Part shown: positions 1 through 42,114 of the stretch, in pieces | Layout of the letters: every line of letters begins with the position of its first letter | How positions within the stretch are numbered: position 1 is the first letter of the stretch | IMG/VR virus record: IMGVR_UViG_3300020129_000172 | Span: 1-42,114 of that record | Strand: one strand, 5' to 3' | Source of the DNA: a virus | Length of the DNA stretch: 42,114 bases | Position numbers and translations under genes: made by a program | Notes under the pieces: generated by a model | The model's input: only the letters and a program-made list of their open reading frames with translations | The model's database searches: none | What the model was told of the DNA's origin: nothing

Positions 1-127
1 ATGTACACGTCGAGCGCGACCCGGCTTTGATTGAGTACGAACGACGAGCCTTCGTACTCCAACTGAGTACCTTCAAATGAAACTCGCCCAACTCGAAACC
101 GACCTGGCGGCAGTCGCCACACGCGCG
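1..127. repeat. Terminal direct repeat, left copy (circular-contig overlap)
   Basis: The first 127 bases are identical to 41988-42114. The repeat covers the last codons of the S49 protease and the first 17 codons of the capsid gene, so it has no gene-boundary logic of its own. A length of 127 equals a common largest assembly k-mer, which fits an assembler closing a circular or circularly permuted genome. A true short terminal repeat is less likely. Confidence 0.93.
3..80 (+). CDS. S49 head-maturation protease, C-terminal fragment (duplicate of the copy at the right end)
   Basis: Read in frame 3, this stretch ends in ...FVLQLSTFK and a TGA at 78-80. It is the same C-terminus as the protease at 41066-42067. 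It is only a fragment because the circular genome was cut here. The stop overlaps the capsid start (ATGA at 77-80), so protease and capsid are translationally coupled. Confidence 0.93.
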   Translation, partial: VHVERDPALIEYERRAFVLQLSTFK

Positions 128-1360
128 TCCGCCCTGATCAACGACATCACGCACAAGTGCGAAGCCACCGTCACCAATGCGGACGGCAGCACGACGACCG
201 GTCGCCCGATGACGGCCGAGGAGAAAGCGCAGATCGATGCGGTCCTGGCTGAAGGCGCCGCCATCAAAACGAAGATCGATGCGCTGCGGGGCGATGCCGA
301 CTTGCGGACCCGCGTCGAACAGTTGTCGGGCGGTAGCCGTCCGTCCAGCGGTCCGGCGCTGCCTGCCGATCGGCGCTCGATGGGGCAACAGTTCACGCAG
401 GACGTGCAGTTTCAACAGTTCATTCGCCAAGGCGGACACCGCCGCAACGGCGCATGGGCCACGCCGCCGATCGAATGCTTCGGCCCGATGCGCGCGACAA
501 CCTTGACCGAAGATCCGGCCTCGGGCGGCAAGCTGCTCGTGCCGCAGTACCTGCCGGGGATTCTGCCGGTGCTGTTCAAGCGGTTGGTGGTCGCGGACCT
601 GATGGCGTCCGGCACGGCGCTATCGAACGCGATCATCTACATGATTGAGACGGCGTTCACCAATGCCGCCGCGCCGGTCGCGGAAGGCACGGCGAAGCCG
701 GAATCCGCCCTCGTCTTCAGTCAGCACACCGACCCGGTATCGAAGATCGCCCACTGGTTGCCGGTCACTGAGGAACTACTGGAAGACGTCGCCGCGATTC
801 AGTCCTACATCGATGCACGCCTCACGCTCGGCGTGCAGCTGGCCGAGGAAGATCAGTTGCTGAACGGCAACGGCACCGCGCCGAACATCCTCGGCGTGTT
901 GAATCGTCCGGGGTTGGCCACACCGGTTGCACGCAATGCCGGGGCGACTCCACCGGAGACGAACGTCGATGCCATCCTGCGGCAGATTACCGCGATTGCG
1001 ACGACCGCCTTCGTGTATCCGGACGGCGTCGTGATGAATCCGGCGAACTGGTTCACGGTCGCCACGGCGAAGACGACCTATGGCGAATACATCGGCCCCG
1101 GTCCCTTCTCCGCGCTGCCGACGGCGTCGGTGTGGGGCACGCCGGTTGTCGTCACGCCGTCGATCGCCGTCAACACCGCCCTCGTCGGCGCCTTCGGCAC
1201 GATGTCGCAGGTCTTCCGCAAAGGCGGCCTCCGCATCGAAGCCAGCAACAGCCATCAGGATTTCTTCATCAAGAACCTGGTCGCCATCCGTGCCGAGGAA
1301 CGCCTCGCACTGGCCGTCTATCGTCCGGGTGCCTTCGGCGTCTGCACCGGCCTGAACTAA
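77..1360 (+). CDS. Major capsid protein, HK97 fold (phage capsid family)
   Basis: This 427-residue protein forms the icosahedral shell. Residues 1 to about 90 are a charged helical coiled coil, the usual N-terminal scaffold-like delta domain that the upstream protease removes. The HK97-type core starts near residue 130, with the family pattern SGGKLLVPQYLPGIL, then HWLPVTEELLED, then LVAIRAEERLALAVYRPGAF near the C-terminus. Length and order match the phage_capsid family. It lies directly after portal and protease in the circular genome, as in HK97-type head modules. The start codon overlaps the protease stop. A hairpin follows the stop at 1375-1404 and may set the high capsid dose relative to the genes behind it. 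The cleavage site is not proven; somewhere near residues 95-115 is likely. Confidence 0.95.
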   Translation: MKLAQLETDLAAVATRASALINDITHKCEATVTNADGSTTTGRPMTAEEKAQIDAVLAEGAAIKTKIDALRGDADLRTRVEQLSGGSRPSSGPALPADRRSMGQQFTQDVQFQQFIRQGGHRRNGAWATPPIECFGPMRATTLTEDPASGGKLLVPQYLPGILPVLFKRLVVADLMASGTALSNAIIYMIETAFTNAAAPVAEGTAKPESALVFSQHTDPVSKIAHWLPVTEELLEDVAAIQSYIDARLTLGVQLAEEDQLLNGNGTAPNILGVLNRPGLATPVARNAGATPPETNVDAILRQITAIATTAFVYPDGVVMNPANWFTVATAKTTYGEYIGPGPFSALPTASVWGTPVVVTPSIAVNTALVGAFGTMSQVFRKGGLRIEASNSHQDFFIKNLVAIRAEERLALAVYRPGAFGVCTGLN

Positions 1361-1374
1361 CACGCGACGACCAT

Positions 1375-1404
1375 CCGACGCGGACCTGCACCGGTCCGCG
1401 TCGG
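1375..1404 (+). terminator. Hairpin after the capsid gene, terminator or attenuator
   Basis: A perfect 12-bp stem (1375-1386 with 1393-1404, CCGACGCGGACC and its complement) encloses a 6-base loop. Five T residues follow at 1412-1416, seven bases after the stem. The gap makes it weaker than a textbook intrinsic terminator. It sits between the capsid stop (1360) and the next start (1432), one of the few non-coding gaps in the late genes, so partial termination that keeps capsid mRNA in excess is a reasonable inference. Confidence 0.6.
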
Positions 1405-1431
1405 GCGATCATTTTTCGGAGTCAACTGCCA

Positions 1432-1743
1432 ATGGCCGAACCGCTACCCGGATGGAGTAACGCTCCCGCGAACGGCGGCATCAGTGCGACGGAACCACCT
1501 CCGGTCCCGATCGACATGACGCAAGGCGGCTGGAGTAACAACGGACCCGCCACGACCGGGGCGACCGCAGGCACGCCGGGGACGTTTACGCCGGCCGGCT
1601 CCGATTCGCCGGACAAGTTCGCCGAACTGACCGGCGTCACCGCGACACCGGCCACCGCGTGGACGACGGGCCAGTACGTGGTACTGGGTGATGCGACACA
1701 AGCGCACTGGACCGGCACCGCATGGGCCGCAGGGAAAGCCTGA
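1432..1743 (+). CDS. Small head-associated protein with GWSN repeats
   Basis: This 103-residue protein starts at ATG 1432, behind a GGAG-like site near 1418; an upstream open frame overlaps the capsid gene and was not used. Residues 1-40 are proline-rich and hold two GWSN motifs (LPGWSNAP and GGWSNNG) around a GIS.TEPPP element. The same module opens the next gene. The C-terminus (AWTTGQYVVLGD, AHWTGTAWAAGKA) has the aromatic, turn-rich pattern of small beta domains found in phage virion proteins. Position after the capsid gene suggests a decoration or head-fibre protein, but this is inference. The stop overlaps the next start (TGATG). Confidence 0.75.
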   Translation: MAEPLPGWSNAPANGGISATEPPPVPIDMTQGGWSNNGPATTGATAGTPGTFTPAGSDSPDKFAELTGVTATPATAWTTGQYVVLGDATQAHWTGTAWAAGKA

Positions 1744-2171
1744 TGACTGACACCGCTGCCACACCACGTACGACCACGCCGCCACCGGGCTGGAGTAACG
1801 CGCCGCCGCACGATGGCATTTCGTCGACCGAACCGCCTCCCGGCGAACGCGACATGAACGATCCGGGCTGGAGCAACGAGCCGGTCGTGCCGATCGTCCC
1901 GCCGACCCTGACGGCCCTCCAACCGGCGACCGCCATCATCGGCGACCCGTCGTTCACGCTGCAGGTCACCGGGACCGACTTTGTCGACGGCGCAGTGATC
2001 GTCTTCGCGGGCCTCGACGAGCCGACGACGTTCGTGTCGGCGACCGAAGTGACGACCGGCATCGACATGAGCGTGTGGCTGGGACCGGATGCGGTCCCCG
2101 TCGCCGTGCGGAATCCTGACGGCGGGGTCAGTCCCTCGCTGTCCTTTACGTTCACGGCCTCGGCACGCTGA
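1743..2171 (+). CDS. IPT/TIG (Ig-like) domain protein with the same GWSN N-terminus
   Basis: This 142-residue protein starts at ATG 1743, overlapping the previous stop. Residues 1-45 repeat the neighbour's proline-rich module (PPPGWSNAP, GIS.TEPPP, PGWSNEP). From about residue 55 the sequence PTLTALQPATAIIGD...FTLQVTGTDF, ending in a VAVRNPDGGVS...LSFTF strand, is typical of IPT/TIG immunoglobulin-like domains, which phages display on capsids and tails for surface attachment. The two genes probably arose by duplication of the N-terminal anchor with different C-terminal domains. A capsid decoration role is likely but not shown. Confidence 0.8.
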   Translation: MTDTAATPRTTTPPPGWSNAPPHDGISSTEPPPGERDMNDPGWSNEPVVPIVPPTLTALQPATAIIGDPSFTLQVTGTDFVDGAVIVFAGLDEPTTFVSATEVTTGIDMSVWLGPDAVPVAVRNPDGGVSPSLSFTFTASAR

Positions 2172-2174
2172 CCC

Positions 2175-2399
2175 ATGTGGTTCTGGCCGACGCCGCACCG
2201 CTGTCCGGTCGACGATGCCCCGCATACGACCTGCACCAGTCCGGACTATCCGGGTGGGGAGAAGCGCATCGTGATCCAGCAGCTGCCGCAGCGCGATGCC
2301 CAGCTGGCGCGACCGGCCATCACGGTGCCGCCGATCGTCACGCTGCAGCCGGACGAATTCACGACGGCGACCTATCGCCGTCCGCGACGGAGGCGGTGA
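2175..2399 (+). CDS. Small hypothetical protein in head module
   Basis: This 74-residue protein opens with MWFWPTPHRCP. It is proline-rich and ends in a very basic tail (YRRPRRRR). It starts three bases after the previous stop, and its stop touches the next gene's ribosome-binding region. I recognise no domain. Two early cysteines (in PHRCP and TTCTS) could bind a metal or pair. It could be an accessory head protein. Its retention in a tightly packed operon is the main support. Confidence 0.6.
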   Translation: MWFWPTPHRCPVDDAPHTTCTSPDYPGGEKRIVIQQLPQRDAQLARPAITVPPIVTLQPDEFTTATYRRPRRRR

Positions 2400-2404
2400 C
2401 CGGC

Positions 2405-2992
2405 ATGCCTGCGAGCACGTTCATGCGACCGCCGTGGGCGCAGCCGTCGGCGCTGGCGTCGGTCCTGGTCGAAGCGCCAACGGAGGAACCGTTGACGCTG
2501 GCGGACGGCAAGCTGCGGGCGGGCCTCGACTGGCCGGTCGGGGATCCGCGTGATGACCTGATGACCGGCTTCATCGCCGCTGCGCGGAGTCAGGTCGAGC
2601 AGGACACCGGACTGGCGCTGCTGACGCAGACGCGCGACATCACGCTCTACACGACCATCACCAGTGGGATCTTTCCGCTGCCGCTGCAGGCGTTGCCGGT
2701 GCAGTCCGTGACGACGCCGACCGGCATCCGCATCGACGCGGCCAGCTGGTCGGACTGGTGGACGACGATGCCGGCACCGATCGCACCGGGAACCTGGCGC
2801 ATCGTGGCCGGCTGGCCCTCGGCGGCGGCGTTAAAAGCGGAAGTACCGCTATTGGTGCAGGCCGTCGGTCTGCTGACGGCACACTACGCGACCTTCGGAC
2901 GTGACTTGGCCTCCGATGCCCGCCACGTCGAAAAACTGCCGATGGGGTACGACGAATGTATCGCGCCCTATCGGTTGATCTGGGTGCCATGA
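2405..2992 (+). CDS. Head-tail connector, gp6-like
   Basis: This 195-residue protein follows a GGAGG at 2389-2393. The start is ATG 2405; an in-frame GTG at 2396 that overlaps the previous stop is an alternative. The pattern DDLMTGFIAAARSQVEQDTGLAL, then LPVQSVTT, then a helical LLVQAVGLLTAHY segment, matches the helical gp6/YqbG-type connector that sits under the portal and starts the neck. Its place between capsid and adaptor genes agrees. The stop overlaps the next start (ATGA). Confidence 0.82.
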   Translation: MPASTFMRPPWAQPSALASVLVEAPTEEPLTLADGKLRAGLDWPVGDPRDDLMTGFIAAARSQVEQDTGLALLTQTRDITLYTTITSGIFPLPLQALPVQSVTTPTGIRIDAASWSDWWTTMPAPIAPGTWRIVAGWPSAAALKAEVPLLVQAVGLLTAHYATFGRDLASDARHVEKLPMGYDECIAPYRLIWVP

Positions 2993-3357
2993 GTATCGCC
3001 GGACCGCTGCGGATCAACGAAGCCACACAGCGCGTGCTGTTAGAGGGGGCCGGTCCGCCGGTGCCGGACGGCGACGGCGGCTTCACCGACTCCTTCGGCC
3101 CGCTCGATCCGCCGCACGTCTTCGCCAAGATCGAGCCGGCCTCCGCGCAGAGTCTGGAGCGGCTGACGTCCGGCACCGTGACGACGACGGCCACGCATAC
3201 CGTCACGATGCCTTTCCATCCGGCCGTGACGACGCAGACGCGCGTGTCGTGGACCGATGTGGCAGGCCGTCCGCATACGGCGAACATCGTCAGCGTGGTC
3301 AACCTGGACGAAGCCTGCCACACGTCGGTGCTCATCGTCGCGGAACAGGTGAAGTGA
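2989..3357 (+). CDS. Head-tail adaptor (head closure protein)
   Basis: This 122-residue protein starts at ATG 2989, overlapping the previous stop by four bases. The core FTDSFGPLDPPHVFAKIEP, then TVTMPFHPAVTTQTRVSW, then VSVVNLDEACHTSVLIVAEQ matches small beta-barrel head-tail joining proteins (SPP1 gp16-like), which close the portal channel. The gene order connector, adaptor, gp10-like, tail terminator is the standard neck order, which strengthens the call. Confidence 0.82.
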   Translation: MSIAGPLRINEATQRVLLEGAGPPVPDGDGGFTDSFGPLDPPHVFAKIEPASAQSLERLTSGTVTTTATHTVTMPFHPAVTTQTRVSWTDVAGRPHTANIVSVVNLDEACHTSVLIVAEQVK

Positions 3358-3776
3358 TGGCGAGTCTCACATGGGCGGGCCTGTCGGAATTGAAAGTGCA
3401 GCTGCGGACGTTGCCGGAACGCCTGAAGGGCGAAGCGACGCATGTGGTCGATGCCGCCGCCAATCGGGCGGAAGCCGACATGAAAGCCGAGTATGCGGCG
3501 CACGTCCGGTCCGGCAATCTGCTCGGCCACGTCCAGCAGACGGTGACCGACGACAGCGCGTACGGCTACGCCATTCAGGTGAAGAACACGGCGCCGCATG
3601 CATGGTTGTTCGAATTCGGATCGCAGGCACGGCACCGCAATCTCAAAACGTGGAAGGCGATGCCTGCGGGCCACGTCTTCATTCCGGCGATGGAGACCAA
3701 CCGCCGCTGGATGTATGAGCAGTTGATCGAGATGATGACGCGCGAAGGCCTACAGGTGACCGGTGACGTCCGCTGA
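3357..3776 (+). CDS. HK97 gp10-like neck protein
   Basis: This 139-residue protein starts at ATG 3357 (TGATG with the preceding stop). The helical N-terminal half (LSELKVQLRTLPERLKGEA) is followed by a strand-rich half with AIQVKNTAPHAWLFEFGSQAR and a conserved FIPAMETNRR segment. This is the pattern of the HK97 gp10 family, which joins the head connector to the tail terminator. It ends inside the following gene, which starts 14 bases earlier in another frame. Confidence 0.85.
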   Translation: MASLTWAGLSELKVQLRTLPERLKGEATHVVDAAANRAEADMKAEYAAHVRSGNLLGHVQQTVTDDSAYGYAIQVKNTAPHAWLFEFGSQARHRNLKTWKAMPAGHVFIPAMETNRRWMYEQLIEMMTREGLQVTGDVR

Positions 3777-4206
3777 TTCCTCGGCCCTCGATTCGGCGAT
3801 TCTGGATCTGCTGGCCAGTGATCCGACGCTGGCCGGACTGTTGCCCGGTGGGATCTACTTCGACATCGCGCCACAGAACGCCACGCAGTTCTGCATCCTG
3901 TCGGTGATGGATGAAGTCGACGAAGAGGACTTTGGCGGGCGCGTCTTTGAAGACGTGCTCTACATGGTGAAGGTCGTCGAACTGTCGACGGTGTCGACGA
4001 AGAACATCCGACCGGCAGCGGCGCGGATCGACGACCTGCTGCACCGGATGCAGATTACGGCGACCGGCTTCGGCGATATCACCGCGCGTCGGGAACAACG
4101 CATCCGCCAGACCGAAGTGGACGACGTCGATCAGTCGATCCGCTGGAACCACCGGGGCGGACAGTATCGGGTAATGGCCACACTGACTCCGACTGGGAAC
4201 AGATGA
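3763..4206 (+). CDS. Tail terminator / tail completion protein (DUF3168-like)
   Basis: This 147-residue protein has a GTG start at 3763, inside the end of the gp10-like gene. The opening SALDSAILDLLASDPTLAGLLPGGIYFDIAPQ, followed by a strand-rich core, matches DUF3168-type proteins that cap the tail tube and dock it to the head. Its place between the gp10-like gene and the tail tube gene is diagnostic. An acidic stretch (DEVDEEDFGG) lies mid-protein. Confidence 0.78.
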   Translation: MTSADSSALDSAILDLLASDPTLAGLLPGGIYFDIAPQNATQFCILSVMDEVDEEDFGGRVFEDVLYMVKVVELSTVSTKNIRPAAARIDDLLHRMQITATGFGDITARREQRIRQTEVDDVDQSIRWNHRGGQYRVMATLTPTGNR

Positions 4207-4219
4207 AAGGGACGACACC

Positions 4220-4630
4220 ATGATCAAAACCGGACGCTATGGCGAAGTGGCGTGGGATCCAACGGGCATTGCGGTCAGCCCGATCCCCGTCGTGATTTCG
4301 ATGAACGGGTGGAAGCTGTCACTCAAAACCGATTACGAGGACGTGACGTGCTTCCAAGACGTGAACAAGGTCTATGTGCCGGGGATGAAAGATATCAGCG
4401 GTACCCTCGGCGGCTTCTGGAACTCGGATAGCGTCGTCATCTTCGAAGCGACCGATCTGACCGTGCCGGGGAAGTTGAAGCTCACGCCGAACACGACAGA
4501 GAACACGTTCTTCTGGGAAGGACTGGCCTACCTGGACGCCGACATCGATTGCACCGTGAAGGGGGCGCCGAAGGTCGCGTCGACGTTCAAGGGCGCGGGG
4601 CCGTGGACGCAGGAACCGGTCGTCCCGTAA
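4220..4630 (+). CDS. Major tail tube protein
   Basis: This 136-residue protein is preceded by AAAGGGACG, a plausible ribosome-binding site at about 4204-4212. It is strand-rich (VVISMNGWKLSLKTDYEDVTCF, KDISGTLGGFW, STFKGAGPW), as in the small tail tube proteins of siphoviruses that polymerise around the tape measure. It lacks the C-terminal Ig domain that many relatives carry. The order tail terminator, tube, chaperone, tape measure makes this identification strong although the sequence motif alone is modest. Confidence 0.75.
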   Translation: MIKTGRYGEVAWDPTGIAVSPIPVVISMNGWKLSLKTDYEDVTCFQDVNKVYVPGMKDISGTLGGFWNSDSVVIFEATDLTVPGKLKLTPNTTENTFFWEGLAYLDADIDCTVKGAPKVASTFKGAGPWTQEPVVP

Positions 4631-4636
4631 CGCGCG

Positions 4637-4936
4637 ATGCTGCAGAACGTCCGGCTGCGGGGGACGACCGGCAGCATCACGTACGGCTATCAGGAAGCGG
4701 CCACGCTGCGGGCGTGGACGATCGTCCACCATGCGCCGGACGCGAAACACGCCGGATCGTGGCAGCTGCTGGCCACCTTCGACCGCGTGAACAAGTTCCG
4801 GTTGCGCCAGCGGCCGTTGTTGTTCAGCGCCAAGCGTGAAGGGCTGACCGGCCTGTGGTGCTGGCCGCTGGACACCACCTCGATTCAGATCGGCGACACG
4901 ACGTTGCTGGCGACGTTGGGACCACCGGAACGCTGA
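4637..4936 (+). CDS. Hypothetical tail-module protein
   Basis: This 99-residue protein starts seven bases after the tail tube stop. It is strand-rich (MLQNVRLRGTTGSITYGYQ, SWQLLATFDRVNKFRLRQRP) and holds no catalytic motif I recognise. The placement between tail tube and tail-assembly chaperone suggests a minor tail component. It is not obviously a second tube gene. Identity unknown. Confidence 0.6.
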   Translation: MLQNVRLRGTTGSITYGYQEAATLRAWTIVHHAPDAKHAGSWQLLATFDRVNKFRLRQRPLLFSAKREGLTGLWCWPLDTTSIQIGDTTLLATLGPPER

Positions 4937-4956
4937 AGGAGAAATCAGGGCTGTAT

Positions 4957-5400
4957 ATGTCCATCCGCTTTGTGCGACCCGAACACGTCTGGCTGCAGCT
5001 GACTGGCGGTGACGCCATCCTGGTCCGCAAGCGGCTCACCAGCGGCGAACAGCGTGCCCAATTCGCCCGCGCCTACGAAGCCAACGCCGACGGCAAACTC
5101 CGGGTGAACCTGATCGAAACCGGCATGGCGCTCATTACCGCCTACCTGATCGACTGGCGCCAGCAGGACGATCCGCAGGCGTCGATCCGCAACCTGTCGA
5201 TCGCGGAACTGACCGATACCCTGAACCAGCTGGAGTCCGCCTCGTTCACCGAAATCAAGGAGGCGATCGAACGCCATGAACTGGCGATGCTGGCCGACCG
5301 CGAAGCGGAAAAAAACTCCCCGGCTGGCGAGAAGGCCGCATCCGCGATCTCGCCATTGCCGTCCGATGCGGATGGCGTGTTAGTTGGGTCCGCGACTTAG
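4957..5400 (+). CDS. Tail assembly chaperone, short form (gpG-like)
   Basis: This 147-residue protein is made in the zero frame. Position just before the tape measure, a helical C-terminal half (IAELTDTLNQLESASFTEIKEAIERHE) and a slippery site inside the gene identify it as the gpG-type chaperone that coats the tape measure during tail assembly. AAGGAG at 4936-4941 is rather far from ATG 4957; a CTG at 4951 has better spacing but is unproven. The zero-frame end after the slippery site (SPAGEKAASAISPLPSD) is low-complexity, as expected for the short form. Confidence 0.82.
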   Translation: MSIRFVRPEHVWLQLTGGDAILVRKRLTSGEQRAQFARAYEANADGKLRVNLIETGMALITAYLIDWRQQDDPQASIRNLSIAELTDTLNQLESASFTEIKEAIERHELAMLADREAEKNSPAGEKAASAISPLPSDADGVLVGSAT

Positions 5401-5480
5401 ACCCCGACGACTACGACCTACTGCTCGACCTGCTGACCAAACAACCAGACGACGCGCCGCTCGCCTTCGACCTGGACTGA
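4957..5480 (+). CDS. Tail assembly chaperone, frameshifted long form (gpGT-like; join 4957-5316, 5316-5480)
   Basis: After the -1 slip at 5310-5316 the product gains 54 residues, for about 174 in total. The added frame is coding-like: WVRDLDPDDYDLLLDLLTK followed by PLAFDLD and TGA at 5478-5480. It fills the gap between the short-form stop (5400) and the tape measure start (5485). In lambda-like phages the rare GT form bridges the tape measure and tail tube subunits. The T-domain content here is clear by pattern, but the actual frameshift rate cannot be read from sequence. Confidence 0.82.
5310..5316 (+). promoter_or_regulatory. Programmed -1 ribosomal frameshift site (A AAA AAC)
   Basis: In the chaperone frame the codons are GAA AAA AAC, giving the heptamer A-AAA-AAC, a canonical X-XXY-YYZ slippery sequence. 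Slipping back one base opens a frame that runs without a stop to 5480. GC-rich sequence just downstream could fold as a stimulator, but I did not fold it. Confidence 0.85.
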
Positions 5481-5484
5481 TGCG

Positions 5485-8022
5485 ATGCCTATTAGCGGAC
5501 AATTCGTCGCCGACTTTTCCGCCTTCAATGCCGCCGTCGATGCGGCGCAGACGAAGCTGGTGTCGTTCGAAGCCGGATCCACCAACGTCAGCAACGCGCT
5601 CAGCCGGATGGAGAAATCGTTTTCGGGCGTGAAGATCATTCAGGACGCCACGCTGATGGCCGAGGCGATCGAGCGCGTCGGCGGCGTGTCGAAGCTGACC
5701 GCCGACGAACTGGAGCAAGCCGGTATCAAAGCCGACGCCGCCGCCGAGAAGATGAAGGCCATGGGCATCACCGTGCCGGCCTCCATGCAGAACGTCATCG
5801 ATGCGGCCGACAAGGCACGCGGCGCATGGGCGGATTTCGTCCACGACTTCGACGCCACCGAAGCCATCGAACATCCGCTGGCCACGGTCACGTCCGGCGT
5901 GAAAGCCATCGCCACGGAAATGGGACCGGCCGCCGTTGCAGCGGTCGGCTGGGCGACCGGCATCATCGCCGTGGGCGCGGCGTTGTATGAACTGACGGAG
6001 AAGGCCGCCGCTGCAGGCGGACAGCTGAACGACATGAGCGAGCGGACCGGTGTCAGCGTCGTCCAGCTGTCGCAGTACAAGAACGCCATCGAAGCGACCG
6101 GCGGCAGTATGGACACCGTCAGCGATGCGTTCTTCAAACTGTCCAAAGGCCTCGGCGAAGATTCGCAGAAGGTCGCCGACGGCCTCGACAAGATCGGCAT
6201 TTCGGTCGACGACCTGAAAGCGGCCGGTCCCGACAAGTATCTGGAAATCATCGCGGCCGGATTCGCCACCACGGAAGATCCGGCGGCACGCGCCGCCGCC
6301 GCAGCGGAAATCTTCCGCGACAAAACCGGTCAGCTGATCCCGGTGCTGCTGAAGTTGAACGAAGGCATGCTCGCCACCAACGACATCACACCGTGGACCG
6401 ACCAGCAGGCGAAGGATGCCGAAAAGTTCGAACTGCAAATGGGATCGTTGAAGGTCCACGCCGAAGCCTTTGCGACGTCGTTGGGCCGCGACTTGATCCC
6501 CGCTGTATCGGGCTTCGTCGATGCCATCAAACCGGCCGCATCCTGGCTGACGACCTTCCTCGCGGAGTCCACCGAACTGCCGGGGATGATGCGTGTCGGA
6601 TCCGATGCGATCGGGTGGATGTCGGCGGCGTACGACACCTTCAAAGGGAAGACGGCCCTGCCGATCAAGATCGACATCGACACGGAAGAAGCCAAGAAGA
6701 AGTTGAAAGAACTGGAGTTCGATGCGGCCCGCACGCCCGATAAGTTGGTGGCCGCGTGGAAGGCGGCGAACTCCGGCGTCAAGATGGACGACTTACAAAC
6801 GGCACTCGGCAACCTGAATGAGATGCTCGGCAACACCGAGAACGTCACGATGGAACAGGTGGACGCCAACCTGAAACTCCGTGATGCGTTTGCCGACCTG
6901 GCCAACACCGGGACCGGCTGGCAGGGCACCATCGACAAGATCGACGGATCCGTGGTCGAGCAGATTGCCTACTACAAGGAAGCCGGGGCACAGGCCGGGG
7001 CACTGAAACTGGTCTACTCCGATTTGACCGATTCGCAATTCGCCGCCATCGATAAATTGATTGCCCAACGGCACAAGGAAGCGGCCGAACTGCAGAAAGA
7101 CGAAGAGACGAAACAGAAGTTAGAAGCGAAGACGGTCGAGATGACGACGAAGCTCTGGGACGAGTACTACCTGACCGAAGCGACACACGTCGGCACGGCG
7201 ACCGATCAAAAAAAGGCCGCCCTGGACAAGCAATACAACGACGCCGCCGCGACGGCGAACCGCATGGGCATCGTCGACGCCGATTACTGGACGGCGCTGG
7301 AAGCCCGGTGGAAACAGGGCACGACGTCCCTCGGCATCGACTGGAAAGCCCTGACCGATGCCCAGACGACGCAGTCGAAGGCGGGACTCCAGCAGACAGC
7401 CGACGCCGCGCAGGCCACCTATCAGGAAGCCCTGAAGCACGTCGGCGAATGGTCGGACGGATCGATCGAGAAATTCCGGAAGACGGCGGAAGAAGCCCAG
7501 AAGGCGGCGGATAACTTCGGCACCGCATGGGCGGACAACGCCGACAAGGCCAAGCAGAAAGTGGACGACATGGCGACGTCGGTCATCGGATCGATCCACG
7601 CCGTGTCGGCAGCCTCGGCCTCGGCCACGATTCAGCAGGGCGCACAGAATCCGTATCCCGATACGGCCGAAGGTCGACTCAAAATGTTGGCCGACCAGCA
7701 GGCCCGCAACCCGACCCAATTCATCAATGCCTCCGGCTTGTTCGGCGGACTGCCTGCCTTCGGCGAAGGGGGATCGGGCGACTTCGGCAGCGGCACGCCG
7801 GTGATGCTGCACGGCAAGGAAGCCGTGGTCCCCTTGGACAACAACGCCAGCGACATCCTGTACGGCGGATCGGCCGGTGTCGGGAAAAGCGGATCCACGA
7901 TCAACCTGACCGTGAACGTGACGCAGCCGTTCGGCACGCCGGATCAAATCGCCCGCGCCGTCGGCGAAGCGCAAGTGTCCGTCTTGAAAGGTCAGGGCGT
8001 CCGCCTGCCGTATGGCACCTAA
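5485..8022 (+). CDS. Tail tape measure protein
   Basis: This 845-residue protein starts four bases after the frameshifted chaperone stop. It is mostly helical and Ala/Lys/Asp-rich, with a hydrophobic stretch near residues 146-172 (AAVAAVGWATGIIAVGAALY) that may enter the host membrane during DNA delivery. The C-terminus has the usual PAFGEGG...VMLHGKEAVVPL pattern of tape measures. At about 1.5 angstrom per residue the tail would be near 127 nm, assuming standard helical packing. No lytic transglycosylase or peptidase motif is visible. Confidence 0.92.
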   Translation: MPISGQFVADFSAFNAAVDAAQTKLVSFEAGSTNVSNALSRMEKSFSGVKIIQDATLMAEAIERVGGVSKLTADELEQAGIKADAAAEKMKAMGITVPASMQNVIDAADKARGAWADFVHDFDATEAIEHPLATVTSGVKAIATEMGPAAVAAVGWATGIIAVGAALYELTEKAAAAGGQLNDMSERTGVSVVQLSQYKNAIEATGGSMDTVSDAFFKLSKGLGEDSQKVADGLDKIGISVDDLKAAGPDKYLEIIAAGFATTEDPAARAAAAAEIFRDKTGQLIPVLLKLNEGMLATNDITPWTDQQAKDAEKFELQMGSLKVHAEAFATSLGRDLIPAVSGFVDAIKPAASWLTTFLAESTELPGMMRVGSDAIGWMSAAYDTFKGKTALPIKIDIDTEEAKKKLKELEFDAARTPDKLVAAWKAANSGVKMDDLQTALGNLNEMLGNTENVTMEQVDANLKLRDAFADLANTGTGWQGTIDKIDGSVVEQIAYYKEAGAQAGALKLVYSDLTDSQFAAIDKLIAQRHKEAAELQKDEETKQKLEAKTVEMTTKLWDEYYLTEATHVGTATDQKKAALDKQYNDAAATANRMGIVDADYWTALEARWKQGTTSLGIDWKALTDAQTTQSKAGLQQTADAAQATYQEALKHVGEWSDGSIEKFRKTAEEAQKAADNFGTAWADNADKAKQKVDDMATSVIGSIHAVSAASASATIQQGAQNPYPDTAEGRLKMLADQQARNPTQFINASGLFGGLPAFGEGGSGDFGSGTPVMLHGKEAVVPLDNNASDILYGGSAGVGKSGSTINLTVNVTQPFGTPDQIARAVGEAQVSVLKGQGVRLPYGT

Positions 8023-11000
8023 GACCCCTGCGCGATCGAATCTGGCGCGATCCAACGCCGCGCGATCCGGCTGGCCGGTGCTGGCAGGCGTCAAGGTGCC
8101 GCTGTATGCCTTGTCCAACGTCGCCCGGTCCAACGCGACCCGATCGAATTACACGAGTAACAAGACCTTCATCAGCATCGGCGGCGTGCCAGTCGGGGAA
8201 GGCGGCGTCGTCGGCGGGGCCGGCATCCTGGCTCGATCGGTCACGATGAACGACTCCATGAACGATGTGCCGACGACGGCGCAGATGACGTTCTACAAGT
8301 ACGTGCCGGTCGAAGGGGCCGACCTGATCATCACGCTCGGATCGAAGAACAACCTGCGGCGCGAATTCGGCGGCACCGTGATGAGTACGTTGCACCGGTA
8401 TGTCGGGGACAAGCCGGTCGACCAGAACATGGTGTACGACGCGCAGCTGATTGACTATTCGTGGGGCCTGAATCGCAAGAAGGTCTCCGGCAACTTCACG
8501 AATGCCAGCGTGGCCACGATCGCCGCCGCGATCATGGCCGCCGGGGCGCCCGGCTACACGTTGTATGTGGCGCCTGACATCGGCGCGACGATCCTCGACC
8601 AGATTACGTATAGCGAACAGACCCCGGCCGATGCCTTACACCAGCTGGTGAAGCGCGTCGGCGGCGATTGGTTCTGCGACTACTCCAAAGTCGTGCAGGT
8701 CTTCTACACCTTCACCGCCGAATCGCCCCCGCAGATCCTGAATCGCGCCCATACGAGCTTCCGCGACTTGCAGTGGACGCGCGACCTGTCGCAGGTCGTC
8801 ACGCGGGTCTATACCGACTGCGGTGGATCGGAGGCCTTGGAAGCCGTGGCCGTCGGGGCCACGTTGATTCCCGTCGGCACCGTCGCGTGGTACGAAGTCG
8901 GCGGCGGCGTCGTGCTGATTGGGCAGCAGCGCGTGAACTACACCGGCATCAATGCCGGGGGCGGCGGATCGTTGGTCGGACCTGGCGCCGCCCCGTCAGC
9001 GGCCATCAATGCCGCTGTCGTGCCGGGAGCCGGGGTGACGGCCGGACTGCACGACTACGCCGTGACCTACGTGACCGCGAGCGGGGAATCGATTCCCAGT
9101 CCGCGCACGACGGTGAACGTCGGCGTCATTGCCGCACCGACGGCTGCTCCGGCCCTCGACACGACGAAGTATCTCGCCGCCGGGACCGGTCCCGATCCGG
9201 GCATGCACGATTACGCGCTGACCTTCGTCGCCAGTTCAGGCGAGACGACACCGGGACCACGCCTCACGCTGTCGTCGGCCACCGTCACGCCTGCACCGAC
9301 GACCGGACCGACGCCGACCCCCGGAGCGATCGGGGTCGGTCCCGATCCGGGCGTGCATGATTACGCCGTGGTCTATCAGACGTGGACCGGCTTCACGACA
9401 CCGGGACCAATTGGCGGACAGATTTCCATCGGGGGCACACCGATTCCCGCGCCGACCGCCAGCCCGACGACGAACCCGGCCACGGCAGGCGGCAACGTCG
9501 ACGTCGGGACGCATTGGTATTACCTCACGTTCCTGACAGCCAACGGCGAAACGAATACCGCACCACCGACACAAGGCACGGCCGCACCCGGATCACAGGT
9601 GGCCGATCCGGCGACGTATCCCGGTACCGCCAACAGCGGCAGCACGAATAACGTCACGGGCGGCTGGTTGTATTACTCGTATGCCTATCGGGCCGGTGGT
9701 GGAGAAACGCGGCGATCCCCTGCCGTCGAAGTCATGGCGACACTCGCACCGGGGCCACCGTCGACGTACTACAACGTGGCCGTTACGGCTCCGGCATCAC
9801 CGGATCCGACCGTCACCACCATCGTGTTCTATCGTGCGTTTAGCAGCGGATCTAACCCCGTGCAATGGGCCACGTCTGGCAATGTGCAATCGACCTTCAC
9901 GGACAGCTGCACGGTGTTCGGACCATCAGCCCCGACGGGGGGCAACACCACGCCCATCACCGGCACGAAGCAAACGATTCCGCTGACCGCGATTCAGACG
10001 GGACCAGCAGGCACGACGGCCCGGAGAATTTATCGGACACCGGCCGGTGGGGGCGTGCAACATCTGCTGACGACGATCAACAACAACAGCACGACGACCT
10101 ACACCGATACGACATCGGACAGTGCGCTCGCAAGCCAGCCGGGGCCACCGGGATCCAACACGGCGTTGGTGCTGACAGCGGTCCACCTGACCAACATTCC
10201 ACGCGGCACCGGGGCCGATGCACAGGCCGTCGCCTATCGCTTGATCTATCGCCGGTCCGGGGGACAGGGCCTGCGCTATGTCGGGGCGCTGATGGACAAC
10301 TCCGCGACGACCTTTGAGGACACGCTATCGAATGCGGCACTCACGACGGTGCCGCCCGCCAGTAACACGGCATACCTGCAACAGCTGCCGCTGACGCTGC
10401 CGCTGGGCGGAGCGTTCATCGTCAACCGGAAGCTGTATCGCACGAAGGTCAATACCGGCGGCGGGACGCTGTTCCTGGTCGCGTCCTTCGACAATGTGCA
10501 GACGACCTATACCGATGTGACGGCGGATAGTGGACTCGGGGCGGCGGCGCCAGCCGTGAACAACGCGATCGCGGCACAGGTGCAGCTGTCGTCCATTCCC
10601 CTCGGCGCGGCAGCGGTGACATCCCGTCGGCTGTATCGCACGGCGGCCGGGGCGTCGCAATTAAAACTGCTGGTCACACTCGGCGATAACGTGACGACCA
10701 TCGCCAACGATGCGACGGCGGATGCCGGACTCGGCGTGAACGCCCCGACATCCGACACGTCGTTACTGGCACAGCCTGCAGGCAACGTCCTGCAGGGATC
10801 CCCGACGCTGCCGGTGGCCAGCGTGGCCAGCTTCCTGCCGTCGGGCGGCTGGGTGATTGCCGCCTCGCAGATCATTCGGTACACCGGCATCACCGGGAAC
10901 AGCCTGACCGGCATCCCGACCAGCGGACCTGGCTCCATCGGAGCCACGATGACCTACAACAGCACCATCGTGGCCGCCCCGATGCTGACCGGCGTGCCGA

Positions 11001-11461
11001 CGACCGGCAGCGGCACCCTCCGCTATCCCATCCTGAAAGGGGATCCGGTCGATGTGTTCGTACAGGTCGACGACCTGCCGGGACAAGCGGCCGTCCGCCT
11101 CCAGCTGCCGGGGAGTGACGGCATCATCGAAGACGAAATTCAAGATCGGCGCCTGTCGGCCACCGAAGGACGGGCGCGGGCGCGGGCACGGCTGAACCTA
11201 CTGGCGGCGCTCGATACCGACGGCAAAGTCGGCCTCGTCACCGTGACCTATGTCTGTCGGGATATCAACACGCGGGCCGGTCGGACCGTCTCGATCAACA
11301 TCGGCCCGCCGATCAACTTACGCGGCGACTTCCTGATTCAGCGGGTGACGGCATCGAAGTTCTACGTGCCGAACCACCCGCCGACCTATCAGGTCGAAGC
11401 GAGTAGCGTGAAGTTCTCGTACGAAGAATTGCTGCGGTTCATCCGCGATGCCGGGGAATAA
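8012..11461 (+). CDS. Giant baseplate hub protein with inserted Ig/Fn3-like repeats
   Basis: This 1149-residue protein overlaps the tape measure stop by 11 bases. Residues 1-50 hold four ARSN/TRSN motifs. Residues of about 50-280 look like a tail-associated hub domain (YDAQLIDYSWGLNRKKVSGNF, ADALHQLVKRVGGDWFCDY). A long repeat array follows: five units of about 50 residues keyed by HDYAVTY/HDYALTF (near 346, 398, 448, 500, 551), then four units of about 66-71 residues keyed by RRLYRT (near 671, 742, 806, 872). The hub-type fold resumes after about residue 1000 (DDLPGQAAVRLQL, VGLVTVTYVCRDIN). The array is flanked by two similar segments (residues 284-325 and 932-975). It probably tops the tail tip, with the repeats projecting for receptor binding. 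The role assignment is by position and pattern. Confidence 0.8.
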   Translation: MAPKTPARSNLARSNAARSGWPVLAGVKVPLYALSNVARSNATRSNYTSNKTFISIGGVPVGEGGVVGGAGILARSVTMNDSMNDVPTTAQMTFYKYVPVEGADLIITLGSKNNLRREFGGTVMSTLHRYVGDKPVDQNMVYDAQLIDYSWGLNRKKVSGNFTNASVATIAAAIMAAGAPGYTLYVAPDIGATILDQITYSEQTPADALHQLVKRVGGDWFCDYSKVVQVFYTFTAESPPQILNRAHTSFRDLQWTRDLSQVVTRVYTDCGGSEALEAVAVGATLIPVGTVAWYEVGGGVVLIGQQRVNYTGINAGGGGSLVGPGAAPSAAINAAVVPGAGVTAGLHDYAVTYVTASGESIPSPRTTVNVGVIAAPTAAPALDTTKYLAAGTGPDPGMHDYALTFVASSGETTPGPRLTLSSATVTPAPTTGPTPTPGAIGVGPDPGVHDYAVVYQTWTGFTTPGPIGGQISIGGTPIPAPTASPTTNPATAGGNVDVGTHWYYLTFLTANGETNTAPPTQGTAAPGSQVADPATYPGTANSGSTNNVTGGWLYYSYAYRAGGGETRRSPAVEVMATLAPGPPSTYYNVAVTAPASPDPTVTTIVFYRAFSSGSNPVQWATSGNVQSTFTDSCTVFGPSAPTGGNTTPITGTKQTIPLTAIQTGPAGTTARRIYRTPAGGGVQHLLTTINNNSTTTYTDTTSDSALASQPGPPGSNTALVLTAVHLTNIPRGTGADAQAVAYRLIYRRSGGQGLRYVGALMDNSATTFEDTLSNAALTTVPPASNTAYLQQLPLTLPLGGAFIVNRKLYRTKVNTGGGTLFLVASFDNVQTTYTDVTADSGLGAAAPAVNNAIAAQVQLSSIPLGAAAVTSRRLYRTAAGASQLKLLVTLGDNVTTIANDATADAGLGVNAPTSDTSLLAQPAGNVLQGSPTLPVASVASFLPSGGWVIAASQIIRYTGITGNSLTGIPTSGPGSIGATMTYNSTIVAAPMLTGVPTTGSGTLRYPILKGDPVDVFVQVDDLPGQAAVRLQLPGSDGIIEDEIQDRRLSATEGRARARARLNLLAALDTDGKVGLVTVTYVCRDINTRAGRTVSINIGPPINLRGDFLIQRVTASKFYVPNHPPTYQVEASSVKFSYEELLRFIRDAGE

Positions 11462-11465
11462 CTAA

Positions 11466-12488
11466 ATGGCTGTCACCATCACACGCACGCCCTGGATCGA
11501 CGACGACGGATCCGGCACCACCGGCACGGTCCTGAACAATGCCGTGAAGACGGACCTGTATACGCAGATCGATGCGGCCCTCGCGAAGGTGGCGCAGCTG
11601 GTCGGCGGGAATACCTTCACCGGCAATCAGGCCGTCGTGGGCAACTTGTCCGTCACGGGGTACGGACAGTTCGTGCAATCCGTGACCGGCGCACAACTGG
11701 TCACGATCCAGAATCAAGCCATCGGCGCGAGTAATTACACCGCACTCAATCTCGGGAACGACACCGGCAGTGGCGTGTTGGGCATCTACGTGATGTCGTC
11801 GAATTCCAGCGCAGGGGCCGATACGCTGGCCGGGGGCACCACGATCCGCACGTCTGGCGCGGGCGGACTCATTCTCAATTCCACCCTCAATGCGCTGCGG
11901 TTGATGACGGCCAACACCGACCGGCTGCGGATCTTGGCGTCGGGCGAAGTCTGTATTAACTGCGCTGCGCCGATCACCGCCATTTCGCAATGCTCCGTGG
12001 CCGTCGACAATACAACCCACTTCGTGTCGTACGCGGCACAGAACTTAAGCACGATACAGAACACCTATTTTTTCGTGGCGTATAACAACGCGGCAGCGAT
12101 TGTGGGCAGTATCCAGCAGACCGGTGCGACCACCCTTGTGTATAACACGTCTTCGGATCAACGCCTGAAAGACGATGCGGGCCGCGCCACGGATCTGTCG
12201 GCGCTGCGGGCCGTCGTGATTCACGATTTCACATGGAAGGCCGACGGCATCCGCGACCGTGGCGTCTTCGCACAGGAAGCGCACGCGCACTTCCCGCGTG
12301 CCGTGTCGAAAGGCACGGACGACCTGACCGACAGCGGCGACCTGAAACATCCGTGGCAAACCGACTACAGCAAGTTCGTCGCGGACTTGATCGTCGGCTG
12401 GCAACAGCACGACGGCGACGTATCGGGACTCTGGCAGGCTGTGCATGATCTGCGGGCCGACCTGGCCACGCTGAAAGGACTCAACTGA
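11466..12488 (+). CDS. Tail fibre with C-terminal S74 auto-processing chaperone domain
   Basis: In this 340-residue protein, residues 1-225 are strand-rich repeats typical of trimeric fibres (NTFTGNQAVVGNLSVTG). The C-terminal part is the S74 intramolecular chaperone of endosialidase-type fibres. It carries SSDQRLKDD at residues 229-237, with a Ser230-Lys235 pair at the spacing of the catalytic dyad, then GVFAQEAHAHFP and a terminal coiled coil. Autocleavage before Ser230 would release the last 110 or so residues after trimer folding. The gene follows the hub directly, as expected for a receptor-binding fibre. Confidence 0.88.
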   Translation: MAVTITRTPWIDDDGSGTTGTVLNNAVKTDLYTQIDAALAKVAQLVGGNTFTGNQAVVGNLSVTGYGQFVQSVTGAQLVTIQNQAIGASNYTALNLGNDTGSGVLGIYVMSSNSSAGADTLAGGTTIRTSGAGGLILNSTLNALRLMTANTDRLRILASGEVCINCAAPITAISQCSVAVDNTTHFVSYAAQNLSTIQNTYFFVAYNNAAAIVGSIQQTGATTLVYNTSSDQRLKDDAGRATDLSALRAVVIHDFTWKADGIRDRGVFAQEAHAHFPRAVSKGTDDLTDSGDLKHPWQTDYSKFVADLIVGWQQHDGDVSGLWQAVHDLRADLATLKGLN

Positions 12489-12826
12489 TGGCCAACGATG
12501 CCTATACCCAACAAGCCCTGGCGAACGATCCCCGCTTCCGGCAGCGGCTAGAAAATGCGCTCGGCAAGGTTGCATGGGAAGTGCTGCAGGAAGATCCGCA
12601 AACGGTTCACCATCCCGAACGGGCCGCGTATGCGAATCGAGTCCTGGCCAGTCCGAACCAGATGGCGAGTCAGCTAGCATCGTCCTTCGTCGGTCGGCCG
12701 AATGTGTTTGGCTTTGACACCACCTACAACTTCACCGTCGGTGGCGTCATCACCGCCGCCGGGGATCCGGACATCGAAAGCCAGCTGCACACCGACTGGA
12801 ATGCGCTGGCGGGTGTCATTGCATGA
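12488..12826 (+). CDS. Hypothetical tail-module protein
   Basis: This 112-residue protein starts at ATG 12488, one base inside the fibre stop (TGATG). The N-terminal half is helical and polar (NDPRFRQRLENALGKVAWEVL) and the C-terminal half is hydrophobic and turn-rich (GFDTTYNFTVGGVITAAGDPD). I do not recognise a function. The gene is coupled on both sides (its own stop overlaps the next start), so it is expressed with the tail-tip genes and may be a fibre accessory protein. Confidence 0.65.
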   Translation: MANDAYTQQALANDPRFRQRLENALGKVAWEVLQEDPQTVHHPERAAYANRVLASPNQMASQLASSFVGRPNVFGFDTTYNFTVGGVITAAGDPDIESQLHTDWNALAGVIA

Positions 12827-13056
12827 AACGCACGCTTGAACCGGTCGACTACTGGAAGCTGCGGGCGATCTGTGGGGAAGCCTCCCGGTGCGAGGTGATT
12901 GCGATGCAGGCCCGTAATGACTTGCTGACGGCGCACAAGAAACAGAATGCGATCCTCGCAGCGCTCGGCCTCGATCCGCTGATGCCGACATTCAGTCTCG
13001 ACGACGATACCCTCACGATTGACGTCCCCGACCCTCCTGCGAAAGGCACACCGTGA
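12823..13056 (+). CDS. Hypothetical small helical protein
   Basis: This 77-residue protein starts with an ATGA overlap. Residues 8-50 form one amphipathic helical stretch (YWKLRAICGEASRCEVIAMQ and on), suited to a coiled coil, followed by an acidic proline-rich tail. No known family is recognised. It is probably a small structural or chaperone protein for the tail fibre genes. Confidence 0.6.
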   Translation: MKRTLEPVDYWKLRAICGEASRCEVIAMQARNDLLTAHKKQNAILAALGLDPLMPTFSLDDDTLTIDVPDPPAKGTP

Positions 13057-13328
13057 CCCTCAGAACGACTGTCCACAACTTCGACGGGAAGCCGATCGCG
13101 TCGGCCTATGTGTCGGCCAACATCCAGAACACCGGCACGAGCTTCACGCGGATGACCGACGGCAACGGGTACGCCGACGTCGCACTGCTCGATGACGCCA
13201 TTCCGGATGGCGCACAGGTCACGTTCCTGGTCACGGCCGACGGCTACAAAACGCATACGGAGTACCTGACGATTCACGACGACGACGACGACCGGGAGGT
13301 GGTCGTCTCCCTCGTCCCTTTCGTGTAA
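13053..13328 (+). CDS. Carboxypeptidase-regulatory/Cna-B-like Ig domain protein
   Basis: This 91-residue protein has a GTG start overlapping the previous stop (GTGA). The pattern NFDGKPIASAYVSA, then FTRMTDGNGYADVALLDDAIPDG, then VTFLVTADGYKTHTEYL is that of prealbumin-like or carboxypeptidase-regulatory beta-sandwich domains that decorate phage tails. The end is a poly-Asp stretch and EVVVSLVPFV. A CCCTTTC heptamer just before the stop would, by a -1 slip, join this domain to the following 322-residue protein, which lacks a good start of its own. Confidence 0.72.
   Translation: MTLRTTVHNFDGKPIASAYVSANIQNTGTSFTRMTDGNGYADVALLDDAIPDGAQVTFLVTADGYKTHTEYLTIHDDDDDREVVVSLVPFV
13316..13322 (+). promoter_or_regulatory. 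Candidate -1 frameshift heptamer (C CCT TTC)
   Basis: In the frame of the 91-residue Ig protein the codons are CCT TTC GTG TAA, preceded by C, giving C-CCT-TTC, which fits X-XXY-YYZ. After a -1 slip the frame reads RVTRPVPPPIVRTFPPLP and continues into the downstream protein with no stop. The sequence class is less efficient than AAAAAAC, so this is only a candidate. Confidence 0.4.
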
Positions 13329-13369
13329 CGCGGCCCGTCCCGCCGCCGATCGTTCGGACCTTCCCACCG

Positions 13370-14338
13370 TTGCCTGCGGGCACCTACGATCACGTCCTGC
13401 CGTGGACGCCGCCGCAGACGCGCGACTATCTGCGTGGCGACTTCTGGGCCGTGCCGCAACCCGGTCTGCCTGCCGTCCCCGGTGGCCCGTCGGGCGGATC
13501 GTCGGAATTTCCGGAACGCATCATCACCGGCCTCGACTACAAGTACGACCGCACCGCGTGGTGGCCGCAGATGGTCCATCGCCATCGGGAGCGCGGCTAC
13601 ACGCACTGGCTGCGCTGGTCGTCCAATGCCTTGTATGACGGTCCGGAGTACGGTGGCAATCCGTCGATCAGTAAGTTCGTGGACGACTGTCTGCTCCTGA
13701 AGTTGCTGGGGATGAAATACATCATCGTGTCGCTCACGTCGAAGGTCTTCGACCCCCGCGATCCGACGCTGCAGCAATATCAGGATCGCGTCGGGCCGCT
13801 ACTCGATGCGTTGCTGGCGGCCCGCGCCGTCGATGAAGTGATACCTGGCTTCGAATGGGATGCGTTCAACGTGCCGGGGCAGACGACGATCGACATCTTC
13901 AAGTGGCTGGGCCAGACCGTCCACCTTCACGGCGTGTCGAACTGGGCACATTTTTTTCCGCATGTCACATCGTGGTTTGCCGACGGCGACCCGCGCGGCC
14001 GGTTTGGCTTCTGGGAAGATTTGGGCCGCGACGTCGACGGCATCGACTACCAAGCCGACGCCGCATGGGACGTCCCCGAACTACAGGCGCGGATGGTCGA
14101 CACGTTGTGGACCTTCGGCGAGACCGGCAACATCCACAAGATGCGGCTCTGTGAAGATCAAGCCATCAGGCAATTCACCGGGCATCCGTGGGGATCGGCT
14201 TCGCCGCACCCCGACGAACTGGACGGCGCACAGCGCGGCTACTATGCCGCCTGCACGATCGACAACGTCAAGCACACGGACGCGAAGGTCTGGGGCTACG
14301 GCAACGGCGGCATGAACACCAACGGCGGATGGTTGTAG
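13370..14338 (+). CDS. Tail-associated TIM-barrel, glycoside-hydrolase-like protein
   Basis: This is at least 322 residues. No ATG or GTG is available near the front; TTG 13370 is the first usable start, but the frame is open and proline-rich back to 13322, so the protein may be made by frameshift from the preceding gene. The body alternates strands and helices with conserved-looking acidic and aromatic residues at strand ends (LDYKYDRTAWWPQM, VIPGFEWDAFNVPG, VSNWAHFFPH, GIDYQADAAWD), the layout of a TIM-barrel glycosidase. Its neighbours are tail adhesins, so digestion of host surface polysaccharide is the likely role. I cannot assign a glycosidase family or catalytic pair with certainty. 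Confidence 0.6.
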   Translation: MPAGTYDHVLPWTPPQTRDYLRGDFWAVPQPGLPAVPGGPSGGSSEFPERIITGLDYKYDRTAWWPQMVHRHRERGYTHWLRWSSNALYDGPEYGGNPSISKFVDDCLLLKLLGMKYIIVSLTSKVFDPRDPTLQQYQDRVGPLLDALLAARAVDEVIPGFEWDAFNVPGQTTIDIFKWLGQTVHLHGVSNWAHFFPHVTSWFADGDPRGRFGFWEDLGRDVDGIDYQADAAWDVPELQARMVDTLWTFGETGNIHKMRLCEDQAIRQFTGHPWGSASPHPDELDGAQRGYYAACTIDNVKHTDAKVWGYGNGGMNTNGGWL

Positions 14339-14348
14339 GAGGGATGCG

Positions 14349-15662
14349 ATGCCTTCGCGGAATGTCACGCTGACCGGCACGTTCACCGGCCTGATGTCGT
14401 GGGACGACGGACCCGACCCACCGGATCCGCCAACGGAGACGATCGTCGTGCATCCGGGCGACGACCTGCAGGACGTCCACGACCGCGCCCCGGATGGCGC
14501 CACGATCGTCCTGACCCCCGCCACGTATGACGGGCCGTTGACGTCCAGCAAACCGCTGCACTGGACGTCGGACACGGTGGCCGTCGGCCGCGTGTCCGGT
14601 ACGGCGGCGTTGCCGGTCATCACCGCCAACGGGCAGACGCTGACCAATACCGCAAAGGGTGCGTCGTTCACCGGCCTGTGTTTCCGGTCGACGTCGCCCA
14701 GCAACACGATCCTCGTGGATACGGGCGAAGAGTTCTGGCTCGATCGGTGTCAGGTGCTGGGCGATCCGATCCGTGGCCAGCATCGCGGCCTCCTTGCCCA
14801 CGGCAAAAATGCCAAGGTGACCGGCTGTTACTTTGATGACCACTTCGAAGTCGGCCGCGATACGCAAGCCATCAGCGGGTACGACGGCACCGACGGCTTG
14901 CTGATTGAGGATTGCTATCTGTCGGCCGCATCGCAGCCGGTGATGTTCGGCGGCGCCGACTCGTCGTCGGAAGATCGCATCCCGAAACGCATCACGATGC
15001 GGCACTGCCATCTGACGAAAAACCCGGACTGGTACTTCGCCGATCCGGCGACCGGTCGCGGCATGGGTCAGATCAAGACCGCCTTCGAATTGAAATGCGC
15101 CGTCGACGTCGTCGTCACCGATTGCGTATTTGAGTATTGCGGGACGGGCGGCGGATCGTCGGGCTACCTGGTTCTGCTGACGCCGCGCAATCAGAACAAC
15201 AAAGCGCCGTGGTCCTGCGTGCGGCGGGTTACGTTTGAACGCTGTGCCTTTCGCTACGGCGGCGGCGGCTTCCAGCTGCTGGGGACCGACGACACGCATC
15301 CCAGTGGACCACTGGACGACCTGACCATCACCAATGTGTACATGGAAGGCATCGATCCGACCGCCGGACCGTGGAAGGGACAGGGCCGGATCTTCCTGTT
15401 CAACAACGGACCGGCCAACGTCCACATTGATGCCTTCACCGCGACCGGCGCGAATCTCAATTCGGCGTGCTACTTCATCGGTCCGCTGTCCGGCCTGCAG
15501 ATCAGCAACACGATCTTCCCGGCGTCGAAATACGGCATCAAGATCGACAACCCTCCCGGCGGGCAGGGCTGGACCGATGTGGTGACGAAGCTGGCGCCGG
15601 ATGCCGTCATCAACCTGAGTCCGGACGATACCGGAGCGACGGTCTATCCGCCGTTCCCATGA
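14349..15662 (+). CDS. Right-handed beta-helix tail protein (pectate-lyase-like)
   Basis: This 437-residue protein has a strong AGGAGG site at 14337-14342. A linker of PDPPDPP near residue 25 precedes VVHPGDDLQDVHDRAPDGATIVLTPATYDG, the usual entry to pectate-lyase-type beta-helices. The rest is a ladder of short strands with N/D-x-V/I turns (LLIEDCYLSAAS, MRHCHLTKN, VTDCVFEYCG, FERCAFRYGG). Such proteins are tailspikes or depolymerases that bind or cut surface glycans. No catalytic residues can be fixed from sequence alone. It lies last in the tail gene block. Confidence 0.82.
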   Translation: MPSRNVTLTGTFTGLMSWDDGPDPPDPPTETIVVHPGDDLQDVHDRAPDGATIVLTPATYDGPLTSSKPLHWTSDTVAVGRVSGTAALPVITANGQTLTNTAKGASFTGLCFRSTSPSNTILVDTGEEFWLDRCQVLGDPIRGQHRGLLAHGKNAKVTGCYFDDHFEVGRDTQAISGYDGTDGLLIEDCYLSAASQPVMFGGADSSSEDRIPKRITMRHCHLTKNPDWYFADPATGRGMGQIKTAFELKCAVDVVVTDCVFEYCGTGGGSSGYLVLLTPRNQNNKAPWSCVRRVTFERCAFRYGGGGFQLLGTDDTHPSGPLDDLTITNVYMEGIDPTAGPWKGQGRIFLFNNGPANVHIDAFTATGANLNSACYFIGPLSGLQISNTIFPASKYGIKIDNPPGGQGWTDVVTKLAPDAVINLSPDDTGATVYPPFP

Positions 15663-15865
15663 AAGTCCTGGCGCTCCTGCTGCTGGCGGTCACGTCCTGC
15701 GGCTGCGTGGCCGACTTCGCCATCCACATCGATCGGCTCCAGCAGATGGTCGGCACGCTGAAGTGTCAGGACGGGGCACCGGCCCGCGTCTTAATTGATC
15801 CCCAATGCGTCGACGGAATCTGTGGCATCACCTGTGCCCCGGATCGGTGGTTTCCGAAACACTGA
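15659..15865 (+). CDS. Small lipoprotein (possible outer-membrane spanin or exclusion protein)
   Basis: This 68-residue protein starts with an ATGA overlap. Residues 1-14 (MKVLALLLLAVTSC) are a lipoprotein signal with the lipobox V-T-S-C, so Cys14 would be lipidated. The mature part contains further cysteines (CQD, QCVDGICGITC) and a short amphipathic segment. Position beside a holin-like membrane peptide suggests an Rz1-like lysis role, but Rz1 proteins are usually proline-rich and this one is not. A surface-exclusion lipoprotein is an alternative. Confidence 0.6.
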   Translation: MKVLALLLLAVTSCGCVADFAIHIDRLQQMVGTLKCQDGAPARVLIDPQCVDGICGITCAPDRWFPKH

Positions 15866-15879
15866 AAGGCCGGACGATC

Positions 15880-16017
15880 ATGCTGACTGTGGCGCTACTG
15901 CTCGCACTCGCGGCGTTTGTCGTCACCATCGGCGCGGCGATGAACAAGGTGCCGTTGTGGCCGGCTGTCCTGCTGGTCGTCGTCGCCATGTTGCTGCAGT
16001 CGTTGCCGCTGCGATGA
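15880..16017 (+). CDS. Holin-like two-helix membrane peptide
   Basis: This 45-residue protein starts at ATG 15880; a longer open frame upstream overlaps the lipoprotein and was not used. Two hydrophobic segments (LTVALLLALAAFVVTIGAAM and WPAVLLVVVAMLLQSL) are separated by a short NKVPL turn, and it ends in LPLR. This is the layout of small class II holins. No endolysin gene is recognisable next to it, so the holin role rests on topology and on position at the end of the late genes. Confidence 0.55.
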   Translation: MLTVALLLALAAFVVTIGAAMNKVPLWPAVLLVVVAMLLQSLPLR

Positions 16018-16020
16018 CCC

Positions 16021-16236
16021 ATGGCGCGGAAGTACCCGGCATGGGTCCGGTGTCCGGACTGCGACGACTTCCTGTGTACGATCCACCGTACGCACGTCTA
16101 CGACTGCCGGTGTCCGTCCATCGATACATGGGCGCGGAAAGGACTCAGTCCCTACGATGAAGGCGGCCGACCGTTGGCGCTGACCCGGTCGGCAGCAGCT
16201 GGTCGGCGTCGGCCGGTGAAGCGGTCCGTTGGGTAG
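16021..16236 (+). CDS. Small zinc-ribbon-like protein
   Basis: This 71-residue protein starts three bases after the holin-like stop. Residues 11-31 contain CPDCDDFLC and CRC spacing that could bind zinc. The C-terminal half is basic (AAAGRRRPVKR). It is the last gene of the rightward late block. Its function is unknown; many short Cys-pair proteins occur in this genome. Confidence 0.5.
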   Translation: MARKYPAWVRCPDCDDFLCTIHRTHVYDCRCPSIDTWARKGLSPYDEGGRPLALTRSAAAGRRRPVKRSVG

Positions 16237-16564
16237 CGGCACTGCTCCGGCCGCTACACTGGAAGCCGTCGGTCCCGAACGGTGACGGACTTCGGGACGC
16301 TTCGGGTGGTCCTAGCATTTTTACCACTGGGGGGACATGAAGCTGGGATACGTCCCCCCCCCCCCCGCGTCGACCTGGACACGACCGGCCAGCCTCCCCA
16401 CAGGCTGCAGGAACGCCGACCGGCCGGGGGTGGCCGGATGGCTGGCTGACCGGCCGACGCCGTCCAGCGGCCTGCAGGACCAGCCAGACACGGCAACGGC
16501 CGCCCCTTGGGAATCGTCCCCCAGAGGGCGGCCGTGGTATGGTCCGGGTTGTCGGCCAGCTGGG
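16237..16564. other. Gene-free region between late genes and integrase, likely attP zone
   Basis: No credible gene lies in these 328 bases. The late operon ends on the left and the integrase operon ends on the right, so the two converge here. The stretch holds a 13-base C run (16354-16366), a short inverted repeat (16329-16336 with 16352-16359), repeated CTGCAGGA words (near 16404 and 16472) and a longer inverted repeat near 16496-16535. Large serine integrases usually have attP beside int, and this is the only free space adjacent to it. The crossover core cannot be identified without a host attB. Confidence 0.4.
16496..16535. repeat. Inverted repeat near integrase 3' end
   Basis: A 10-bp perfect stem (16496-16505 ACGGCCGCCC with 16526-16535) surrounds 20 bases that contain a partial inner match (TTGGG and CCCCA). 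There is no T-run, so it is not a standard intrinsic terminator in either direction. It lies 30 bases from the integrase stop and could be an attP arm or a convergent-transcription barrier. Confidence 0.45.
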
Positions 16565-18295
16565 TCAGGCGACCCGGCGGGTCTTCGACTTCGTCGGGTA
16601 GTCCTTCCGCTTCGGAGGCCGGTAGTCGCCCGCGAAGTCGACGTGGTAATCGACGGACGAATTACTGCTAATTCGTTCCTCCGTTACCACCCCCCCCAGC
16701 CAGCCCGCCAGACCCACCCGTCCGTCGAATCGGACGACCCGCTGCCCGACGGCCCCCGACTGGACCGGTCGACAGACGATCGGCTGCGCCAGATGTTGCC
16801 GCAGCCAGCCCCGCGCGATCGTCGGCTTGCTGGCCAGCTGCGTGCGCCAGCTGTCGGCCGTCTTCCGCATCTGCGCCTCGATGTCGGCCCACGGTCGGAC
16901 CGGACCGGTCGTCCCCTGCGCCTGCTGCAGGTCGGCCGCGATGGCCGCCTTGCGTTCTTCGGCCGCGTCCAGCAGGTCGGCCAGTCGTTCCGCCGCCTTC
17001 GGATTCTTCGCCCGCCGGACCGCCGCCATGTAGTTGTCGGCTTCGCGGGTGGCCTTCGCCAAGTCGGCCCGCAGCCGGTCGGCCTGCTGGCCGGTCGTCC
17101 GGCTGGCCACGACCGCCTTCACCTTGGCGAGCATCCGTTCGAACCGGTCCGGCGTCAGCTGCTGCAGGATGGACCCAATGACGGCCTCGTTCAGATCGTC
17201 CATATGCCAGCGGGCGGAATTGCGGCACCCGTTGGCCTTCCCCTTCGCGTAGTGCCGCGTGCAGGCGTAGCCGGCCACGACCCGACCATGTTGCTGGGTC
17301 CGTTTGCGAACGTGCATCCCGCCGCCGCATTCGCAGCGGAGGAAGCCGGTCAACAGATACTGCGAATCCAGACTGGCCCGACGCGGCGTCCCATAACTGC
17401 AGTCGGCCGACCGTTTCGCCATCTGCCGGTGCGCGGCCTGCCACAGCACGTCGTCGATGATGCGTAGATCGTGGTCGGTCCGTTTGATCCATTCCGCCTT
17501 GGGCCGCGCGACGACTTTCACTTTGCCGCTGGTCTTGTCCTTCCGCGTTTTGTTCCACGTCACGAGGCCGCGATAGATGTCGTTGTTCAGGATGTGGCGG
17601 ACACTGGCCCCGCTCCAGCCCTTCGACTTCGACGCCTTCGGTCGACTGGTCGGCACGTCGTCGACCGTCAGCGTCCGCGCCACCTTGTTGTAGCCGTCGC
17701 CCTTGGCCGTCTGCTGGAAGATGCGCCGGACGATCGCCGCCTGTTCCGGATTGACGACGTGGCGTTTGTGGCCGTCGATCTTCCGGATGTCGATCGCGTA
17801 GGCCTTGCCGCTGGCCACGTCGCCCCGTTCGGCCAGCTGCGTCAGGGCTTCGTGGACGGTTTCCTTCGACTTCCGGATCGGCGCATGGTTGGTATACGAG
17901 TCCACCGTGTTCAGCAGGTCGGCCTCCAGCGTGCCGTACGCGAACGGTTTGCCATCGTGGTAGAACCAGATGGCGACGTTGTGTTCGGCGATGAACGTCA
18001 ACTCGATCACCCCCGGCATCCCTTCGCGCCGGGTAAACCGGTCCTTGTCGCGGATGATCAGCACATCGAACTTGCCTGCGGTGATGTCCGCGATCAGCCG
18101 TTGCCGTTGTTTCAACATCTGAAACAGTTCGCCGGAGATGGCGTCGTCTTCGTAGACGTGGGCGTCGTCGACGGTCCAGCCTTTCGACGCCGCGAATTTC
18201 TTCGCATTGGCGATCTGCCGCTTCGTCGACTTCAGGTCGGAATCGTCCTTCGCTTTCAACGAGGACTTGCGGGCGTAGACAGCAACGCGAGTCAT
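16565..18295 (-). CDS. Large serine recombinase (integrase)
   Basis: This 576-residue protein integrates and excises the phage DNA. The N-terminal resolvase domain has VAVYARKSS, with the catalytic serine at residue 11, and the conserved FDVLIIRDKDRFTRR arginine motif near 75-90. The recombinase domain spans about 170-290. A zinc-ribbon part follows with CECGGG (near 343) and later cysteines (ACTRHY, GCRNSARW), then a helical coiled-coil region (about 405-455) used for synapsis control. Size and order fit large serine integrases. The start overlaps the stop of the upstream gene, so it is the last gene of a leftward operon. No separate recombination directionality factor is recognisable; one of the small upstream genes could supply it. 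Confidence 0.95.
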   Translation of the reverse strand: MTRVAVYARKSSLKAKDDSDLKSTKRQIANAKKFAASKGWTVDDAHVYEDDAISGELFQMLKQRQRLIADITAGKFDVLIIRDKDRFTRREGMPGVIELTFIAEHNVAIWFYHDGKPFAYGTLEADLLNTVDSYTNHAPIRKSKETVHEALTQLAERGDVASGKAYAIDIRKIDGHKRHVVNPEQAAIVRRIFQQTAKGDGYNKVARTLTVDDVPTSRPKASKSKGWSGASVRHILNNDIYRGLVTWNKTRKDKTSGKVKVVARPKAEWIKRTDHDLRIIDDVLWQAAHRQMAKRSADCSYGTPRRASLDSQYLLTGFLRCECGGGMHVRKRTQQHGRVVAGYACTRHYAKGKANGCRNSARWHMDDLNEAVIGSILQQLTPDRFERMLAKVKAVVASRTTGQQADRLRADLAKATREADNYMAAVRRAKNPKAAERLADLLDAAEERKAAIAADLQQAQGTTGPVRPWADIEAQMRKTADSWRTQLASKPTIARGWLRQHLAQPIVCRPVQSGAVGQRVVRFDGRVGLAGWLGGVVTEERISSNSSVDYHVDFAGDYRPPKRKDYPTKSKTRRVA

Positions 18296-18609
18296 GCGGC
18301 CCCCTTCGACTTCAACACTTGTTCAATGGCGCGGCCGACGACCAGCGGATCCGGTTCAGTCGAATCCACATCGGTGACCAACGTCTCGCCAACGTAGTCG
18401 CCGGTGCCGGTATTCAAGTCGCCCATCCACGTCGCGTTGTTCGTCCCGAACCACCATGCGTAGTCCGGATGGTCGATCAGGTCTTCGGCCCAGACGGCCA
18501 CGATGCCCGGAAACTCCACGCTGACCTGCTGGAAGCCGCACCCGCGTAGGTAGTCGGCGACGGCCTCCAGAAAATGTGCGGCGGCGGCTGCGGAGACCTG
18601 GAGCGTCAT
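18292..18609 (-). CDS. Hypothetical protein upstream of integrase
   Basis: This 105-residue protein starts at ATG 18609, overlapping the stop of the RHH-like gene (ATGA), and its stop overlaps the integrase start. The N-terminus is helical (VSAAAAAHFLEAVADYLRG); the core is strand-rich (QQVSVEFPGIVAVWAEDL) with many Asp and Trp. No known family is recognised. Tight coupling to int on one side and the DNA-binding-type gene on the other makes it a candidate integration accessory factor, but this is a guess from position only. Confidence 0.65.
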   Translation of the reverse strand: MTLQVSAAAAAHFLEAVADYLRGCGFQQVSVEFPGIVAVWAEDLIDHPDYAWWFGTNNATWMGDLNTGTGDYVGETLVTDVDSTEPDPLVVGRAIEQVLKSKGAA

Positions 18610-18797
18610 GATGTCGCGCTCCAGTCCTGCAACAGCTGCAGAATGATGGCGCGACGGGATACCCCATCGCGCTTGCACTTGTCCGCGACCCGACGCCACA
18701 GTGGCGCCGGGATGTGATCCAGCAGATAGGCCTTTTCCGTGTCCTTGTTCGGCGTGAAGTCGCGGGAGTAGCCGCGCTTCGTCGGTCGGGTCGCCAT
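18606..18797 (-). CDS. Small ribbon-helix-helix-like DNA-binding protein
   Basis: This 63-residue protein has a basic N-terminus (ATRPTKRGYSRDF), then HIPAPLWRRVADKCKRDGVS and RRAIILQLLQDW. That strand-helix-turn-helix spacing fits Arc/MetJ-type ribbon-helix-helix folds. It is two genes upstream of the integrase in the same overlapping operon, so regulation of that operon or an excisionase-like role is possible. Confidence 0.6.
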   Translation of the reverse strand: MATRPTKRGYSRDFTPNKDTEKAYLLDHIPAPLWRRVADKCKRDGVSRRAIILQLLQDWSATS

Positions 18798-19162
18798 CAG
18801 TATTCCTCCGTCAGCATGATCGTAAGCAGTCGGTAACAGGACAGGTGCGGATCCTCCGCGCCGTATTCCATGGCGTCGGAGTCGTAGTAATCGAACTTGA
18901 AGAAGACGGCGACCCCGTCGACGACGATCCGGCCGAAGTCATGTTCGCCGTAGGGATCGTTGTCGCGGGTGAACTGGTCGAAGCGGGCCACGGCCTGCAG
19001 GACGGCCAGCCGGTGGACGTCCGACAATGCCGCAATGCCGGACGTCATGACGGTGCGCCCGTCCGGTCGACCGTTGGCGACGAAGACATCCAAGATCGAC
19101 AGCCGACGACGATAGGCATCGTTGGCGGCTGCGATGCGGGCGGTGCGTTCGGTTGACGTCAT
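18797..19162 (-). CDS. DUF3768 family protein
   Basis: This 121-residue protein uses ATG 19162, which overlaps the stop of the 45-residue gene upstream. The hallmark pattern of DUF3768 is present: ARIAAANDAYRR at the start, VMTSGIAAL, then FTRDNDPYGEHDFG, FKFDYYDSD and a C-terminal RLLTIMLTEEY. The family is common in alphaproteobacterial plasmids, mobile elements and phages, and its function is unknown. Length is normal for the family. Confidence 0.88.
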   Translation of the reverse strand: MTSTERTARIAAANDAYRRRLSILDVFVANGRPDGRTVMTSGIAALSDVHRLAVLQAVARFDQFTRDNDPYGEHDFGRIVVDGVAVFFKFDYYDSDAMEYGAEDPHLSCYRLLTIMLTEEY

Positions 19163-19296
19163 GACTGCCTCCGGCGGGCGCGCAATTCCTTCAGCGTCAT
19201 GCACGCGATGCAGGGACCGACACGGTCGACGCGGGCACCGCAGCCGCGCGTGCAGGTCTTCGTTCGCAGCTTCACGATCGGTCGTCGTCGTTTCAT
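19159..19296 (-). CDS. Very small zinc-binding protein (45 aa)
   Basis: ATG 19296 overlaps the stop of the gene upstream and the TGA at 19159-19161 overlaps the DUF3768 start. The product is basic (MKRRRPIVKLRTK) and has a compact C-x3-C...C-x2-C knuckle (CTRGC, then CIACM). Coupling on both sides supports a real gene despite the length. Function unknown; possibly nucleic-acid binding. Confidence 0.62.
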   Translation of the reverse strand: MKRRRPIVKLRTKTCTRGCGARVDRVGPCIACMTLKELRARRRQS

Positions 19297-19730
19297 GACT
19301 GACCGCCTTTCGCTGCTGCGATGGTCCGGACGGCGTCGATCAGGTCGGCATCAGACAACGGCACCCGGATCGGTTCGACGGCTTCGCCCGATCCGAAGCC
19401 GTCGTCGCCGTCTTCGTTGGCATAGATGCCAAGCCCCCACGGTTGGTCGACGTCCGGCACATTGGCTTCGCAGAACCAGTCGTCACCGTCCTTGACGGCA
19501 TCGGTGGCGAAGAGGAAACGGCCGTCGGTCAGTCGGACCGCCAAGCCGAAACAGCCGCCGCCGGTATGTTCGATGTTGGCCGACGTCACGCCGTCGATCG
19601 TCCGCAGCGTCGACAGCAGCTGCGGCCGTTGCGCTTCGTGGTGCTTGCCGCCATACCAGCAGAACTGACACATGGGTGTCGTCGGCTTCGGCGGATTGAA
19701 CTCCTGTCCGCAGTAGATGCAGGTCGTCAT
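19293..19730 (-). CDS. Hypothetical protein with N-terminal zinc ribbon
   Basis: In this 145-residue protein, residues 1-27 carry CIYCGQEF and CQFCWYGG, a four-cysteine zinc knuckle. The remainder is strand-rich and acidic (GCFGLAVRLTDGRFLFATDA, EPIRVPLSDADLIDAVRTI) with no recognised family. It starts with an overlap to the preceding gene's stop. Small regulatory or adaptor function is possible but nothing specific can be supported. Confidence 0.65.
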   Translation of the reverse strand: MTTCIYCGQEFNPPKPTTPMCQFCWYGGKHHEAQRPQLLSTLRTIDGVTSANIEHTGGGCFGLAVRLTDGRFLFATDAVKDGDDWFCEANVPDVDQPWGLGIYANEDGDDGFGSGEAVEPIRVPLSDADLIDAVRTIAAAKGGQS

Positions 19731-19957
19731 CGGCCCTCCCGATCGCGCGTATCGAAGTCTGGCCGATACGGTTTCTCGTCGGTCAGTTCAAAGGTGCCCA
19801 CCCGGTTGCCGTTGATGTCGTGGACCTTCCCTTCGTCCTGTCCGTTGTCCAGCCGATCCGCGAGTAGCCGGATGATGCGCGCGATTTCCGCGAGTTTTTC
19901 CTGCCGGTCGTCGTCGCCAAATGCGGCATTACTTGTTTCAATTTCTAGCGTGAACAT
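19727..19957 (-). CDS. Conserved small phage protein (FTLEIET...INGNRVG type)
   Basis: This 76-residue protein has an AAGGAAAG site seven bases before ATG 19957. The pattern MFTLEIETSNAAFG, then RIIRLLADRLDNG and HDINGNRVGTFEL is one I know from many phage and mobile-element genomes, always as an uncharacterised small protein. It is not in the 45-residue to integrase cluster by function, only by operon. Confidence 0.75.
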   Translation of the reverse strand: MFTLEIETSNAAFGDDDRQEKLAEIARIIRLLADRLDNGQDEGKVHDINGNRVGTFELTDEKPYRPDFDTRDREGR

Positions 19958-20040
19958 GACTGCTTTCCTTCTTTCGTTATGACTGCTTTCCGTTGCGCGG
20001 CAAGGGCCGCGATTACTAACTTGATGGCGTGCGCGGACAT
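19945..20040 (-). CDS. Possible 31-residue peptide
   Basis: ATG 20040 overlaps the stop of the upstream gene and the reading frame ends at 19945, inside the next gene's start. The product (MSAHAIKLVIAALAAQRKAV...) is an amphipathic, Ala-rich helix. It may be a real peptide or only a coupling leader that carries ribosomes to 19957, which has its own good ribosome-binding site. Confidence 0.35.
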   Translation of the reverse strand: MSAHAIKLVIAALAAQRKAVITKEGKQSCSR

Positions 20041-20387
20041 CACCGGCCCGCCTTCCAGATACTGGGCGTGGATGTCGGACAGACCAGATCGGCCCGTCCG
20101 TAGTCGAGATGATCGGCTTTGAGTGCGCCGCAGGCGGCGCAGACGTTTGCCGACTTCACCGTACGCACGCCGTTGGCATTCTGATCCGGCCAGCGGCGAT
20201 ACGGATCGGCCGTGGCCGACTTCGCGCCCGCGATCATGTCCTGCAGGACGACCACCAGATCGCGGCGTGCCGCCGGACTGATCGATCGCACGAAGATGTT
20301 GAACCGGTCGAGCGCGACCGGATCGTTGCTTCGTAAAGCCAACGCATCGGCGATGGCTTTCAGTTCGGCCTGTTGTTTGGTCGTCAT
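20040..20387 (-). CDS. Hypothetical protein with zinc knuckle
   Basis: This 115-residue protein starts at ATG 20387, overlapping the previous stop; a GTG one codon earlier is also possible. The N-terminal two thirds is helical (KQQAELKAIADALALRS, DLVVVLQDMIAGAKSA). The C-terminal part holds NVCAACGAL and a later Cys (LVCPT), suggesting a degenerate zinc site. No family is recognised. It belongs to the integrase operon that starts at the 20.87 kb promoter. Confidence 0.6.
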   Translation of the reverse strand: MTTKQQAELKAIADALALRSNDPVALDRFNIFVRSISPAARRDLVVVLQDMIAGAKSATADPYRRWPDQNANGVRTVKSANVCAACGALKADHLDYGRADLVCPTSTPSIWKAGR

Positions 20388-20797
20388 CACCGGGCCATCC
20401 GTTCCAGATCAGCAATCCGGCTGACGGCTTCGCGCTTCGTGTCGTACGCCGAATCCGTTTCGCCGTCGACAATCACGACCCACTGCCACCGGCCGTTCGA
20501 TACATACGTCCGGCCGTTCCGTCCTTCGGTTTCGCAGACGTTGCCGTCCCAATGTTTTTCGATGACGAACAGGCCGTCCCTTTTCGTCATCGTGGCCGCC
20601 GTCCGCGTTAGACCGATGTAGGTCTTGCTGACGTTCTTCCGTTCGGTGCCGTCATCGAACCGGATCCAGACGCTGACGTTGTTTTGCTTCGTCACGATGC
20701 CGGTCTTCGTTCCTTCCTTGAACTGCACCGCGACCCGCGTGCCGGTCGGCCAGACCCATCGCGCTTGCCATTCCGTCGTCGTTGTTCCCGTCGTCAT
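20387..20797 (-). CDS. Hypothetical protein, first gene of the integrase operon
   Basis: This 136-residue protein has an AAGGAGCC site before ATG 20797. Strand-rich segments (TRVAVQFKEGTKTGIVTKQNN, VWIRFDDGTERK) resemble a small SH3-like or DUF-type beta barrel, followed by a charged C-terminus. It is the first gene behind the palindromic promoter at 20852-20898, so it is expressed when that operator is free. Role unknown. Confidence 0.6.
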   Translation of the reverse strand: MTTGTTTTEWQARWVWPTGTRVAVQFKEGTKTGIVTKQNNVSVWIRFDDGTERKNVSKTYIGLTRTAATMTKRDGLFVIEKHWDGNVCETEGRNGRTYVSNGRWQWVVIVDGETDSAYDTKREAVSRIADLERMAR

Positions 20798-20851
20798 TTC
20801 CTGGCTCCTTCAAACCGGCTGGCGTTCAGTGCCGTCCGGCTACCGTGCTTA

Positions 20852-20881
20852 TGCCCGGTAGGCCTATCAGCCTACCGGGCA
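20852..20881. promoter_or_regulatory. Perfect 12-bp palindromic operator
   Basis: TGCCCGGTAGGC (20852-20863) is repeated inverted at 20870-20881 around a six-base CTATCA loop. It overlaps the -10 element and predicted start of the leftward promoter at 20869-20898. This is the expected position of a repressor site. A 10-bp palindrome AGCATATGCT (20883-20892) lies beside it in the promoter spacer. Confidence 0.7.
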
Positions 20882-20898
20882 AAGCATATGCTTGTCAA
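20869..20898 (-). promoter_or_regulatory. Leftward promoter for the integrase operon
   Basis: On the - strand a perfect TTGACA (-35, 20893-20898) is followed after 18 bases by TAGGCT (-10, 20869-20874), which keeps the key T1, A2 and T6 positions. Transcription would start near 20862 and reach 20797 first. The palindrome covers the -10 region. The upstream repressor operon ends at 20967, so this gives int a separate switch. Confidence 0.65.
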
Positions 20899-20966
20899 GT
20901 TGCCTAGGCTTTCAGGCCTGTTTCCCTATGAAACGGCTGGTGTGGAGACGGCCTGCTTGGCTGGCG

Positions 20967-21197
20967 TCAGTCGTCGTCGGTAGGCCATTCGGCTTCGTCC
21001 ATCGCGTCATACGCCCCCGGCAGCGGGACGATCGGTGGCAGGCCGCGTGCGATGCGGACCGGATTCGCACGCTCGACGCAATCCTGGCAGATGGGTTCGC
21101 GGGTGCCATGCAGTGCGATCGACGGCACGCGCACCGGGTTGTAGAAGAACGGTCGCCGACAACAACAGCATGCGGAATATGCCTGCAGGACACCCAT
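20967..21197 (-). CDS. Small zinc-binding phage protein
   Basis: This 76-residue protein starts at ATG 21197 behind GGAGG. The sequence GVLQAYSACCCCRRPFFYNP, then HGTREPICQDCVERANPVR is a pattern I know from many temperate phages: two cysteine pairs form a zinc ribbon. It ends acidic (DAMDEAEW...DDD). No function is established. It is the last gene of the repressor-side leftward operon. Confidence 0.72.
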   Translation of the reverse strand: MGVLQAYSACCCCRRPFFYNPVRVPSIALHGTREPICQDCVERANPVRIARGLPPIVPLPGAYDAMDEAEWPTDDD

Positions 21198-21231
21198 GCG
21201 CCGCCTCCTATTTCTGCGGATCGTCGGACGC

Positions 21232-21438
21232 TCAGCCGCCGCCGATCCGGACAGTGACGACGCCGACGCCGCCGCGCGGCGCGTCCGTGCAATCGACGGC
21301 CAGCCGGTGTTTCGACAAGACGCGGACGCCGGGACCGTCGGCAGGCAACAGGCTGGCGATGCGTTCGCCGTCGTACCACACCTCAAATACGATCTGCTTT
21401 GTCCTTGCGTGCATGCCGATCCGGAATTCACTCGGCAC
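21232..21438 (-). CDS. Hypothetical small beta protein
   Basis: This is 68 residues from GTG 21438, which has AAGGA seven bases upstream; ATG 21414 is a shorter alternative. Strands such as KQIVFEVWYDGERIASLLPA and VTVRIGGG dominate. It overlaps the end of the zinc-ribbon gene upstream by 11 bases. No recognised family. Confidence 0.55.
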   Translation of the reverse strand: MPSEFRIGMHARTKQIVFEVWYDGERIASLLPADGPGVRVLSKHRLAVDCTDAPRGGVGVVTVRIGGG

Positions 21439-21643
21439 CGTGCTGTCCTTGATCGTGGAAGACGTGACACGCGCCGCAGTAGCGTTCGTCGATGTCCTTC
21501 GGATGGAACGACACACGCTGACAGGTATGGCAGCGGATGCCGAGGACCAGCGTCGAGTCCCCGTCGACGTTCGCGTGGCCCTTGAGCACCAAGTCGTACC
21601 CGATGCCGTATTTGAGTACGCGCAGGTCGCTGGCGTCCGTCAT
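21428..21643 (-). CDS. Conserved small zinc-ribbon phage protein
   Basis: This 71-residue protein starts at ATG 21643 with an ATGA overlap. The C-terminal half reads IRCHTCQRVSFHPKDIDERYCGACHVFHD, broken here into CHTC and CGAC pairs with a trailing HVFHD. The RYCG.C.VFHD ending is found in a large set of phage and plasmid proteins of unknown function. Zinc binding is near certain; the role is not known. Confidence 0.8.
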   Translation of the reverse strand: MTDASDLRVLKYGIGYDLVLKGHANVDGDSTLVLGIRCHTCQRVSFHPKDIDERYCGACHVFHDQGQHGAE

Positions 21644-22158
21644 GCCTTCGGCCCGAGGGCGTAGCGCCCTTTGCCGGTGCGCTGGAAGCGGCCCGCCTTC
21701 AAGCCGATCGACATCGCGCTGATCAGTCCGGCGGACTTCCGATAGCCGGTCGCTTTCATGATGTCCTTCAGCGCCGAGTCGCCGTGCTGTTTCAAATATG
21801 CATGGACGCTGTCCAGCCGTTCCGATCGGTGTTGTTTGGCCCGACCTGGACCCGAATGCATCTTGCCTTCCGCGATGCGGGCACGCATGACCGCCGCCTG
21901 CCTCTTGCGTCGGGCGGGTGTCCACGACGCTTGCAACTTCGACGGCGTCGGCTTCGTGAACACGACACCGGGCCAGTGGCCGTTGCTGCTGGCCTTCGGC
22001 GGGGCTTTCAGCAGCTGCGGCACCGTCGGACTCAGAAACAGGTCCGGCCATCCGGCGTGATACACCGCCAGCTGCCGCTCCATCTCTGCAACCTTCGCCG
22101 CCACGCCTGCGCCGGCCAGCTGGTGGAGTTCGTCTTTCGTGAGCGTCGTCTTCGCCAT
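21640..22158 (-). CDS. Winged-helix-like regulatory protein
   Basis: In this 172-residue protein the N-terminal half is helical, with a basic middle (KRQAAVMRARIAEGKMHSG). Residues of about 115-170 (ERLDSVHAYLKQHGDSALKD, IMKATGYRKSAGLISAMSIG, FQRTGKGRYAL) have the helix-turn-helix plus wing spacing of short winged-helix domains. Its neighbours are the repressor and HExxH genes, so a regulatory role in the lysogeny operon is plausible. Confidence 0.6.
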   Translation of the reverse strand: MAKTTLTKDELHQLAGAGVAAKVAEMERQLAVYHAGWPDLFLSPTVPQLLKAPPKASSNGHWPGVVFTKPTPSKLQASWTPARRKRQAAVMRARIAEGKMHSGPGRAKQHRSERLDSVHAYLKQHGDSALKDIMKATGYRKSAGLISAMSIGLKAGRFQRTGKGRYALGPKA

Positions 22159-22182
22159 GGATGTCCTTGTCGGATGCCGCTG

Positions 22183-22629
22183 TTACGTTCGCTTCCGCCG
22201 TTGCCGCCGCTGCGCCTGCTGTTGCTGCCGTTCTGCCTTCAGTGCCCGCGCCTTCAGGGCGGAAAAGGTGACGGGGGAATCGTGGACCGCATTGGGTTCC
22301 CAGCCGCCTTCGCGCAGGATGGAAAGGCACGTCCAGTACGCCGTATGGCCCATCCCCTTGAAGGTGCCGACTTCATGAATGCGAGTCGCCAGTTCGGCCA
22401 GCGACGTGATCTCCAGCTGCTGAATGATGCGATTGAGATTGGAGGCCGCGACCGGATGCGGACAGCCGAGTCGGCCGAGCATCCACCGGTCCCAGTGATG
22501 CGATCCGATCGTCAACACCGGTTGATGTTCCCGCTTGGCAAACGTCTGCCCCACGATGTGCGCGTAGTCGGTCGGGTTGATGAAGACCCGACCGGAGGCG
22601 CTGCGGCGATGCGTCGGTTTGGTCGTCAC
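22183..22629 (-). CDS. Helix-hairpin-helix-like protein
   Basis: This is 148 residues from GTG 22629, overlapping the HExxH gene stop (GTGA). The segment EITSLAELATRIHEVGTFKG followed by LSILREGGW resembles the helix-hairpin-helix of RNA polymerase alpha C-terminal domains. The C-terminus is a basic, Gln-rich coil (AERQQQQAQRRQRRKRT). DNA or RNA binding is likely; a specific role is not evident. Confidence 0.55.
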   Translation of the reverse strand: MTTKPTHRRSASGRVFINPTDYAHIVGQTFAKREHQPVLTIGSHHWDRWMLGRLGCPHPVAASNLNRIIQQLEITSLAELATRIHEVGTFKGMGHTAYWTCLSILREGGWEPNAVHDSPVTFSALKARALKAERQQQQAQRRQRRKRT

Positions 22630-22886
22630 GCCGGACGCTTCTTCTTGATGAAGTGCAGGACGGCACGCGCCTGCCGCAACCGGTCGGCCTGTTTCTCGCG
22701 GACCGGTGCGGATTGCAGATGGCGCACGATCCGGCGGTGCGCGACGTCGTCGACTTCGGCCATACAGGTGGCGAAGTGTTGCATGAGTTCCTCCGGCAGG
22801 CGGAAGCCGTAATCGATGTGGCCACATTCGTGCGCGACGACGAAGAGAAATGATTGTTGTCGACTACGAGTCGGGTGGTTGGACAT
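22626..22886 (-). CDS. Mini HExxH (ImmA/IrrE-like?) metallopeptidase-like protein
   Basis: In this 86-residue protein, residues 16-28 read VVAHECGHIDYGF, which contains an HExxH zinc site (His19, Glu20, His23). About ten residues on, PEELMQHFATCMAE resembles the third-ligand helix of ImmA/IrrE peptidases. It lies directly downstream of the CI-like repressor; ImmA-type enzymes often sit there and cut the repressor to trigger excision. The protein is far shorter than normal (usually more than 130 residues), so it may be a minimal or truncated form. A strong GAGGCGGAG site precedes it. Confidence 0.5.
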   Translation of the reverse strand: MSNHPTRSRQQSFLFVVAHECGHIDYGFRLPEELMQHFATCMAEVDDVAHRRIVRHLQSAPVREKQADRLRQARAVLHFIKKKRPA

Positions 22887-22988
22887 AGCTCCGCCTCTAA
22901 AAGGGTCCGCGATATTCCTGCGACCACCGCTGCCGTGATGGTCGTCTGTGGTTGTTTACTGCCCTGCGCGTACTACCAGTGTTCGGCG

Positions 22989-23522
22989 TTACCCTTGGCG
23001 TCGATGTCGTCGTGGAGTTACCTCCACTGCTATCGGCCAGGTCGAGGTACTCGCAGGTAGTTCTACGGCCGGAGACGAGTGCTGGTCGGTCGCCGCCGCC
23101 GCCGCCGCCGCCGCTGCCGCCGTTCGGTCATCTGCCGACGCCCGCAATACTCCTCCGTGATGGATGTCGTCCATAGCCTTCCCGATGGCAAGGAAGGCCA
23201 ACTGCGCGTGGCGGCGCCGGATGCCGTGATACGCCGCCAGTAGCTCCTTTTCCTCATCGGTCAGCTGCACGCTGACCGGGCCATAGAGGTGCAGGAGTTG
23301 ATCGGCCAGCCGCGATCGACCGGCGGCCCGCAGGATGACGTCGGGCGATTCCTTGGTGACTTCGGCCAGCTTCAAACATCCGGGGATGTCGAAGGGCTGA
23401 CTCCGTGGTCCCATCGCGCGACTGATCCGACTCGGCGCAATCCCGAGTAAGTCGGCAAATTCCTGGACGGTGCGATACCGTTTGCGTAACCGCCGCAGGA
23501 GCGTAGCGAAGGATGATGCCAT
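22989..23522 (-). CDS. CI-like repressor with Cro/CI helix-turn-helix and poly-Ala tail
   Basis: This is 177 residues from ATG 23522. Residues 5-40 hold the HTH pattern FATLLRRLRKRYRTVQEFAD, then LLGIAPSRISRAM. A helical linker follows (SVQLTDEEKELLAAYHGIRR). Near the C-terminus there is a run of ten alanines encoded by GCG/GCA codons (23091-23120), then a Ser/Pro-rich tail. It is transcribed divergently from a Cro-like gene (23690), the classic immunity switch layout. No LexA-type self-cleavage domain is visible, so inactivation may need the HExxH protein next door. Confidence 0.82.
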   Translation of the reverse strand: MASSFATLLRRLRKRYRTVQEFADLLGIAPSRISRAMGPRSQPFDIPGCLKLAEVTKESPDVILRAAGRSRLADQLLHLYGPVSVQLTDEEKELLAAYHGIRRRHAQLAFLAIGKAMDDIHHGGVLRASADDRTAAAAAAAAAATDQHSSPAVELPASTSTWPIAVEVTPRRHRRQG

Positions 23523-23689
23523 CGGGGGCGCAAGGTACCACAAAGTCACAAACGACAGCAACAACAATTACGACATTACAGACGGGTCTGCAGTACTCAG
23601 GACTCGCGTCTGGCCGTATGACAGCAACTACACCAAGAGCTTGACAGGCGATACAGACATCGCATAGCGTCAGTGGCCGCAGGACGCCT
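23523..23689. promoter_or_regulatory. Divergent immunity control region
   Basis: These 167 bases separate the repressor (-) and the Cro-like gene (+) and are clearly more AT-rich than the surroundings. The + strand promoter is at 23641-23670. A leftward promoter must also lie here, but I cannot choose one with confidence. CTGCAG and AGTACT palindromes near 23588-23598 are possible operator halves; no long palindrome was found. Confidence 0.55.
23641..23670 (+). promoter_or_regulatory. Rightward early promoter
   Basis: A perfect TTGACA (23641-23646) is followed after 18 bases by TAGCGT (23665-23670), which keeps T1, A2 and T6 of the -10 consensus. The predicted start near 23677 leaves a very short leader before ATG 23690, with AGGA at 23681-23684. 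It would drive the Cro-like gene and the early recombination genes. The same -35 and spacer length occur in the leftward promoter near 20.88 kb. Confidence 0.6.
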
Positions 23690-23953
23690 ATGAAGAAATC
23701 CGAGACGATCGAGCGGCTGCGGATCTATCGCCTAGAGAACGACCTGACCTTCGGCGAACTGGCCGAGGCCATTTCCGCGCTCGGCAAACCGCTGGCCCTC
23801 CGTGCCCTCTACAACGCCATGACGCAGAAGGACACGCATCCCCGCGAGACGACCTTCTACAAGCTGGAACGCTTCGTCCGCCATCTGGACGCCAACGGCA
23901 ACGGCCACGGCGCGAAGAAGACGCGCCGCCCCCGGCGGCGGAAGGCGGCGTAG
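23690..23953 (+). CDS. Cro-like DNA-binding regulator
   Basis: This 87-residue protein has IERLRIYRLENDLTFGELAE, then the recognition-helix region LALRALYNAMTQK, and an extremely basic tail (KKTRRPRRRKAA). It is the first gene rightward of the immunity region, divergent from the repressor, as for Cro. Length and single HTH domain agree. The stop is followed at once by the next start (TAGTGATG). Confidence 0.75.
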   Translation: MKKSETIERLRIYRLENDLTFGELAEAISALGKPLALRALYNAMTQKDTHPRETTFYKLERFVRHLDANGNGHGAKKTRRPRRRKAA

Positions 23954-23955
23954 TG

Positions 23956-24138
23956 ATGTCTGACCCTGACCGGATCGAGCGCGAGCGCGAGGCGTTCGAT
24001 CAGCTGACGCCGGAAGAACAGGACGCTTTTCTGCTGGCCATCGGCTTGGCGATGGTGGAGTGCGCCGTCGACGAACTCGATCGATCCGATGCCGCCGCCG
24101 CTGCCGCCGCAGCGGAGACGACACGCAAAGCCGGGTAA
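23956..24138 (+). CDS. Small hypothetical acidic helical protein
   Basis: This is 60 residues from ATG 23956; a GTG at 23953 is possible. All helical and acidic (DRIEREREAFDQLTPEEQDA, FLLAIGLAMVECAVDEL), ending in an eight-Ala run. No family is recognised. Early position suggests a regulatory or host-takeover peptide. Confidence 0.55.
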   Translation: MSDPDRIEREREAFDQLTPEEQDAFLLAIGLAMVECAVDELDRSDAAAAAAAAETTRKAG

Positions 24139-24142
24139 GTCG

Positions 24143-24295
24143 ATGGCGACCTGGCTCCAGCGGCTGCGCGGCTTCCTGCACTGCCACGTCTGGGAACTGG
24201 TCGTCGATCCGCCCGACGCTCCCGGCCACGTCTTCCTGCGATGCGTGGGCTGCGGCGTCCGGTCTGGCGGCTGGCAACACGGCCATCACAACTGA
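24143..24295 (+). CDS. Small zinc-binding protein (50 aa)
   Basis: ATG 24143 begins MATWLQRLRGFLHCHVW, then VVDPPDAPGHVFLRCVGCGV. A Cys-x-Cys/His pair and a CVGC pair can form a zinc ribbon. The sequence style (H..W...P.H..LRC..CG) is common among short actinobacterial and proteobacterial phage proteins. Function unknown. Confidence 0.55.
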   Translation: MATWLQRLRGFLHCHVWELVVDPPDAPGHVFLRCVGCGVRSGGWQHGHHN

Positions 24296-24309
24296 ATCGA
24301 GGTCCGCCG

Positions 24310-25245
24310 ATGGAAACACCCACGACACCGATCGATCCGCCTGCCCCGACGGCCCTCGCCCCGAAATCGTCCGACAGCAAAGTCCTCGTGCCGATGGATC
24401 GGCCGCTGGAAAACATCGATCAGGTGTTCCGGCTGGCGCAGGCGTTGGCGCCGACGGAGTTCGTGCCGAAGTCCTATCGCGGCAAGCCCCACGACATTCT
24501 GGCGGCCATCCTGACCGGCCACGAACTGGGCCTCGCCCCGATGCAGGCGCTGGCGTCGTTGGCCGTGGTCGGCGGCATCGCGTCCCTGTGGGGCGATGGG
24601 TTGCTGGCAGTCATCATCGCCGCGCCCGTCTATGTCCGGCACGATGAGTACTTCCTCGTCGACGGCAAGCGCAGCGATACCCTGATGCCGGACGACCTGA
24701 AGAAGGACACCGCCGCCGCCGTCTGTACCTTCTGGCGGCGCGGACAGGTCGAGCCGACGACCCGCAAGTACACGGTGGCCCATGCCAAGAAGGCCAACTT
24801 GTGGGGGAAGGCCGGCACATGGCAGACCAATCCCGATCGCATGCTGCAGATGCGGGCGCGGGGCTTCGCCGCGCGGGACTGTTTCCCCGATGTCGTCCGG
24901 GGCATCCGGACCGTCGAAGAGATGCAGGACGTCACGCCGACCGATGCGCCGCCGGTCGTCCGCGAAGTCCGCCGGATGTCGGAGACGCCGACCGATGCCC
25001 CCGCTGCGGAGACGGCCCCGATCGCGCCCGACGTCGTCGACCTGGACCCGGCAGGCATCACCGATGTGGTGCCGTTCCTCGGCGGCTACAGCGTCACGCT
25101 GTCGACCGGCCTGCAGGTCGACGTCACCGACGACGCCGATGCGCTGGACCTCGAGAAATTCAAGAATACGCCGACGCAGTTGCGCCTGACCGTGAAGCGT
25201 GTCGTCGACACCCTGCAGCTGGTGGCCTTTGCCGTCGTCGACTAA
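24310..25245 (+). CDS. RecT-like single-strand annealing protein
   Basis: This is 311 residues from ATG 24310. The core reads ILAAILTGHELGLAPMQALA, then IASLWGDGLLAVI, then LWGKAGTWQTNPDRMLQMRA and FAARDCFPDVVRGI. This pattern is shared by the RecT/Redβ-type annealing proteins of many temperate phages. A Pro/Ala-rich linker (about 215-245) leads to a small C-terminal domain. The next genes encode a Cas4/RecB-type nuclease and conserved recombination-module proteins, so annealing protein and exonuclease form the usual two-component phage recombinase. Confidence 0.82.
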   Translation: METPTTPIDPPAPTALAPKSSDSKVLVPMDRPLENIDQVFRLAQALAPTEFVPKSYRGKPHDILAAILTGHELGLAPMQALASLAVVGGIASLWGDGLLAVIIAAPVYVRHDEYFLVDGKRSDTLMPDDLKKDTAAAVCTFWRRGQVEPTTRKYTVAHAKKANLWGKAGTWQTNPDRMLQMRARGFAARDCFPDVVRGIRTVEEMQDVTPTDAPPVVREVRRMSETPTDAPAAETAPIAPDVVDLDPAGITDVVPFLGGYSVTLSTGLQVDVTDDADALDLEKFKNTPTQLRLTVKRVVDTLQLVAFAVVD

Positions 25246-25417
25246 GCGGCCCGCCGATCCACCGACGCATTACATCCGCTGGGATGAACCGGGCAAGTAC
25301 GTATCGAAGGCGCTCTGCGGCGTCTGGCTGCAGCGGAAGAAGCACGCCAACGATCCGACGTGTCCGGATTGCGTGCGCATCCTGGCCGACCGTGAAGCCT
25401 CTGCGGGGCCAGCGTGA
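25229..25417 (+). CDS. Small zinc-binding protein
   Basis: This is 62 residues from TTG 25229, overlapping the RecT-like gene end; start uncertain, with a longer GTG frame from 25199. The core HYIRWDEPGKYVSKALCGVW, then DPTCPDCVRILADRE holds three well-placed cysteines and is frequent between recT and nuclease genes in phages. Function unknown. Confidence 0.55.
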   Translation: MPSSTKRPADPPTHYIRWDEPGKYVSKALCGVWLQRKKHANDPTCPDCVRILADREASAGPA

Positions 25418-26088
25418 CGCGCCAGCCGCTCTGCGAATATCGCGTCTTCAGCCGACGCCACCGGTTTGCCGGAACGCTGGATGCGCTCGGCGTCTGGCAT
25501 GGCGCCGGGGCCCTTCTCGACTACAAGACCGGCGCACCGCGAGACGTCGCGGCCGACTTGCAGACGGCAGCATATCTGGGTGCGCTGGTCGAGATGATCG
25601 AGACCGGCGAGACGCCCGACCTGCTTGTCTTCGATGAACCGTCGCACACCTACACGCTGGACGGCGAGCGGCTGCCGTCGGTGACGCAGATCCTGCAGCG
25701 GGCGGGCGCCATCGACTTCGACCACATCCCGCCGACGATTCGTGAACAGGCTCTGGCACGCGGTACCGCTGTGCATCGGGCCGTTCACTACTTCAACGAG
25801 AACGATCTGGACGTCGACGACTTTCGGTCGTCGTTTCTGGAGTACTGGCCCTACCTCGCCGCGTGGATCAAATTCCTGGACACGTCCGGCTTCCGCTTCG
25901 CCGACCTGTCCGACATCGGATCGACCCGTCACATCCGTCGGTATGCCGTGCAGCTGAAACGCGACGGCACCTTCGGTATCGACCGCTACAACAATCCGAA
26001 CGACTACAGCGAATTTCTAGCACTGCGGAGAGCATTGTTGATTGTCGAACGTCGACGACCATCGGCAACGTACGCGGACATAGCGTGA
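25414..26088 (+). CDS. PD-(D/E)XK nuclease (RecB/Cas4 type) with swapped segment order
   Basis: This is 224 residues from GTG 25414 (GTGA overlap). Residues 9-56 carry the nuclease core: FAGTLD (Asp23), LLDYKTG (Asp36, Lys38) and LQTAAY (Gln50, Tyr54). Residues 73-165 then carry HTYTLDGERLPSVTQIL and ALARGTAVHRAVHYFNE (His121), which in the usual phage family stand at the N-terminus, before the core. The C-terminus RRYAVQLKRDGTFGIDRY, then DYSEFLALRRAL is in its normal place. All catalytic elements are present, but the order is B-A-C instead of A-B-C. It should act as the exonuclease partner of the RecT-like protein if the fold tolerates the swap. Confidence 0.78.
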   Translation: MTRQPLCEYRVFSRRHRFAGTLDALGVWHGAGALLDYKTGAPRDVAADLQTAAYLGALVEMIETGETPDLLVFDEPSHTYTLDGERLPSVTQILQRAGAIDFDHIPPTIREQALARGTAVHRAVHYFNENDLDVDDFRSSFLEYWPYLAAWIKFLDTSGFRFADLSDIGSTRHIRRYAVQLKRDGTFGIDRYNNPNDYSEFLALRRALLIVERRRPSATYADIA

Positions 26089-26090
26089 AC

Positions 26091-26185
26091 GGACATGGGT
26101 GGGCTGGGCGCGGTCGGTCAGTGAAGGCGTGACAGCGCAAGGTTCGGAGCGGACAGGTTCGGCTTGGATCGGCGGGAACGGAAAT
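26091..26185 (+). repeat. Short 5-bp-periodic GGNNN block
   Basis: Between the nuclease stop and the next gene, G occurs at 16 of 19 positions congruent to 1 modulo 5 and at 15 of 19 of the following positions. Examples are GGTTC GGAGC GGACA GGTTC (26141-26160). It is the same pattern as the larger block at 27570-28295 and on the same strand. No gene fits here. Confidence 0.8.
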
Positions 26186-26211
26186 TCGACCAACACGGAG
26201 GAGGACAGCAG

Positions 26212-27033
26212 ATGAAGAAGAAGGACGACAGCAAAGACGCCATCGATGTACTAGAAGTGACGAAGGGACTCGCCCACGTTTGCATCGTGGGCGAGTCAGG
26301 TGCGGGACTGATTTGCAATCGACTCAGCGAGAAGGCCCGACGCGAACTCCTGATGCCTGCGCCGAAGCGCAACGCCGCCGAGCGCGCAACGCTATTGAAG
26401 CACAAACCGTACGACGAATTCCGAAATTCTCCGTACCGGCTACCGGAGTCGCTGGCGCTGGTGGATGTCAGCGGCGGCATTGGCACACCGATGCCACCGC
26501 CGGGACCAGTGATCGGCGTGCTGTCGGCGTCATTCAAGAAAGCGATGATGACAGCAGCACTCGATCTGCCCAACACGAAGAAGGCCCAGATCGGACGCCT
26601 TGTCTGGGTGCAGGGACTCTACACCGCAATCTACGGCATCCCGCAAATCATGCTCGCACCCGTCCGGTCGGCCGACATGAACCGCACACCGGACATTCGC
26701 TCCCGCGCCATCCTGCCACGGTGGGCGTGTCGACTGCAGATCGAGTTCGTGCAACCGCTGATGAAAGTCAACGCGGTCACGCGCCTGCTTGCTGCAGCCG
26801 GCCTCTTTATCGGCGTCGGTGATTGGCGCAAGGAAAAAGGGTCGGGGACGTTCGGCGGTTTCCGACTGACCGAAGAAGACGATCCGGAATTCCTGGACAT
26901 CGTCAACAACGGCGGCCGCGCCGCGCAACTCGAAGCCCTGTTAGCGCCGGAATCCTACGACGAAGAAACGGCATCGCTGCTCGCATGGTTCGATGAGGAA
27001 ATCGCACGGCGGCAGGGCAAAGGGGTGGCCTGA
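26212..27033 (+). CDS. Conserved recombination-module protein (GDWRKEK family)
   Basis: This is 273 residues from ATG 26212 behind GGAGGAGGA. The pattern GLICNRLSEKARRELL at the front, VIGVLSASFKKAMMTAALD in the middle, and RLQIEFVQPLMKVNAVTRLL with FIGVGDWRKEKGSGTFGGF at the end belongs to a protein family I know from early regions of temperate phages beside RecT and nuclease genes. Its biochemical role is not established to my knowledge. Both flanks of this gene and its partner are the unusual pentamer blocks, so it may act on them, but that is only positional. Confidence 0.7.
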   Translation: MKKKDDSKDAIDVLEVTKGLAHVCIVGESGAGLICNRLSEKARRELLMPAPKRNAAERATLLKHKPYDEFRNSPYRLPESLALVDVSGGIGTPMPPPGPVIGVLSASFKKAMMTAALDLPNTKKAQIGRLVWVQGLYTAIYGIPQIMLAPVRSADMNRTPDIRSRAILPRWACRLQIEFVQPLMKVNAVTRLLAAAGLFIGVGDWRKEKGSGTFGGFRLTEEDDPEFLDIVNNGGRAAQLEALLAPESYDEETASLLAWFDEEIARRQGKGVA

Positions 27034-27551
27034 TGTCACGGCTCACGGAAACGCACGTCGCGTATCTGGTGACCCTCGAAAAGCAGGGACGCACCAGTGC
27101 GGAAGACGTCCTGGCCGATGCGAAGCGGGCCGAGAGTCCGCTTCACGATCTTTACGATTGGGACGTCACCGCCGCCGCTGAAGCGCACTGGCTCGATCGC
27201 ACGCGCGCAATCATCCGGTTGGTGAAGGTCGTCGTCCACACCGAACACCAGACGATCCGACTGCCGCGCTACATCCGCGATCCGGCGCTGCCATCACACG
27301 AACAGGGCTACGCATCGGTCGAATCGCTGCGGCTGGAATCAACGCTCGCGCATCGTGCCCTTGTTACCGAAATGGAACGGGTCACGTCGTCGCTGCGACG
27401 GGCGCGACACATCGCCGTCGGCCTTGGGCTGGAAGACGACGTCGACGATCTGCTCGCGCGCGTGGCAGGCCTTCGTGAGATTTGGACCGAGCGCAGCGCG
27501 CCGCCACCGTCGGATGGCGACACGGCGGCAGCTGCGTCACCAGCAGCGTGA
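27033..27551 (+). CDS. Conserved early phage protein (SPLH..YDWD type)
   Basis: This is 172 residues from ATG 27033 (TGATG overlap). The sequence RTSAEDVLADAKRAESPLHD, then LYDWDVTAAAEAHWLDRTRA and LPRYIRDP is the pattern of an uncharacterised protein usually encoded next to the preceding family. The C-terminal part is helical with a low-complexity tail (PPPSDGDTAAAASPAA). The pair is probably one functional unit of the recombination or replication module. Confidence 0.7.
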   Translation: MSRLTETHVAYLVTLEKQGRTSAEDVLADAKRAESPLHDLYDWDVTAAAEAHWLDRTRAIIRLVKVVVHTEHQTIRLPRYIRDPALPSHEQGYASVESLRLESTLAHRALVTEMERVTSSLRRARHIAVGLGLEDDVDDLLARVAGLREIWTERSAPPPSDGDTAAAASPAA

Positions 27552-27569
27552 AACAGCAAGTGACGTCGC

Positions 27570-28295
27570 GTGGCAGGACGCGGTGGGGCCGAACTTAGGC
27601 AAGGCGCGGAGAGACGGGGTCAGGTCCGATGCGGTTTGGACCGGCATGACAGGGCGCGGCAGGCGCGGCTCGATCCGGTCAGGGAGCGGCATGACATGGT
27701 GGCACGCGGAATGGTGGGGTGTGGATAGGCTCGGCAGGAACGGCGACGACGGGTTACGTCTGGCGCGGTCACGTCTGGCAACACACGGCGGGCAACGCGG
27801 GGCGACGTTGGGACCGGTAACGAAAGACTCGGCACGGCGGGCCACGCGAGGCGAGACGACACGCGGCAACGCTGGATCTGGCGCGGCAGGCGAGGACGGG
27901 CGGGGCTTCGCGGGGCTTCACATGACCGCGATGGACATGACGAGGCGGGCGCGGTAGGGCGTCACCGTGGAATCGCATCGCATGGCGACGAATGGCGGGA
28001 CGCGGCGGGCAAGGTCAGGACAGGCAGGTCTGGAGTTGGCTTTGCCACGACATCGGCAGGCGTCGAAAGGTTGACTGGGCGTGGAATGGACAGGACTGAC
28101 AACGCAACGCGCGGCAGGTTCGGACCGGGTAAGTCATCGGCGAGATATGGCATGGCGCGGCGCGGATCGATCTGGTCGGGCACGGCGTGGCAGGCACGGC
28201 TACACGCGACTGCGCTGCGATTGGCTAGGTTGCGTTTGGTCCGGCGTGACACGGCGGGCGAAGTAAGGCGACACATGGCGTGACGCGGATAGGCA
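27570..28295 (+). repeat. Large non-coding 5-bp-periodic G-rich block (degenerate GGNNN repeat)
   Basis: About 725 bases without a credible gene. G stands at 28 of 30 positions congruent to 3 modulo 5 between 27633 and 27778. The phase then drifts by single bases and the pattern continues, for example TATGG CATGG CGCGG CGCGG (28146-28165) and TCTGG TCGGG CACGG CGTGG (28171-28190). The three bases between GG pairs vary freely, so it is not a simple tandem repeat. In 27661-27720 I count 28 G against 13 C on the + strand. A 5-bp period cannot serve a codon frame; the several open frames on both strands here are by-products of the missing T/A-rich stops. Confidence 0.85.
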
Positions 28296-28302
28296 GGCAA
28301 CG

Positions 28303-29031
28303 ATGATACCGACACTCGATTTCAACGCACCAGATACCGCAAAGGCCGTCGGCAGCGACCTGGCGGATGCGTCGATGACACTCGCGCAGCGGCTGCGTGG
28401 CTGCACCGTGACCGATGCCGTCTCACTCCAGCAAGCCGTCGACGACCGGCAGACCATCGCCGCCACGCTCGACCAGATCGGCCACTACTTCGATCCGCTG
28501 ATTGCGATGGCGCACAAGCTCCACAAGACGTTGTGCGATCGACGGTCCGAAGTCGCGGAACCGCTGAAGCGGGTGGACACGATGCTACGGGCGGCCATCA
28601 GCGCCTACCACGACGACGAGACGAAACGCCGCCAGCTGCTGGAACGCGAAGCCTCCGAACGGCAGCGGAAGGAACAGCAGGACCGGGCCGCAGCGGCAGC
28701 GGCCGACCTGGAAACGTCCGGCGAGCATGCGCTCGCGGCGTCCGTCTTGGAAGAAGCCATCGCGGCCCCGCTACCGGTCGTCGCCTTGCCGGACATCACT
28801 AAGCAGGTCGACGGCCTGAAGTTCCGCCGCCGCTACTGCTGGCGCTATGCCGGGGGGCCGAACACGATCAAGGACACGCCGCCTGCCGTCATCGCGCGGA
28901 CCCACAAGATCGCACCGCGTGACTTCCTGTGCCTTGACGACATCAAGGTGGGCGCATATGCGCGGGCGATGAAGGGCAGCGGATCGATCCCCGGCGTCGA
29001 GTTCTATCACGTCGATGACCCGGTGCGGTGA
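28303..29031 (+). CDS. Conserved early phage protein with coiled coil
   Basis: In this 242-residue protein, residues 40-135 are a long charged helix (HDDETKRRQLLEREASERQR) with the look of an SMC-like coiled coil. The C-terminal part FRRRYCWRY, then KIAPRDFLCLDDIKVGAYAR and AMKGSGSIPGVEFYHVDD is strongly conserved among temperate phages near recombination and replication genes. Function unproven. It starts just after the G-rich repeat block. Confidence 0.72.
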   Translation: MIPTLDFNAPDTAKAVGSDLADASMTLAQRLRGCTVTDAVSLQQAVDDRQTIAATLDQIGHYFDPLIAMAHKLHKTLCDRRSEVAEPLKRVDTMLRAAISAYHDDETKRRQLLEREASERQRKEQQDRAAAAAADLETSGEHALAASVLEEAIAAPLPVVALPDITKQVDGLKFRRRYCWRYAGGPNTIKDTPPAVIARTHKIAPRDFLCLDDIKVGAYARAMKGSGSIPGVEFYHVDDPVR

Positions 29032-29034
29032 CCT

Positions 29035-29199
29035 ATGGACCTCCAGATCAAAGGCAGCGCGCCGCGCGTGGGCGTCAGCCTGACGGAGTACAACCGCCGC
29101 TGGCACGAGATTATGACCGCGTTCGCCGAGGGCCGCCTCGCGCCCGATCAGGCGAGCGCGGCCGTGCGCGAGTTGACGCAACAAATGGTGTGGCGATGA
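29035..29199 (+). CDS. Small hypothetical protein (54 aa)
   Basis: ATG 29035 follows the previous stop by three bases and the TGA at 29197-29199 overlaps the next start (ATGA). The product MDLQIKGSAPRVGVSLTEYN... is a mixed strand-helix peptide ending in VRELTQQMVWR. Coupling on both sides supports it. No family is recognised. Confidence 0.6.
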   Translation: MDLQIKGSAPRVGVSLTEYNRRWHEIMTAFAEGRLAPDQASAAVRELTQQMVWR

Positions 29200-29465
29200 A
29201 GATGAGGATTCCGCTGCTGTTCTTCGACACCATGCCGCTCAGTGCCAACGCCGTCGCCGTCGTGCAGACGATGACGCCGATCCAACGCAGGCATCTGGTC
29301 GACGCCGTTGAACACTTCGCCCTGATTTCCCATCGGCCGATCGTCGAAATTGCCGAACGCCTGCTGCGGGGCTATGACGACGTCATCGCCGGTCGCGGCA
29401 GTCAACGCCTGAGCGATCTGATCGTCGACGTCCTGATGGACGACGACACCGACATACCGCACTAA
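29196..29465 (+). CDS. Hypothetical helical protein
   Basis: This is 89 residues from ATG 29196; a longer open frame begins upstream but overlaps the 54-residue gene. It is helical throughout (TPIQRRHLVDAVEHFALIS, IVEIAERLLRGYDDVI) and ends acidic (MDDDTDIPH). No recognised domain. Confidence 0.6.
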   Translation: MKMRIPLLFFDTMPLSANAVAVVQTMTPIQRRHLVDAVEHFALISHRPIVEIAERLLRGYDDVIAGRGSQRLSDLIVDVLMDDDTDIPH

Positions 29466-29482
29466 GTAAGGAACCTATCCCG

Positions 29483-29686
29483 ATGGATCGTGAACTGACC
29501 GGCACCATTAAACGCATCGTCGGCGACAAAGGCTTCGGCTTTATCGGCGTCGATGGTGTGGACTACTTCTTCCATCAGTCGTGCTGTGACGACTTCAAAC
29601 AACTCCAACAGGGTGACCGCGTCAGCTTCGTGGTCGTCCGCAGTCCCAAAGGTCCGCGCGCCGATCGGGTCCGCGCCGTGCGGTAA
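29483..29686 (+). CDS. Cold-shock-domain protein
   Basis: This is 67 residues, AAGGAA upstream. The cold-shock fold is clear: GTIKRIVGDKGFGFIGVDG includes the RNP1-type KGFGFI and DYFFHQS is the RNP2-type motif; QGDRVSFVVVRSPKGPRA completes the barrel. Such proteins bind single-stranded RNA or DNA. It stands immediately before the replication initiator gene and beyond the G-rich block, so single-strand binding during early transcription or replication is plausible. Confidence 0.92.
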   Translation: MDRELTGTIKRIVGDKGFGFIGVDGVDYFFHQSCCDDFKQLQQGDRVSFVVVRSPKGPRADRVRAVR

Positions 29687-29693
29687 AGGTGTT

Positions 29694-30338
29694 ATGTCCT
29701 GGCTGAAGATCGACGACCAAATCGCCACCCATCCGAAGATCCTGAAAGCGGGTCCGTCCGCCTCGTGGTTGTGGATCTGCAGCATTGCCTATTCGTCGAA
29801 TCACTTCACCGATGGCTTCATCAGTGATGCCGCGTTGGGGCACCTCGGAATACCGAAGCATGTGCTGAAGCAACTTGTCAGCAGGCTGCTGAAGCAGGCG
29901 TTGTGGGAGCGCGTGAAAGGTGGCTTTCAGGTGCACGATTACCTGCAACATAATCCCTCCGCTGTCGAACGCAGACAGGGGTTAGCGGCGAAGCAAAAGG
30001 CCGGTCAGATCGGTGGTCACCGATCATGGCAACTGCGTCATAAGACAGGGGTTAAGGGACCGAAGCACGCTGCTGAAGCAGACGTCAAGCAGCCTGCTGA
30101 AGCAGACGTCAAGCAGCCTGCTGAACCCCGATCCGATCCGATCCGATCCGATCCGTATAAGAAGGCGGACGCGCCTGCAGCGCGATCCGCCGACACGGTC
30201 CGTGGTACTAACACCGCCGGAAATGGGTCGGCCGGATCGAGACGGGACACTCCAGACGGTGGGCCTGCGGCCCCCGCTTCCGCGCCCGTCGTGCCACCGC
30301 TGTCGCCGGAATTACGGAAACGATTTGGGGTGCCGTGA
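29694..30338 (+). CDS. Replication initiator-like (replisome organizer) protein
   Basis: This is 214 residues from ATG 29694. Residues 1-95 (WLKIDDQIATHPKILKAGPS, ASWLWICSIAYSSN, FTDGFISDAALGHLG, VKGGFQVHDYLQHNPS) match the winged-helix N-terminus of phage replisome-organizer proteins. The middle holds two 8-residue AEADVKQP repeats and a Ser/Asp/Arg stretch, encoded by direct DNA repeats that may be the origin itself, as in lambda O. The C-terminus is proline-rich. A helicase-loader-like gene follows at once. Confidence 0.78.
   Translation: MSWLKIDDQIATHPKILKAGPSASWLWICSIAYSSNHFTDGFISDAALGHLGIPKHVLKQLVSRLLKQALWERVKGGFQVHDYLQHNPSAVERRQGLAAKQKAGQIGGHRSWQLRHKTGVKGPKHAAEADVKQPAEADVKQPAEPRSDPIRSDPYKKADAPAARSADTVRGTNTAGNGSAGSRRDTPDGGPAAPASAPVVPPLSPELRKRFGVP
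29973..30155 (+). repeat. Direct-repeat cluster, probable replication origin inside the initiator gene
   Basis: Three repeat types sit together: AGACAGGGGTTA at 29973-29984 and 30043-30054; a 24-bp unit at 30072-30095 repeated exactly at 30096-30119 with a partial third start; and five tandem ATCCG pentamers at 30131-30155. Iterons inside the initiator gene are the lambda ori arrangement. Only the clustering supports the origin call. Confidence 0.5.
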
Positions 30339-30943
30339 TGACCGATGCCGACCTGGACTCGTTCCACGACAGCTTCCGCCAACTGGCGGCCACGTATCGG
30401 CTGCGGTTGAAGGTCGACGACATGAACGCCCTCGCGGCGAACTACTTCGGCGTGCTTCGCAGTTATCCGCTTGCGGCGGTCCTCGCGGCGGGCACGGCGT
30501 GCCTGTCGAAGTATCGAACTTTCCCCAAAGTCGTCGACTGGGTCGATGCGATAACTCGGAATGAAGTCGGCGCACCGCCGGACGTGCGGATCATGTCGAT
30601 GGTCGAAGCGGCCGAGTATCAGCGGGCCGAACGGCAACATTGGGACGACGATCCGTGCGACTGCCTCCTGTGTCGCGCGGCCGGTATCGTGCGGCGGCTG
30701 CGGTTTGTGCCGGACGTGACCGACGACGGCCGCGACGAGAAGGCATTCTGTCCGCCGAAGAATCGGATCGTGGTGGCCGGCCACTGGGCGCACGGCGCCG
30801 AACTGGTCCGGTGGTATGACGCCCGCGATCACTTCTTCGGACTGGCCGGTCCGGTCGGCATCAACACGACCGTGTTCCGCCGGTTCGGCTTCGTGTATAC
30901 GCCGCCATCGACGACGGTCCGTGAACCGGGTGAAGAGGGCTGA
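30338..30943 (+). CDS. Helicase-loader-like protein
   Basis: This is 201 residues from ATG 30338 (a GTG at 30335 is possible). The helical N-terminal segment ALAANYFGVLRSYPLAAVLA, then KYRTFPKVVDWVDAI resembles the N-terminal domain of phage helicase loaders of the G39P/DnaI kind. The C-terminal half has CDCLLCRAAG cysteines and a mixed fold without a visible Walker motif. Position after the initiator agrees. No phage helicase gene is present, so the host enzyme would be recruited. Confidence 0.55.
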   Translation: MTDADLDSFHDSFRQLAATYRLRLKVDDMNALAANYFGVLRSYPLAAVLAAGTACLSKYRTFPKVVDWVDAITRNEVGAPPDVRIMSMVEAAEYQRAERQHWDDDPCDCLLCRAAGIVRRLRFVPDVTDDGRDEKAFCPPKNRIVVAGHWAHGAELVRWYDARDHFFGLAGPVGINTTVFRRFGFVYTPPSTTVREPGEEG

Positions 30944-31113
30944 TGACAGTGACGCTGACGGAGGGCAAACGCATGACGGCACAAATTCTGGTGAAGATCG
31001 TCGGCAACGACGGCACGAAGATTTATCTCACCGTCGACGAGGCCCGCGACCTGCGGGACTTCCTCGTCGCAGAACAAAGCATTACGCCGGTGCCGGTGCC
31101 GTCGAAGGGGTGA
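30943..31113 (+). CDS. Small hypothetical protein (56 aa)
   Basis: ATG 30943 overlaps the previous stop (TGATG); ATG 30973 is an internal alternative. The product includes AQILVKIVGNDGTKIYLTVD and EARDLRDFLVAEQ, a small strand-strand-helix unit. No family is recognised. Confidence 0.55.
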   Translation: MTVTLTEGKRMTAQILVKIVGNDGTKIYLTVDEARDLRDFLVAEQSITPVPVPSKG

Positions 31114-31116
31114 TGT

Positions 31117-31368
31117 ATGCGTGGACCGGCGGTGCATTTAACGCTCTACCAAGACAGCCGACATCCGAGTACGTGTCGGTCCTGCGGGGCCGCGATTGAA
31201 TGGGCTGAACTGACGACCGGCAAGCGGATGCCCTTCAACCACATTCACCCACTGCAGATTCAGTCGCCGCTGTTCATCGGCGCGCGCATCATCGAAGAAG
31301 TCGACACGGCGACATCCCCGACGCACTGGGAATCGTGTCCGGACGCGAAGGACTGGCGGAAGCGATGA
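31117..31368 (+). CDS. Small zinc-ribbon protein
   Basis: This 83-residue protein has STCRSCGAAIEWAELTTGKR, then MPFNHIHP and THWESCPDAKDW. The CxxCG...W...GK..P pattern is common in short phage proteins of unknown role. Start is three bases after the preceding stop, and the stop overlaps the next start. Confidence 0.65.
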   Translation: MRGPAVHLTLYQDSRHPSTCRSCGAAIEWAELTTGKRMPFNHIHPLQIQSPLFIGARIIEEVDTATSPTHWESCPDAKDWRKR

Positions 31369-31535
31369 CAACCAGACACCGTTGGACGGCAGAACAGAAA
31401 CGCATGTGGACACGCATGTGGCTGGAGTTCAAGCCCGCGACGGTCGTGCTCGATGATGGGACCGGGTGGACAAACAAAGGCGGGACGGTGCGCGGGATTC
31501 TCTATGCACGAAAGAAGCGGGCAAAGCGACGATGA
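31365..31535 (+). CDS. Small basic hypothetical protein
   Basis: This is 56 residues from ATG 31365 (ATGA overlap). RHRWTAEQKRMWTRMWLEFK and ARKKRAKRR are strongly basic and Trp-rich, which suggests nucleic-acid binding. No family is recognised. Confidence 0.55.
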   Translation: MTTRHRWTAEQKRMWTRMWLEFKPATVVLDDGTGWTNKGGTVRGILYARKKRAKRR

Positions 31536-31723
31536 CGAAGCGGGAACGACGCCAACGGATCGCACGGCTGGAACGCTGGTTTGTGATGGCCCGCGCACAG
31601 GAGAAACTGATCGGTCAGTGGCCGAAGTGGGATGCCTTCCTGAAACAACATCCGGACGCCGGGAAGATCGATACTGCGATGCTCTATGACCTGTTCATGC
31701 TGGCCACGGAACGGGGCCAGTGA
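31532..31723 (+). CDS. Small helical hypothetical protein
   Basis: This is 63 residues from ATG 31532 (ATGA overlap). It is almost wholly helical (ERRQRIARLERWFVMARAQE, TAMLYDLFMLATER). Coupling to the endonuclease VII gene downstream (TGATG) suggests joint expression. Function unknown. Confidence 0.55.
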   Translation: MTKRERRQRIARLERWFVMARAQEKLIGQWPKWDAFLKQHPDAGKIDTAMLYDLFMLATERGQ

Positions 31724-32151
31724 TGGCGTCCCATACATCGGCGGCGGCACAGCGTGCGTGGCGGGCGAAGAATCCGGAACGAGTGCGGGCTTATAACGCG
31801 GCCCGTCACGGTCAGCGTCACGACTATAACTCGCAGTGGTGCCGTCAGAATCCGGATCGTGTGTATGCGAAGGAGCGACGTCGGCGGCTGAAGCGGTACG
31901 GACTAACGATAGAAGACTACGACCGGATGATCATTGAACAAGACGGCAAGTGTGCGATGTGTCGACAACCGCCGCGCGAACGGCAGACAGTCGACGGTCG
32001 ACGCTATGCACAATTAGATGTTGATCACAACCATTCAACACAAAAGGTTCGTGGACTTCTTTGTTACAACTGCAATGCCGTCCTCGGGCAAGCACGTGAT
32101 TCAGTGGAGTTATTGACAGCTGCAATTAACTACTTGGAGTCACGGCCGTGA
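31723..32151 (+). CDS. Recombination endonuclease VII-like (HNH) protein
   Basis: This is 142 residues from ATG 31723 (GTG 31720 possible). The family core is clear: YGLTIEDYDRMIIEQDGKCA, a zinc pair CAMC with later CYNC, LDVDHNHSTQKVRGLLCYNC and a C-terminal helix SVELLTAAINYLE. The HNH-type active site is DHNH. Phage T4 endonuclease VII resolves branched DNA before packaging. Base composition is visibly more AT-rich at the 3' end (TGATCACAACCATTCAACAC), a sign of recent acquisition. Confidence 0.9.
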   Translation: MASHTSAAAQRAWRAKNPERVRAYNAARHGQRHDYNSQWCRQNPDRVYAKERRRRLKRYGLTIEDYDRMIIEQDGKCAMCRQPPRERQTVDGRRYAQLDVDHNHSTQKVRGLLCYNCNAVLGQARDSVELLTAAINYLESRP

Positions 32152-32645
32152 CCCTAGTGTTTTCTGTATATGGTGTCGCCCAGCCCAAGGGCAATATGCG
32201 GGCCTTCCACCCGAAGGGCATGAAGTTCCCGATCCTGACCGACAGCAATCGCAACGTGAAGTCCTGGTCGCAGCTGGTGGCGCAGGCCGCCAGCGAAGCG
32301 ATTCAGCAGCTGCCGGAACACGACCGCGCCGTGATGACCGGCGCCGTGCGGCTGTCGGTCCGGTTCTTCATGCCGCGCCCGAAGAAGTACACGACGAAGA
32401 GTCGACTGCAGGCGCCGTGTATCACGATGCCAGACTGGGACAAGTTATCGCGGGCCGTCGGCGATGCGTTGTCGCAGGTCGTCTACCGCGACGACAGCCA
32501 GATCGTCGAAGCCGTCGTCACGAAACAGTATTGCGCCCTGACCGATGCGCCGCATGCCGACATCCGCGTGGAGCCGACGGCAGGCACCTCGCCGATCAGT
32601 GTGCCGCCTGCGCCGCTGCCGCTGTTCGCTGGAGGAACCGTATGA
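32148..32645 (+). CDS. rusA: RusA-type Holliday junction resolvase
   Basis: This is 165 residues from GTG 32148 (GTGA overlap). The family pattern is complete: VYGVAQPKGNMRAF, PILTDSNRNVKSWSQLVA, FFMPRPKKY, MPDWDKLSRAVGDALS and VVYRDDSQIVEAVVTKQY. The aspartates in PDWDKL and YRDDSQI correspond to the conserved catalytic acids. It resolves junctions formed during recombination or replication. Having both an endonuclease VII-like enzyme and RusA side by side is redundant and may reflect different substrates. Confidence 0.9.
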   Translation: MTLVFSVYGVAQPKGNMRAFHPKGMKFPILTDSNRNVKSWSQLVAQAASEAIQQLPEHDRAVMTGAVRLSVRFFMPRPKKYTTKSRLQAPCITMPDWDKLSRAVGDALSQVVYRDDSQIVEAVVTKQYCALTDAPHADIRVEPTAGTSPISVPPAPLPLFAGGTV

Positions 32646-32869
32646 GCAAAGTCTTGATTCGCCGAGACCTGGACGCAGGCGTCTGCGATATCCCCGGCTG
32701 CACGCACGTCGGGCATCCGGAAGGACTGGCGCTGCATGCCCGGTGTCATCCCGCTGCGACGTTGCAGGTCTGGTACCGCGATGGCCTGCTGACGGTGAAG
32801 TGCGGGACGTGTCACGCGGACGTCTGTCAGATTGCCGTCGCGGCCGTCCTGCTGTCGGCGGTGCATTGA
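32642..32869 (+). CDS. Small zinc-binding protein
   Basis: This is 75 residues from ATG 32642 (ATGA). It has VCDIPGCTHVGHPEGLALHA with a C-x4-C...H.H arrangement resembling a C2H2 finger, then LTVKCGTCHADVC. Two zinc sites are possible. Function unknown; nucleic-acid binding is a fair guess. Confidence 0.6.
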   Translation: MSKVLIRRDLDAGVCDIPGCTHVGHPEGLALHARCHPAATLQVWYRDGLLTVKCGTCHADVCQIAVAAVLLSAVH

Positions 32870-33069
32870 TGGCGGAAACCTGTGTCGCCCGCTGCGCGCA
32901 CTGTGACTGGGCCGCGCGGCTGTCGGACGATTCGATGCTGGAAGCCGTCACGACGCTCCGGCAGATGCTGCTCGACCACGTCGCGGCCGACCATCCGGAT
33001 CGCACCGGCCGCATTGAATTCGGCACGACGGCCGACCTGGCCGACCTGCTGCGACGGCGAACGTCATGA
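32869..33069 (+). CDS. Small zinc-binding protein
   Basis: This is 66 residues from ATG 32869 (TGATG). ETCVARCAHCDWAARLSDDS is followed by a helical part with LLDHVAADHP, so Cys and His pairs could bind zinc. The CAHCDW...H...HP layout is a common short phage protein type. Role unknown. Confidence 0.6.
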   Translation: MAETCVARCAHCDWAARLSDDSMLEAVTTLRQMLLDHVAADHPDRTGRIEFGTTADLADLLRRRTS

Positions 33070-33680
33070 CGACCTACACCGACGGCATCGGCCAGCGGCG
33101 GTGCGATGCCTGTCTCCAACTGGTCGCAGCATGTCGATGCCTGCGACCGCAACGAAAGGGCCGACCGATGTTCCAACCCAACGTGCAGATGCTGTTGACC
33201 AACGTGGAATTCACGACCGAAACCGTCGACGAAGAAACGCGACGCATTGTCGTCTGCACGTTTCAGATCACGCCGCTGACCTCGGCGCAGGCCGACGACC
33301 TGCATGTGCGATCCGTCCTGTTCGATGCGACGACCGGCCAGCCGAAGGAGGCGATTGAAACGATCGTGCTGCAGGTCGACGTGCCGCTCCAGCAGCTGAC
33401 GTTCGCCATGGCGCCGGACCAGACCGACCGCCGCATCGTCATCCGCGATGTGCAGTTGGACAAGAAGGTCCGCGCGAAGATCAAACACGACCGTGATCCG
33501 CTGATGGTGGAAGCGACGGTGAAGGTCAGCTTTCACTACCCGACTGCCGAGGAATTGCTCTACATCGCCAACGGCGTGAACGACAGCCACTACCTCACGT
33601 TCGAACCGGAACAGGGCGACCTGCTCGATGATGCCGAACAGGTCGACCAGCTGCGACCTGGCATCTTCGCGGAGCACTGA
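33066..33680 (+). CDS. Hypothetical protein with N-terminal Cys cluster
   Basis: This is 204 residues from ATG 33066 (ATGA). Residues 10-26 hold RRCDACLQLVAACRCLRP, a likely zinc site. The rest is strand-rich (NVEFTTETVDEETRRIVVCT, AIETIVLQVDVPLQQL). An internal ATG at 33168 would give the body without the Cys cluster. No family is recognised. Confidence 0.6.
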   Translation: MTTYTDGIGQRRCDACLQLVAACRCLRPQRKGRPMFQPNVQMLLTNVEFTTETVDEETRRIVVCTFQITPLTSAQADDLHVRSVLFDATTGQPKEAIETIVLQVDVPLQQLTFAMAPDQTDRRIVIRDVQLDKKVRAKIKHDRDPLMVEATVKVSFHYPTAEELLYIANGVNDSHYLTFEPEQGDLLDDAEQVDQLRPGIFAEH

Positions 33681-33681
33681 G

Positions 33682-33891
33682 ATGACGATCACCGACGCCG
33701 TCGATCGGGCGTGTACGTTGTGGGGCTTCGGCCGCATCGTGCAAGTGCAGCTGCAGGACGACGGCGGGGCCGACGTCGGCGTGGCGCCGCCGAGCGATCC
33801 GCAACGCATCGTCGAATACCATCGCTTAGACTCGTACGGCACGCCGACGTGCGAATGCTGCCGCGACCGGCGACACCAGTGGGGGCCGTGA
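33682..33891 (+). CDS. Small hypothetical protein
   Basis: This is 69 residues from ATG 33682, one base after the preceding stop. It is mixed in fold (VDRACTLWGFGRIVQVQLQD) with a CECCRDRRH cysteine group near the end. Its stop overlaps the next start. Unknown function. Confidence 0.55.
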   Translation: MTITDAVDRACTLWGFGRIVQVQLQDDGGADVGVAPPSDPQRIVEYHRLDSYGTPTCECCRDRRHQWGP

Positions 33892-34112
33892 TGATGCACC
33901 GCATCGACGTCCGCGCGTTACATAAGCCGCTGATGGATGCGGGCATCGTGCCGGCTAACTGTCGCCTGATGTCGATGCAGATCGGCACCAGCGGCGGACT
34001 GGTCGTCGTCTACGAGGTCTTCCTGACCGCCGCGCAGCTGGTGCAGCTGGGTCAGATTTTTCAAACCGTCGGCGACAGCTTCGACGCCACACCCGAGGAC
34101 GGCAACCGATGA
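33891..34112 (+). CDS. Small hypothetical protein
   Basis: This is 73 residues from ATG 33891 (TGATG). LRMSMQ-type strand content (CRLMSMQIGTSGGLVVVYEV) followed by a helix (TAAQLVQLGQIFQTVGD). No recognised family. It precedes the HNH packaging endonuclease and overlaps its start. Confidence 0.55.
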   Translation: MMHRIDVRALHKPLMDAGIVPANCRLMSMQIGTSGGLVVVYEVFLTAAQLVQLGQIFQTVGDSFDATPEDGNR

Positions 34113-34450
34113 CGACGACGGCCCCGCTCCGACCCTGCACCTATCCGCGCTGCGCCAATCTGGTCGACGGTGGCGGCCGCTGTCCGACGCATCGACCGAC
34201 CGAAGCCGACCGGCCCAACGCCGACGTCCGGACCTGGTATCGCACGCCACGCTGGCGGGCGCTGCGAACGGTGGTCCTGCGGGACCAACCCTACTGCGCC
34301 GACTGCGCCCGCGAAGGACGCCGCGTGCCGACGACCGACGTGGACCATATCGAACCGCATCGCGGCGATGCCGGTCTGTTCTGGAGTCGGCAGAACCTGC
34401 AGGCGCTCTGTCATCGCCATCACAGCGCGAAGACCGGCCGGGGGGCGTGA
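34109..34450 (+). CDS. HNH endonuclease (terminase-associated)
   Basis: In this 113-residue protein, a CTYPRC...CPTHR zinc knuckle opens the protein; WYRTPRWRALRTVVL and PYCADCAREGRRVPTTDVDH precede the HNH core DHIEPH...NLQALCHRHHSAKT. HNH proteins of this kind beside terminase are needed with the large terminase for cohesive-end cutting in HK97-type phages. Only five genes separate it from the terminase, so this phage probably has cos packaging. Confidence 0.9.
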   Translation: MTTTAPLRPCTYPRCANLVDGGGRCPTHRPTEADRPNADVRTWYRTPRWRALRTVVLRDQPYCADCAREGRRVPTTDVDHIEPHRGDAGLFWSRQNLQALCHRHHSAKTGRGA

Positions 34451-34596
34451 TGCCGATGAGTACCCCTTGCGTAATTTCGCCAAAATGCGTGCCGCCTCGC
34501 GAGCGGTTCTTCGCAGCGACATTCTCTGAGCGATGGGAACAGCCCCCCGGCATCTACCCGGTGTGGCAGGCGTCTGGCCTGCAGGAGGCACGATGA
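34450..34596 (+). CDS. Small hypothetical protein (48 aa)
   Basis: ATG 34450 overlaps the HNH stop (TGATG) and the TGA at 34594-34596 overlaps the ParB-like start (ATGA). The product has PPRERFFAATFSERWEQPPG and ends VWQASGLQEAR. Its codon use is less GC-biased in the first half. Coupling on both sides is the main support; no family is recognised. Confidence 0.5.
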   Translation: MPMSTPCVISPKCVPPRERFFAATFSERWEQPPGIYPVWQASGLQEAR

Positions 34597-35330
34597 GACG
34601 ACGAGTCGACCATTCAGCCGACCGACCGGACATCGCCGAGCCTCCGCCGTCTGTGTCGGTGGCGCCGACGACGACGGGGGCAGCCGAGGTCACAGGTGAT
34701 GTGGTGATGACCGTCGACCAGCTGCAGGCCGATCCGCATAACCGGCGGCGTCACGACGAGCGCAATATCGGGATGGTGGCCGATGCCTTGCGGCAGGTCG
34801 GCGCCGCGCGATCGATCGTGGTCGACGAGGCGGACCTCATCTTGGCGGGCAATGGCGTGGTGGAAGCGGCCAAGCAGGCAGGCATCACCCGCATTCGGAT
34901 CATCGAAGCCGACGGCACCGAGGTGATTGCCGTCCGGCGGCGTGGCCTGACCGACGAGCAGAAACGGGCACTGGCGATGTTCGATAACCGCACGGCGGAA
35001 TTGTCGGAGTGGAATTACGACCAGCTGCGGGCGGATCGCGCGGCGGGCCTCGACCTGCAGCCGTTCTGGACCGACGGCGAACAGGCGATGATGTTCGGAC
35101 AGGCGGTGGATCCGACGTGGAAGGGGATGCCGTCCTTCGACCATGAAGACACCACGGCGTATCGCACCATCCGTGTACACTTCGCCAATCAAGAGGACCT
35201 GGACGCCTTCGCGAAGCTGATTGGCCAGACGGTCACCGAAGAAACGAAGTATCTGTGGTTCCCGCCTGCCGAGACCGATCCGCACATCGCACACCAGTTC
35301 GTCAGTCCTGACGCCGATAAGCAGACTTGA
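34593..35330 (+). CDS. ParB/Srx-like domain protein
   Basis: This is 245 residues from ATG 34593, with AGGAGG six bases upstream. Residues of about 40-110 follow the ParB/sulfiredoxin nuclease fold: DQLQADPHNRRRHDERNIGM, then VVDEADLILAGNGVVEAAKQ and DGTEVIAVRRRGLTDEQKRA, then LAMFDNRTAELSEWN. The C-terminal part is a separate mixed domain. In phages such proteins often accompany base-modification genes. Here the next gene is a TET-associated-type glycosyltransferase, with which it forms an abutting pair (start at 35331, directly after the stop). Confidence 0.85.
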   Translation: MRRRVDHSADRPDIAEPPPSVSVAPTTTGAAEVTGDVVMTVDQLQADPHNRRRHDERNIGMVADALRQVGAARSIVVDEADLILAGNGVVEAAKQAGITRIRIIEADGTEVIAVRRRGLTDEQKRALAMFDNRTAELSEWNYDQLRADRAAGLDLQPFWTDGEQAMMFGQAVDPTWKGMPSFDHEDTTAYRTIRVHFANQEDLDAFAKLIGQTVTEETKYLWFPPAETDPHIAHQFVSPDADKQT

Positions 35331-36221
35331 ATGAATCCGCGCTTTCCGATTTACATCGTGTCGAAGGGTCGGCATCAACCGACACGCCGCTTGACGTCGC
35401 GGGCCTTCGAAGCGATGGGCGTGCCGTACTTCATCATCGTGGAAGCCGCCGAGTACGACCTGTATGCGGCAGGCATTGATGCGAAGAAGATCCTCGTCCT
35501 CGATCCGGCGTTTCAGGACCGCTACGAAACCTTCGACGACTTAGGCACCAGCAAGAGTAAGGGACCGGGCGCCGCGCGGAACTTTGCATGGACGCATGCA
35601 AAGGCATCCGGCGCTCCATGGCACTGGGTCATGGATGACAACATCCGCCGGTTCTCCCGGCTGCAACACAATTCGAAAACGCGGGCCGGAGACGGCACGA
35701 TCTTCCGCTGCATGGAGGACTTCTGCCTGCGGTACGCCAATGTGGCGATGGCTGGTCCGAACTACGAGCACTTCGTGACGCGCAAGGTCGACACGACGCC
35801 GCCGTACGTGCTGAATACGCGGATCTACAGCTGCAACCTGATTCGCAACGATGCGCCCTTCCACTGGCGTGGCCGCTACAACGAAGACACGGACCTCTCG
35901 CTGCAGATGCTGAAACGCGGCTGGGTCACGGTGCAGTTCAATGCGTTCCTCCAGAAGAAGATGGAAACGCAGACGGTGAAAGGCGGCTGTGATCGGGACT
36001 TCTACGCCGTCGAAGGGACACGGCCGAAGTCGGAAATGCTCGTCCGCATGCATCCGGACGTGGCGCAGCTGGTCTGGAAGTTCGGCCGCTGGCACCATCA
36101 CGTCGACTATCGGCCGTTCAAGCACAATCGCCTCATCCTGGCCGACGGTGTCGTGGTGGCCGACGGGCCGGACGAATACGGGATGGTGCTGGTCGACAAG
36201 CCCAAAGGCATCGGCGCATGA
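35331..36221 (+). CDS. TET-associated-type glycosyltransferase (TAGT family)
   Basis: This is 296 residues starting directly after the ParB-like stop. The family pattern is strong: FPIYIVSKGRH at the N-terminus, YFIIVEAAEYDLYAAG, GAARNFAWTHA, then the acidic motif HWVMDDNIRRF (Asp102, Asp103), NTRIYSCNLIRND, WRGRYNEDTDLSLQMLKRGW (Glu185, Asp186, Asp188) and a late KGGCD. In the literature this family is predicted to add sugars to oxidised (hydroxymethyl) bases in phage DNA. No TET/JBP oxygenase is present in this genome, so the acceptor is uncertain. Start and length fit the family. Confidence 0.8.
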   Translation: MNPRFPIYIVSKGRHQPTRRLTSRAFEAMGVPYFIIVEAAEYDLYAAGIDAKKILVLDPAFQDRYETFDDLGTSKSKGPGAARNFAWTHAKASGAPWHWVMDDNIRRFSRLQHNSKTRAGDGTIFRCMEDFCLRYANVAMAGPNYEHFVTRKVDTTPPYVLNTRIYSCNLIRNDAPFHWRGRYNEDTDLSLQMLKRGWVTVQFNAFLQKKMETQTVKGGCDRDFYAVEGTRPKSEMLVRMHPDVAQLVWKFGRWHHHVDYRPFKHNRLILADGVVVADGPDEYGMVLVDKPKGIGA

Positions 36222-36694
36222 GGGGCCGCAAGCCGCGATCGACGGTGATGCGGATCATCACCAACAATCCGAGTGGTCGGCCGTTCAATGACCGGGAACC
36301 GGCCGCCGCGCCGCTCGACACCGTCTGTCCGGCCGAACTGGAAGATCCGATCGCGCAGACCGAATGGGTACGCGGCATTGTGCCCGCGATCGAAGTGGGC
36401 CAGATTACTGCCGCCGATCGGACGCTGGCGATTGCCCACTGCGAACTGTGGGCGACCTGGCGCAGCCAGCTGGCCGACGCCAGTCGTCACGCGCACGTCA
36501 TCGCCGCAGGCGTCAATAAGTACCCGATGCCCAATCCGGCCCGCGTCATGGCGAACAAAACGCTCTTACTGTTGGCGAAGGTCGATGCGGAACTCGGCCT
36601 GTCGCCCACGTCGCGCACGCGCGTGCAGGTCCACGGTCGCCTGCAGCCGGGGAATCCGCTCGATCGCTTCCTGTCTCGGAGTAGTCGGCGATGA
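36218..36694 (+). CDS. terS: Terminase small subunit (P27 family)
   Basis: This is 158 residues from ATG 36218 (ATGA overlap). The P27-type pattern is visible: RGRKPRSTVMRIITNNPSGR, P.NDREPAAAPLDTVCPAEL, TEWVRGIVPAIEVGQITAAD and a helical C-terminus. It recognises the packaging site and hands DNA to the large subunit encoded next (ATGA overlap). Confidence 0.85.
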   Translation: MRGRKPRSTVMRIITNNPSGRPFNDREPAAAPLDTVCPAELEDPIAQTEWVRGIVPAIEVGQITAADRTLAIAHCELWATWRSQLADASRHAHVIAAGVNKYPMPNPARVMANKTLLLLAKVDAELGLSPTSRTRVQVHGRLQPGNPLDRFLSRSSRR

Positions 36695-38424
36695 CCGACG
36701 GCGCCACGCAGTATGCCCGCGACGTGTTGGCGGGTCGCATCGTGGCCGGCCGCAAGGTCCGGTTGGCGTGTCAGCGGCACATCGACGATCTGAAGTTCCG
36801 CCGCGAGCGCGGCTTGCTCTGGCGGGCCTCGGAAGTGCAGCGCGTCGTCGACTTCTTCCGCGAAATTCTCTGCCTGCCGGAAGAAACCGCCAGCGATGAA
36901 ATTGTCTCATCGACCGTGCAGGCGACGACCGGCACGCCGTTCGTGCTCCAACCGTTTCAGGTCTTCATCGTCGGCAGTCTGATGGGCTGGTATACGCGGC
37001 AAGGGTATCGCCGCTTCCGTGACGGATATCTCGAGATAGCCAAGGGTGGCGGCAAAACGCCGCTCGGGGCGGGCTTGATGCTCTACCTGCTGGTCGCGGA
37101 TGGCGAGCGCGGGGCGCAGGTCTACTTCGCGGCAGTGACGCGCGAACAGGCACGGCTGGCGTTTGCCGATGCCGAAAAAATGGTGCAGGCGTCTCCGCAT
37201 CTGCATGCGCTCATCACGCAGACGGTGAACAACCTGGCGGTGGTGTCGAGCGGCTCCTACCTGCGGGCGATCTCATCGGAGAAACGGGGCCTTGATGGCA
37301 AGCGGGTCCACGGCTGTCTGATCGACGAACTGCACGAACACGCGACACCGGTCGTCGTCACCAAGATGCGGCGCGGTACGAAAGGTCGACGCAACGCGCT
37401 CGTACTCCGAACCACTAACTCCGGCTTCGATCGATCGTCGGTCTGCTGGCAACAGCACCAGTACTCCGTGCAGGTCTTGGAGGGCAGCGTCCGCGACGAG
37501 GCGTGGTTTGCGTTCATCTGCGGCCTCGATCCGTGTGCGGCGTGTCTGCGGGCCGGTCGAGACTTTCCGGCCGACGACTGCGAGCACTGCGACAGCTGGA
37601 AGACCGAAGGCCCGCATTGGCTGAAAGCGAATCCGAATCTCGGCGTGTCGTTGTCGTGGCAGTATCTGCGCGAACTGGTCCGGCAGGCGGCCGGGATGCC
37701 CGCCGCCGTGTCCGACCTGCTGCGCTTCAACTTCTGCGTCTGGACACAACAGCAGCTGCGGTTCCTCGACATGGGCGCGTGGCATGCCTGTCCGCCGATC
37801 GACGAGTCCGATCTGGTCGATGCGACCGTGTATGGCGGACTCGACTTGGGCCAGTCCGACGACCTGTGCGCGTTCGTCCTGCTGTGGGTGTTGGCGGATG
37901 GCCGCATGGCGGTCCGCTCACGGTTCTGGCTGCCATCGGCGGCGCTGCAGCGATATCCGGATCGGCCCTACGATGTCTGGCGCCGCTACGGCCACCTGAC
38001 CGTCACCGACGGCAACATCACCGACTATCAGCAGGTTGAGGATGCCGTCGGCGATGACTGCATCGACTACGGCGTCCGCGAGTGCGCCTTTGACAAACGG
38101 TTCGCCAACCAGATGGCGCAGAACCTGATGGGCCGGGGCATCACCATGATCGACATGCCGCAGGGCTACTTCCTGAACGAAGCCCTGCGGAAGTTGTCCG
38201 ACCTGGTCGCCACCGGCACGCTGCTGCACGGCGACAATCCGATCCTCACCGCCATGGCGGCGAATGCCGTCGTCCGCCATGGGCGGAACAAAACGATCCG
38301 CCTCGACAAGGACACCGCCGCCGAAAAGATCGACGGCATCGCGGCACTGGCGATGGCGATCGGACGCGCTATCGCGGTTCCCCCAGAAGTGCCGGCCGAC
38401 GATCCGAACTTGGTGATCGCATGA
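36691..38424 (+). CDS. terL: Terminase large subunit (HK97-like)
   Basis: In this 577-residue protein the ATPase domain has Walker A LEIAKGGGKT (Lys122, Thr123) and Walker B GCLIDELHEH (Asp212, Glu213). The nuclease domain has GGLDLGQSDD (Asp385) and a final AAEKIDGIAALAMAIGRA. Between them a four-cysteine cluster (Cys282, Cys285, Cys297, Cys300: PCAACL and DCEHCD) forms a likely zinc knuckle that is uncommon in this family. The size fits. With the HNH protein upstream this supports cos-type packaging. Confidence 0.93.
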   Translation: MTDGATQYARDVLAGRIVAGRKVRLACQRHIDDLKFRRERGLLWRASEVQRVVDFFREILCLPEETASDEIVSSTVQATTGTPFVLQPFQVFIVGSLMGWYTRQGYRRFRDGYLEIAKGGGKTPLGAGLMLYLLVADGERGAQVYFAAVTREQARLAFADAEKMVQASPHLHALITQTVNNLAVVSSGSYLRAISSEKRGLDGKRVHGCLIDELHEHATPVVVTKMRRGTKGRRNALVLRTTNSGFDRSSVCWQQHQYSVQVLEGSVRDEAWFAFICGLDPCAACLRAGRDFPADDCEHCDSWKTEGPHWLKANPNLGVSLSWQYLRELVRQAAGMPAAVSDLLRFNFCVWTQQQLRFLDMGAWHACPPIDESDLVDATVYGGLDLGQSDDLCAFVLLWVLADGRMAVRSRFWLPSAALQRYPDRPYDVWRRYGHLTVTDGNITDYQQVEDAVGDDCIDYGVRECAFDKRFANQMAQNLMGRGITMIDMPQGYFLNEALRKLSDLVATGTLLHGDNPILTAMAANAVVRHGRNKTIRLDKDTAAEKIDGIAALAMAIGRAIAVPPEVPADDPNLVIA

Positions 38425-38603
38425 CGGAGTCCCGCAAGCCGGTCGGACGGCCGCGACTGGACCGCAAAGATACGACGACCCGGCTCAGTGTCTCGCTGCC
38501 GTCGCGGCAATATGACCGCTTCTATCAGCAGGCCCAGCACGATCGGATCAGCGTCGGCGAAGCCATCCGCCGCCAGCTGCAGGACGACGACGACGAGGCG
38601 TGA
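38421..38603 (+). CDS. Small ribbon-helix-helix / AT-hook-like protein
   Basis: This is 60 residues from ATG 38421 (ATGA). It contains an AT-hook-like GRPRLDRK and then TTTRLSVSLPSRQYDRFYQQ and ISVGEAIRRQLQ, a CopG/Arc-type ribbon-helix-helix layout. It could regulate the methyltransferase whose start overlaps its stop, or assist packaging. Unproven. Confidence 0.65.
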   Translation: MTESRKPVGRPRLDRKDTTTRLSVSLPSRQYDRFYQQAQHDRISVGEAIRRQLQDDDDEA

Positions 38604-39463
38604 TGCATGGGATGGCTCTTTGTGCCGGGATTGGGGGACTGGAACTCGGCGTCGGGTTCGTCCTTGCCGAGTACCGCACCGTCGTGTACGTGGAACGCGA
38701 AGCCTTTGCCGCCGCGCAGCTGGTCGCGCGCATGGCAGCGGGTCAGCTGGCTGCGGCGCCTGTCTGGGACGACGTGCGGACCTTCGACGGCCGACGCTGG
38801 CGTGGCGTCGTGGATTGTGTCACTGCCGGATTCCCCTGCCAGCCGTGGAGTAAAGCCGGACCCGATACCGGCACCGACGATGCCCGCTGGGTCTGGCCGG
38901 ATATCCTCGACCGCATTGGCGAAGTGGGATCCGCGATCGTCTTCTTGGAAAATGTCCCTCCCCTTGTTTCCCGAGGAGGACTGGCCACCGTACTCGGCGG
39001 ACTGGCCGACGGCGGGTACGCTGCGGAATGGGGTTATCTCGCCGCGTCCGCCGTTGGGGCATCCCATGAACGCCTGCGCGTCTTCATCCTGGCCTACCGC
39101 GACGGCCTCCGACTCCGACGACAAGTGGCCGACCCCGGCGAGCCGCGACTACAAGGGCGAGAACGCCAGCGTGCATCTCGATCACGCCAGCGGCCGGAAA
39201 CATCTCGACCAGCTGCCGAACTTCATCGCGTACTGTTTCCCCCTCGCCCCACCGACACCGCCGGGTGGCGTTTCGTCTTCGCCGATCGGCCGGACCTCGC
39301 CCCGGCACTCAGTGCCGCGCATCAACGTCAGCTTTGTGGAATGGCTGATGGGCTTTCCTATCGGCTGGACCGACTCCGGGCTGTCGGCAACGGAGTGGTC
39401 CCGCTACAGGCAGCGTATGCGTTTGTCGCTTTGGCGACTCGCGCAGGCCTGTGGGCAGACTGA
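38603..39463 (+). CDS. C5-cytosine DNA methyltransferase
   Basis: This is 286 residues from ATG 38603 (GTG 38600 possible). Motif I LCAGIGGLELG, motif IV GFPCQPWS (catalytic Cys79), motif VI ENVPPL (Glu116), motif VIII GASHERLRVFILA and the closing RLRAVGNGVVPLQAAYAF (motifs IX-X) are all present. The C-terminal part (DLAPALSA...GMADGLSYRLDR) is normal for one subfamily. The target-recognition region between motifs VIII and IX is Arg-rich and unusually poor in character, and in the +1 frame the same DNA encodes a different methyltransferase-type segment. Its role would be self-protection from host restriction, or supply of modified C. Confidence 0.9.
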   Translation: MHGMALCAGIGGLELGVGFVLAEYRTVVYVEREAFAAAQLVARMAAGQLAAAPVWDDVRTFDGRRWRGVVDCVTAGFPCQPWSKAGPDTGTDDARWVWPDILDRIGEVGSAIVFLENVPPLVSRGGLATVLGGLADGGYAAEWGYLAASAVGASHERLRVFILAYRDGLRLRRQVADPGEPRLQGRERQRASRSRQRPETSRPAAELHRVLFPPRPTDTAGWRFVFADRPDLAPALSAAHQRQLCGMADGLSYRLDRLRAVGNGVVPLQAAYAFVALATRAGLWAD

Positions 39464-39479
39464 ATTAGTGAAGCGTTAA
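38607..39479 (+). CDS. Overlapping +1-frame reading frame with methyltransferase-type TRD pattern
   Basis: This frame is open for 290 codons inside the C5-methyltransferase gene. From about 38925 it reads RSSSWKMSLPLFPEEDWPPY, DWPTAGTLRNGVISPRPPLG, KWPTPASRDYKGENASVHLD and NVSFVEWLMGFPIGWTDSG. These are family-specific phrases (SSSWKTS, GTMRNG, WPTP..RD.KG, FVEWLMGFP.GWTD) seen in the recognition part of related phage methyltransferases. The part before about 38925 is not convincing and may not be translated. ATG 38952 is a possible internal start. Expression could be by internal initiation or frameshift; neither is proven. Confidence 0.55.
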   Translation: MGWLFVPGLGDWNSASGSSLPSTAPSCTWNAKPLPPRSWSRAWQRVSWLRRLSGTTCGPSTADAGVASWIVSLPDSPASRGVKPDPIPAPTMPAGSGRISSTALAKWDPRSSSWKMSLPLFPEEDWPPYSADWPTAGTLRNGVISPRPPLGHPMNACASSSWPTATASDSDDKWPTPASRDYKGENASVHLDHASGRKHLDQLPNFIAYCFPLAPPTPPGGVSSSPIGRTSPRHSVPRINVSFVEWLMGFPIGWTDSGLSATEWSRYRQRMRLSLWRLAQACGQTELVKR

Positions 39480-39517
39480 CTGTACTTTTCGGCCGACCTG
39501 ATCCACAGTCGCCTGCG

Positions 39518-39739
39518 GTGTTCGATTCGTGGTTCGCACCGCCCTGCCTGCGCCAGTCCGTCGTCGTGAACTTGATTTCGGAACCCGACACCGCCATTCG
39601 TGGGGTGCTCTGGTCGGTACGAGGATCCTGGTTCGTGCTGAAGAACGCCGCCATCCTGAAACCGACCCTCGATCCGGTCACCATCGACGGTGAGGTGATC
39701 ATTCACCGCGCCAACGTCGCGTTCCTGCAGGTCGTGTGA
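39518..39739 (+). CDS. Small conserved protein upstream of portal
   Basis: This is 73 residues from GTG 39518. FAPPCLRQSVVVNLISEPDT, then AIRGVLWSVRGSWFVLKNAA and VTIDGEVIIHRANVAFLQVV form a small beta protein that in related phages stands directly before the portal gene. Its function is unknown. The stop overlaps the portal start (TGATG). Confidence 0.75.
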   Translation: MFDSWFAPPCLRQSVVVNLISEPDTAIRGVLWSVRGSWFVLKNAAILKPTLDPVTIDGEVIIHRANVAFLQVV

Positions 39740-41082
39740 TGCCGATCGTCCAGTCCGGCGGCGGCTTCCTGTCGGTCAACACGCCGACGCCGCCGACCAG
39801 TTACGACAGCTTCCGCAACAATGAATCGTGGACGTCGCCCTACTACGGCCTCGGCGGCAATGCGTGGGTCTTCGGACAGGTCTACACGCTGCAACCCAAC
39901 ATCCGGACCTGCGTCGACTTTCTGGCACGCGGCATCGCGGATTGCGGTCTGCACTGGTTCCGCCGCGTGTCCGATACCGACCGCCTGCGGTTGGGGGACG
40001 AGTATCCCGTCGTCGACTGGCTGAACCATCCCAACTATGCGACGACCCGCTACCGACTGATCGAAAGTCTCGTCTGTGATTTGGGGATCTACTTCAACGC
40101 CTACTGGCTGAAGGTCCGCCTGTCCGACCGCATCGGACTGGTGCGCCTGCCACCGGCATCCGTGCAAGTCGTCGGCGGCCTGCTGCCGGATCATTACCTG
40201 TACACGCCCTATCGCGGCGACCCGCAACCGCTGGACCTGGAAGACGTCGTGTACTTCAACGGCTACAACCCGCTCAACGACGTGATGGGGCTGTCGCCGC
40301 TGGTGACGTTGTCGCGCATGCTGGCCGAAGAAACCGCCGCTGCGGATCATCGCGCCAGTTACTGGCAGAACTCCGCGCAGGTCGAAGGCGTGATCGAACG
40401 GCCGAAGGATGCGCCCCGCTGGACGCCGACGCAGAAACAATCGTGGCGCGAACAATGGCAGGCGCGACACGGTGGCGCGGCCGGGGCCGGCACGGTCGCC
40501 GTCCTTGAGGACGGGATGACCTTCAAGCAGATATCGCAATCCTTCCGCGACTCCGAATACATCAATGCACGGAAGCTGTCGCGGACCGAATGTGCAGCGG
40601 CCTATCACATTCCGCCGCCGTTTGTCGGCGACCTGGAACACGCCACCTTCTCCAACATCAAGGAACAGCACAAGCAGCTGTACGCCGACACGTTGGGGCC
40701 ATGGTTCTCGATGATTCAACAGGCGCTGATGTTGTGGCTGTTGCCGGAAGTCACGGACAACGCCGACGTGTACTGCGAATTCAACATCGCCGAAAAACTC
40801 AAGGGCGCCTTCGAAGAACAGACCGCCTCGCTGGCCGTCGCGGTCCGTCGGGCGTTCATGACGCCGAACGAAGCGCGTGGCCGTCTCAACCTGCCGTCCA
40901 TCAAAGACGATCCGACGGCCGACCAACTGGCCCCGCAGCAGGGTGGCCCGTCGAACGCCTTCGACACGACGGCCGATCCGGCGGCGTCGGCTGACCAGAC
41001 CACCCCCAGTATTCCGCCGACGACGGCACTCGCCGTAGTGCCGCGTCGACATTCGGAGGACGCCGATGCCGACGCCGCGTAA
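39739..41082 (+). CDS. Portal protein (HK97 family)
   Basis: This is 447 residues from ATG 39739; the GTG at 39736 is an alternative. The pattern GQVYTLQPNIRTCVDFLARG, VVDWLNHPN, GLSPLVTLSRMLAEETAAAD, TAAYHIPPPFVG-like segment (CAAAYHIPPPFVGDLEHATF) and IKEQHKQLYADTLGPW is that of HK97 portals, which form the 12-mer DNA gate. The C-terminal tail is Ala/Thr/Pro-rich and carries RLNLPSIKDDPTADQL. It overlaps the protease gene by 17 bases. Confidence 0.93.
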   Translation: MPIVQSGGGFLSVNTPTPPTSYDSFRNNESWTSPYYGLGGNAWVFGQVYTLQPNIRTCVDFLARGIADCGLHWFRRVSDTDRLRLGDEYPVVDWLNHPNYATTRYRLIESLVCDLGIYFNAYWLKVRLSDRIGLVRLPPASVQVVGGLLPDHYLYTPYRGDPQPLDLEDVVYFNGYNPLNDVMGLSPLVTLSRMLAEETAAADHRASYWQNSAQVEGVIERPKDAPRWTPTQKQSWREQWQARHGGAAGAGTVAVLEDGMTFKQISQSFRDSEYINARKLSRTECAAAYHIPPPFVGDLEHATFSNIKEQHKQLYADTLGPWFSMIQQALMLWLLPEVTDNADVYCEFNIAEKLKGAFEEQTASLAVAVRRAFMTPNEARGRLNLPSIKDDPTADQLAPQQGGPSNAFDTTADPAASADQTTPSIPPTTALAVVPRRHSEDADADAA

Positions 41083-42067
41083 CTACGCGCACCTCGTCGC
41101 CTTCGCCTTGGAACATCCATGGGCGATTACGCCACCGATGCGGGCGTTGATTGCCGATATCCTGGCTCGTCGACTGGCCGGCCTCGACGCCGACGACGCG
41201 GCCATTGCCGCCGCGATCGAAGCCCGCGCCACGCGCGATGTGCCGGTGCCGACCGGCGGATCGGTGGCGGTCATTCCGGTGCAAGGCGTCATCTCGCCGC
41301 GCATGAACCTGTTCACTGAAACGTCCGGCGGCACGACCTTCGAAGCCCTCACCAAGCAGCTGCAGGCGACCGTCAGTGACCCGAACGTCAAGACGATCGT
41401 CTTCGACGTCGACAGTCCCGGCGGCAACGTCGCAGGCGCCTCGGAGTTCGCCCGCGAAGTCCTCCGCGCCCGCACGGTAAAGCCGGTCATCGCCGTGGCC
41501 AATCACCTGATGGCGTCGGCGGCGTACTGGGCGATGTCGGGGGCCACGGAACTCATCGCGTCCCCGTCGGCGCTGGCCGGGGCCGTCGGGGTCTACACGA
41601 TCCACGACGACATCAGCGCGGCGCTCGGCGCACTGGGCGTCAAGCGCGAAGTCTTCTCGGCTGGCAAGTACAAAGCCGAAGGCGTCGACGGTGGACCGCT
41701 GTCCGACGACGCCAAGGCGCATGTGCAGGGACTGGTCGATGGCGCGTACGGCCGCATGGTCGGCGACATCGCCAAAGGACGCGGCATCCGACCGGCCGAC
41801 GTCCGCGACGGCTATGGACAAGGCCGCACGCTGGGGGCGGAACAAGCCCTCAGTGCCGGTCTGATCGATCGCATTGCCACGCTCCACGAAACGCTCGCGC
41901 GTGTCATGCAGCCGACGACCGCTGTCGCCGGATCGACACGCGCTGCGGTTGACGCCCCACCTGTACACACGGACTCGCGATCCAACTATGTACACGTCGA
42001 GCGCGACCCGGCTTTGATTGAGTACGAACGACGAGCCTTCGTACTCCAACTGAGTACCTTCAAATGA
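41066..42067 (+). CDS. S49 (SppA/ClpP-fold) head maturation protease
   Basis: In this 333-residue protein, GSVAVIPVQGVISPRMNLF begins the ClpP-fold core, VFDVDSPGGNVAG is the oxyanion region, NHLMASAAYWAM holds the catalytic Ser151, and FSAGKYKAEG holds Lys203. The 52-residue Ser-Lys spacing equals that of B. subtilis SppA. It removes the capsid delta domain in the prohead. The last 27 codons are repeated at the left end of the window because the genome is circular, and the stop overlaps the capsid start. Confidence 0.93.
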   Translation: MPTPRNYAHLVAFALEHPWAITPPMRALIADILARRLAGLDADDAAIAAAIEARATRDVPVPTGGSVAVIPVQGVISPRMNLFTETSGGTTFEALTKQLQATVSDPNVKTIVFDVDSPGGNVAGASEFAREVLRARTVKPVIAVANHLMASAAYWAMSGATELIASPSALAGAVGVYTIHDDISAALGALGVKREVFSAGKYKAEGVDGGPLSDDAKAHVQGLVDGAYGRMVGDIAKGRGIRPADVRDGYGQGRTLGAEQALSAGLIDRIATLHETLARVMQPTTAVAGSTRAAVDAPPVHTDSRSNYVHVERDPALIEYERRAFVLQLSTFK

Positions 42068-42114
42068 AACTCGCCCAACTCGAAACCGACCTGGCGGCAG
42101 TCGCCACACGCGCG
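41988..42114. repeat. Terminal direct repeat, right copy
   Basis: Exact copy of 1-127. Removing one copy gives a circle of 41,987 bp in which protease and capsid genes are both intact and adjacent. Confidence 0.93.
42064..42114 (+). CDS. Major capsid protein, N-terminal fragment (duplicate of the copy at 77)
   Basis: The first 17 codons (MKLAQLETDLAAVATRA) repeat those at 77-127; the reading frame runs off the contig end. It is not a second gene. Confidence 0.93.
   Translation, partial: MKLAQLETDLAAVATRA

What the first reader, a model, noticed from the sequence alone, without database searches (positions are those of the whole stretch)
26091..26185. Second, smaller copy of the period-5 G block upstream of the same gene pair
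G is found at 16 of 19 positions congruent to 1 modulo 5 and at 15 of 19 next positions. The two blocks bracket the genes at 26212-27033 and 27033-27551 and lie on the same strand. Two independent blocks make chance much less likely and suggest that this gene pair, or the unit around it, is linked to the element.
Basis: seen in the sequence. Interest (0 to 1): 0.72.

Follow-up and report, generated by a model that had tools for sequence, protein, structure and literature searches.

The report
Phage VIPR guide-RNA array beside vipr
The G-every-five-bases blocks are arrays of guide RNAs of a recently described phage weapon (VIPR, an RNA-guided relative of CRISPR), and their variable letters appear to aim at capsid, protease and vipr genes of related, competing phages.

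Summary
Block 26091-26185 has G at 16/19 and 15/19 positions of two adjacent phases; no stretch of the rest of the window comes close. It is not a copy of the larger block but a second stretch of the same code: five-base units, GGY+NN, flanking a two-gene unit on the same strand. Gene 26212-27033 is a Vipr protein: its family profile finds one PDB sequence, SUSP1 Vipr (E 2e-5), and its predicted fold matches Cas7/Csm3 RAMP proteins. A gene-blind scan for GGYNN x10 listed 80 loci; 58 carry a Vipr homologue, always on the array's strand and within 708 nt. So this is a VIPR locus, the system of a 2026 preprint. Added here: guides of about 9-12 units separated by a 4-nt GGC[A/G] junction, with no tail; a GTY-scaffold variant keeping that junction; cassettes reshuffled between relatives. 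With the 1-nt-skip rule, guides match relatives' structural and vipr genes above chance, with the skip on the wobble base. One guide of this phage matches another phage's head protease gene, while that phage has a guide matching this phage's capsid gene. Verdict: new member of a known kind.

The parts
26083..26176 (+). upstream guide array (the finding): scaffold GGY+NN, about 12 units in register from 26116 plus a short run before a register break near 26112
   Evidence: HMM, shuffles, unit list
26212..27033 (+). vipr: RAMP-fold protein, 273 aa, with glycine loop GVGDWRKEKGSGTFGGF
   Evidence: only PDB profile hit is SUSP1 Vipr, E 2e-5; hhalign to SUSP1 Vipr; AF2 model with Csm3/Cas7 as top hits
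27033..27551 (+). second gene, candidate vipr-accessory (vap) gene, 172 aa, no recognised family
   Evidence: conserved next to vipr in 44 of 66 loci; PHROG 15946, unknown function; no Pfam or PDB match
27560..28297 (+). downstream guide array, 738 nt, about 13 guides, ending just before the next start codon at 28303
   Evidence: HMM and unit list
27658..27661 (+). example of the 4-nt guide junction GGCA; further junctions at 27733, 27787, 27836, 27885, 27944, 28004, 28189, 28253
27683..27732 (+). guide GC.AT.AT.GG.GC.AT.GG.GT.TA.TC; first 8 units match in frame the head maturation protease gene of the phage that bears L042
28139..28188 (+). guide GA.AT.AT.GC.GC.TC.CT.CG.AC.GT; 18 of 20 letters match in frame a ParB-like gene of the phage that bears L002
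956..997 (+). predicted target, in the major capsid gene of this phage, of guide L042:2031 (24 of 28 letters, in frame)
26986..27012 (+). predicted target, in the vipr gene of this phage, of guide L003:11341 (18 of 18 letters over nine units, in frame)

Best explanation
The two blocks are vrRNA guide arrays of a phage-encoded VIPR system. The array is transcribed in the direction of vipr. Vipr subunits coat the RNA, each unit's GGY held by the protein and its two variable bases left free; about 9-12 consecutive NN pairs then read a DNA target as NNxNNxNN, skipping one base per unit. Binding would repress genes of competing phages. In this clade guides lie head to tail and are delimited by a 4-nt GGC[A/G] junction instead of a structured tail. 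Shown here: anatomy, homology, fold, same-strand linkage, variability pattern, and an excess of in-frame 1-nt-skip matches in related phages. Inferred from the preprint's work on SUSP1: RNA expression, RNP formation, target silencing. Inferred by me: the junction marks where guides begin and end.
For: Only PDB profile hit is SUSP1 Vipr, E 2e-5; hhalign probability 96% to SUSP1 Vipr; AF2 model pLDDT 86.5 with Csm3/Cas7 chains as top hits, Foldseek E 3e-5, VIA Z 9.8. Array-vipr linkage on one strand in both directions. The same array model finds blocks upstream and downstream of vipr/vap in SUSP1. NN positions vary at 12% against 1.3, 5.3 and 7.2% for the scaffold in close pairs. 1-nt-skip matches exceed skips 0, 2, 3, reversed and shuffled controls and favour sense, wobble-skip frame, 8 of 14 against 3 of 28. 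Reciprocal targeting between this phage and the one bearing L042.
Against: No RNA data here. No exact 20-letter target of the two window guides tried. Guides lack the 3' tail of the SUSP1 clade. The second gene does not align with SUSP1 vap1. The window's scaffold is looser than that of most relatives.
Confidence: 0.93

Rival explanations
1. The array is a structural or sponge RNA coated by the RAMP protein: the NN letters carry no target information and drift freely, and the protein-RNA filament itself is the product.
For: The scaffold is under stronger constraint than NN, as expected for a coat-binding site alone; most guides have no good target in the 2 Mb searched.
Against: Excess of 1-nt-skip over other skips and shuffles, and its codon frame; guide boundaries; hits in homologous genes of relatives with the own copy mismatched; SUSP1 experiments in PMC13142463.
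Confidence: 0.05
2. The small upstream block is a decayed remnant of an array rather than a working guide, while the downstream array is functional.
For: It is short, has a register break and looser units; the close relatives L002-L004 lack it; its guide found no exact target.
Against: Twelve units in register; upstream arrays occur in roughly a fifth to a quarter of relatives and in SUSP1. Loose units elsewhere (L003) sit in a guide that still matches its target in nine of ten units.
Confidence: 0.25
3. The periodicity is a DNA-level signal (packaging, partition or G-quadruplex array) unrelated to guide RNA.
For: GG every five bases could form two-layer quadruplexes (own knowledge).
Against: Register is kept through C and A substitutions and in GTY variants that cannot form quadruplexes; strict same-strand linkage to a RAMP gene; non-random matches of NN.
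Confidence: 0.02

Closest known systems
VIPR system of Escherichia phage SUSP1 (PMC13142463, 2026 preprint; PDB 36pp)
   Same: RAMP-fold Vipr with the GVGDWR glycine loop; array upstream and downstream of a two-gene unit on the same strand; GGY/NN code; phage-borne
   Different: Vipr is longer (273 against 195 aa); one continuous downstream array of about 13 guides with 4-nt junctions and no structured tail; the second gene does not align with vap1
Vipr loci of cultured Gordonia phages (UmaThurman, Pipp, ODay) and Mycobacterium phage Saal
   Same: About 30% identical Vipr and same-strand GGY/NN arrays with GGCA junctions
   Different: Arrays of about 160-310 nt; not recognised in the records, and in UmaThurman and Pipp a CDS is annotated over the array
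Type III CRISPR-Cas backbone proteins Csm3/Cas7
   Same: Predicted fold, VIA Z about 9 over 136-157 residues; the glycine loop is shared by inference
   Different: About 10% identity; no CRISPR repeats, no other cas genes; period 5 instead of 6; gapped instead of contiguous guide

Membership tests
VIPR | RAMP-homologue Vipr protein related to SUSP1 Vipr | tested here: met
   hmmsearch E 2e-5 to 36pp_D, the only PDB hit; hhalign 96%; fold search
VIPR | Tandem YNNGG (GGY/NN) repeats in the intergenic regions flanking vipr | tested here: met
   in reverse, 58 of 80 array loci carry a Vipr homologue
VIPR | Conserved GGY with hypervariable NN | tested here: met
   1.3/5.3/7.2% against 12.0/12.2% differences in 12 close array pairs
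VIPR | Target recognition by the 1-nt skip rule, often with the skip on the wobble base | tested here: met
   met statistically for the clade by computation only; not an experiment
VIPR | Accessory gene (vap) next to vipr | tested here: inconclusive
   a conserved second gene is present but has no recognised family and does not align with vap1 of SUSP1
VIPR, SUSP1 clade (type II) | Invariable 3' tail after each repeat tract | tested here: not met
   cassettes abut through GGC[A/G] only; membership in type II is therefore not claimed
VIPR | vrRNA expression and co-purification with Vipr | not testable with these tools
   needs RNA sequencing and pull-down
VIPR | Mostly carried by phages | tested here: met
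   window is a virus record with capsid, portal, terminase genes and a 127-bp direct terminal repeat
CRISPR-Cas | Array of identical repeats separated by unique contiguous spacers | tested here: not met
   Tandem Repeats Finder shows no such array at the blocks; the blocks are degenerate pentamers
CRISPR-Cas | cas genes beside the array | tested here: not met
   ten window proteins scanned against Pfam gave no cas family

The most novel reading that the evidence does not exclude
In this clade a VIPR array is a chain of interchangeable guide cassettes delimited by a GGC[A/G] tetramer, which persists even where the scaffold has changed from GGY to GTY. Cassettes are gained, duplicated and reordered as whole units between related phages, which aim them at each other's capsid, protease and vipr genes: guide exchange between phages without Cas1.
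Probability: 0.4. Interest if true: 0.78.

Novelty: new member of a known kind. Interest (0 to 1): 0.62.

Why it matters
It independently supports a system known from one 2026 preprint, in a clade far from SUSP1, starting from raw sequence. It adds anatomy not given in the preprint's main text: a 4-nt guide junction, cassette shuffling and a GTY scaffold. It shows guides that match homologous genes of near relatives better than the own copy. That makes two questions testable: how guides are acquired, and how self is spared. Cultured Mycobacterium and Gordonia phages carry such arrays, so the tests can be done in laboratory strains.

Tried and rejected
RNA families: no Rfam match in the window or four relatives, so no hammerhead ribozyme was found here. 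The first structure job, with four sequences, failed (pLDDT 38.8). Scans of bacterial genomes with vipr and with the second gene found nothing; the method needs short exact peptides, so this is not evidence of absence. Exact 20-letter target patterns of two window guides: none. The 16-letter pattern of guide 27683: 26 contigs, of which only two (one phage species) hit the protease gene, the rest look like chance. Readings dropped: TRAP-type binding array, RecT footprint, G-quadruplex array. A search with the RecT protein found no relatives. Pfam gave nothing on vipr; PADLOC Cas7_IIIg matched six of 62 members weakly (best E 0.006). In the gene-blind scan 22 of 80 loci had no Vipr found; several are short single arrays or cut contigs and may carry other Vipr types.

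Full report
What was checked. The block at 26091-26185 is real. G occurs at 16, 15, 5, 4 and 4 of 19 positions for the five phases. Its period-5 score is not reached in 20,000 shuffles, nor in any window of the rest of the record on either strand. A hidden Markov model gives 26083-26176 for this block and 27560-28297 for the large one. The unit is [G/C][G/A][not G]NN, mostly GGY+NN. The blocks share the scaffold, not the letters, so 'copy' is not the right word.

The first gene and its link to the array. Gene 26212-27033 had no Pfam match. Three relatives in the viral collection (86, 74 and 48% identical) all carry an array of about 670-1190 nt just downstream of the second gene, on the same strand. 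A second scan gave 80 loci. Of these, 74 have an array of the same consensus on the + strand and none on the - strand. Five more have arrays with a GTY scaffold. The last contig ends 223 nt after the gene. Of the 80 loci listed, 58 hold a Vipr homologue, all on the array's strand and within 708 nt.

What it is. A literature search found a 2026 preprint (PMC13142463) on VIPR systems: a RAMP protein, an accessory gene, and vrRNAs of 9-16 YNNGG repeats that read DNA as NNxNNxNN. I had noted RAMP-like motifs in the gene before finding the paper. Tests of membership: the profile of 62 homologues matches one PDB sequence, SUSP1 Vipr, at E 2e-5. hhalign against SUSP1 Vipr gives 96% probability over the glycine-loop region. 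The AlphaFold2 model (pLDDT 86.5) has Csm3/Cas7 chains as its top hits. In SUSP1 the same array model finds one block upstream and two downstream of vipr/vap, the same layout as in the window.

Anatomy of the array. Runs of five-base units are interrupted by 4-base units, mostly GGCG (244) or GGCA (230), with most often 9-11 full units between them. In AT-richer relatives the scaffold is GTYNN, yet the junction is still GGCG. Whole cassettes recur in different order in those contigs, for example c2 c3 c4 c5 c6 in L070 and c2 c6 c4 c3 c5 in L080. In 12 closely related array pairs the five positions differ at 1.3, 5.3, 7.2, 12.0 and 12.2%. The window's scaffold is looser than usual. A guide in L003 with similarly loose units still matches its target in nine of ten units, so loose units probably count.

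Targets. Guides of at least seven units, from 516 distinct modules, were compared with 2.0 Mb from these phages, arrays masked. With a 1-nt skip, 20, 13 and 3 guides reach scores of 15, 16 and 17. With skips of 0, 2 and 3 the counts are 4/2/0, 6/2/0 and 8/3/0; reversed guides give 7/2/1 and one shuffle run 10/7/1. Eight further unit-order shuffles give means near 5.8, 2.1 and 0.4. Among unambiguous hits of 15 or more, 8 of 14 lie in frame on the sense strand with the skipped base at the wobble position, against 3 of 28 in shuffles. An L003 guide matches the vipr gene of the window and of L002 at 18/18 letters over nine units. A window guide (27683) matches the head protease gene of the phage that bears L042 in its first eight units, and that phage has a guide matching the window's capsid gene in 24 of 28 letters. 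Window guide 28139 matches a ParB-like gene of L002's phage in 18 of 20. In the four cases examined, the guide-bearer's own homologue matches less well. The window guides taken alone are modest evidence: about one guide in 200 reaches 16 by chance, and exact 20-letter patterns of two guides found no hit.

Second gene. 27033-27551 is conserved directly downstream of vipr in 44 of 66 relatives, has no recognisable family and does not align with SUSP1 vap1. In AT-rich relatives the array follows vipr directly.

Shown and inferred. Shown: periodicity, protein family, fold, linkage, variability, statistical targeting. Inferred: transcription, RNP formation and repression (from the SUSP1 work), and that the 4-nt junction is the guide boundary. 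Not known: the VIPR type, the host, and whether the preprint's 'staggered arrays' are this architecture; its supplement could not be read.

Verdict. Observation confirmed, linkage supported, system identified as VIPR: a new member of a known kind, with array features that deserve a test.

Noticed in passing
window 1-127 and 41988-42114: Exact 127-bp direct terminal repeat: the record is probably a complete, circularly permuted phage genome.
   Followed up: partly
L070 3110-3700, L076 5710-6330, L080 720-1330, L083 6790-7480: Arrays with a GTY instead of GGY scaffold but the same GGCG junction; guide cassettes are shared between these contigs in different order, and a G+C-rich leader (GGGGCGGTGCGCCGCCCC-like) precedes several of them.
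   Followed up: partly
L172 4583-4906 (UmaThurman gp40), L175 4569-4838 (Pipp gp43): Protein-coding genes annotated in public phage records lie on top of the guide array and are probably spurious.
   Followed up: no
L173 3609-3856 (Mycobacterium phage Saal): A cultured M. smegmatis phage carries a vipr homologue with an upstream array only, a tractable laboratory system.
   Followed up: no
window 30063-30155: A 24-bp tandem repeat (2.6 copies) and CCGAT x5.6 lie inside a putative replication initiator gene; they may mark an origin.
   Followed up: no
window 35331-36221: Match to a beta-glucosyl-HMC-alpha-glucosyltransferase family (PHROG 842) near a DNA methyltransferase gene (38600-39463): the phage may modify its DNA.
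   Followed up: no
loci L183-L249 listed as 'without': 22 loci with strict GGY/NN arrays but no Vipr found by the profile; some are single short guides and may belong to other Vipr types or be stand-alone guides.
   Followed up: no

What the first reader, a model, noticed from the sequence alone, without database searches (positions are those of the whole stretch)
27570..28295. Large non-coding block with a strict 5-bp GGNNN rhythm on one strand
By direct reading, G fills 28 of 30 positions congruent to 3 modulo 5 from 27633 to 27778, and the same rhythm continues with small phase slips to about 28295. The three bases between the GG pairs are nearly free, so it is neither a tandem repeat nor a codon pattern (5 is not a multiple of 3). 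The strand is G-rich (28 G, 13 C in 27661-27720). Such (GGN3)n sequence could form two-layer G-quadruplexes on the displaced or transcribed strand, or load a single-strand protein in register. It lies inside the RecT/nuclease/initiator module and close to a cold-shock protein, so a recombination, replication or RNA role is possible. I cannot say whether this element class has been described.
Basis: partly seen in the sequence, partly recalled or inferred. Interest (0 to 1): 0.87.

Follow-up and report, generated by a model that had tools for sequence, protein, structure and literature searches.

The report
Phage VIPR guide-RNA array
The odd five-base rhythm is a stack of guide-RNA genes belonging to a VIPR system, a recently described relative of CRISPR that phages use against each other, and related phages here appear to aim their guides at one another's genes.

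Summary
A roughly 740-bp non-coding block (27561-28297, +) has period-5 G power of 20.8; resampled sequence never exceeds 10.8, and period 3 is absent. A search of IMG/VR for (GGCRN)7 by DNA pattern alone returned 120 stretches. In 81 of them the locus also holds a homologue of the gene upstream of the block (26212-27033), on the array's strand; among 120 pattern-matched bacterial contigs only 5 do. That family's profile hits PDB 36pp, 'SUSP1 Vipr protein' (E 1.5e-46), and the AlphaFold model matches Csm3/Cas7 RAMPs. The locus is therefore a VIPR system (PMC13142463): vipr, a vap-like gene (27033-27551) and a compact vrRNA array of about 10-12 guides. I tested the published code (NN read, one target base skipped) on this lineage. 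Guides of two sister phages match window genes 9/9, one of them vipr, in codon phase, while their own copies mismatch; no other skip length and no shuffle gave 9/9. Two window guides resemble relatives' head-protease and ParB/methylase genes. Differences from the published type II systems: a looser scaffold ([G/C][G/A]Y) and guides separated only by 4-mers. Expression and function were not tested. New member of a known kind.

The parts
26212..27033 (+). vipr: minimal RAMP protein (PHROG 4652); ORF extends upstream to a TTG at 26164, ATG at 26212 more likely
   Evidence: PHROG 4652 E 1.2e-7; family profile hits PDB 36pp SUSP1 Vipr E 1.5e-46; AlphaFold model pLDDT 88.6 matches Csm3/Cas7
27033..27551 (+). 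candidate vap (vipr-accessory) gene, PHROG 15946; biochemical function unknown
   Evidence: PHROG 15946 E 1.5e-10; homologue in 35 of 120 pattern loci, nearly always with vipr; model pLDDT 91.4, no PDB fold match
27561..28297 (+). vrRNA array: [G/C][G/A]Y-NN pentamers with GGC[A/G] 4-mer delimiters, about 10-12 guides; fills the gap between vap and the next gene (28303)
   Evidence: HMM score 244.7, 15 slips; unit composition and segmentation
27598..27657 (+). guide of 12 units, NN: AA GC GA GG CA CC GC TT CC AT AG GC
   Evidence: segmentation; weak protein-level similarity to L263 NALGQPLFPSMT
27683..27732 (+). guide (10 in-phase units), decodes to A[IM][IM]GA[IM]GVYS; best match S49 head protease AMVGSIGVYA/T of relatives
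   Evidence: 17/20 bases at 1-nt skip in L272:10718 and L248:6728, 3 of 2000 shuffles as good at protein level
27737..27786 (+). guide of 10 units, NN: AC GA CG TA CT GC CA CT AA AC; target not found
   Evidence: segmentation; no exact target in IMG/VR
28139..28188 (+). guide (10 in-phase units), decodes to [DE][IM][IM]AASLRTV; best match DMIAAALRSV in a ParB/methylase gene of L244's genome
   Evidence: 18/20 bases at 1-nt skip in L272:388, 2 of 2000 shuffles as good at protein level
28193..28252 (+). guide of 12 units; target not found
   Evidence: segmentation
26986..27012 (+). site inside vipr matched 9/9, codon-phased (WFDEEIARR), by a guide of sister phage L245
2355..2381 (+). site in a small ORF (2172-2399) matched 9/9, codon-phased (EFTTATYRR), by a guide of sister phage L244
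26077..26176 (+). weak second period-5 stretch just upstream of vipr; candidate upstream vrRNA, borderline
   Evidence: HMM score 29; period-5 power close to the top of resampled sequence; not seen upstream of vipr in L244, L245 or L246

Best explanation
The block is the vrRNA array of a phage VIPR system. It is transcribed on the + strand and yields guide RNAs of roughly 10-15 pentamers. Vipr subunits, each a minimal Cas7/Csm3-like RAMP, would line up along the RNA; the [G/C][G/A]Y part is the scaffold held by protein, and the NN pairs of all units together read double-stranded DNA with one target base skipped between pairs. The bound complex would silence genes of competing phages. Shown here: the array statistics, the linkage to vipr and a vap-like gene, the RAMP fold, and that two guides of sister phages decode, at a 1-nt skip only, to codon-phased sites in the window phage that the guide's own phage does not match. 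Inferred from the published SUSP1 work: transcription, RNP assembly, DNA binding and repression.
For: DNA-pattern-only search recovers vipr in 81 of 120 viral loci against 5 of 120 bacterial ones. Converse: the three IMG/VR relatives found by protein (L244-L246) all carry long arrays, as do isolates Donkeykong, Zizzle, ODay and Pipp; LittleE has several short blocks. Vipr profile to PDB 36pp E 1.5e-46; RAMP fold. Segments of 10-15 units against the published 9-16. Code test: 2 of 154 nine-unit stretches matched 9/9 at 1-nt skip, 0 of 462 at other skips, 0 of 1848 shuffles; both sites in codon phase, with mismatches in the guide's own phage. Window guides 27683 and 28139 resemble relatives' genes in codon phase.
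Against: The scaffold is looser than GGY (position 1 G 79%, position 2 G 74%); part of this could be decay. No exact target of a window guide was found in IMG/VR; the one 9/9 hit (L247) looks like chance. No conserved 3' tail as in SUSP1 was found. The VIPR type is not assigned. No RNA or functional data.
Confidence: 0.96

Rival explanations
1. A structural DNA or RNA element: (GGN3)n forms two-layer G-quadruplexes or loads a recombination or single-strand protein (RecT, cold-shock protein) in register.
For: The strand is G-rich with GG every 5 nt, and recT lies 2.3 kb upstream.
Against: Position 3 is mostly pyrimidine and the NN pairs carry decodable target information; across loci the constant neighbour is vipr, and many loci with the array are in different phage contexts.
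Confidence: 0.02
2. A decaying VIPR array: the system was active in an ancestor, but the loose scaffold of the window reflects loss of function.
For: Scaffold G is 74-79% here, against 98-100% in L050 and L072; no exact targets were found for window guides.
Against: Three relatives found by protein have equally or nearly as loose scaffolds; the L244 and L245 guides with perfect targets contain several non-GGY units; vipr and vap frames are intact.
Confidence: 0.12
3. A protein-coding repeat region.
For: Open frames of 60-200 aa overlap parts of the block; Donkeykong's array is annotated as gp48.
Against: Fifteen frame slips, no period 3, at most 54% ORF cover.
Confidence: 0.005

Closest known systems
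VIPR systems, type II (Escherichia phage SUSP1 and the Pseudomonas fulva prophage; PMC13142463)
   Same: Phage-encoded RAMP-fold Vipr, a small accessory gene, flanking non-coding vrRNAs of GGY/NN pentamers, 1-nt-skip codon-phased targets in competing phages including other VIPR genes.
   Different: Scaffold relaxed to [G/C][G/A]Y; about 10-12 guides abut with only GGC[A/G] 4-mers between them and no 3' tail was recognised; the accessory gene is PHROG 15946, while the accessory-position gene of SUSP2 is not matched by that HMM.
Class 1 CRISPR-Cas RAMPs (Cas7, Csm3)
   Same: Predicted fold of the protein; guide RNA coated by RAMP subunits (by analogy).
   Different: No CRISPR repeats; pentamer rather than 6-nt register; noncontiguous pairing.
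TRAP (trp RNA-binding attenuation protein) targets
   Same: Protein oligomer reading a roughly 5-nt RNA repeat (recalled; a lead only).
   Different: The neighbouring protein is a RAMP, and the variable bases here carry target information.

Membership tests
VIPR | Vipr protein: RAMP homologue with a single RRM core and G-loop | tested here: met
   Profile to PDB 36pp E 1.5e-46; fold matches Csm3/Cas7; conserved glycine-rich C-terminal motif
VIPR | vrRNA of 9-16 pentamers, conserved GGY alternating with hypervariable NN | tested here: met
   Segments of 10-15 units; scaffold relaxed to [G/C][G/A]Y, so met as a related consensus
VIPR | Small accessory gene (vap) next to vipr | tested here: met
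   27033-27551, PHROG 15946, recurs with vipr; whether it is one of the published vap1-6 is unknown
VIPR | Targets read with NN and a 1-nt skip | tested here: met
   Met for sister phages' guides; only suggestive for the window's own guides
VIPR | Structured invariant 3' tail after the repeats (as in type II) | tested here: inconclusive
   No long repeated tail in the block; only 4-mer delimiters; the preprint reports other array architectures
VIPR | vrRNA is expressed, binds Vipr and directs repression | not testable with these tools
   Needs sRNA-seq, pull-down and a reporter
CRISPR-Cas | CRISPR repeats and cas genes | tested here: not met
   No long direct repeats in the block; no cas family in the neighbouring genes scanned

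The most novel reading that the evidence does not exclude
This lineage is a distinct VIPR form: tightly abutting guides without tails, a relaxed [G/C][G/A]Y scaffold that still works, and a running exchange in which sister phages aim guides at each other's conserved genes (vipr, head protease, ParB/methylase) and protect their own copies by changing the first two bases of codons in the target, such as AGG for CGN.
Probability: 0.5. Interest if true: 0.72.

Novelty: new member of a known kind. Interest (0 to 1): 0.6.

Why it matters
It supports, from sequence alone and in a lineage apparently not characterised in the preprint, that VIPR guides are read with a 1-nt skip, and gives concrete phage-against-phage target pairs in which the guide's own phage is mismatched. 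It also shows how to find such arrays: a DNA pattern scan alone recovers dozens of VIPR loci in IMG/VR, and existing annotations call parts of them genes (Donkeykong gp48).

Tried and rejected
Rfam: no match in the window or in L064/L024/L043. blastn of the block against phages: only weak pieces, one of them in Zizzle and Donkeykong. The downstream gene 28303-29031 has no relatives in viral contigs and is not taken as part of the module. Paper searches for pentanucleotide repeats led nowhere until the PDB name 'Vipr' gave the term. Testing 368 guides from all loci against the loci on hand gave no general excess for any skip; only the sister-phage pair stood out. Exact IMG/VR scans with four window guides gave one hit, L247:5667, 9/9 but antisense of a likely structural gene with mismatched flanks and about one expected by chance; rejected. 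Guide 27598 resembles NALGQPLFPSMT in L263 only weakly. Vap fold search: nothing. I also considered a chi-like decoy, a TRAP-like ring and neutral microsatellite decay; all lose to the vipr linkage and the decoding.

Full report
What is there. The block 27561-28297 shows period-5 G power of 20.8, against at most 10.8 in resampled sequence and 9.6 elsewhere in the window; period 3 is absent. A phase HMM gives a unit of [G/C][G/A][C/T/A] followed by two nearly free bases. The slips are mostly 4-mers GGC[A/G]; candidates at 27658, 27733, 27787, 27836, 27885, 27944, 28004, 28055, 28113, 28189 and 28253 give segments of 49-76 nt, or 10-15 units. Some of these boundaries (27944, 28055) are my reading of the motif list rather than HMM slips.

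How it was identified. An HMM of the gene 5' of the window's array (26212-27033, PHROG 4652) found a homologue in 81 of these loci, and of the next gene (27033-27551, PHROG 15946) in 35; arrays lie on the strand of the protein gene. In 120 bacterial contigs matched by a similar pattern only 5 have the homologue, and the hits there are mostly short repeats without slips. In isolates, Mycobacterium phages Donkeykong and Zizzle carry array, PHROG 4652 and PHROG 15946 together. Starting instead from the protein, three relatives (L244, L245, L246) all have long arrays, as do Gordonia phages ODay and Pipp; LittleE has several short ones, and Medea1 and SUSP2 score weakly with this GGC-trained detector.

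What the protein is. A profile of 70 homologues hits one PDB entry with confidence, 36pp 'SUSP1 Vipr protein', E 1.5e-46. The window protein's AlphaFold model (pLDDT 88.6) matches Csm3 and Cas7 chains of type III-A and type VII complexes, with modest TM-scores of 0.3-0.5. The preprint PMC13142463 describes VIPR: Vipr RAMP, vap gene, and vrRNAs of 9-16 YNNGG repeats that read double-stranded DNA through the NN pairs with one skipped base, used between phages. The window fits in locus layout, protein and array.

Testing the code here. I took in-phase nine-unit stretches from the arrays of the window and its three relatives (154) and searched about 4.8 Mb of fetched sequence (both strands counted) with arrays masked. 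At a 1-nt skip two are matched 9/9; at 0, 2 or 3 nt none of 462, and none of 1848 shuffles (L247, fetched by an exact scan with a window guide, was left out). One is an L245 guide (TG TT GA GA GA AT GC CG CG) that matches TGG TTC GAx GAG GAx ATC GCx CGx CGx in vipr of the window (26986) and of L244; L245's own vipr reads ATT TCT AGG CGT at the end of that stretch, two consecutive codon changes. The other is an L244 guide (GA TT AC AC GC AC TA CG CG) that matches the window at 2355 and L249 at 7030, which differ from each other only at skipped bases over the nine codons; L244's own copy has 6 of 9. Both are in codon phase. Both guides contain several non-GGY scaffold units, so the looser scaffold seems tolerated (inference).

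The window's own guides. Guide 27683 decodes to A[IM][IM]GA[IM]GVYS and best matches AMVGSIGVYA/T of the S49 head protease in L244's genome and in L248 (17/20 bases; the window's own copy 15/20). Guide 28139 decodes to [DE][IM][IM]AASLRTV and best matches DMIAAALRSV in a ParB/methylase gene of L244 (18/20). Shuffles do as well in 3 and 2 of 2000. With about ten guides and two orientations tested this is suggestive, not proof. No exact target of a window guide was found in IMG/VR, and the single 9/9 hit in L247 is probably chance.

Array turnover. Homology between the window and L244 (81% over vipr-vap) stops at 27529, at the array; within the arrays only short patches align. This fits hypervariable guides.

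Limits. Expression, processing and silencing are inferred from the published SUSP1 system. The accessory protein has no fold match, and the VIPR type is unassigned because the paper's supplementary data were not readable here. The relaxed scaffold may fall under the preprint's 'related consensus', which I could not check. Verdict: a new member of VIPR, confidence 0.96.

Noticed in passing
L064, 7228-8326 (- strand): GGY/NN blocks of about 50-100 nt alternate with eight copies of a hairpin GGGCCGCAY...RTGCGGATTTGC whose inner stem changes on both sides (GGTGG/CCACC, GATGA/TCATC, GGTAG/CTATC); probably a structured vrRNA tail. No Rfam match.
   Followed up: partly
L024 1964-3552 and L043 849-1571: Arrays with other separators: a conserved sequence with GGGAGCAGCAGCATCCGGCG...AAAGGGATGGAC in L024 and GGAACG in L043; likely other VIPR array architectures.
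   Followed up: no
L242 4986-5372 and L243 4876-5064: Annotated genes Donkeykong gp48 and Zizzle gp53 lie over VIPR arrays and are probably not real genes.
   Followed up: partly
window 30063-30155: Tandem repeats (24-bp AAGCAGCCTGCTGAAGCAGACGTC x2.6 and CCGAT x5.6) inside the replication-initiation-like gene 29553-30338; possibly origin iterons.
   Followed up: no
window 35331-36221 and 38607-39479: A glucosyltransferase-like protein (PHROG 842) and a DNA methyltransferase suggest that this phage modifies its DNA.
   Followed up: no

Follow-up and report, generated by a model that had tools for sequence, protein, structure and literature searches.

TET/JBP-TAGT hypermodification cassettes were reportedly described in phages by Iyer et al. 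in 2013. A TAGT is also found in phage T6, where the T-even beta-glucosyl-HMC-alpha-glucosyltransferase (PF20691) reportedly adds a second glucose on phage DNA (PMC13216743, PMC13390438). In the Gordonia DR-cluster phage CaiB, a modification cassette that precedes the terminase combines a ParB-like gene with genes for TET/JBP, a pyrophosphorylase and a kinase (PMC9302106). In addition, among 753 phage genomes with glycosyltransferases of the T-even type, 288 carry solitary TAGT homologues, unaccompanied by alpha-GT or beta-GT; this large group was flagged as unexplained in 2026, in an account that does not mention ParB (PMC13216743).

The 42,114-nt viral record IMGVR_UViG_3300020129_000172 (the whole stretch analysed here, referred to as the window) bears a likeness to each of these systems. 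Its TAGT likewise lacks an accompanying alpha-GT or beta-GT and, as in the TET/JBP-TAGT cassettes, lies in a phage cluster with modification-type genes; as in CaiB, a ParB-like gene forms part of a 4-bp-overlapping gene set just before the terminase. However, while the CaiB cassette uses TET/JBP, a pyrophosphorylase and a kinase, with TAGT unmentioned there (PMC9302106), that of the window has a TAGT. This enzyme shares with its T6 counterpart the PF20691 family, a predicted GT-A fold and its encoding by a phage. Nevertheless, T6 TAGT adjoins a thymidylate-synthase-family gene that supplies 5hmC, whereas the window has no PF00303 match; T6 TAGT has neither a partner domain nor a ParB, both of which are present in the window module, and it is not matched by an HMM of the window TAGT clade. 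Modification cassettes that precede the terminase and include a ParB-like gene are already known, from Gordonia DR phages and together with TET/JBP (PMC9302106); what is new here is the TAGT-partner domain, its obligate linkage to TAGT, the fusions that it enters and the split between loci according to ParB and terminase. A literature search, with Iyer et al. 2013 and Lee et al. 2025 lying outside it, found no paper combining ParB, hypermodification and a glycosyltransferase.

A closed phage genome with ParB-like, TAGT and terminase genes in tandem

The window has an exact direct terminal repeat of 127 bp, so that the genome is closed and comprises 41,987 unique bases; its gene order wraps from a portal gene (PF04860) and an S49 protease gene at the right end to a capsid protein gene at the left. 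As originally predicted, the ParB-like, TAGT, terminase and C5-methyltransferase genes proved to be adjacent, on the basis of Pfam and PHROG matches, and from the ParB-like gene through the methyltransferase neighbouring genes either adjoin directly or share 4 bp (Table 1). The ParB-like gene had been given a start at 34593, which is only an internal ATG; judging from homologues, the true start may lie later still, possibly near 34707.

Table 1. Features of the window in and around the ParB-like and TAGT genes
Feature	Position	Strand	Extent	Match or basis
HNH	34109-34450			
ParB-like gene	34533..35330	+	265 aa as longest ORF	phrog_620 1e-21
ParB/Srx-type domain	34695..35042	+	residues about 55-170	family alignment, model
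TAGT-partner domain	35118..35267	+	residues 196-245, ~51 aa	custom HMM
TAGT glycosyltransferase	35331..36221	+	296 aa	PF20691 7.5e-39
Terminase small subunit (TerS)	36218..36694	+	4-bp overlap with TAGT stop	PF05119 1.4e-11, phrog_83
Terminase large subunit (TerL)	36691..38424	+		PF20441 1.3e-32, PF03354 3e-24, phrog_9
60-aa ORF	between TerL and C5-methyltransferase		60 aa	
C5-cytosine methyltransferase	38600..39463	+		PF00145 9e-25
Direct terminal repeat	1..127			identical to 41988-42114

Two further ORFs were noted in this genome. A second long ORF (38607-39479) overlaps the C5-methyltransferase gene in another frame, forming an apparent dual-frame gene pair; its product matches phrog_1008, 'DNA methyltransferase' (1.5e-29), and is conserved at the protein level, other phages encoding sequences 30-39% identical to it (E as low as 1e-21). 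The other (18797-19204) lies on the minus strand of an otherwise plus-strand genome and matches DUF3768 (4.6e-26).

Predicted folds of the TAGT and ParB-like proteins

The match of the window TAGT to PF20691 extends across the whole profile and far exceeds the curated cut-off (134 bits against 27.5), with a further match to phrog_842 (E=7.6e-44). The catalytic motifs DDN (35634-35642) and NEDTD (35880-35894) are intact, and residues D102, D103, N104, N184 and D186 are conserved in 59/59 sequences in an alignment of relatives. By these sequence features, the protein is a catalytically intact PF20691 enzyme, with the DXD-type motif and acidic pair expected of a GT-A glycosyltransferase. The structure search proposed for TAGT was performed on a natural partner-domain-TAGT fusion, L032. 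In the AlphaFold model of this relative, the TAGT part adopts a confident GT-A fold and the partner domain is poorly modelled (pLDDT <50 at residues 1-24 and 55-68, where the alignment had three rows). The nearest solved structures found by Foldseek, with low TM-scores, were eukaryotic glycosyltransferases that act on proteins or glycans (LARGE1, GnT-I and COLGALT1), so that the search establishes the GT-A fold class and leaves the acceptor unfixed.

The window ParB-like protein matches the Pfam ParB_N profile weakly (E=0.096). A profile of its family, searched against the PDB, matched Spo0J/ParB/Noc at about 1e-11 and sulfiredoxin at 4e-5, together with pNOB8 ParB-N. An AlphaFold model of the protein (mean pLDDT 81, about 90 or above for residues 60-190) has a ParB/Srx fold, and a Foldseek search with this model returned a ParB-CDP match. 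By profile and predicted fold, the protein is thus a member of the ParB/Srx superfamily, resembling Spo0J, Noc, sulfiredoxin and SerK in its N-terminal domain. It differs from them in ending in the TAGT-partner domain, with no ParB dimerisation domain, and in its nucleotide-binding motif, which reads AGNGV (AGHGR in most relatives), so that the GxxR-type motif is not intact.

A domain of about 51 residues is the constant companion of TAGT

Using the C-terminal ~51 residues of ParB-like proteins that accompany TAGT relatives in IMG/VR, we built an HMM of the partner domain (consensus EWxGMPEFxQxD...IIVHFxxxEDVxxFAxLIxQxITxKTKSIW[FY]P). Among 105 non-redundant TAGT loci from viruses, 100 have the domain upstream of TAGT or fused to it, with one gene lying between the two in 6 of the 100. 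Four of the five loci without it are at contig edges, leaving L009 as the sole real exception. When IMG/VR was searched in the reverse direction, with the domain as sole query and over 500 hits, TAGT was present in 78/79 loci, the 79th (L110) being cut off by the contig end. Furthermore, the pairing holds for 46 of 52 loci from bacterial genomes, the others being truncated, partial or near a contig start; several of the module-bearing bacterial loci are clear prophages in isolates, and prophages with the module include those of Rhodovulum euryhalinum, Chryseobacterium and Xenophilus. On this co-occurrence in sequence data, the ~51-aa domain is the obligate partner of TAGT. It matched no Pfam or NCBIfam entry, and is touched by phrog_22103, a small PHROG of unknown function. 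The exceptional TAGT locus (L009:356-1333), which is away from the contig edge, has by eye a radical-SAM-like gene upstream.

The domain occurs in three architectures, with 57 of the 100 loci carrying it joined to ParB, 36 as a small stand-alone gene and 7 fused to TAGT. The ParB domain was ruled out as the conserved element, the constant part being its C-terminal extension only. The predicted ParB-TAGT pairing is real in the window, where the partner domain lies directly upstream of TAGT, but the relevant partner had been overlooked.

Fusions are also seen with other proteins. One locus (L275) encodes ParB_N, the partner domain and TAGT in a single ORF. In another, a 1061-aa ORF (L141:4179-7364) holds TAGT (phrog_842 1e-47) together with a DNA polymerase of family A (phrog_17, E=6e-132, residues 317-1061), and the partner domain is a separate gene just upstream. 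By eye, a uracil-DNA-glycosylase-like stretch lies between the TAGT and polymerase parts of this ORF. In L098 a DXD glycosyltransferase is joined to ParB and the partner domain, and in L020 ParB and the partner domain are joined with a further part that by eye resembles a glycosyltransferase.

The ParB-bearing form mostly lies upstream of the terminase

A TerL gene begins no more than 3 kb downstream of TAGT in 30/40 loci with ParB and the domain, 3/26 with the domain alone and 0/7 with the fused form. The difference between the first two groups (Fisher p=6e-7) spans five TerL clusters and is uncorrected for phylogeny; some divergent ParB domains, such as those of L012 and L026, escape the ParB HMM. 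By these counts, the ParB form is the packaging-side version of the module. Forms without ParB were found near replication genes, as in Vibrio phage henriette 12B8, where the neighbours include a clamp loader, a dUTPase and a DNA polymerase. The predicted tie to packaging is thus supported for the ParB-bearing form only.

We also counted shared genes by BLAST across 21 records of 29-57 kb, parts beyond 40 kb of some records being left out. The families closest to universal were TAGT (18 records) and the ParB/domain protein (15), followed by terminases (10 and 8). At BLAST sensitivity, no third gene common to these diverse phages was found beyond terminase/portal-type genes.

No dedicated base hydroxylase is detected with the module

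No Tet_JBP (PF12851) gene was detected in the closed window genome, and a Pfam scan of about 40 of its ORFs found no Fe/2OG oxygenase of recognisable sequence; a PF20515 profile search gave no match anywhere, controls included. A hidden TET/JBP was thus not found, although an oxygenase diverged beyond recognition may be encoded. Nor was Thymidylat_synt (PF00303) found in the window genome, which therefore has no detectable dCMP hydroxymethylase of that family. Since the genome is closed, these absences are not due to a fragmentary record.

The predicted lack of TET/JBP beside TAGT extends to the TAGT clade, setting it apart from the TET/JBP-TAGT cassettes: Tet_JBP exceeded the cut-off in 1/64 related viral IMG/VR records, 0/6 cultured phages and 0/4 closed genomes. 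In the one exception (G043, the L080 record), a true Tet_JBP (E=9e-27) lies tens of kb from TAGT. Thymidylat_synt was found in 1/49 module records, and this sole match (G032) is a fragment. The large cultured phages with the fused form, Aeh1, PTm1, POP12 and Kuja, together with henriette, do encode homologues of thymidylate synthase, possibly ordinary ThyA enzymes; in the partial genome of the small Vibrio phage 1.124.O, which has the fused form, neither such a homologue nor a PF12851 match was found. DNA_methylase (PF00145) is present in 7/49 module-bearing records, and the closed records G016, G009 and G059 lack this family, Tet_JBP and Thymidylat_synt alike. The C5-methyltransferase, proposed earlier as a partner in the pathway, therefore does not regularly belong to the module and was ruled out as a general partner. 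Together with the lack of a shared third gene, the absence or rarity of these families indicates that, at the sensitivity of our searches, no dedicated hydroxylase accompanies the module.

Candidate functions of the module

We lean, by a modest amount, towards a self-contained phage DNA-glycosylation module that operates without a phage-encoded TET or hydroxymethylase. Its target is probably phage DNA, as suggested by the polymerase fusion, the ParB fusions, the replication and packaging neighbours and the T6 relative. TAGT, its metal/nucleotide-sugar site intact, would move a sugar from a host nucleotide-sugar onto phage DNA and would be active only with the ~51-aa partner domain, acting as a putative adaptor or subunit. 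In the window, the ParB/Srx-type domain fused to the partner domain would be the DNA-targeting part that carries the complex to DNA. The position of the gene set just before the terminase suggests that modification would take place on concatemers awaiting packaging, and in phages without ParB the same TAGT-domain pair would work in a replication setting. A hydroxylated base, if needed, would be supplied by an unrecognised or host enzyme.

Several points sit less easily with DNA as the target. The nucleotide motif of the window ParB is degenerate (GNGV), and the window clade is so distant from T6 TAGT that the two need not share DNA as their target. To our knowledge, unmodified DNA bases offer no hydroxyl acceptor, which is awkward for a module without a hydroxylase. 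If DNA is the target, the acceptor must arise by a route not known today. One such route, which we consider very unlikely, is that TAGT and the partner domain glycosylate unhydroxylated DNA or a DNA end, where the sugar might be placed, for example, on a terminal group or an exocyclic amine, and that ParB couples the reaction to packaging; if true, this would be a chemistry independent of TET or hydroxymethylase. A different source of the acceptor was envisaged in the original prediction, in which methylation by the C5-methyltransferase is followed by oxidation through an over-diverged or host oxygenase and TAGT glycosylates the resulting 5hmC. For the window phage this is possible, given a C5-methyltransferase with a recognisable catalytic part 2.4 kb downstream of TAGT, and CaiB provides a precedent in its TET/JBP cassette with ParB before the terminase (PMC9302106). 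However, the scarcity of the methyltransferase among module-bearing records and closed genomes (1/4 of the latter), and the lack, at BLAST sensitivity, of any gene family beside the module common to the 21 records, make the route quite unlikely, and it does not describe the family.

Alternatively, TAGT and the partner domain might glycosylate protein, for instance part of the capsid, portal or terminase, or one of the host's own proteins. The protein/glycan glycosyltransferases among the nearest solved folds, the missing base hydroxylase and the head or packaging genes adjoining half of the module loci all fit such a target, but the fusions of TAGT to a DNA polymerase and to ParB/Srx domains, the replication genes near the ParB-less form and the presence of a T-even DNA enzyme in the TAGT family argue against it, and we judge it unlikely. 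It is most improbable that the module acts as a cassette for host takeover, altering host surface sugars in a seroconversion-like manner unrelated to DNA. Seroconversion enzymes usually carry membrane segments. Such a cassette would agree with the presence of the module in prophages and with the epimerases, further glycosyltransferases and sialyltransferase-like gene found in some module loci; it is at odds with the ParB and polymerase fusions and with the conserved position by terminase or replication genes.

The preferred reading, DNA glycosylation by TAGT with its partner domain, would bear on the evasion of restriction and CRISPR and on the timing of modification relative to packaging. Solitary TAGTs now have a genetic logic as well as an obligate partner, and the natural single-polypeptide fusions make the question of the TAGT substrate directly testable. 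Genes inserted into the module suggest that the first sugar is open to extension or methylation: glycosyltransferases and methyltransferases are found inserted or fused in some loci, including another glycosyltransferase between the partner domain and TAGT. In the Pantoea prophage L250, genes for a methyltransferase and a sialyltransferase-like protein lie immediately upstream. One kind of SAM methyltransferase is inserted between the partner domain and TAGT in L070-L075, L103, L107, L111 and L162.

Follow-up and report, generated by a model that had tools for sequence, protein, structure and literature searches.

In M.EcoHK31I, a C5-cytosine DNA methyltransferase, the gene for the alpha subunit contains the coding sequence of the small subunit in a different frame, an arrangement similar to that of its isoschizomer M.EaeI; the beta subunit of EcoHK31I is comparatively short and has an internal start. 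With regard to motif content, PMC3404938 (citing Lee et al. 1995) describes M.EcoHK31I as two polypeptides, the larger with motifs I–VIII and X and the smaller with motif IX, and assigns the predicted target-recognition domain (TRD) to the large subunit. The small subunit of AquI has motifs IX and X (PMC3404938).

Here we describe a locus in a virus record of 42 kb, analyzed over a stretch of 42,114 nucleotides (hereafter, the window). Two frames of the same strand (+) are present: alpha in frame 2 (38603..39463; start candidates GTG 38600 or ATG 38603, stop 39463), and a +1 frame that is open throughout as an ORF (beta, 38607..39479). We consider it very probable, from the sequence comparisons below, that the two overlapping frames of this locus code for the two subunits of a C5-cytosine DNA methyltransferase, produced by paired initiation on one mRNA. 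The original prediction had proposed one locus with two products, which is the most likely reading of these sequences, or a single enzyme with an alternative recognition domain.

Motif content of the two frames

Alpha has the features of the catalytic half of PF00145 (DNA_methylase), with motifs I, IV (PCQ), VI (ENV), VIII, and X all present. The match to PF00145 (9e-25) covers residues 5–173 only, and the alpha profile matches M.HhaI (1.3e-31) across motifs I–VIII. Motif IV (FPCQPWS, 38831..38851, +) contains the catalytic Cys79, invariant in 78 sequences, and Glu116-Asn117 of motif VI (38948..38953, +) are likewise invariant. Motif X (RLRAVGNGVVP, 39371..39406, +) is also in alpha, and over it the beta frame of the beta-selected loci (see below) contains stops at the expected rate (29 observed vs 29.4 expected).

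The remainder of the enzyme lies in the +1 frame, which holds a TRD-like segment and FVEWLMGFPIGWTD. Beta matches phrog_1008 (‘DNA methyltransferase’) at 1.5e-29, and the match of the same family to alpha is limited to residues 255–279, which is motif X. Based on the coverage of the PF00145 and phrog_1008 matches, the family motifs are therefore split, with I–VIII and X in alpha and the TRD and IX in beta. The beta TRD-like segment (SSWPTATASD...WPTPASRDYKG..., 39078..39311, +) is conserved in beta, and at the same DNA alpha reads as a low-complexity linker that is partly predicted to be disordered. Beta motif IX (NVSFVEWLMGFPIGWTD, 39324..39374, +) aligns with the segment directly before motif X in the single-chain methyltransferase Papez gp46 (beta profile, E 1.2e-5), and the aligned region includes the EWLMGFP stretch; the alpha reading of this DNA, x[RG][VM]AxG[VIL]P, is the one imposed by the +1 frame. 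Another match of the beta profile is to Darrell gp82 (E 3e-11), a protein encoded separately. These assignments depart from the original prediction, according to which frame 2 held all C5-methyltransferase motifs: motif IX and the recognition domain are both in the +1 frame. The same prediction had read about 38925–39420 of the +1 frame as a methyltransferase-type recognition segment, and this identity is upheld by the phrog_1008 and Papez gp46 matches, but not the confinement to that interval, as relatives are open from the start.

AlphaFold2 modeled nearly all of alpha residues 1–170 with pLDDT 91–98, and the block at 271–280 with 97. Values fell below 50 at residues 181–208 and 239–253, inside the stretches where beta has the TRD and motif IX; these alpha residues are predicted to be disordered. 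Alpha has no recognizable recognition domain, so that calling the one in the +1 frame ‘alternative’ is unsupported. The predicted alpha fold matches M.HaeIII and M.HhaI (1dct and 1fjx). The beta model is of low confidence (mean pLDDT 62, pTM 0.31), with 46–55 at the N-terminus, and with the TRD, motif IX, and C-terminal helices mostly better predicted; predicted order and disorder are thus complementary between the two models. A fold search with beta returned no structural match, and a PDB sequence search with the beta profile returned no relative. Two small phage families without an assigned function, phrog_26627 (71 aa) and phrog_35493 (68 aa), match the betas of two other loci (L107 and L198) over motif IX and the C-terminal tail; they may be pieces of overlapping beta genes that were picked up by annotation.

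Start codons and proposed initiation of beta

Relatives were gathered from IMG/VR as two locus sets: a beta-first (beta-selected) set, and an alpha-first set that was chosen without using beta and comprises 62 non-redundant phage loci (GC 0.48–0.68). An NTG alpha start is followed 4 nt later by a +1-frame ATG in 48 of 63 loci, and about a quarter of the alpha-selected loci do not have the exact tandem start. The second codon of alpha is AAT before G in 44/62 loci, CGT before G in 8/62, and CAT before G in 2/62, each of which yields a beta start codon; AAC occurs there once in 62 loci, and Asn elsewhere is encoded by AAC and AAT in a ratio of 233:115. The beta start codon at +4 is under selection. 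In the window the tandem start reads ATGCATG (38603..38609, +), with the alpha ATG at 38603 and the beta ATG at 38607. A Shine-Dalgarno-like GAGG (38595..38598, +), putatively the ribosome-binding site, lies 4 nt before the former and 8 nt before the latter. Immediately upstream is a small ORF of 60 aa (38421..38603, +) without a match in Pfam or PHROG, the stop of which (TGA, 38601–38603) shares one base with the alpha start (TGATG).

The conserved NTG-N-ATG, the codon-2 bias, ATGCATG with its GAGG, and the TGATG junction together make paired initiation the simplest route to both products. One mRNA would serve alpha and beta; ribosomes would come to the start pair from the upstream gene across the TGATG junction, or by way of the GAGG site, and would initiate at either ATG 38603 or ATG 38607. 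Alpha would provide the SAM-binding and catalytic core (motifs I–VIII) plus motif X, and beta the target-recognition segment and motif IX, the two assembling into one enzyme that would methylate cytosine within a specific motif, the substrate probably being phage DNA. We infer the translation of both frames, the assembly and activity of the enzyme, and its purpose in the phage. The start-codon pair may set the ratio of the subunits.

Beta could instead be a separate protein that is internally started in the window, for example at ATG 38880, as in a subset of relatives and in Mycobacterium phage Darrell; we regard this as unlikely. Stops interrupt the +1 frame after motif I in 27/55 scored beta-selected loci, which must therefore use an internal beta start, so that there are at least two layouts; Darrell gp82 is annotated from the Met of TMRGG, and GAT is over-used at the TMRGG/TMRNG codon. 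Against an internal start in the window, the TMRNG position is Leu (CTG) both there and in the closest relative (L002), and in the window, where the conserved tandem start is present, no stop interrupts the frame after ATG 38607. In most of the 27 interrupted loci an ATG lies at +23/+24 relative to ENV, which is the Met of TMRNG, and the over-use of GAT at that codon is that of the alpha-selected set; this Met could be the internal start of a short beta. ATG 38880 (M92) suits the stop boundary of the beta-selected set, but was rejected as a candidate, there being no conserved start codon at this position in the relatives examined. The internal start at ATG 38952 suggested in the original prediction is unsupported, because this codon is ACG in L002 (81% identical) and the conserved start is 38607. 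Alongside paired initiation, which we favor, an internal start may also be used for a second, shorter product.

Selection on both reading frames

The register of beta is alpha+1 in 81/81 sequences of the beta-first set, the window included. Relative to expectations computed by synonymous shuffling of alpha, stops are missing from the +1 frame of the 62 alpha-selected loci between motifs I and IX (0 observed vs about 259 expected) and are rare over motif X (2 observed vs 27.5 expected), with +2-frame stops near expectation. Loci of this type in bacterial genomes contain 16 +1 stops against 105.6 expected. As a control, single-chain C5-methyltransferases from the same bacterial genomes have 59 observed against 56.8 expected, and the overlapping type in the control's genomes has 3 against 23.6. 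The +1 frame is open more than chance allows, and both frames are under selection. The second same-strand frame of the original prediction, with coordinates that are those of the +1 ORF, is thus real, and constraint on this frame among relatives, on which that prediction was staked, was found.

Both halves of the enzyme could in principle belong to one polypeptide if programmed frameshifting moved ribosomes +1 into beta after motif VIII and back to alpha before motif X. Read in series, alpha I–VIII, beta TRD–IX, and alpha X do give the canonical motif order of a single chain, and in single-chain relatives a single frame carries both IX and X. However, two opposite shifts would be needed, and the codon tables around motif VIII contain no conserved slippery site. 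In a frameshift gene, selection on the second frame is not anticipated upstream of the shift, but in the 62 relatives the +1 frame is stop-free from motif I, with 0 stops observed vs about 183 expected between motifs I and VIII. Neither this upstream openness nor the selected beta start at +4 is needed by a frameshift, and for these reasons entry into the +1 frame by frameshift, as the original prediction had also offered, is unsupported, and frameshifting as the only route is disfavored; we consider the single frameshifted polypeptide very improbable.

Separate beta and alpha products, our preferred reading, also accord with recoding of the window. Scored with a beta profile built from divergent loci, the real sequence reaches 225.9 bits, compared with 85.5 ± 10.9 or 90.4 ± 12.1 (maximum 132.5) for 500 alpha-preserving synonymous recodings of each kind. 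In the reverse test, the alpha score drops from 260.8 to about 55–60 bits.

Per-codon-position entropy locates where each frame matters. Motifs I and IV code for alpha only (alpha third-position entropy 1.4–1.7 bits), and motif IX codes for beta (0.46 among the beta-selected loci and 0.70 among the alpha-selected ones); the TRD and IX segments vary in alpha but are conserved in beta. The stretch between motifs VI and VIII seems to matter in both frames: the Trp and Gln of SSWKTSQ and the Pro of TWPRSG in beta are more uniform than alpha codon usage predicts. For the first ~100 residues of beta, the amino-acid entropy deficit is equalled by the +2 control, and entropy was dropped as proof of constraint here; the beta N-terminus is thus claimed merely to be kept open, rather than selected for its amino acids. 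The near-invariance of FVEWLMG in the beta-first set is partly due to ascertainment, because FVEWLMGF was a search seed. Pairwise substitution counts against L002 alone yielded too few changes to be decisive. That alpha is the sole product, and that the +1 likeness arises from conservation of alpha codons in a GC-rich sequence, can hardly be credited: part of the N-terminal and middle sequence of beta does mirror alpha (recoding leaves about 85 bits) and the motif I and IV entropies are alpha-only, but the stop depletion is frame-specific and absent from the single-chain controls, about 140 bits are lost on recoding, conservation of the TRD and IX segments is seen in beta and not in alpha, and a separately encoded beta homolog exists, so that this reading is already contradicted.

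Genomic context, distribution, and comparison with known systems

Terminase and portal genes neighbor the methyltransferase locus. A gene for a TET-associated glycosyltransferase (35331–36218; PF20691, 7.5e-39; phrog_842) lies upstream of both the terminase genes and the methyltransferase, a hint that 5mC may be channeled into cytosine hypermodification. Because of this glycosyltransferase a TET dioxygenase was looked for; the search gave no match, but it recovered no control either and so carries no weight.

Overlaps of this kind are found in many phages, and as a rule only one half of the methyltransferase appears in standard annotation. Acinetobacter phage ABMM1 and Pseudomonas phage PS-1 are cultured examples of the layout. 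The CDS annotated as a cytosine methyltransferase in Acidovorax phage Alfacinha1 (gp46; L082, 2414–3547) is the beta frame, with the catalytic alpha unannotated, and the same applies to Stenotrophomonas phage SOVA965 (L084, 1986–2486). Many phage ‘orphan’ cytosine methyltransferases are annotated with only one of two subunits that would both be needed, sometimes in the wrong frame, and cloning such genes by annotation could yield an inactive enzyme. We think it reasonably likely that these loci represent a widespread class of phage C5-methyltransferases in which two genes lie on the same DNA nearly end to end, with frames offset by one and an ATGnATG start; the start pair would tie the output of the catalytic subunit to that of the specificity subunit, and the N-terminal half of beta would for the most part be a passenger, tolerated only as it must stay open. 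The loci also form a large natural collection of genes that overlap almost completely on one strand, in which two-frame selection can be measured over many divergent loci. A literature search, with most subscription papers beyond its reach, found no paper on this overlap in phages.

Compared with single-chain C5-methyltransferases (PF00145; M.HhaI, M.HaeIII, phage Papez gp46), the alpha of the window clearly belongs to the catalytic family, but the TRD and motif IX, which single chains have in the frame of motifs I–VIII, are missing from alpha and lie in the +1 frame instead. Papez gp46 (L202, 1489–2316) and Rabbitrun gp78 (L206, 1489–2352) are single-chain, with IX and X in the main frame; their PTPxxxD ‘first TRD’ segment (LLPTPLARDSKG, LFPTPRSADAIAGPD), however, is found in the +1 frame, and they are possibly another kind of frame-split enzyme.

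M.AquI resembles the window in having its catalytic and recognition parts on two polypeptides; however, motif X is on the small subunit of M.AquI, and in alpha in the window. The layout of Mycobacterium phage Darrell gp83/gp82 (L083, 2107–3124) is AquI-like: alpha (gp83) ends just after motif VIII, and all that follows, IX and X included, lies in gp82, a separate overlapping gene in the +1 frame.

The closest precedent is M.EcoHK31I, as judged from its published motif layout: the window likewise has motifs I–VIII and X in alpha, and IX in beta, and would work in a similar way. In PMC3404938 the TRD is placed in the large subunit, whereas in the window a conserved WPTPxxxDxKG segment is in beta, and alpha is modeled with low confidence there. 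Unlike the shorter, internally started beta of EcoHK31I, the beta of the window overlaps nearly all of alpha and starts 4 nt downstream. The window gene is also a phage gene, with no restriction enzyme seen next to the methyltransferase locus. Among the records listed by plasmid searches, none was labeled as an EcoHK31I homolog. With its TRD in beta and its full-length, same-start overlap, the window locus appears to be a variant of the M.EcoHK31I type.
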